IMG/VR virus record: IMGVR_UViG_3300023118_000031
Coordinates: 1-20,018 of that record
Length of the DNA stretch: 20,018 nucleotides
DNA from: a virus
Direction: 5' to 3' (one strand)
Shown in pieces: positions 1 through 20,018 of this stretch. How positions within the stretch are numbered: the first letter of the stretch is position 1; every line of letters starts with the position of its first letter. The notes beneath the pieces are model-generated. The model was given only the letters and a program-made list of their open reading frames with translations. It made no database searches and was not told the origin of the DNA. A program made the translations under genes and the position numbers.

Positions 1-269
1 CGACCGCCGGCACGCCATCCGTGTTGACAGTCGTATGGCCGAGCGGCCGATTCACCGTACCTCCGATCATGCCAGACCCCACTGTCGTCAATAACGATGC
101 GACCACGCTTTATAAAGCCACGGTCACTTCCTGCGATGCCGCGGGCTGCACGATCAAGATCACCAAGCAGTCCGTAAACCTGTCAATTGTTCTCGGAGCA
201 TTGACGCTTAACCCGCCAGTGACGGCTCCGGTACTGGTCAACGTGTTCGCCATTCAACAAACCGACTGA
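1..269 (+). CDS. Tail protein, C-terminal fragment (partial)
   Basis: The frame is open from base 3 and stops with TGA at 267-269; the start lies outside the window. The visible part (about 89 residues) is beta-rich. It contains a segment (RFTVPPIMPDPTVVN) that resembles the 'F..PP.v....' strand of H-type-lectin-like or receptor-binding ends of phage tail fibres. No catalytic motif is visible. It is followed directly by a strong rho-independent terminator and then by a tailspike gene, so it is probably the last gene of the preceding tail operon. The assignment as a tail or fibre protein rests mainly on position and on that weak motif resemblance. Confidence 0.6.
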   Translation, partial: TAGTPSVLTVVWPSGRFTVPPIMPDPTVVNNDATTLYKATVTSCDAAGCTIKITKQSVNLSIVLGALTLNPPVTAPVLVNVFAIQQTD

Positions 270-289
270 CACAAATCCCAACACCAGAA

Positions 290-311
290 CCCCGCCAAGT
301 GCGGGGTTTTT
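290..311 (+). terminator. Rho-independent terminator after the partial tail gene
   Basis: CCCCGC (290-295) pairs with GCGGGG (301-306) across a 5-nt loop and is followed by TTTTT (307-311). It lies 21 nt after the upstream stop codon and ends just before the ribosome binding site of the tailspike gene, so the tailspike is probably read by read-through or from its own promoter. Confidence 0.85.
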
Positions 312-331
312 GCATTTCAGGAGCAGAGACT

Positions 332-2479
332 TTGACCGTATCCAATACCACCAGCGTTGTGCAGTACAACGGCAACGGCGCGACCGTGGCCTGGCCGACT
401 GGCTTCAGGTTCTTCAACAATACCGATCTGGTCATTGCCAAGCGCTCTGTAGCGGGCGTGACGACCATTCTCACGCTGAATACGGATTACTCGGTCACTG
501 GCGCCAAAGCGCTCAACGGTGGAACTGTCACCACCACCAATCCTCTTGCTACCGGCGAGCTGCTGACCATCGCGCGCGTACTGTCGATCCAGCAACTGAC
601 CGACCTCAGGAACCAGGGTGAGTACTTCGCTGAGATCCATGAGGATGTCTGGGACTACCTGACCATGCTGATTCAGCAGACCAGCGAAAGCGACTCGCGC
701 GCGCTGCGTCATCCTCGGGACAGCGAGCATTACCAGGCCGAAGCGCGTCGTATTGTGAACCTTGAAGACCCTGTCGATGCTCAGGACGCAGCCACGCGGG
801 GATGGTCGCTGAGCTTCCTGACTGATCTGGTAAATAGCGTCACCGGTCTGATCAATAACACGCTCGGCATCTTCTACGACTCTGGCACGCTTTATGACTA
901 CCTGCGTACAGGGGTTGGTCGCAAGGTAGACACCATCGCCGGATTGCGCCTTCTGGTTTCGTCGCGCAACAAGCGTGCGAGTGTGCTGGGGTATTACGCC
1001 AAGGGTGATGGTGGCGGTGGTGAGTACTACGTCGATGATGCAGACACCACCAGTGCGGACAATGGCAGCAGCATCATTGTGGCTACCGACGGGGCGCGCT
1101 GGAAATTGGCCGGCACAAAGAACCTCGACATCTGCCAGTGGGGCGCCGACAAAAGCGGGGCAGTAGACAGTTCTCCGACAATCCGAGCAGCCATGACCGC
1201 AGGCGGCACTGTGACTGCGCGTGACGGCGTGTACAGCATTGTTACGCCTATTGTTGTGGACTACACGGGCGCTGGATTTCCGGAAGCCACATACCCTTCA
1301 AAGCGGCTTAACTTCCTCGGCAACTCGCTGGCGAACACCATCTTCAAAATGAGTCCGGCCACCACTTTGGCCGCAGGATTCAAGTTCATCGGCGACAGTC
1401 CAATCTCTGGCGGGCAGGGTATCCATGCCCATGACAGGATCGGCAACTTCTCGATGTATCCAGCCGCCCGAAACCGTCAAGGCTTGGGTATCTGGATGCT
1501 CAACGCTGCGTACAAGAACGTCGAGAACTTCGCATGTGAGTACCTGAATACCGGCATGGAGCTGGACGGGGTACTGTCCTCGAACTTCACCAACCTGTCA
1601 CTGAAGAATGGCGTCATCGGCCTGACGTTCAACCAGACCTCTCTGAGCCTGCCGAACGCCAACACTTTCTATAGCCTGATCGCGGGCGGCAACTCCCAGG
1701 CTGGGGTAATCGCGAACTCGATGGGCGCGGGTAACAAGTTCATCAATGCCAAGATCGAACAGAACGGCACACCGGTTGGCGGTCTTCCGGTAGCTGGCAA
1801 CGGCGGCATGATCGTCAACGTCAGCGGGCTCAACGGGACTGCCTGTCTCGATCTGGACAGCTGCTACTTTGAGGGCAACTCCGGCGAAGCAGACCTGCGT
1901 ATTGACAACATCCAAAGCCTGCCCGTCACGGTGCGAATCTCCAACTGCTCGTTCAACCGAGTGGACGCCGCGCGCTACACCACCAGCAACATCACGATCA
2001 CCAGTACCGGTGGCGGTCTCGTCAAAGTGATTCTGGAGGGTAACGGCTTCTTCTCCGGCCCAAGCTATACCCCATCGGCTACGCGTCCGTTTATTCAGTA
2101 CGGCGCCAATGTCGAAGTTATCGGCTGGGACACCTGTGTTCACAACGAAAACACGTCGATAGGCACCTCGTTCAACTCAAGCGCATCGGCAGTCCTGTGC
2201 GGCAACGTGGATGCTGCGGGCGTCATTCTGAATGGCCCTCCGGGTGTGGTCGTCACCCGACTGTCCGCAGGCAAATACAACGTGTTCAAGTCTGGCGGCT
2301 GGGCACCTACCGTCAACGGTTTCGCAGCATCCGTTAATTGCATCGACCCTCTCGGGGTTCAGTTGCTCGACTACTGCTACGCGCTGGACAACACCACGTT
2401 CACGATCGGCTTCCGCAAGGACAAAGCCTCGGCGTTCGTAGACAGCGCGTTCAGCTTCCAGGTCGCTCGCTCGCAATAA
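332..2479 (+). CDS. Tailspike protein 1 (pectate-lyase-like beta-helix)
   Basis: The protein is 715 aa. I chose the TTG start at 332 because AGGAG (319-323) sits 8 nt upstream and because the product then begins MTVSNTTS followed by YNGNG.T..WP..FRFF, the typical start of phage tail-fibre/tailspike anchor domains. A GTG at 299 lies inside the terminator and is not credible. Residues 1 to about 150 look like a virion-anchor domain ending in an alpha-helical stretch. From about residue 185 there is a conserved spike linker (YYAKGDGGGGEYYVDD, then WGADKSGAVDSS near 268-280, a variant of the GA.GDG..DD pectate-lyase-superfamily motif). A long, Asn/Gly-rich right-handed beta-helix follows. Such spikes bind and often cleave host surface polysaccharide; the substrate and catalytic residues cannot be read from the sequence. 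Confidence 0.85.
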   Translation: MTVSNTTSVVQYNGNGATVAWPTGFRFFNNTDLVIAKRSVAGVTTILTLNTDYSVTGAKALNGGTVTTTNPLATGELLTIARVLSIQQLTDLRNQGEYFAEIHEDVWDYLTMLIQQTSESDSRALRHPRDSEHYQAEARRIVNLEDPVDAQDAATRGWSLSFLTDLVNSVTGLINNTLGIFYDSGTLYDYLRTGVGRKVDTIAGLRLLVSSRNKRASVLGYYAKGDGGGGEYYVDDADTTSADNGSSIIVATDGARWKLAGTKNLDICQWGADKSGAVDSSPTIRAAMTAGGTVTARDGVYSIVTPIVVDYTGAGFPEATYPSKRLNFLGNSLANTIFKMSPATTLAAGFKFIGDSPISGGQGIHAHDRIGNFSMYPAARNRQGLGIWMLNAAYKNVENFACEYLNTGMELDGVLSSNFTNLSLKNGVIGLTFNQTSLSLPNANTFYSLIAGGNSQAGVIANSMGAGNKFINAKIEQNGTPVGGLPVAGNGGMIVNVSGLNGTACLDLDSCYFEGNSGEADLRIDNIQSLPVTVRISNCSFNRVDAARYTTSNITITSTGGGLVKVILEGNGFFSGPSYTPSATRPFIQYGANVEVIGWDTCVHNENTSIGTSFNSSASAVLCGNVDAAGVILNGPPGVVVTRLSAGKYNVFKSGGWAPTVNGFAASVNCIDPLGVQLLDYCYALDNTTFTIGFRKDKASAFVDSAFSFQVARSQ

Positions 2480-2497
2480 CCCACCCCAACAAATCAA

Positions 2498-2538
2498 TCA
2501 CGGCTACCTGCTGCTTTTGCGGCATGGCGTAGCCGTGG
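2498..2538 (+). other. Long intergenic stem-loop between tail genes
   Basis: CACGGCTAC (2499-2507) is perfectly complementary to GTAGCCGTG (2529-2537). An inner stem GCTGC (2510-2514) / GCGGC (2519-2523) closes a TTTT loop. There is no T-run after it, so it is not a standard terminator. It lies between tailspike 1 and the 73-aa gene, where it could stabilise or process the mRNA. Confidence 0.6.
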
Positions 2539-2567
2539 GCAAACAGTCAACAACCTGAGTATTGAAA

Positions 2568-2789
2568 ATGGCCAAGTACACAACCCAGGAAATATTCCCC
2601 TGCAATGCGAGCCAGCCTGTCGTCGTCGCAGTTCAGGTAGGCACCGGAACTGTCGCCATTGAAAAGCCAGTCGGGACGGCGTGGGTTGTTGCTAACACCA
2701 TGACCACTGACGGCGCGTGGGCTTACTGGATGGGCAACGGCAGGGTTCGTATTACTCCCACCGGCACTGCTGCGTACGAGGTGTCCTGA
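2568..2789 (+). CDS. Small tail-associated protein (73 aa), function unknown
   Basis: The ATG at 2568 gives a product starting MAKYTTQEIF; an in-frame TTG lies two codons upstream. The ribosome binding site is weak (a GAG about 9 nt upstream). The short protein is beta-rich, with alternating hydrophobic residues, Trp and Gly (AWAYWMGNGRVRITPTG), and has no signal peptide or membrane segment. Its stop overlaps the ATG of tailspike 2 by one base (TGATG at 2787-2791), which implies translational coupling. Sitting between two spike genes, it may be an adaptor or small fibre/decoration subunit, but this is inference from position only. Confidence 0.7.
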   Translation: MAKYTTQEIFPCNASQPVVVAVQVGTGTVAIEKPVGTAWVVANTMTTDGAWAYWMGNGRVRITPTGTAAYEVS

Positions 2790-4630
2790 TGACTCTATTA
2801 GCCTCGGCAACTGGTATTGATCTGACCCAGCCCAATGGCGCGTCACAGGTCACATATGATGGTGAAACCGTTGAACAGGCACTCAACAAGGCCAAAGCCT
2901 TGCCAAGTTACAGCAGCCTGCGTTCCTACTTTGGTAGTGCAACTGTAGTACATGTAACGAACCCTGGTATTGAGGGGTTTTTCCAGCGTCAGACCGGCGT
3001 AACTCCGGCTGATAATGGCGGGACGGTCATCGTAGATACGCTGGGGCGCTCATGGGTTCGGATGTTTAGTGGACCTATTAGTGTTATGTGGTTTGGCGCA
3101 GTCGGGGACGGCATTACAGATGATTCTACATCTTTCCTGGCCGCATTCACCTACGCCAATAGCCTCGCAAGCCCGACTGTCGGTGCCGAAATAAACATTC
3201 CGGCAAATTTTACGTTCGGACTCTCCCAGGTAATGAGGCCCACCAGCAACGTAAAGGTAAGCTGCTCTGGCTGGGTTAAGTGCCTTGCCAATCCAGGTGA
3301 TGGGTTTGACTGTCTATTTGTTCCGGTGAATGGCGCATCTGATGTTTCCCTTATTGGATTGAAGATAGATCTGAACAACATACCGGCTATGAATGGCTTC
3401 ATGTTCAGAACGGGCAACTCGAATTGCTGGGCAGACAACTTCCATGTGAAAAATGGCGCACACCAAAAGGGTGGAACGCAGGGTGGTCGCGGATTCCAGT
3501 TGGAAAGCAATGACACCGGCCTATCAAACGTCGGATGCAGAATCACAAACGGTCGCGTGGAAAAATGCTACATGGGTTTTGCTGTGCAGGGCGGTAATCT
3601 GAAGGGTAGGTCGGGCTTCACTATCTCTGGCATCACCGTTCAAGACTGCGATGTTCTCTATTGGCTGGTGGGCAATACATCCACTGGATACCCGCACAGC
3701 GTTGCAAATATGAGCGGGCTGATTTCGAATATCGTAGGTCGTAACTGCGGAAAAAACACGCAGTACGTCGGTCAGGATGCCGTGATCGCCATAGATCGTG
3801 GCTGCAATATTCGCTCCACGAATATCTTGATGGTCAATGACCCGGAGTATGGGGTTCCTGACTACCTTGTCCGTGGCCCAGGCGCAAAGCTTGATATCGA
3901 CCTAATTTACATTGGTGACTGCGGCTCTGCGGTATCGTTTTCGCCATACAAGGAAAGCGACACAGTGGTGCAGTCAGAGAGCGTAGGCCAAAACTGCAAC
4001 ATCAAGGTTGTGGTTTATGGTACTGCAGCAGACTTTCTCGCAAATAATACGACAGCGGCTGGTCGGGTAGTTTCATGCAACCTTTCGGGCGGCGCGACCA
4101 CCATAACCAGCAAACGCGCCTGTCCCGCCAACTTCATTATTTTCTCAAGCCTGCATTTCGACCTTGAAGAACAAACTGAAATCTCGCGAATCACGGGAAA
4201 TGCAGATGCAGTGGGTGCGCTGCTTTTTAGCGCAATACCAGGGCGTAGGGCGGACCTTGACCTATCCAGAACCAGGGACCTAAACATTCGCGGCGATGCC
4301 AAGATAAGCAGTCTGGCGCCCACCGTTGTCCTTGAGGATCTGAGTGCAAGCGCTATTGACGGGCGTATGGTGATGGACGCACAGATATTCAATCTTCAGA
4401 CTGAAACAGCTACGGGAGCAGACACGTTTCAAAGCTTTTTAACCCATAATGGCGCTTCCGGTATTGGCCGGATTATGTCTGGAGCGTCGGTGGTTTTTGG
4501 CTGGAACCCTGGGTACATATATGCCCCGGCGCTCGGTACGTATGCCTCTGATGCGGCGGCGGCCACAGGTGGGGTTCCTGTAGGAGGAATGTATAAAAAC
4601 GGGAATATCGTGCAAATTCGAATAGTCTAA
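2789..4630 (+). CDS. Tailspike protein 2 (pectate-lyase superfamily)
   Basis: The protein is 613 aa and starts at the ATG that overlaps the preceding stop. The N-terminus (residues 1 to about 95) is short. It includes the spike-type segment TYDGETVEQALNKA and a conserved-looking linker (GFFQRQTGVTPADNGGTVIVD). At about residues 100-115 it carries WFGAVGDGITDD, the hallmark of the Pectate_lyase_3/beta-helix tailspike family. A long Gly/Asn-rich beta-helix follows, and the end (VPVGGMYKNGNIVQIRIV) is typical of trimeric spike tips. It lacks the larger anchor domain of tailspike 1, so it may dock onto another spike or onto the 73-aa protein. Sampled lines run about 43-55% GC against 55-63% in tailspike 1, which suggests separate acquisition. 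Confidence 0.85.
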   Translation: MTLLASATGIDLTQPNGASQVTYDGETVEQALNKAKALPSYSSLRSYFGSATVVHVTNPGIEGFFQRQTGVTPADNGGTVIVDTLGRSWVRMFSGPISVMWFGAVGDGITDDSTSFLAAFTYANSLASPTVGAEINIPANFTFGLSQVMRPTSNVKVSCSGWVKCLANPGDGFDCLFVPVNGASDVSLIGLKIDLNNIPAMNGFMFRTGNSNCWADNFHVKNGAHQKGGTQGGRGFQLESNDTGLSNVGCRITNGRVEKCYMGFAVQGGNLKGRSGFTISGITVQDCDVLYWLVGNTSTGYPHSVANMSGLISNIVGRNCGKNTQYVGQDAVIAIDRGCNIRSTNILMVNDPEYGVPDYLVRGPGAKLDIDLIYIGDCGSAVSFSPYKESDTVVQSESVGQNCNIKVVVYGTAADFLANNTTAAGRVVSCNLSGGATTITSKRACPANFIIFSSLHFDLEEQTEISRITGNADAVGALLFSAIPGRRADLDLSRTRDLNIRGDAKISSLAPTVVLEDLSASAIDGRMVMDAQIFNLQTETATGADTFQSFLTHNGASGIGRIMSGASVVFGWNPGYIYAPALGTYASDAAAATGGVPVGGMYKNGNIVQIRIV

Positions 4631-4677
4631 AGCTAGGTATCTATTACCTTCTGCTCTGACGATGTGCTGCATATAAA

Positions 4678-4716
4678 GGAAGGGTGATCGTCGGCAGGAC
4701 GCCGGATCACGCTTCC
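4678..4716. other. Hairpin at the tailspike/integrase junction
   Basis: GGAAG (4678-4682), GTGATC (4684-4689) and CGGC (4692-4695) pair with GCCG (4701-4704), GATCAC (4705-4710) and CTTCC (4712-4716) around the loop AGGAC. This gives about 15 paired bases over 39 nt, spanning the integrase stop codon. There is no flanking T-run. It may serve as a convergent transcription barrier or be part of the attP region. The 76-bp gap at 4631-4706 holds nothing else recognisable. Confidence 0.5.
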
Positions 4717-5834
4717 CGCTGCTTCCGCTTCATCGGCGCAATCTTCGGGCTATCAATAGCCCGCTTCAGCCACGACCAGTCCTTGTACGGGTCGCCTTTC
4801 CCTCTGAGGTGCGTGTAGCGCCTCATCGAGTTCCAATCCCGGTGGCCGGATACAGAGGCCACTTTCGGGATATCCCACCCCATCTCAAATAATCGACTCA
4901 CCCCATCGTGGCGCAGGTCATGGAAATGCAGATCGTCAATCTCCAGAAACCTGCATGCGCGCGTGAAAGAGGCTGATATCGACCGGGCGTTGTATGGGAA
5001 TGGCTGATCAGCACCCTCCGGCATTGATTTCAGGATCGACCACGCCTCATCGGGCAGATGACACCAAACGTCGTTGCCATACTTCTGGCCTGGGTTCTTC
5101 ATGTCAGTGATCAGCGCGCTTTGCTCAGACTTCCTAAGCGAATCCCACCTGATCCGCGTGATCTCTTCCTGCCTACGAGTGGAGAACAGGGCGAAGAGGG
5201 TGACGCGCACCATGTCGATCTCTTGCTTCCTGCGAGTTTTCATTTCCTCGAAGTAGCTCAGTATGGATTCCAGTTCGTCCTTGGTCGGTCTACGCTCGCG
5301 CTCCCGACTCTTCGACACGGCGCCCATCTTCTTCAGCACCCGCCGCGCATCCGGCATCGCCATAGGATCGACGTCATAGCCCCATGCCGGGCGAGCAACA
5401 GCCATCACTGCGCCAAGGTGCGCCAGGTCATTGCCGACTGTCTGCGGCTGAATACCGTCGCTCTCCATGCGATCAAGGCCATACTCAACCAGCTTTTGGC
5501 TGGTGACGTCCTTGTCCTCAAGTTTGCCCAGCCATGATTCGCCGATGGCCAGCAGTGTCGCGCGCTTCGTCTTCCCGAGCGGTCGAAGCTTCTCGTACTC
5601 GTCCAGGTAGCGCTCGATCATCCCCTTAACGGTATTGCCCTTGCGGTTGGCTTTTCCGATAGCACCAGGCTCGGCCAATTCTGACTCACGCTTTTTCAGC
5701 CACGACTGTGCCGTAGCCTTGCGCTCGAAGGTCTGGCTTTCCTGATAAACTGGCGCGCCTTTTTGGCTGATGCGGATCTGGGCGGTGTAGGCCGAAGATC
5801 CGTCCTTGCGCTTGCGCTGGGTGATGGTGCCCAT
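4707..5834 (-). CDS. int: Phage integrase (tyrosine recombinase)
   Basis: The protein is 375 aa and catalyses site-specific recombination between attP and attB. The ATG at 5834 gives MGTITQRKRKDG, the usual start of this integrase subgroup, with a basic N-terminal arm-binding region. No good Shine-Dalgarno sequence precedes it. A longer in-frame start at 5969 would run through the likely promoter and palindrome, so I reject it. A SAM-like core-binding domain lies at about residues 65-165. The catalytic domain shows FSTRRQEEITRIRW (first Arg), HDLRHDG (His and second Arg), SGHRDW (His) and the nucleophile in RRYTHLRG. The gene is convergent with the tailspike and is the last gene of the leftward block. 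No excisionase was recognised next to it. Confidence 0.93.
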   Translation of the reverse strand: MGTITQRKRKDGSSAYTAQIRISQKGAPVYQESQTFERKATAQSWLKKRESELAEPGAIGKANRKGNTVKGMIERYLDEYEKLRPLGKTKRATLLAIGESWLGKLEDKDVTSQKLVEYGLDRMESDGIQPQTVGNDLAHLGAVMAVARPAWGYDVDPMAMPDARRVLKKMGAVSKSRERERRPTKDELESILSYFEEMKTRRKQEIDMVRVTLFALFSTRRQEEITRIRWDSLRKSEQSALITDMKNPGQKYGNDVWCHLPDEAWSILKSMPEGADQPFPYNARSISASFTRACRFLEIDDLHFHDLRHDGVSRLFEMGWDIPKVASVSGHRDWNSMRRYTHLRGKGDPYKDWSWLKRAIDSPKIAPMKRKQREA

Positions 5835-5839
5835 GAATT

Positions 5840-5877
5840 TTGCTACACGACTGACTTGGCTTGCTACATTGTAGCAA
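5840..5877 (-). promoter_or_regulatory. Likely integrase promoter with symmetric operator-like repeats
   Basis: On the minus strand an extended -10, TGC-TACAAT (hexamer at 5868-5873), lies about 34 nt upstream of the integrase ATG; the -35 is weak. It sits inside a perfect palindrome, TTGCTACA (5861-5868), T, TGTAGCAA (5870-5877). A third copy, TTGCTACA at 5840-5847, lies exactly 21 bp away on the same face of the helix. A DNA-binding protein (integrase arm-site binding, an excisionase or a regulator) probably binds here. Confidence 0.5.
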
Positions 5878-6127
5878 CGACCTTTCAGAAACAAGCGAAA
5901 ACAGCGGTAAAAGGTATCAAATGAGAGTTGTGGAAATGCAGACGAAACAAGCAGAAAACCTCGCAACACCAGTGGTTCCGGTATGCAGGAGGTTTTCCGT
6001 TGCGCCGATGATGGATCGGGTCTACTGAACGAATAATATTATATAGACCAGATAGTTAGAGTGCGCTCGCGGCTTGCTGTAGCAGATATTAAGCAACGAG
6101 GCTTCAGGAAGGGGTATTTCGAGGGAT
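5878..6127. other. Intergenic region upstream of int, no gene seen
   Basis: No credible coding sequence was found. It contains a 9-bp inverted repeat, GAAAACCTC (5954-5962) and GAGGTTTTC (5989-5997), and an AT-rich island at 6031-6046 with a consensus minus-strand -10 (TATAAT, 6038-6043) but no clear -35. The AT-rich stretch in otherwise GC-rich DNA could be a bent-DNA or host-factor site serving the integrase. Confidence 0.45.
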
Positions 6128-6409
6128 TTACGAGACGCGGCGAAGGGTTCGGCCCATCAACTTGCTGTGTTCACTCTTGGCCTTTGAGTGCTGCTCATCC
6201 AGGTAGGCGGCCAGGTCATTCAGATGCACGCCACGAGCCGACTTCTGGCTACTCTCCATTTTGACCAGCGGCAGGTCAATCTCTCCCGCCGCCACCTTTA
6301 GTTTCATTTTCTCTGGCGTCAGGTGGCTGAAATAATCGGCGCACACCCGCTCAAGCGGAATGATGGCCTGTCCGCCGTATTGCGCCATCAGCAGAAATAC
6401 TGTGTTCAT
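6128..6409 (-). CDS. PrtN-like pyocin activator family protein
   Basis: The protein is 93 aa. The ATG at 6409 follows GGAG with 7-nt spacing and gives MNTVFLLMAQYGGQAIIPLE, the characteristic start of the PrtN/pyocin-activator family (Pfam PyocinActivator, from memory). Further family features are CADYFSHLTPEKM, the small helix-turn-helix-like core, and the segment KSARGVHLNDLAAYLD. In P. aeruginosa PrtN activates pyocin structural genes after RecA-dependent loss of its repressor. A phage copy next to the integrase probably regulates a phage or host promoter. It overlaps nothing and starts 19 nt downstream of the phosphatase stop. Its target is unknown; the integrase promoter is a natural candidate. 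Confidence 0.85.
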   Translation of the reverse strand: MNTVFLLMAQYGGQAIIPLERVCADYFSHLTPEKMKLKVAAGEIDLPLVKMESSQKSARGVHLNDLAAYLDEQHSKAKSEHSKLMGRTLRRVS

Positions 6410-6428
6410 GGCTTTCTCCGTCCGGGGT

Positions 6429-7145
6429 CTATGCGGGGTTGAGTGGTTGCAGCGTGGCGAGATCCAGCAGCGTGAAGTGGCCGCTGCCATCCTTGAGCCA
6501 ACCCGCCGTGTCTATGTGGTGGATATTGCCCAGCGTGACCGGGTGCGCGATTGGAGTGTGTCCGACGACCACGGCGCGAACATCAGGGATCGGCCGGCAA
6601 TCCTGCTGCTCCATACGCGAGCGCGACCACATACAGGTGTTCTGCACCAGCCGCAGGCGTTTGTGGCTTTCCGGAGACTCCAGTTCGCTCTTCATCTGGG
6701 CCCAGGTATCGAAGACGCAATCAGCGTGTACGATTCCAACAATGCCGCCGACGGTCTCGACCTCGATGGCTATTGGCAGATCCCGGAACATGACCTGATA
6801 GTTCTGCTGCTCGGTCAGCGGCAGGCCAACGAACCAGAAGCCGCCGTTCTGCATCCAGTTACCGATGTCGCAGGTATCGAAGCGGACCACGTAATCGTCA
6901 TGGTTGCCGCGCACCGGGTGAAACCACGGCTTGTTCAGCCACTTGATCACGTCTTCGCACTCAGGCCCACGGTCGACCAGATCGCCGACACTGAAAAGCC
7001 GGTCAACGGCGGGATCAAAACCGATTACGTCCAGCGCAGATTGCAGTCGCGTGAAGTGGCCATGAATGTCTCCGACGGCAATGTCTCGCCCGGCAGTGTT
7101 CGCGGCGAAGCGCTTGACCAGCGTCACCTCAATATTTTCGAGCAT
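6429..7145 (-). CDS. Metallophosphatase (serine/threonine protein phosphatase family)
   Basis: The protein is 238 aa and resembles the λ NinI-type phage phosphatases. The start is the ATG at 7145, with GAGG spaced 8 nt upstream (GAGGAATTCGC). The calcineurin-like metallophosphoesterase signature is complete in order: GDIHG near residue 25, GDLVDRGP near 54, GNHD near 81, then a histidine in VHAD and the late VVGHTPI motif. These residues bind the two-metal centre and hydrolyse phosphoesters. Related phage enzymes remove phosphate from Ser/Thr (and Tyr) proteins, but the substrate here is unknown. It lies in the leftward operon between an unknown 184-aa protein and the PrtN-like gene. Confidence 0.9.
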   Translation of the reverse strand: MLENIEVTLVKRFAANTAGRDIAVGDIHGHFTRLQSALDVIGFDPAVDRLFSVGDLVDRGPECEDVIKWLNKPWFHPVRGNHDDYVVRFDTCDIGNWMQNGGFWFVGLPLTEQQNYQVMFRDLPIAIEVETVGGIVGIVHADCVFDTWAQMKSELESPESHKRLRLVQNTCMWSRSRMEQQDCRPIPDVRAVVVGHTPIAHPVTLGNIHHIDTAGWLKDGSGHFTLLDLATLQPLNPA

Positions 7146-7201
7146 GCGAATTCCTCGCCCGCCATACACCGGCAGGCTTGAATGGAAGGATGGGGAATGG
7201 G

Positions 7202-7756
7202 TTAAACGCGAATACAGAATACGCCGGGCTCTTCACTGCCATCGATTGCAGCCCGCATCAGGTCGTAGGTCTTTGGCGCGGAACGGGCCTTGCACCAGTC
7301 CAGCCCGACTTCGTCAATAAAGTTGGCGGCGATGTTTTCCCAATTCTCGGCCAGCGCTTTCCACGCTGGACCGCGCTGCGCCATTTCGATCATCCGAGGT
7401 TTCCATTCCGGGATCAGATCGAGTAACAAAAGGCAGCGGTTCAAGTCATCGGGATCGTGCGGATAGTTCCATCGATCCTTGTCGCTGTTGCCGGTCATGT
7501 GGCAATAGATAGCCTTCGCGGACATGCCAACCCGACCGTTCAATATCCAAGCCTGGGCGCGCGCCGCTACGGTCGACTCAGCGCCCGGAATAGCGGTGTC
7601 GTAGCCGATGGCGCAGCCAGCTTTTTCAAGCGCTTTAACGCAGGCCGCCTCAAACTTCTTCTGGCTCACCTTTCCCTGCATCAGGTCATTCATCACCGGA
7701 ACAATCGCATCAAGTTGTCGCTGGTTCAGCGTGTGACCTTTCAAGATAATCGACAT
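7202..7756 (-). CDS. Phage protein of unknown function (184 aa)
   Basis: The ATG at 7756 follows GGAG with 7-nt spacing; longer in-frame starts lack a ribosome binding site. The product is soluble and mostly helical, with no membrane segment. Its middle carries NGRVGMSAKAIYCHMTG followed by YPHDPDDLNRCLLLLDLIPEW and AWKALAENWENI. This pattern (G..G.S...I...M.G, then YP.DP.D..RC..LL..IPEW) recurs, as I recall, in hypothetical early proteins of many Pseudomonas and Burkholderia phages. Function is not known, and no catalytic motif is evident. Confidence 0.85.
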   Translation of the reverse strand: MSIILKGHTLNQRQLDAIVPVMNDLMQGKVSQKKFEAACVKALEKAGCAIGYDTAIPGAESTVAARAQAWILNGRVGMSAKAIYCHMTGNSDKDRWNYPHDPDDLNRCLLLLDLIPEWKPRMIEMAQRGPAWKALAENWENIAANFIDEVGLDWCKARSAPKTYDLMRAAIDGSEEPGVFCIRV

Positions 7757-7831
7757 GGCAAAGCTCCGCCTCGCCGCATACGCAGCAGGCAATAGGGATA
7801 GGGTTGGTTTAGCGGATTACAGCGGGGTGAC

Positions 7832-7942
7832 TTAATCGTCGTAAACGTTGGTGGCGCAGAATCGTCCGGCGGGGATGATGAGGATGCAGCCCAGGGCGAG
7901 CCAGCAGGCGAAGATTAGTCCGGCGATCTGATACCAGGTCAT
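7832..7942 (-). CDS. Small single-pass membrane protein (36 aa)
   Basis: The ATG at 7942 starts 2 nt after the TAA of the upstream 191-aa gene, so it is likely translationally coupled; GGTGA lies 6 nt upstream. The product begins MTWYQIAGLIF, has one hydrophobic helix (about residues 5-24) and ends in a short polar tail (CATNVYDD). Small inner-membrane peptides of this kind are common in phage early operons, and the function is unknown. The tight spacing and good helix make it credible despite its length. Confidence 0.6.
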   Translation of the reverse strand: MTWYQIAGLIFACWLALGCILIIPAGRFCATNVYDD

Positions 7943-7944
7943 GA

Positions 7945-8520
7945 TTAGTCACCGTTCTGTTTGGCAAACGCTGCAACGCACGCCGCGCCGTACTCCTTAA
8001 TCTGCTCCACTGTGTAGCCGGGTACTTCGCGATCTGGCTGCAGGAATCCGGTGTGGCGTGGCGGATGAGGCAGGACGGCAGGGAACATTGCAGCTTGGGC
8101 TCGATAGACTTTGGCCGTGCAACCCATCAAATCAGGGTAGCCACCGGGCTTACCCATGCGATGCGCGCCGTTGATTATCGGGATGCCTGCCTGACAGCCA
8201 TCGCACTGATTGCGCACAGGCTCATCCACCATTGCGCGGACATCCTCGGCAGGGGCCTCAAGGCTTCCATCTTTCGGCAGCGCCGCAAGCAATTGAGCGA
8301 GCGTCACAGGCTCCGCATTGTAATAGCGCGGATCACGGGTGTAGAACCATTGCCCCGGCGCACCTTCGTGCTGGTAGCGATAGACGACTGTGTCATCGGC
8401 AGGCGGCACAGGCGCGGCGGTGAGCATGGCATTCCACACATCGACAGTAACTCGCCCGCCTACCGCAAGAAGCATTTCAGCTGTCGGTGTTACTGGGACC
8501 ATCTTATATTCCTGACTCAT
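7945..8520 (-). CDS. Phage protein of unknown function with Cys cluster (191 aa)
   Basis: The ATG at 8520 follows a strong AGGAGG (spacing about 5 nt). The N-terminus, YKMVPVTPTAEML, resembles the 'vP..PT.eM' opening common in phage early proteins. The centre has a Cys-rich segment, CDGCQAGIPI, then a further Cys in DLMGCTAKVYRAQ, which could bind a metal. The end is helical and Ala-rich (YTVEQIKEYGAACVAAFAK). No enzymatic motif is recognised. It is preceded by a short possible ORF with an ATGA overlap and followed by the 36-aa membrane protein, so it sits in a tightly packed leftward operon. Confidence 0.8.
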   Translation of the reverse strand: MSQEYKMVPVTPTAEMLLAVGGRVTVDVWNAMLTAAPVPPADDTVVYRYQHEGAPGQWFYTRDPRYYNAEPVTLAQLLAALPKDGSLEAPAEDVRAMVDEPVRNQCDGCQAGIPIINGAHRMGKPGGYPDLMGCTAKVYRAQAAMFPAVLPHPPRHTGFLQPDREVPGYTVEQIKEYGAACVAAFAKQNGD

Positions 8521-8612
8521 AACCCCTCCTGATCATCTGCACGCTCACCGTCCGCACGCATGGCGTCGATGGCGTGTTGGTGGATTTGTGTTGCGATGGA
8601 TATAACTTGAAT
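8517..8612 (-). CDS. Possible short ORF, start uncertain
   Basis: A minus-strand frame ends with TGA at 8517-8519 in an ATGA overlap with the next gene, as other genes here do. The readable C-terminal part, ISIATQIHQHAIDAMRADGE, looks coding. The only in-frame ATG (8561) would give 14 aa; an ATT at 8612, 9 nt after TGAGG, would give 31 aa. I cannot settle whether it is expressed. Confidence 0.3.
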   Translation of the reverse strand: MQVISIATQIHQHAIDAMRADGERADDQEGL

Positions 8613-8614
8613 TC

Positions 8615-8666
8615 GATGTAGCCTCAGGGGGTTACTATTGGAAAAGTAGCCTCTGGAGGCTACATC
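8615..8666 (-). terminator. Terminator-like hairpin with alternative pairing, after the methyltransferase
   Basis: Read leftward, GTAGCCTC (8663-8656), CA, GAGGCTAC (8653-8646) forms a perfect 8-bp stem followed by TTTT, a rho-independent terminator shape. A third element, GATGTAGCCTC at 8615-8625, can instead pair over 11 bp with 8656-8666. The two pairings are mutually exclusive, as in attenuators. It lies about 20 nt after the methyltransferase stop. Confidence 0.55.
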
Positions 8667-8683
8667 TGGGATTTGGTAGGCGT

Positions 8684-9370
8684 TCAGGCCGCGTCAGTCT
8701 TCGGCTGTGAGGATGGCGAATGCTGCCGCTGCCACTCGCGGAACCTGCCCATTTCCAGAGGCTTGGTATCTGTCCACCCGATTGGCCAGCCCATCAGCCA
8801 CTCGTGTATCTCCGGGGAAGGTCTGCCAAACACTCGCCGAAATTCTCTCCCGGAGGGCCATTTCTGCATTGAATCGGCGCAGTAATTCGCTTTTGTTGTC
8901 GGTGTATGCAAGTAGCCAGTATCTTTCCCGAATGTGGTCAGCACCCATGTCTGCCGCAGATAGGGCAATGGCTCTGGTTTTGTAACCCATAGCCCGCAGA
9001 TCTTCCGCCGCCACTTCAATTGCTTCTGCTGAGACGTTTTCGGCGAAGACAAGCCAGGGAGTGACATCTGCCACGACTCGCCGCATCTCAGGCCAAAGGT
9101 TTTCAGCATTGTTGCGTCCAGATGCGGCAGTGCTGAAGGCCTGGCATGGAAATCCCCCAGAAATGAGGTCAACAACGCCACGCCATGGCTTTCCATCAAA
9201 AGTTCGAATGTCATCCCAGATCGGGAACGGCGAAAGCACTCCGTCATTTTGGCGCTGCACGAGTACCCGCTGGGCATGCTGTCCGTGCTCAACGGCGCAA
9301 ACCGTTCTGAATCCAAGCAGGTGGCTGGCAAGTAGTCCGCCGCCAGCGCCTGCGAAAAGAGCCAGCTCAT
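8684..9370 (-). CDS. Overlapping second-frame ORF within the methyltransferase gene
   Basis: A 228-aa frame starts at the ATG 4 nt inside the methyltransferase (9370; GGAG lies 9 nt upstream) and ends 10 nt beyond its stop. It begins MSWLFSQALAADYL and has R.SRSGMTFELL near 50 and TPTTKANYCADSMQKWPS near 157-173. Near 190-213 it has EWLMGWPIGWTDTKPL followed by FREW. From memory, these blocks occur in a family of annotated phage and prophage proteins (MSWL start, 'PTPTA', 'WLMGWP.GWTDLKPL'), not in the methyltransferase family. Long chance ORFs do exist in this GC-rich window, so openness alone proves little; the motif resemblance is the argument. Function is unknown. Confidence 0.4.
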   Translation of the reverse strand: MSWLFSQALAADYLPATCLDSERFAPLSTDSMPSGYSCSAKMTECFRRSRSGMTFELLMESHGVALLTSFLGDFHARPSALPHLDATMLKTFGLRCGESWQMSLPGLSSPKTSQQKQLKWRRKICGLWVTKPEPLPYLRQTWVLTTFGKDTGYLHTPTTKANYCADSMQKWPSGREFRRVFGRPSPEIHEWLMGWPIGWTDTKPLEMGRFREWQRQHSPSSQPKTDAA

Positions 9371-9374
9371 TCAT
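8694..9374 (-). CDS. DNA cytosine-5 methyltransferase (short phage type)
   Basis: The protein is 226 aa and transfers a methyl group from S-adenosylmethionine to C5 of cytosine in DNA. The start is the ATG at 9374, with GGAG 5 nt upstream. Motifs appear in canonical order: FAGAGG (residues 7-12, SAM binding), E29 after strand 2, GGFPCQ (73-78, catalytic Cys77), ENV (112-114), RERYW (149-153) and GNGQVP (207-212). At 226 aa it is much shorter than typical bacterial enzymes and has almost no target-recognition domain between motifs VIII and IX, as in many phage solitary enzymes. It probably protects phage DNA from host restriction. No cognate endonuclease is nearby. The same DNA is open in a second frame, annotated separately. 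Confidence 0.92.
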   Translation of the reverse strand: MNELALFAGAGGGLLASHLLGFRTVCAVEHGQHAQRVLVQRQNDGVLSPFPIWDDIRTFDGKPWRGVVDLISGGFPCQAFSTAASGRNNAENLWPEMRRVVADVTPWLVFAENVSAEAIEVAAEDLRAMGYKTRAIALSAADMGADHIRERYWLLAYTDNKSELLRRFNAEMALRERISASVWQTFPGDTRVADGLANRVDRYQASGNGQVPRVAAAAFAILTAED

Positions 9375-9398
9375 GATTGCTCCAATAGTTGAAGGGGA

Positions 9399-9551
9399 TT
9401 ACCAAGCCTTTTCCATCCGCCGCGCCCGGGCCTTATCCCAGCCCTGGGCCCAGCGCTTTCTCGAATACGGACAGGTCTCGTCGTCGAACGGGTTGTCATC
9501 TGCTCCGATCCCTTTCAGGAAGGCCGCATAGCCCGCTTCAAACGGGGTCAT
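9399..9551 (-). CDS. Rmf/CrpP-like small protein (50 aa)
   Basis: The ATG at 9551 gives MTPFEAGYAAFLKGIG; GAGC lies about 8 nt upstream. The product shows the ribosome modulation factor/CrpP superfamily pattern: a helix with A...G..A...G, then NPF, CPY, and RWAQGWDKAR. E. coli Rmf dimerises 70S ribosomes in stationary phase. CrpP homologues on Pseudomonas mobile elements have been linked to ciprofloxacin tolerance, though that role is disputed. The phage copy might alter host translation. It overlaps the preceding 57-aa gene by 14 bp and is followed after 24 bp by the methyltransferase. Confidence 0.75.
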   Translation of the reverse strand: MTPFEAGYAAFLKGIGADDNPFDDETCPYSRKRWAQGWDKARARRMEKAW

Positions 9552-9711
9552 GGCGTTTTGCTCGCATGATGGCGGCGATAGCCTTGACCGCTGCGTACTT
9601 GTACGGGCTGTCATCGCGGTAATTCTTGATCGGCACCGCTCGCCCATCACCCACCCAGCACGATGGCTCCCATGGAAGATTTGCGTCGAGCTTCAGTTTG
9701 TTGTTATCCAT
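9538..9711 (-). CDS. Small phage protein of unknown function (57 aa)
   Basis: The ATG at 9711 follows GGGAG with 7-nt spacing and gives MDNNKLKLDANLPWEP. The product has a Trp/Cys-containing N-terminal half (SCWVGDGRAVPIKNY) and a basic helical C-terminus (YAAVKAIAAIMRAKRH). No family is recognised. Its 3' end overlaps the Rmf/CrpP-like gene by 14 bp, consistent with co-translation. Confidence 0.65.
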   Translation of the reverse strand: MDNNKLKLDANLPWEPSCWVGDGRAVPIKNYRDDSPYKYAAVKAIAAIMRAKRHDPV

Positions 9712-9768
9712 GGCGATGCTCCCGTGTGGCTTGGGTTGTGGGTGCAAATTAGGGTTTGAGTTTTTGAT

Positions 9769-10065
9769 CTAAACGCCGGGGCTCCCTTTGAAGGCAAGCC
9801 AGATGTAATGCCGGCCCTTGGCGGAAACCTTTATTTTTCCGGTCTGCTTGTTCCAGCTGATCAGTCGCAGTTCGTCGAGGATCGTTGTGAGCGTATGCCC
9901 TTGATGCCAGCCTGCGAGCGCCTTAATACAGCCTTGGGCGAGCAAGCCTCTGAAATCGGTATGACCAAAATTTGTCCCTTGGAAAACGTTTTGCATTTGT
10001 TCATCAGGCACAAGGTCAGTGACGGCCCTCACATCCGGATCGCGCCGATAATTTTTGTGGGTCAT
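9769..10065 (-). CDS. Phage protein of unknown function (98 aa), possible winged-helix
   Basis: The ATG at 10065 gives MTHKNYRRDPDVRAVTDLV; a weak GGA lies about 8 nt upstream. The C-terminal half reads as helix-helix-beta hairpin: GCIKALAGWHQGHTLTTILDE, then a KQTGKIKVSAKGRHYIW-type wing. That looks like a small winged-helix DNA-binding domain, although no family is recognised with certainty. It lies at the promoter-like divergence with the rightward zinc-ribbon gene (103-bp gap) and is followed by a 57-bp gap. Confidence 0.7.
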   Translation of the reverse strand: MTHKNYRRDPDVRAVTDLVPDEQMQNVFQGTNFGHTDFRGLLAQGCIKALAGWHQGHTLTTILDELRLISWNKQTGKIKVSAKGRHYIWLAFKGSPGV

Positions 10066-10168
10066 GTTGAATTCCAATGCAGGCGCCGCCCTCCGAAAGT
10101 TCGGTGGCGAATAGGTTGGTGGTGGGCTATACGTGTTGACCGGCATAGGGCCGGGGCAAGGAGTGAAA

Positions 10169-10384
10169 ATGAGTGAAGAGGAAGGCGGCATCAAGCTGGA
10201 GGCGACCTGCCCTAAATGCAGCGCCACGCCATTGGTTTTAGCGGGAGATAAACCTTTCGAATCAGTCGAAGAGTTTCATGGGGCGATTTGCGCCTCGTGC
10301 GGGAACGAGCTAAGCAAAGAAGAAGTAGAATCTGCATTCAAGTCGGCGCTGGATAAATTCATGATTGATCGATTCAAGCGATAG
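10169..10384 (+). CDS. Rightward zinc-ribbon protein (71 aa), moron-like
   Basis: The ATG at 10169 is preceded by AAGGAG with 5-nt spacing, a strong ribosome binding site; an in-frame ATG 12 codons upstream has none. Two Cys pairs, CPKC (about residues 14-17) and CASC (about 42-45), form a likely four-Cys zinc ribbon, followed by an acidic helix (ELSKEEVESAFKSALDKF). It is the only rightward gene within a 12-kb leftward block and ends one base before the stop of the convergent 103-aa gene. This pattern fits a moron expressed on its own. Function is unknown. Confidence 0.75.
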   Translation: MSEEEGGIKLEATCPKCSATPLVLAGDKPFESVEEFHGAICASCGNELSKEEVESAFKSALDKFMIDRFKR

Positions 10385-10385
10385 C

Positions 10386-10697
10386 TTATTTATCCAGGCC
10401 TATCCGCAACTCTTCACGCCGATAGGCCAGTTCCAGTTTCCGCGCCACGGTCGGCGATACCTCTATTCTGTGGCGCGGAATTTCCAGCAGCGGCAGCGCA
10501 CCGCCTGGCCCCAACCCATGAAGATGGTGAATCATCAGCGTCAGCGCTTCGCCTTGCTCTTCAATGCCCGCCCATTCCATCAGTTCAGACAGTGCCTGCT
10601 TCGTGCCCGGCCTTACCTTCAGCCTCAAATCCTCTTCCTGCAGCTTCTCGGATTTGGCGTGCCTGCGTTCGTCGCGCTGCTTCTGGGTCAGTGCCAT
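10386..10697 (-). CDS. Phage protein of unknown function (103 aa)
   Basis: The ATG at 10697 follows GGTGA with 5-nt spacing and gives MALTQKQRDERRHAKSEKLQ. The N-terminus is highly charged and helical. It is followed by LRLKVRPGTKQALSELMEWAGI, which looks like a strand-helix-helix (ribbon-helix-helix-like) element, and ends EVSPTVARKLELAYRREEL. It may bind DNA, but no family is certain. It overlaps the 3' end of the upstream gene by 113 bp. Confidence 0.75.
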   Translation of the reverse strand: MALTQKQRDERRHAKSEKLQEEDLRLKVRPGTKQALSELMEWAGIEEQGEALTLMIHHLHGLGPGGALPLLEIPRHRIEVSPTVARKLELAYRREELRIGLDK

Positions 10698-11034
10698 TCA
10701 ATTCACCATTTCGTAAAAACTCTGTGCCGGGCTCATTGCGCAGCATGTCGCAGACCCGATTGACGATGCGCAGTGCGGCGTCGAATACCAGGGCGTCGTC
10801 CTTTTCCCGTGACAGTCGGCGAAGGTTCGGCTGATGCTCCATGCACACCTTGTCGACCAAACGCCAGGCCAGTGATCGAAGCTCGTCGGCGCTGTCGTGA
10901 ATCCGCAGACTCAGCGCAAACGCCAAGGCGACTTCATCCGGACGGTATTGGCCGCCGCTCCGTGTGATGTAGTGCTTCTTTACCGACTTCATCCAGCTGG
11001 GGAGAGTGACGACACCCGATGCTGCTCGTTCCAT
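10585..11034 (-). CDS. Phage protein of unknown function (149 aa)
   Basis: The ATG at 11034 is preceded by TTGGAGG with 9-nt spacing. The product starts MERAASGVVTLPSWMKSVKK, and the first two thirds look coding and helical (YRPDEVALAFALSLRIHDSA, RLVDKVCMEHQPNLRRLSRE). The last 38 residues lie in the 113-bp overlap with the next gene and are compositionally odd (Ala/Glu/Arg/Gly), as if the original stop had been lost. An Nin-like or regulatory role is possible but cannot be shown. Confidence 0.7.
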   Translation of the reverse strand: MERAASGVVTLPSWMKSVKKHYITRSGGQYRPDEVALAFALSLRIHDSADELRSLAWRLVDKVCMEHQPNLRRLSREKDDALVFDAALRIVNRVCDMLRNEPGTEFLRNGELNGTDPEAARRTQARQIREAAGRGFEAEGKAGHEAGTV

Positions 11035-11073
11035 ACTCGATGTCCTCCAACCCGCTGGGCGGTAAGTGGTGTT

Positions 11074-11093
11074 GCGCCGCTCGCTTGCGGCGC
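11074..11093 (-). other. GC-rich hairpin between early genes
   Basis: GCGCCGC (11074-11080) pairs with GCGGCGC (11087-11093) across a 6-nt loop. There is no T-run on either side. It lies in the 75-bp gap between the 67-aa and 149-aa genes and may be an mRNA processing or stabilising structure. Confidence 0.4.
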
Positions 11094-11109
11094 TGGGGTA
11101 GGGTGCGTT

Positions 11110-11313
11110 TCAACCGTTGGCCCAAACCTTTGTCACCGGAGCTTCACTGAGTGAATCGAATATCTGCCGCTCGAGCTGCTTGATTGTCCGCTCGCCGCGA
11201 ACAGCATCAGCGGGCGACCAGTCCTTTGAGGCTGCAAGCAACAGTTCAACATTGGCGCGCATGTGCTGGATATGCCATGCACGCTCTTGGGCATTCTTGA
11301 AGGTGGTAGTCAT
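11110..11313 (-). CDS. Small phage protein of unknown function (67 aa)
   Basis: The ATG at 11313 begins 2 nt after the exonuclease TAG, so translation is probably coupled; AGGCGG lies upstream inside the end of the exonuclease gene. The product (MTTTFKNAQERAWHIQHMRA) is mainly helical and charged, probably a coiled coil or helical hairpin. No motif is recognised. Confidence 0.7.
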   Translation of the reverse strand: MTTTFKNAQERAWHIQHMRANVELLLAASKDWSPADAVRGERTIKQLERQIFDSLSEAPVTKVWANG

Positions 11314-11315
11314 GG

Positions 11316-12026
11316 CTAGGCCGCCTGCGCGAAGGTCAAACGTTTATGGATTTGGCGAACTCGCTCAACATCGCCAGCACAGTACTTGGCGACATCATCA
11401 ATCCGTCCGGCTTGGACAAACTCCCAAACCTTGCTGCCGTCAATTTCGTCTTCGATCTCGCTACCCTTGGTAGCTATGCCGAACACCTTGCACAGCTTGT
11501 CCAGACTGACGGTGCCGCGAACGCCAGCCCATGCTGTCATGGTGTCGAACACTTCTGCCCCCCAAGGCTTGGCATCGAATGGAATAGATGCAGGAGGTCG
11601 AATACCCAGCATTACGGCGCGCTGGAAGATGAACCGCAGATCGAAGTTCAGGACGTTGTGACCAATAAACACCAGCTTGCCGGTCTGTCGCGTACCACCC
11701 AAAAGCTCGGCGCCGCCAGCCGTTTCGATGGCATTGAACAGGTTGAACAGAATTTCCCGCTCATTGTTCGGCCAATCTGCGCTGTAGAACGTCTGCGGGG
11801 CCTCATCGCCAATTGCGATGGATGCCACTGCGATATGGCCAAAAGCGCCGTCGAAGCTGGTTTTCAGCCAAGCCTCTTCGATCAGTGCAGGCTTTTCATT
11901 CAGTTCCCATGCGGCGATGGTTTCTGGTTTCTTGTAGTTGCCCGGCGCTGTAATACGCTCGGCGAGAATTTCTTTGATGCCCGGCGCTTGTCCTGGGATT
12001 GTTTCGATGTCGAGGTAAATGTTCAT
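11316..12026 (-). CDS. DEDDy-type 3'-5' exonuclease
   Basis: The protein is 236 aa. I chose the ATG at 12026 because GGTGG lies 5 nt upstream and the product begins directly with strand MNIYLDIETIPG; a GTG or TTG start a few codons earlier would consume that ribosome binding site. The DnaQ-like fold motifs are D6/E8 in LDIET (Exo I), D129 in GHNVLNFDLRF (Exo II) and Y215/D219 in KYCAGD (Exo III), the DEDDy pattern of PolB-type proofreading-like exonucleases. It should bind two metals and digest DNA 3'-5'. Beside the SSB-like and ATPase genes it fits a replication/recombination module. A leftward terminator-like hairpin lies just before it. Confidence 0.88.
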   Translation of the reverse strand: MNIYLDIETIPGQAPGIKEILAERITAPGNYKKPETIAAWELNEKPALIEEAWLKTSFDGAFGHIAVASIAIGDEAPQTFYSADWPNNEREILFNLFNAIETAGGAELLGGTRQTGKLVFIGHNVLNFDLRFIFQRAVMLGIRPPASIPFDAKPWGAEVFDTMTAWAGVRGTVSLDKLCKVFGIATKGSEIEDEIDGSKVWEFVQAGRIDDVAKYCAGDVERVRQIHKRLTFAQAA

Positions 12027-12036
12027 TCTGTCCACC

Positions 12037-12062
12037 AAAAGAAAGGGCGCTCGATGGCGCCC
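12037..12062 (-). terminator. Leftward rho-independent terminator before the exonuclease gene
   Basis: Read leftward, GGGCGC (12062-12057), a 6-nt loop, GCGCCC (12050-12045), then TTTCTTTT (12044-12037). It sits in the 67-bp gap between the SSB-like stop and the exonuclease start, so it would cut the leftward transcript unless read through. Confidence 0.65.
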
Positions 12063-12093
12063 GAAGGGAAAGTTGCGACGCCCAATAAGGGCC

Positions 12094-12747
12094 TCAGAAT
12101 GGGATATCGGAATCGTAACTGTCCGGCCCGTCAGCGATTGGGCCGCTCTGGTGCTGAACGCTACCGTTAGATGCCTGGCCTTTTGGCCGACGATCCACGA
12201 CTGGTTTGCTCATGACCTGCTGAACCATTTTCTCAAGCTTGGCGGGCGCTTGGTTTCGGCTATCCAGAATCTCCGACGCAGTTTTTTCAGACTCTGCGCT
12301 GAACGGGGCAAAGATGACCGGACGCTCCATCCCGGTTGTGCTGTTTTTTTCAATTTCCATCTGGAGGAGAAGACCGACCGGCTTGCCTACCATTTCCTTG
12401 AAGCCCTTCACGGTAACCTTGACTCGCTGTTTTGCATCGCTATCCCACTTTTCAGCCTCCATCGGCTGAGGGTCAGCTACGGTGCGCAACTGCATGCACG
12501 CCATCAGCGCGTTCAGTAGTGCGTGGCCGCCGTCGTTCTTGGTGCCGTGCTGATAGGAGAGGTTGAGATAGAACTGCGCCTCTGCTCCTTCGCGGGTCTT
12601 GAACGTGAAGCCGATACCGGTGGAGCCGGTCTCTGACTTCTCCATGTATTCGGCCCGGGTGAATGCACCGATGTACTTGCCGGCCTCGTCGATGAATGCT
12701 GACTTGTTGTCAGCCGACCGTGCAGCGTTAGCGTCGAGATTGAACAT
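12094..12747 (-). CDS. SSB-like phage recombination protein
   Basis: The protein is 217 aa. The start is the ATG at 12747, with AAGGA 8 nt upstream. The N-terminus (MFNLDANAARSADN) and the segment GAFTRAEYMEKSETGSTGI, followed by a beta-rich region, resemble phage DUF669-type single-stranded-DNA-binding proteins, as I recall them. The C-terminus ends YDSDIPF, matching the acidic DDDIPF tip with which bacterial SSBs bind partner proteins. It lies 11 bp after the Sak4-like ATPase gene; such ATPase/SSB pairs form single-strand annealing or RecA-like recombination modules in phages. The role is inferred from this tail and neighbourhood. Confidence 0.75.
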   Translation of the reverse strand: MFNLDANAARSADNKSAFIDEAGKYIGAFTRAEYMEKSETGSTGIGFTFKTREGAEAQFYLNLSYQHGTKNDGGHALLNALMACMQLRTVADPQPMEAEKWDSDAKQRVKVTVKGFKEMVGKPVGLLLQMEIEKNSTTGMERPVIFAPFSAESEKTASEILDSRNQAPAKLEKMVQQVMSKPVVDRRPKGQASNGSVQHQSGPIADGPDSYDSDIPF

Positions 12748-12758
12748 TGCGGGATTCC

Positions 12759-13397
12759 TTATGCGGCTTTGGGAGCGTCGAATTGGTAGTAATCGCAGAT
12801 GGCGGCGTCGACGGCCGCCAGATCGTTGTCGATCATGTCGCTGTCGAACATCCCCATCGGGGCCTTGGTGGTGTCTGAGCCGTTGTTGCGTGTTGCGAAG
12901 TAGTGCTGGCCGTCTTGAATAACAGCTCGTAGGCAGATCGTTACAAGGCCTTCCAGGGTGATCTTGTCGTCGAGCATCTTGCCCACGGTCTTCATCTTGA
13001 TTTGCCCAGTCTCGCTCTCCTCTGTGTGGCTGAGGATGTAGACGCGCACATCGTCGGGCAGTTTGAGTAGGGCATCGAAAACGTCCCATGTGTGGCGGCC
13101 GATGTCGTTGAACTTGTCGTAGCCTTTTTCCTGGCTTCGACGCATGAACTCGTTGGCCAGCACGTACTGGTAATCGTCAATCACGATCATCTTCCGCCCG
13201 TTTGCTGCAGCCTTTGCGCTCGCCTGAATAATTCTTGCGTGGTCGTCGGTGACGAAGGGTTTCCAGTCCCCGGCGCCCTTGAATGGGAGCCGCTTGCCGA
13301 TCACTTGCACCAGGGCAACGTCGGCGGGCTTCATGTTTCGCAGTGACGTGCTTTTGCCGCTGCCTGATTTGCCGAGAATCAAAACGACTGTTGCCAT
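12759..13397 (-). CDS. Sak4-like RecA-fold ATPase (recombination)
   Basis: The protein is 212 aa. The ATG at 13397 follows GAGGT with 7-nt spacing and gives MATVVLILGKSGSGKST. The Walker A motif is GKSGSGKST (9-17), Walker B is MIVIDD (70-75), and a sensor-like SHTE lies at 123-126. The size and layout fit the phage AAA_24/Sak4 family of small RecA-like single-strand annealing ATPases. It should bind ATP and act with the SSB-like protein encoded directly downstream. Longer in-frame starts upstream belong to a separate small gene in another frame. Confidence 0.85.
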   Translation of the reverse strand: MATVVLILGKSGSGKSTSLRNMKPADVALVQVIGKRLPFKGAGDWKPFVTDDHARIIQASAKAAANGRKMIVIDDYQYVLANEFMRRSQEKGYDKFNDIGRHTWDVFDALLKLPDDVRVYILSHTEESETGQIKMKTVGKMLDDKITLEGLVTICLRAVIQDGQHYFATRNNGSDTTKAPMGMFDSDMIDNDLAAVDAAICDYYQFDAPKAA

Positions 13398-13407
13398 GAT
13401 GGCGACC

Positions 13408-13569
13408 TCAAATTGGTTGGTTATCCCACTGGCGCTCAATGCGGGCTTGTTCGATTTCGTATTCCTGACGCTGATCGCCAGTGAATTGCTGAGGTTGGAA
13501 CTCGCCCTCGACTGACCAGTGCAGTTGGGCCGCCTCTGTTGGCGTGACATATCGGCGTTCAGCAGACAT
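13408..13569 (-). CDS. Small phage protein of unknown function (53 aa)
   Basis: The ATG at 13569 is preceded by GGAG with 6-nt spacing. The product begins MSAERRYVTPTEAAQLHWSV and ends in a charged, Gln/Glu/Arg-rich helix (QRQEYEIEQARIERQWDN). It fits neatly between the ATPase gene (10 bp downstream) and a 44-aa ORF that it overlaps by 11 bp. Its coding character and ribosome binding site make it credible; no family is recognised. Confidence 0.6.
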   Translation of the reverse strand: MSAERRYVTPTEAAQLHWSVEGEFQPQQFTGDQRQEYEIEQARIERQWDNQPI

Positions 13570-13693
13570 GACTATCTCCACGCGCCATGCCGTTGCCGGG
13601 GCGCTGCGATTGAATGGGGGGATTTACTGCGTGATGTGCTAGGGCAGAACCGCGCCAGAAGCAGTATCGCTTGGCTCTTTGATAGGCAGTCAT
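13559..13693 (-). CDS. Small basic protein of unknown function (44 aa)
   Basis: The ATG at 13693 overlaps the stop of the upstream 80-aa gene as ATGA, the same arrangement seen repeatedly in this operon, and its stop overlaps the start of the next gene. The product begins MTAYQRAKRYCFWRGSALAH and is basic and aromatic. Without it there would be an unexplained gap of about 120 bp. No family is recognised. Confidence 0.5.
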   Translation of the reverse strand: MTAYQRAKRYCFWRGSALAHHAVNPPIQSQRPGNGMARGDSHVC

Positions 13694-13932
13694 CCGATGA
13701 CCTCGCTATAGAATGGCCTGTCAGGTGGCAACTCATCGTTGTCCATGACGGCGCACTCGTGATTGCGAAGCCCATCAAATTCAGGCTTTCTCCAGGCGGT
13801 GACGTATATCCATTCGCCCATGTCGCCCGGATAGTTGTTGATTCCTACCAACTTTGCGCGGCTTCTGGTTTCTGCGAATACCATTTGGCAGCCGTATGCA
13901 GGCTCGCCATCGTGAACCATCCAGCATTTCAT
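13690..13932 (-). CDS. Small phage protein of unknown function (80 aa)
   Basis: The ATG at 13932 follows GAGGT with 6-nt spacing and overlaps the upstream stop as ATGA. The product (MKCWMVHDGEPAYGCQMVFA) has a compact alpha/beta look with several Trp residues and an internal WIYVTAWRKPEFD strand. No catalytic motif is recognised. Confidence 0.7.
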   Translation of the reverse strand: MKCWMVHDGEPAYGCQMVFAETRSRAKLVGINNYPGDMGEWIYVTAWRKPEFDGLRNHECAVMDNDELPPDRPFYSEVIG

Positions 13933-14195
13933 GCTCGCACCTCATAACTCAGCGTCCACTCACCACACAGGCACGCACGGCGGCTCCACGCTTCAGGGTT
14001 GGAGATATGCGCCAGTTCAGCCTCGCGCATCGCCTCGGTCATCGTCAGCCCCTTGAACACCATCAGCACTCTGTCGCTGGGCACTGCAAGATGTTCGGGC
14101 AGCTCAACGGCTGGAGCAACGACACCCATGATTGCCAGCTTGCGTTCGATATCGGCTATCTGTTCGTCGATCAGGGAGGGGTAGAGAGGGGTCAT
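13929..14195 (-). CDS. Small phage protein of unknown function (88 aa)
   Basis: The ATG at 14195 follows AAGGTGA with 4-nt spacing and overlaps the upstream stop as ATGA. The N-terminal helix (SLIDEQIADIERKLAIMGV) may be a coiled coil. The C-terminal end has two Cys (RRACLCGEWTLSYEVRA). No family is recognised. Confidence 0.7.
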   Translation of the reverse strand: MTPLYPSLIDEQIADIERKLAIMGVVAPAVELPEHLAVPSDRVLMVFKGLTMTEAMREAELAHISNPEAWSRRACLCGEWTLSYEVRA

Positions 14196-14533
14196 GGCGT
14201 CACCTTCAGGCCAGCGGCAGCGATGGACTTCGAACAGGCTTTGCGCATACGGACAGCCGAGTGATAGGCGTCCATGTGGCTGTCGTCGATGGCATCTTCC
14301 GGGTCTTCTGGCACGGACGGCGCGGTCGGCAGTTCGATCACCAATACGGCGCGTGAGGACATCCAAGCATCGAACAAATCTGCGGCTTTCGGAGACATGC
14401 CTTCTTTCGGCAGCCATGTGGCTTTTACAATAGTCGAGCAAGACTCTCGAGCCAGACCCCCTCCGCACTTCTGGAACAGCGCTTCGGTTTGGGTGCTCAC
14501 AAGCCACTCTTCGAACTCTTGGCGTACAGTCAT
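14192..14533 (-). CDS. Phage protein of unknown function (113 aa)
   Basis: The ATG at 14533 follows AAGGAG with 6-nt spacing, a strong start, and overlaps the upstream stop by 4 bp. The product begins MTVRQEFEEWLVSTQTEALF. It contains SPKAADLFDAWMSSRAVLVIELP, a composition seen in short phage early proteins in which 'FE.W' and 'W..SRA' motifs recur. Function is unknown. Confidence 0.75.
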   Translation of the reverse strand: MTVRQEFEEWLVSTQTEALFQKCGGGLARESCSTIVKATWLPKEGMSPKAADLFDAWMSSRAVLVIELPTAPSVPEDPEDAIDDSHMDAYHSAVRMRKACSKSIAAAGLKVTP

Positions 14534-14742
14534 GCCGCACTCCTTATTTTCTCAGCGCGGTCACCAGCCTTGATAGCCAAAGCCTCCCGGTACAGCGCCG
14601 CTTCTTGATAGGTCAGTTGCCCGAGGAATTCAGCCATGTCGATGGCACCTTCGATGAAGGTACGATCCGGCGTCGGGGTGGGTGATCTGGCGAGTCGCGC
14701 GATGGCGAGGCCCAGATATGCGTCAGCGAGGTGCTTGCTCAA
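14530..14742 (-). CDS. Small phage protein of unknown function (70 aa), TTG start
   Basis: I chose TTG at 14742 because AGGAG lies 8 nt upstream and the TTG overlaps the previous stop (TTGA), matching the ATGA couplings around it; the alternative GTG at 14751 sits on the Shine-Dalgarno itself. The product is helical (SKHLADAYLGLAIARLARSP, then FIEGAIDMAEFLGQLTYQEA). Function is unknown. Confidence 0.65.
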   Translation of the reverse strand: MSKHLADAYLGLAIARLARSPTPTPDRTFIEGAIDMAEFLGQLTYQEAALYREALAIKAGDRAEKIRSAA

Positions 14743-15167
14743 AATCCACACTCCTCTGACTGGCGCAGGTACTCGGCGTCCAGCTCAACCGCCTTGACTG
14801 CATGGTGCTGCAACATCCCGACAGCGATGTCCTTGAGGGCCGATTTAGACCCCATCAGGTAAAGCGCCTGATCCCGGCCTTCGTACCGGTGGCCCCATAC
14901 GAGGTTTGCAATGACCAGTCGGGCAAAGGCGTCACGCTGATCCTCGCCGTCGATCTGGCGCGATGTCAGGTGCTCCTGAACCGCAGTAGCGAATTCGTCC
15001 GCCGTGATCTTTCCCTTGTCCGACTTCTTGTAGCCCCAGGTGACTGTCTCGCCATCCATCAGGCGGTTGGCGTTCTGTTCGATCCACTCGGTGACAGGGC
15101 CGTCATCGACCATGTCCGGCAAGCGGTTATCATATTCAGACTGAGCAAGCTGAAGTGCTGCGTTCAT
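14739..15167 (-). CDS. Phage protein of unknown function (142 aa)
   Basis: The ATG at 15167 follows TGGAGG with 8-nt spacing. The product (MNAALQLAQSEYDNRLPDMV) is helical and acidic. It has recognisable blocks such as TWGYKKSDKGKITADEF and ARLVIANLVWGHRYEGRDQA, but no known domain. It begins the run of 4-bp overlapped genes that extends leftward to 13408. Confidence 0.75.
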   Translation of the reverse strand: MNAALQLAQSEYDNRLPDMVDDGPVTEWIEQNANRLMDGETVTWGYKKSDKGKITADEFATAVQEHLTSRQIDGEDQRDAFARLVIANLVWGHRYEGRDQALYLMGSKSALKDIAVGMLQHHAVKAVELDAEYLRQSEECGF

Positions 15168-15190
15168 GGTGATGACCTCCAGATGAGGGG

Positions 15191-15463
15191 TTAGGCGACG
15201 GCTTTACCGCTTGGTGAATTTGGTAGCGGCTTGAACCAGTTACGATCAAAGTCCTGCATGGCCTTTTCTGGCGTATCACCGAAGCCGGCCACGCCGCTTT
15301 GCAGGTCGGCACCGAACAGCGCGCAGTATTGATTGCCGTCAATGCTCAGGGCCGGACGAAACGTCACGGCAGGTCGGGTATATGAAACCCGAATGTCCTC
15401 TGCCACCTGATTAACGATCTCAACAAACTTGCCTGAGGCATATGCGCTTTCGTAATCGTTCAT
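15191..15463 (-). CDS. Phage protein of unknown function (90 aa), HicB-like fold possible
   Basis: The ATG at 15463 is preceded by GGAG at 10 nt; a TTG three codons earlier is too close to that site. The C-terminal half (YCALFGADLQSGVAGFGDTP followed by EKAMQDFDRNW) has the 'G.GdTpeeA...f...W' pattern seen in HicB-like antitoxin folds and in many phage hypothetical proteins. No toxin partner is adjacent. It may be a small regulator, but this is weak inference. Confidence 0.75.
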   Translation of the reverse strand: MNDYESAYASGKFVEIVNQVAEDIRVSYTRPAVTFRPALSIDGNQYCALFGADLQSGVAGFGDTPEKAMQDFDRNWFKPLPNSPSGKAVA

Positions 15464-15472
15464 GCTGCTCAA

Positions 15473-16053
15473 TCTCCATACTGATTAACCAAACACACGG
15501 AGCTGCCCACTCAAGAACGCGGTCGGCCAGATAGGCAGCGGAGGATGGACAGTGCGGTATGTTCGGTGGGGGTTCCGCATGTGCGGGCACTACTCCGATG
15601 TGCTTCGAAGGGTGGCCTACCTTTCGGCCAATGCGCGGTGACATCGACGGCCTAGCTGTCCGCTGCCTGTTAGGTATTGGTCGCAGCCTTCAGGCTTTCT
15701 GCGACGCACAGGTCAATCGGCTGGCTTACTTCATGGCGCAATCTCCTGTTGCTCGCTCACTGGGAAGGCAGTGGCTACCTGTTGAATGGGGTGCAGATGA
15801 CCGGAGCTGATCCCGGCACGACTATTAGCGGCCTTAGTGACACCGGAGTTTCACCGGGGCGAAGGTTTCAGCCGCTTATTCTTGGACTCGCCGTGGCCAT
15901 CTGGGCGCTTACTCACTTTACCGGCCACGATTCCCGCGATCCCTCAGGTCTTACACTTGCCCGTCAGCCCGGGCATTCATCTGCATCGGTAGAGCGTCTC
16001 GCCGGTAACGACATTTGATCCGGACGATTCAAGGCGCTCTCCGATAAAGACGA
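15473..16053. other. Unassigned 580-bp stretch with leftward micro-ORF candidates
   Basis: No ORF here looks convincingly coding. Leftward candidates are: 15485-15580 (31 aa, MRNPHRTYRT...); 15617-15709 (30 aa, GTG start, basic with two Cys, EGCDQYLTGSGQLGRRC); 15775-15843 (22 aa, GTG start); and 15851-15928 (25 aa, GTG start, very basic, GKVSKRPDGHGESKNKR). Another frame over 15420-15644 (74 aa) and a stop-bounded frame ending SEQQEIAP are also possible. A CAGGAG followed by ATG-AAG-TAA lies at 15726-15748. It may hold several micro-genes, decayed genes or a non-coding RNA; I cannot choose. Confidence 0.4.
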
Positions 16054-16079
16054 GAAAGCCCGAGATCACCCGGGCTTTC
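16054..16079 (-). terminator. Terminator-like palindrome in the leftward operon
   Basis: GAAAGCCCG (16054-16062) and CGGGCTTTC (16071-16079) form a 9-bp stem with an 8-nt loop. Leftward it is followed by a pyrimidine-rich TCGTCTTT. The A..CCC/GGG..T form makes it potentially bidirectional. It falls 15 bp after the last of four overlapping micro-ORFs and before the rest of the early operon. Confidence 0.55.
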
Positions 16080-16094
16080 CTATTCCTATGTTTC

Positions 16095-16181
16095 TCAGAG
16101 TCTATGCCGCAGTTGGAAGGCCTCGGCGTGCTGTCCTGTTACATAGCTAGTCCTCTTGTTCGTTGCCGCTACCGAACCCAT
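16095..16181 (-). CDS. Micro-ORF (28 aa), basic, function unknown
   Basis: The ATG at 16181 lies 2 bp after the stop of the preceding micro-ORF. The product starts MGSVAATNKRTSYVTGQHAE. The ribosome binding site is poor. It is supported only by tight packing with its neighbours and by ending just before the terminator. Confidence 0.35.
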   Translation of the reverse strand: MGSVAATNKRTSYVTGQHAEAFQLRHRL

Positions 16182-16183
16182 GT

Positions 16184-16273
16184 TCAGCCACGGAGGGAAT
16201 GCAGGTGGGCGGTTATAGGCCGCAGTTTCGTCCGCATCGGTGAAGTGATCTGTCTGGCAGCGACATCCAGCAT
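16184..16273 (-). CDS. Micro-ORF (29 aa), basic, function unknown
   Basis: The ATG at 16273 overlaps the previous stop by one base (TGATG). The product is MLDVAARQITSPMRTKLRPI plus nine residues, basic and amphipathic. GTGAG lies about 7 nt upstream. It is supported by the stop-start overlap; function is unknown. Confidence 0.4.
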   Translation of the reverse strand: MLDVAARQITSPMRTKLRPITAHLHSLRG

Positions 16274-16398
16274 CAGCAACTCACGCGAGGTTGCCTCGGG
16301 CCTTTCAGGTGCGCGTCACCCGTCCAGCCGTGTAGCCCACGCCACAGGGCATTCAGATCACTTCCCGATGAGCGCTCGCAAGAACGCCGACGACTCAA
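16273..16398 (-). CDS. Micro-ORF (41 aa), TTG start, basic
   Basis: The TTG at 16398 overlaps the stop of the 32-aa membrane peptide as TTGA, as at 14742. The product (SRRRSCERSSGSDLNALWRG...) is Arg-rich. The Shine-Dalgarno (GGTGG) is modest. An ATG-started longer frame (from 16464) would run through the membrane-peptide gene and is less likely. Confidence 0.4.
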   Translation of the reverse strand: MSRRRSCERSSGSDLNALWRGLHGWTGDAHLKGPRQPRVSC

Positions 16399-16493
16399 GA
16401 CCACACCACCATCAGCCCAAACGCGAGGGCATTCAGCGCTATAGCTGCAGTCAGTAACCCCCATGCTTGGGGTGGGGATGGTTCGGGGATCAT
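16395..16493 (-). CDS. Small single-pass membrane peptide (32 aa)
   Basis: The ATG at 16493 follows GGAG with 7-nt spacing. The product has a short Pro-rich head (MIPEPSPPQAW) and one clear hydrophobic helix (GLLTAAIALNALAFGLMVVW). Its start lies in an inverted repeat: ACCCCCATG (16457-16465) with CATGGGGGT (16491-16499). In the leftward mRNA this could hide the start codon. Function is unknown; small phage membrane peptides often affect the host envelope or superinfection. Confidence 0.6.
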   Translation of the reverse strand: MIPEPSPPQAWGLLTAAIALNALAFGLMVVWS

Positions 16494-16514
16494 GGGGGTG
16501 CTCCGGGGTGAGAT

Positions 16515-16865
16515 CTAAGCGGCAGACTCGGCTTGCTCAATCTCTGCCTGAACTGCTGCCAGATCGTCTTTGCAGGCGATCATCGCGGTTAGTTCCTTCT
16601 TGATAAGCTTGGCGAGCGCTCTTGCAGATAGGGCTTCGAAATCTTCGCGGATGACCTCGGCCATCGCGGCGTTAAAGGCTTCGGGCGAGTCATGGTAGTT
16701 GGTCGCCCCGGCATATGATTGGCCGCAGTACTGCGCAGCGAACTTAACGTTGGCGAACAAATACTTCTGTCCGCTCTGCGAGTCCGTCTTCTGTTTGTTG
16801 CCCAGCCAATCAGTGGCACGTTTAGCCTCAAGCTTGGCTGCCTGATATTTCTTGTAGCTCTCCAT
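16515..16865 (-). CDS. Phage early protein of unknown function (116 aa)
   Basis: The ATG at 16865 follows GGAGG with 7-nt spacing; longer in-frame starts run into a hairpin. The product begins MESYKKYQAAKLEAKRATDW and contains KYLFANVKFAAQYCGQSYAGATNYHDSPEA, a segment with regular aromatic spacing. A helical end (LAKLIKKELTAMIACKDDLA, then AAVQAEIEQAES) is probably coiled coil. No family is certain. It is the first sizeable gene of the leftward operon. Confidence 0.8.
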   Translation of the reverse strand: MESYKKYQAAKLEAKRATDWLGNKQKTDSQSGQKYLFANVKFAAQYCGQSYAGATNYHDSPEAFNAAMAEVIREDFEALSARALAKLIKKELTAMIACKDDLAAVQAEIEQAESAA

Positions 16866-16941
16866 CTCAAATCCTCCAGTTGACCTTCCGAATGCCGCAC
16901 GGGGTATGCGCGGCATTTGTGAAACTCACTGCTCGCCTGAA
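16866..16941 (-). other. Leader hairpins upstream of the first large leftward gene
   Basis: Two stems can form in the leftward mRNA: AATGCCGC (16891-16898) with GCGGCATT (16910-16917), 8 bp with an 11-nt loop, and CGCCTG (16934-16939) with CAGGCG (16946-16951), 6 bp with a 6-nt loop; the latter contains the stop codon of the 41-aa ORF in its loop. Neither has a T-run. Confidence 0.45.
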
Positions 16942-17067
16942 TCAGCAGGCGTACTTCTGTTTCCTTCTCTCTGGCCGCGACCCTGTCCGCCAGAAAACTG
17001 ATTTCGGTGCTTTACGCTGCACACCCGGGTCAGTTGCCAACCCTCTGAACCGTTGAGGCCGATTCAT
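16942..17067 (-). CDS. Arg/Lys-rich 41-aa ORF, first of the leftward operon (N-like position)
   Basis: The ATG at 17067 follows AAGG with 5-nt spacing and lies about 60 nt after the predicted leftward transcription start. The product has 12 Arg/Lys in 41 residues and only two acidic ones (MNRPQRFRGLATDPGVQRKA, then FWRTGSRPERRKQKYAC). It occupies the position of λ N, the RNA-binding antiterminator, and is followed by a compact RNA hairpin. It is shorter than known N proteins, and no boxA was recognised. The antiterminator role is speculation from position and charge. Confidence 0.45.
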   Translation of the reverse strand: MNRPQRFRGLATDPGVQRKAPKSVFWRTGSRPERRKQKYAC

Positions 17068-17109
17068 CGCTGCCTTGTTGCTGGGCTTGTTAGGCCCTGC
17101 CCTGTCAGA

Positions 17110-17128
17110 AACTGCGTGCTGCGCAGAA
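17110..17128. promoter_or_regulatory. CI/Cro operator-like site 1 (leftward promoter)
   Basis: CTGCG (17112-17116), five-base spacer, CGCAG (17122-17126), with the right half extended to CGCAGAA. It overlaps the predicted leftward transcription start region. Confidence 0.65.
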
Positions 17129-17137
17129 CATGGGGTA

Positions 17138-17165
17138 ACTATAAGCCAATTCATTTCTGCGTCAA
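17138..17165 (-). promoter_or_regulatory. Leftward early promoter (PL-like)
   Basis: On the minus strand -35 TTGACG (17165-17160), 16-bp spacer, -10 TATAGT (17143-17138), both near consensus. Transcription would start at about 17131 and run into the leftward operon. Operator-like site 2 covers the -35 and site 1 covers the start region, so repression by CI is expected. Confidence 0.65.
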
Positions 17166-17173
17166 GCGCAGAA
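17155..17173. promoter_or_regulatory. CI/Cro operator-like site 2 (leftward promoter)
   Basis: The best copy: TTCTGCG, TCAAG, CGCAGAA, perfect 7-bp arms with a 5-bp spacer, overlapping the -35 of the leftward promoter. Confidence 0.75.
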
Positions 17174-17203
17174 TGCAATTATTTTCAATTATTTTCAGGC
17201 AAC

Positions 17204-17225
17204 AAAAAACCCGCTCTAAGGCGGG
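17204..17225 (-). terminator. Rho-independent terminator of the repressor gene
   Basis: Read leftward, CCCGC (17225-17221), a 6-nt loop, GCGGG (17214-17210), then TTTTTT (17209-17204). It lies about 30 nt after the repressor stop and isolates repressor transcription from the leftward promoter. Confidence 0.85.
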
Positions 17226-17253
17226 CTTCGTAGAGGCGGCTATTAACTGGCTG

Positions 17254-17889
17254 TCATAGGCCGATTTGGCGGGTATCCACTACTCTGCCAATGAAGTGGC
17301 AGTTCTCAGTGACCTCGATACCACGGTAGGTTGGGTTGAGCGGCCTTAGATACTTGTGCCCAGCATCTTCGACGTACTGCTTGAAGGTGCATTCACCGCT
17401 ATCCGCAAGCCGGACAACGTAGTACTTCCCGCTTACTAGCTCTTCATCTGGCTTGACAAGGATCAGAGATCCTTCGGGAAACGTCGGCATGTGGGAACTC
17501 ATCATCGAATCCCCGCGAACCTCTAGCCAGAATCCGCTGGCTCCCGCATTCATTGTTGACTCCAGCCACTGCTCTGCATCCTCAGGCCGAAAACTGTCGA
17601 TGGTTTCAGCCAATTGCCCTGCAACCACCCAACTTATTACTGGGTATCTCACCGGGTCTGTGCTGGGCTGAAGCGTCTCTACGACGTTCGAGTGAACGAT
17701 GGGTGCCTGAGATACTAGCTCCATGCCCAGCACCACCATAATCCTTGTCATCAGCTCTTGACTAGCCCCCTGCTTGCCAGTCTCGAACCTGGATAGATTC
17801 CCCGTATCACTGTCAACCAGGTGCGCCAGAGCCTCAAGGGTCATACCTCGGGCCTTTCGTGCCTTTCGAATTTCTTTGCCTATGTCCAT
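17254..17889 (-). CDS. CI-type repressor (HTH + S24/LexA-like peptidase)
   Basis: The protein is 211 aa and maintains lysogeny by repressing the early promoters. I chose the ATG at 17889; an in-frame extension to 17988 would run through the operators. The N-terminal HTH_3 domain (about 3-58) has its recognition segment at SDTGNLSRFETGKQ. A linker leads to the cleavage dipeptide Ala90-Gly91 in WVVAGQ. The S24 domain carries Ser128 in RGDSMM and Lys170 in CTFKQY, the Ser-Lys dyad for RecA-stimulated self-cleavage, so induction by DNA damage is expected. The start lacks a good Shine-Dalgarno sequence. Operator-like sites lie on both sides of the gene. Confidence 0.93.
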   Translation of the reverse strand: MDIGKEIRKARKARGMTLEALAHLVDSDTGNLSRFETGKQGASQELMTRIMVVLGMELVSQAPIVHSNVVETLQPSTDPVRYPVISWVVAGQLAETIDSFRPEDAEQWLESTMNAGASGFWLEVRGDSMMSSHMPTFPEGSLILVKPDEELVSGKYYVVRLADSGECTFKQYVEDAGHKYLRPLNPTYRGIEVTENCHFIGRVVDTRQIGL

Positions 17890-17926
17890 GAGATTAATTC
17901 TCGCCTTCCTCCTGCGCTGCACGCAA
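17889..17926 (-). promoter_or_regulatory. Possible repressor-maintenance promoter giving a leaderless mRNA
   Basis: On the minus strand TTGCGT (17926-17921), 18-bp spacer, GAGAAT (17902-17897), followed by exactly 7 nt to the A of the repressor ATG. Transcription would then begin at the start codon, as for λ cI from PRM. This agrees with the missing Shine-Dalgarno. The hexamers are weak matches. Confidence 0.35.
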
Positions 17927-17928
17927 AG
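17910..17928. promoter_or_regulatory. CI/Cro operator-like site 3 (imperfect)
   Basis: CTGCG (17912-17916), CTGCA, CGCAA (17922-17926): the same spacing as the other sites, with one mismatch in the right half. It overlaps the -35 of the possible repressor promoter. Confidence 0.5.
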
Positions 17929-17947
17929 CGCAGGACGCAGATTTTGC

Positions 17948-17976
17948 TTGCGTTCAATCTGCGCACTGCGCAGAAT
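17948..17976 (+). promoter_or_regulatory. Possible rightward early promoter (PR-like)
   Basis: TTGCGT (17948-17953), 17-bp spacer, CAGAAT (17971-17976). Hexamer matches are moderate, but operator-like site 4 lies precisely between them, and the Cro-like gene begins about 27 nt after the expected start. Confidence 0.4.
17957..17975. promoter_or_regulatory. CI/Cro operator-like site 4 (rightward promoter)
   Basis: TCTGCG, CACTG, CGCAGA (17958-17974) form a near-perfect palindrome with the same 5-bp spacer as sites 1-3. Confidence 0.7.
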
Positions 17977-18009
17977 AGGAGCCAACATTCAAATACCGGG
18001 AATCTAGGC

Positions 18010-18249
18010 ATGACCCCACTCAAGCAAGCACGCACTGAAAGGCACTGGACACTGGCCGAGGTCTGCGCGCGCCTTGCCAAGTGTGGCGACCAGATCGATA
18101 CCGGCAACCTTTCCAGAATCGAGCGCGGCGTACAGCGAGCCTCTTCTGGTCTGGCCGAGGCGCTGTGTCAGGTCTTCAACAACGAGATCAACGAAATTCA
18201 GGTGCTCTACCCAGAGCGCTTCACCAGCTCTACCCAATCTGCCGCTTAA
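18010..18249 (+). CDS. Cro-like HTH regulator
   Basis: The protein is 79 aa. The ATG at 18010 follows GGGAA with 7-nt spacing and is divergent from the repressor. It is a single HTH domain. Its recognition segment IDTGNLSRIERGVQRAS shares DTGNLSR, then E, G, Q and AS at the same positions as CI (DTGNLSRFETGKQGAS), so both proteins should read the same operators. As in λ, it probably shuts down repressor synthesis and later early transcription. No dimerisation or peptidase domain is present. Confidence 0.85.
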   Translation: MTPLKQARTERHWTLAEVCARLAKCGDQIDTGNLSRIERGVQRASSGLAEALCQVFNNEINEIQVLYPERFTSSTQSAA

Positions 18250-18277
18250 ACCCATTCATCAGCCATTAGGAAAGCCA

Positions 18278-18466
18278 ATGTACGAAGACCCGAAGCACCT
18301 AAACCACAACGAAACCAAGGTCCGTTTGAGCGATGAGTACGACGAGTACCTGCGCTCTCTCGCAAAGATTCACGGGACACAGAAAGCCGTGCTTGCTCGG
18401 GAAATTCTGAAAGCTGCCATTCAGCAGATGAGGGATGAGCTTACCCGCGTTCAAGACATGGCCTGA
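18278..18466 (+). CDS. Small DNA-binding-like protein (62 aa), possible ribbon-helix-helix
   Basis: The ATG at 18278 follows AGGA with 6-nt spacing. The product (MYEDPKHLNHNETKVRLSDE) has a short beta-strand ETKVRLS followed by two helices (YDEYLRSLAKIHGTQKAVLA and REILKAAIQQMRDEL), the order of an Arc/CopG-type ribbon-helix-helix domain. It lies in the position of λ cII and probably acts as a regulator. It is not a confirmed CII. Confidence 0.65.
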   Translation: MYEDPKHLNHNETKVRLSDEYDEYLRSLAKIHGTQKAVLAREILKAAIQQMRDELTRVQDMA

Positions 18467-18486
18467 AGGCCCGCAATGGAGGCCGT

Positions 18487-18726
18487 ATGCCTGAGACCCA
18501 AAGCGAACTGTCATTGCGACAGGTCGCGGATTTTGAAGACATCAAGTTTCTTGAGCAGGCAGCCGCCGAGCTTGGGATTACACCGCAGCAGTTAGCGAAG
18601 GAACTGATTGAGCGCCACATCGTTGCCAGGACAAGGCCAAAGACGATGCAAGGGACAGTTCATACATTCCGCCGCCCCTACAACCAAGCGAGAGCAAAGC
18701 CTGATGAGGGCCTGAAAAGTGAATAG
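18487..18726 (+). CDS. Small early protein of unknown function (79 aa)
   Basis: The ATG at 18487 is preceded by GGAGG only 4 nt away. The product begins MPETQSELSLRQVADFEDIK. A helical middle (LEQAAAELGITPQQLAKELI) looks like a short DNA-binding or dimerisation helix pair. The end is basic and disordered (RPYNQARAKPDEGLKSE). It lies 20 bp after the 62-aa gene and ends just before a terminator. Confidence 0.7.
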   Translation: MPETQSELSLRQVADFEDIKFLEQAAAELGITPQQLAKELIERHIVARTRPKTMQGTVHTFRRPYNQARAKPDEGLKSE

Positions 18727-18739
18727 ACACAAAACGGAG

Positions 18740-18777
18740 GCACAAAAAAACCACCGGGCAATGGTGGCTTTTTGTGC
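18740..18777. terminator. Terminator after the first rightward genes
   Basis: GCACAAAAA (18740-18748) and CCACC (18751-18755) pair with GGTGG (18763-18767) and TTTTTGTGC (18769-18777) around a 7-nt loop. The A-rich/T-rich flanks make it usable in both directions. It lies 14 bp after the stop at 18726, before the Rha gene. Confidence 0.8.
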
Positions 18778-18809
18778 AGCACATAACTTAACACTCTGTG
18801 AGGCCGATT

Positions 18810-19565
18810 ATGCATACCTCTAATACAGATGTACAGGGCCTCAATAAGCCCGCGCCACAAAATGGGATCTACGGATACGTGGCGCCAGTTGTGACAATGA
18901 GCAGCTCGGAGATTGCCCAACTGACCGGCAAGCTTCACAAGAATGTCATCCGTGACATCCGCGACATGCTCGATGCGCTGCAAGAAGATGGCTCGGATCT
19001 GAGCCATGTCCGGGAAGACAAAGATGGTCGAGGCTACACGGCAGAATTTCACCTTGATCGCGAACTGACTGAAACACTTCTCACCGGCTACAGCATTCCT
19101 TTGCGCCGTAAGGTGATTCATCGACTGCATGAGCTGGAGCAAATTGTTACGCCTCGCGTCATCGCCACACTCCCAGACTTCTCCAATCCAGCCGCAGCCG
19201 CTCGCGCATGGGCTGAGCAGTTCGAACTACAGCAAGCCGCCAGCCAGGCATTGGCTATCGCAGCCCCAAAGGTTGACTTCGTAGATCGCTACGTCGAATC
19301 AACCGGCCTTAAAGGCTTCCGTCAGACCGCCAAACTGCTGGGCGCTAATGAGGCCCGATTCCGTGAGTTCCTTCTGGACAAGCGAATCATGTACCGCATG
19401 GGCGGGGAGTGGCAGGCATACCAGAACCACGTAGACGCTGGCCGTTTCGATGTGAAGACCGGCACCTCTGACAGTGGACACGCATTCAACCAAGCCAAAT
19501 TCACCCCCAAAGGCGTCACTTGGGTGGCTGGGTTGTGGGCTCAGTACAAGCTGGAGGTCCAATAA
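18810..19565 (+). CDS. Rha family phage regulatory protein with KilAC antirepressor domain
   Basis: The protein is 251 aa. I chose the ATG at 18810, with GAGG 6 nt upstream; a GTG four codons earlier lacks such a site. The N-terminal Phage_pRha domain (about residues 28-112) includes SSEIAQLTGKLHKNVIRDIR and YSIPLRRKVIHRLHELE. The C-terminal KilAC/ANT domain (about 145-245) includes the winged DNA-binding pattern FRQTAKLLGANEARFREFLL and YRMGGEWQAYQNH, ending TPKGVTWVAGLW. Rha/KilAC proteins act as antirepressors or regulators in lambdoid phages. The stop overlaps the replication gene start (TAATG). Confidence 0.9.
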   Translation: MHTSNTDVQGLNKPAPQNGIYGYVAPVVTMSSSEIAQLTGKLHKNVIRDIRDMLDALQEDGSDLSHVREDKDGRGYTAEFHLDRELTETLLTGYSIPLRRKVIHRLHELEQIVTPRVIATLPDFSNPAAAARAWAEQFELQQAASQALAIAAPKVDFVDRYVESTGLKGFRQTAKLLGANEARFREFLLDKRIMYRMGGEWQAYQNHVDAGRFDVKTGTSDSGHAFNQAKFTPKGVTWVAGLWAQYKLEVQ

Positions 19566-20018
19566 TGGCCCGCGCTCGCAACATCAAACCAGCACTGTTC
19601 AAGAATGAAATCTTGGGCGTTGCCGATCCAATGGCGACTCTTCTTTTCGAGGGTCTTTGGCTGTTGGCAGATAAGTCCGGGAGGTTGGAAGACCGCCCAC
19701 TTCGTATAAAGGGCGAGCTTTTCCCCTACCGCGATGGTGTCGACATTCATGCTCTTCTGCAGTTTCTGACAGTGGAGGGATTCATCACTCGATACACCGC
19801 TCATACCAAGCGGTATATCCAGGTGGAGAACTTCACCAAGCATCAGAACCCACACCGCAATGAACCTGAGTCGGTAATTCCTTCTGCATCAGAGGGTTGT
19901 ATCACTACCGATTTTGGCGGGAGTCCTTCTGCCATTCTCGGTAGCGCTCCGGCTGATTCTCTGATTCCTGATTCCCTTAACCTGATTCCTGATCCCCTCA
20001 TCACGTTGACGCCTCCGG
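19565..20018 (+). CDS. Phage replication protein, N-terminal part (O-like, partial)
   Basis: The ATG at 19565 overlaps the Rha stop (TAATG) and follows GGAGG with 7-nt spacing; the gene runs off the window end (151 residues seen). The N-terminus (MARARNIKPALFKNEILGVA) and the segments LLFEGLWLLADKSGRLEDRP, RIKGELFPY and RYIQVENFTKHQNPHRNE match, from memory, a family of phage replication initiation/primosomal proteins with a winged-helix start. A Pro/Ser/Leu-rich linker follows (SLIPDSLNLIPDPLI), encoded by short DNA repeats. It probably loads the host or phage helicase, and the helicase loader should lie beyond the window. Confidence 0.8.
   Translation, partial: MARARNIKPALFKNEILGVADPMATLLFEGLWLLADKSGRLEDRPLRIKGELFPYRDGVDIHALLQFLTVEGFITRYTAHTKRYIQVENFTKHQNPHRNEPESVIPSASEGCITTDFGGSPSAILGSAPADSLIPDSLNLIPDPLITLTPP
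19953..19995 (+). repeat. CTGATTC tandem-like repeats in the replication gene
   Basis: Four CTGATTC copies begin at 19953, 19961, 19968 and 19982, followed by CTGATCC at 19989. λ-type phages hold iterons inside gene O. These may be origin iterons, or merely encode a repetitive linker. Confidence 0.5.

Follow-up and report, generated by a model that had tools for sequence, protein, structure and literature searches.

A stretch of about 680 nt in a temperate phage encodes two proteins in different reading frames of one strand, and we hold it to be nearly certain that the two coding frames form a true overprinted pair. One frame, alpha, is a C5-cytosine methyltransferase, and the other, beta, runs in the +1 frame over almost all of it. 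The explanation that we favour, and consider probable as a whole, is that this overprinted pair is a two-subunit C5 methyltransferase that works in the manner of M.EcoHK31I; for its mechanistic part, in which alpha would be catalytic and beta would supply recognition and motif IX, the evidence leans the same way. In what follows, the window is the whole stretch of 20,018 nt of viral DNA that was analysed, and the features of the pair are collected in Table 1.

Table 1. Features of the alpha/beta pair, in window coordinates
Feature	Position	Strand	Description
alpha	8694..9374	(-)	C5-cytosine methyltransferase, 226 aa, ATG start, frame 0
beta	8684..9370	(-)	+1 frame, 228 aa, ATG start 4 nt past that of alpha, open throughout
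GGAG	9380..9383	(-)	likely common ribosome-binding site, judged from sequence
alpha motif I, FAGAGG	9339..9356	(-)	residues 7-12; every position invariant or near invariant in 71 relatives
alpha motif IV, catalytic PCQ	9141..9149	(-)	residues 76-78; invariant in 71 relatives
alpha motif VI, ENV	9033..9041	(-)	residues 112-114; E112 and N113 invariant in 71 relatives
alpha motif VIII, RER	8922..8930	(-)	residues 149-151; from the alignment of 71 relatives
variable stretch	8843..8897	(-)	usual TRD position of C5 methyltransferases; short, length-variable among relatives
beta motif IX-like block, EWLMGWPIGWT	8771..8803	(-)	residues 190-200; M193, P196 and W199 invariant, most others near invariant
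alpha motif X, GNGQVP	8739..8756	(-)	residues 207-212; same DNA region as the beta C-terminus

Both ORFs lie on the minus strand at the coordinates given by the first-pass annotation, which had described a methyltransferase frame of 226 aa and a +1 frame of 228 aa, 4 nt apart and behind one GGAG, and all of these were located as claimed. The overlap takes up ∼98% of the length of alpha. In the start region, TTGGAGCAATCATGAATGAGC, the GGAG stands 5 nt before the alpha ATG and 9 nt before the beta ATG, and from this arrangement a single GGAG likely serves both starts; among the relatives, 107 of 117 have a Shine-Dalgarno-like word at most 14 nt away from the alpha start. The window, which carries genes for an integrase, an S24 repressor and an antirepressor, is part of a temperate phage genome. 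A Pfam scan of ten window genes, which did not extend to several small ORFs nearby, showed no restriction endonuclease, and the methyltransferase therefore looks solitary. Upstream of it on the same strand are an AAA_24 ATPase and a PolB-type 3′-5′ exonuclease (window positions 12759-13550 and 11316-12038, minus strand), a neighbourhood that looks like the early recombination operon of a temperate phage.

The pair is not peculiar to the window. A scan of viral contigs with beta gave at least 536 relatives, of which the best 80 were used, and 80 further relatives came from a scan that used only alpha as query and so could not favour beta; in essentially all relatives from both scans the two frames are full-length and alpha starts 4 nt ahead of beta. 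The overlap thus recurs in hundreds of phage contigs, and our literature searches found this methyltransferase overlap described nowhere. Which frame was deposited differs between records: it is beta in Pseudomonas phage Shamal, and alpha in Marin and in Salmonella phage S9-5.

The openness of the second frame was compared with a null model in which the synonymous codons of alpha are shuffled within each gene. For the window gene the +1 frame was open in none of 500 synonymous shuffles, which carried 4.4 stops on average. In all 117 distinct relatives beta is open to near the end of alpha, and shuffles over these 117 homologues predict ∼4.8 stops and a chance of openness of 0.004 for each. When the test was repeated with controls, the longest +1 stretch measured 238, where 99 was expected, and P ≤ 0.01 was reached in 97% of the genes; for the flanking genes the values were 75 against 65 expected and 7%, in the +2 frame P ≤ 0.01 was never reached, and bacterial Dcm-type genes showed no consistent excess of +1 openness. 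Both frames of the pair are therefore open beyond what chance allows, as an overprinted pair should be. We did not use the raw identity of the second frame relative to shuffles as evidence, since the closed +2 frame reaches high values as well.

Selection was measured by classing substitutions as synonymous or nonsynonymous in each frame, over pairs that share no sequence and with a bootstrap over pairs, using our own script written after the idea of OLGenie with simple site counting. For beta, dNN/dNS was 0.64 (0.57-0.71) and dSN/dSS was 0.22 (0.14-0.29) over 51 independent pairs, and alpha is likewise under constraint (dNN/dSN 0.35). The same two ratios were 1.07 (0.96-1.17) and 1.13 (0.60-2.34) in flanking genes, 1.59 and 1.02 in the +2 frame, and 1.16 and 1.43 in bacterial Dcm (four pairs). 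Beta is under purifying selection, and, with the negative controls included, so are both frames of the pair. Moreover, the beta start is ATG in 117 of 117 relatives, while the alpha start varies over the same relatives (ATG in 71, GTG in 30, TTG in 11, or farther upstream) and the second codon of alpha is AAT, TAT or CAT, each of which preserves the beta ATG. Since the beta ATG is invariant while the start and second residue of alpha vary, this start is kept for beta and not for alpha. The claim of an overprinted pair made in the first-pass annotation is thus upheld by selection in both frames, by the controls and by the invariant second start.

The constraint is distributed unevenly between the two proteins. 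Selection on beta reaches its first 60 codons, and in the catalytic part and the last 48 codons alpha and beta are both constrained. In the variable stretch, over 53 pairs of relatives, alpha is unconstrained (dNN/dSN 1.04, 0.92-1.18) and beta is constrained (dNN/dNS 0.53, 0.37-0.70), and therefore beta matters at the position of the recognition domain.

Alpha matches the profiles PF00145 (E 1e-22) and phrog_363 (E 6e-52), and together with motifs I, IV, VI, VIII and X this identifies it as a C5-cytosine methyltransferase. Its predicted fold resembles M.HhaI and M.HaeIII (E 3e-12) over the large domain only, and the confidence of the model is low at residues 161-203 approximately. No TRD and no canonical motif IX were found in alpha, in which only ∼55 residues separate motifs VIII and X.

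In beta, the pieces that had been quoted from the second frame at first pass are all present, namely MSWLFSQAL (residues 1-9), TPTT (156-159), EWLMGWPIGWTDTKPL (190-205) and FREW (210-213). Its motif IX-like block aligned with motif IX of monomeric and split C5 methyltransferases with an hhalign probability of 93.5 and E 2e-7 over only 21 columns. The block also matches the one preceding motif X in Flux gp79, Dorothy gp72 and Gordonia Neville; the Neville methyltransferase is monomeric, and Flux gp79 and Dorothy gp72 are the second genes of split methyltransferases. Searches of Pfam and NCBIfam with beta gave no credible match, and among PHROG profiles it matches phrog_35493, phrog_26627 and phrog_1008. 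AlphaFold, run on beta by itself, gave a poor model (mean pLDDT 59), the best part of which is about residues 161-200 (pLDDT 84-90), and a comparison of the model with PDB folds gave no match. A PDB sequence search with the beta profile returned villin as its sole match (E 0.2), which was discarded.

Under the two-subunit reading, one mRNA with probably one ribosome-binding site would yield two proteins from nearly the same 680 nt. Alpha would be the catalytic lobe, with SAM binding, the PCQ nucleophile, and motifs I-VIII and X, and the C-terminal half of beta would be the part of a second subunit that gives the variable DNA-recognition region and the motif IX that alpha lacks. As a complex, the two would act as a solitary methyltransferase of the phage, one that modifies phage DNA and presumably shields it from host restriction. 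We infer that beta is translated, binds alpha and sets the specificity, and we propose this division of labour because of the pattern of constraint, the motif IX-like block of beta, and the presence of motif IX in the small polypeptide of M.EcoHK31I.

The two genes of M.EcoHK31I also overlap, in different reading frames. This two-polypeptide C5 methyltransferase (YGGCCR) has motif IX in the small polypeptide and the other catalytic motifs together with motif X in the large one, to which the recognition domain is also assigned by prediction (PMC3404938). The window pair resembles it in having a motif IX-like block, by a short match, in the second polypeptide. Unlike in M.EcoHK31I, the window alpha has no recognition domain, and the constraint on the variable region falls on beta, not on alpha; the overlap, moreover, is essentially complete, with starts 4 nt apart, and is recurrent in hundreds of phage contigs. 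By our comparison the pair would thus be like M.EcoHK31I in part, by its working principle, and we do not file it as a member.

A point against the two-subunit reading comes from Streptococcus phages, whose methyltransferases are monomers with motifs IX and X of their own in frame, and which nevertheless hold a selected +1 gene without motif IX (∼140 codons from ATG). Inside this +1 ORF dNN/dNS was 0.48 and dSN/dSS 0.23, compared with 0.96 and 0.74 outside. Because complete monomers carry such a gene, the supply of motif IX is not the whole reason for beta, and because a comparable nested protein exists there, the ∼150 N-terminal residues of beta, encoded over the catalytic lobe, probably serve a separate function. 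These observations are also what keeps alive the strongest rival explanation, in which beta is a real overprinted protein but no methyltransferase subunit: it would be an accessory that acts against restriction, for example, or that inhibits or regulates the enzyme, and the overlap would maintain it. In almost all of the loci displayed, the Streptococcus nested genes start with the ATG of codon 50, preceded by a conserved GGAG, and a few loci have a broken alpha and an intact beta, both of which suit an accessory protein. However, the window family has a segment at the recognition position and a motif IX-like block in beta and neither in alpha, which an unrelated accessory protein leaves unexplained, and hence we consider this explanation possible but unlikely.

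A fusion of the catalytic part of alpha with the recognition part of beta into one enzyme, by +1 ribosomal frameshifting, appears more doubtful still, and we give it little credence. It would account for the +1 relation throughout, and for Flux and Dorothy, whose second gene opens in the +1 frame shortly ahead of the end of the first and encodes the recognition region with motifs IX and X. In the window family, however, motif X returns to frame 0, where a single shift would miss it, and the invariant beta ATG in 117 of 117 relatives and the selection over the first 60 codons of beta fit independent initiation. Hardly credible, finally, is a shadow ORF, open and similar only through the underlying conserved GC-rich methyltransferase gene: any frame of conserved DNA seems conserved, and the closed +2 frame beats shuffles in identity, but chance openness and shadow similarity are rejected by the shuffles, the +2 frame, the flanking genes, Dcm and the Streptococcus regions outside the +1 ORF, which lack the signal or show a far weaker one, and the signal also appears in phage genes of the Paenibacillus and Streptococcus groups with 21-37 stops on average in the +2 frame, so that low stop density is not its cause. 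Homologues beyond chance shadows and the pattern of substitutions were thus both checked, and the results went against a refutation of the second frame.

The split methyltransferases of Flux (locus L358, 1006-2101) and Dorothy (locus L360, 1132-2221) are tandem genes, the second of which lies in the +1 frame and has the recognition region and motifs IX and X. In Flux gp79 the +1 frame extends upstream of the annotated start with beta-like sequence, and this start may have been annotated too late. Flux gp80/gp79 and Dorothy gp71/gp72 share the type of split of M.AquI, which has motifs I-VIII in one protein and the recognition region and motif IX in another. Their genes are in tandem with a short overlap, whereas the overlap in the window is near-complete, and motif X is in the second protein of M.AquI, Flux and Dorothy but in alpha of the window pair.

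Nested +1 genes are also found in other phage groups. In Paenibacillus phages the nested gene, like beta, lies in the +1 frame of a C5 methyltransferase, ends in a C-terminal block NPxxxExxMGFPIxWTD and has its +1 frame under selection; unlike beta, it begins 184 nt into a longer alpha (254-345 aa). Here dSN/dSS was 0.17 inside the ORF and 0.50 outside, and dNN/dNS gave no contrast (0.60 and 0.62), and when the Paenibacillus alpha was used as sole query, almost every relative retrieved had a long +1 frame. Sequence records of these phages carry the nested gene as 'internal gene' (Shelly gp56, Lily gp63 and Leyra gp62 of Paenibacillus larvae phages) or as a second methyltransferase, and the literature searched reports no function or selection for the internal genes. 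Tentatively, mycobacteriophage methyltransferases probably hold a related +1 gene as well: ShroomBoi-type phages have a long +1 frame whose openness exceeds chance in 80% of 15 genes, and five pairs from this group gave dNN/dNS 0.90 and dSN/dSS 1.29. In mycobacteriophage Llama (locus L359, 906-1665) the methyltransferase, one gene in relatives, is in two overlapping ORFs (74 and 75), a split that looks like a frame disruption. Vibrio phage Baybae (locus L364, 1273-2199) has a very divergent methyltransferase with a +1 open stretch of 262 aa and a motif IX-like end, SRWLMGLPPEWDD. A quickly built alpha tree places the phage groups that have a +1 gene apart from Dcm, with long branches and an unsure deep order, and the +1 gene may have had one or several origins, the tree being compatible with either.

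Two further suggestions of the first-pass annotation were not borne out. It had taken the second-frame relatives to be separate phage proteins, and these turned out to be the +1 frame of other C5 methyltransferase genes; and it had considered the gene as a common ancestor of two families, which finds no support, since almost all loci retrieved with the second frame carry a methyltransferase in the -1 frame of the same DNA and the families have thus not separated. Run against genomes, the beta profile gave matches in records named Pseudomonadota, Verrucomicrobiota, Phycisphaerae, Anaerolineales and others, and stand-alone second-frame genes were rejected, the methyltransferase being in the -1 frame at nearly all of 80 loci. 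At five of these 80 bacterial-genome loci (L180, L195, L201, L216 and L244) alpha has nonsense codons and beta is open, the codon in L180 falling right at the catalytic PCQ; these may be decaying prophages, or beta may be kept without alpha. The few prophages with a nonsense codon in alpha and an intact beta still show the alpha frame.

Databases keep the second-frame relatives as families of their own. The profiles phrog_1008, phrog_26627, phrog_35493 and phrog_16143 match beta or nested +1 proteins, the last one over its full length; the label is 'DNA methyltransferase' for two of them and 'unknown function' for the other two, the +1 location is unmentioned, and the proteins have no catalytic motifs. 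The Streptococcus nested gene (752-1174 in locus L366; loci L366-L444) matches phrog_16143 end to end (E 4e-82), and this family is named 'DNA methyltransferase' in PHROGs, yet the nested protein is without a catalytic motif.

To our knowledge, long same-strand overlaps with demonstrable selection are rare outside small viruses. Like viral overprinted pairs in general, the window pair has two proteins from one DNA stretch, both under purifying selection; it differs from typical ones in that it belongs to tailed dsDNA phages, involves a known enzyme, covers ∼98% of its length, and has a second product that is plausibly an enzyme subunit. It seems to us fairly likely that the +1 gene is a widespread and old component of the C5 methyltransferase genes of tailed phages, in phages of Pseudomonadota, Bacillota and probably Actinomycetota, also in enzymes that need no second subunit, with an undescribed N-terminal function, and that it took over the recognition domain and motif IX in some lineages only, the catalytic frame then dropping both. 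The overlap recurs in a well-understood enzyme class and in many unrelated phages, and gene callers mostly report one of the two proteins, now alpha and now beta. If our reading is true, hundreds of 'hypothetical' or misnamed phage proteins would gain an identity, a natural split methyltransferase would become usable as a tool, and the origin and specialisation of overlapping genes would be testable along a series from monomer with nested gene, through internal gene and full overlap, to tandem split.
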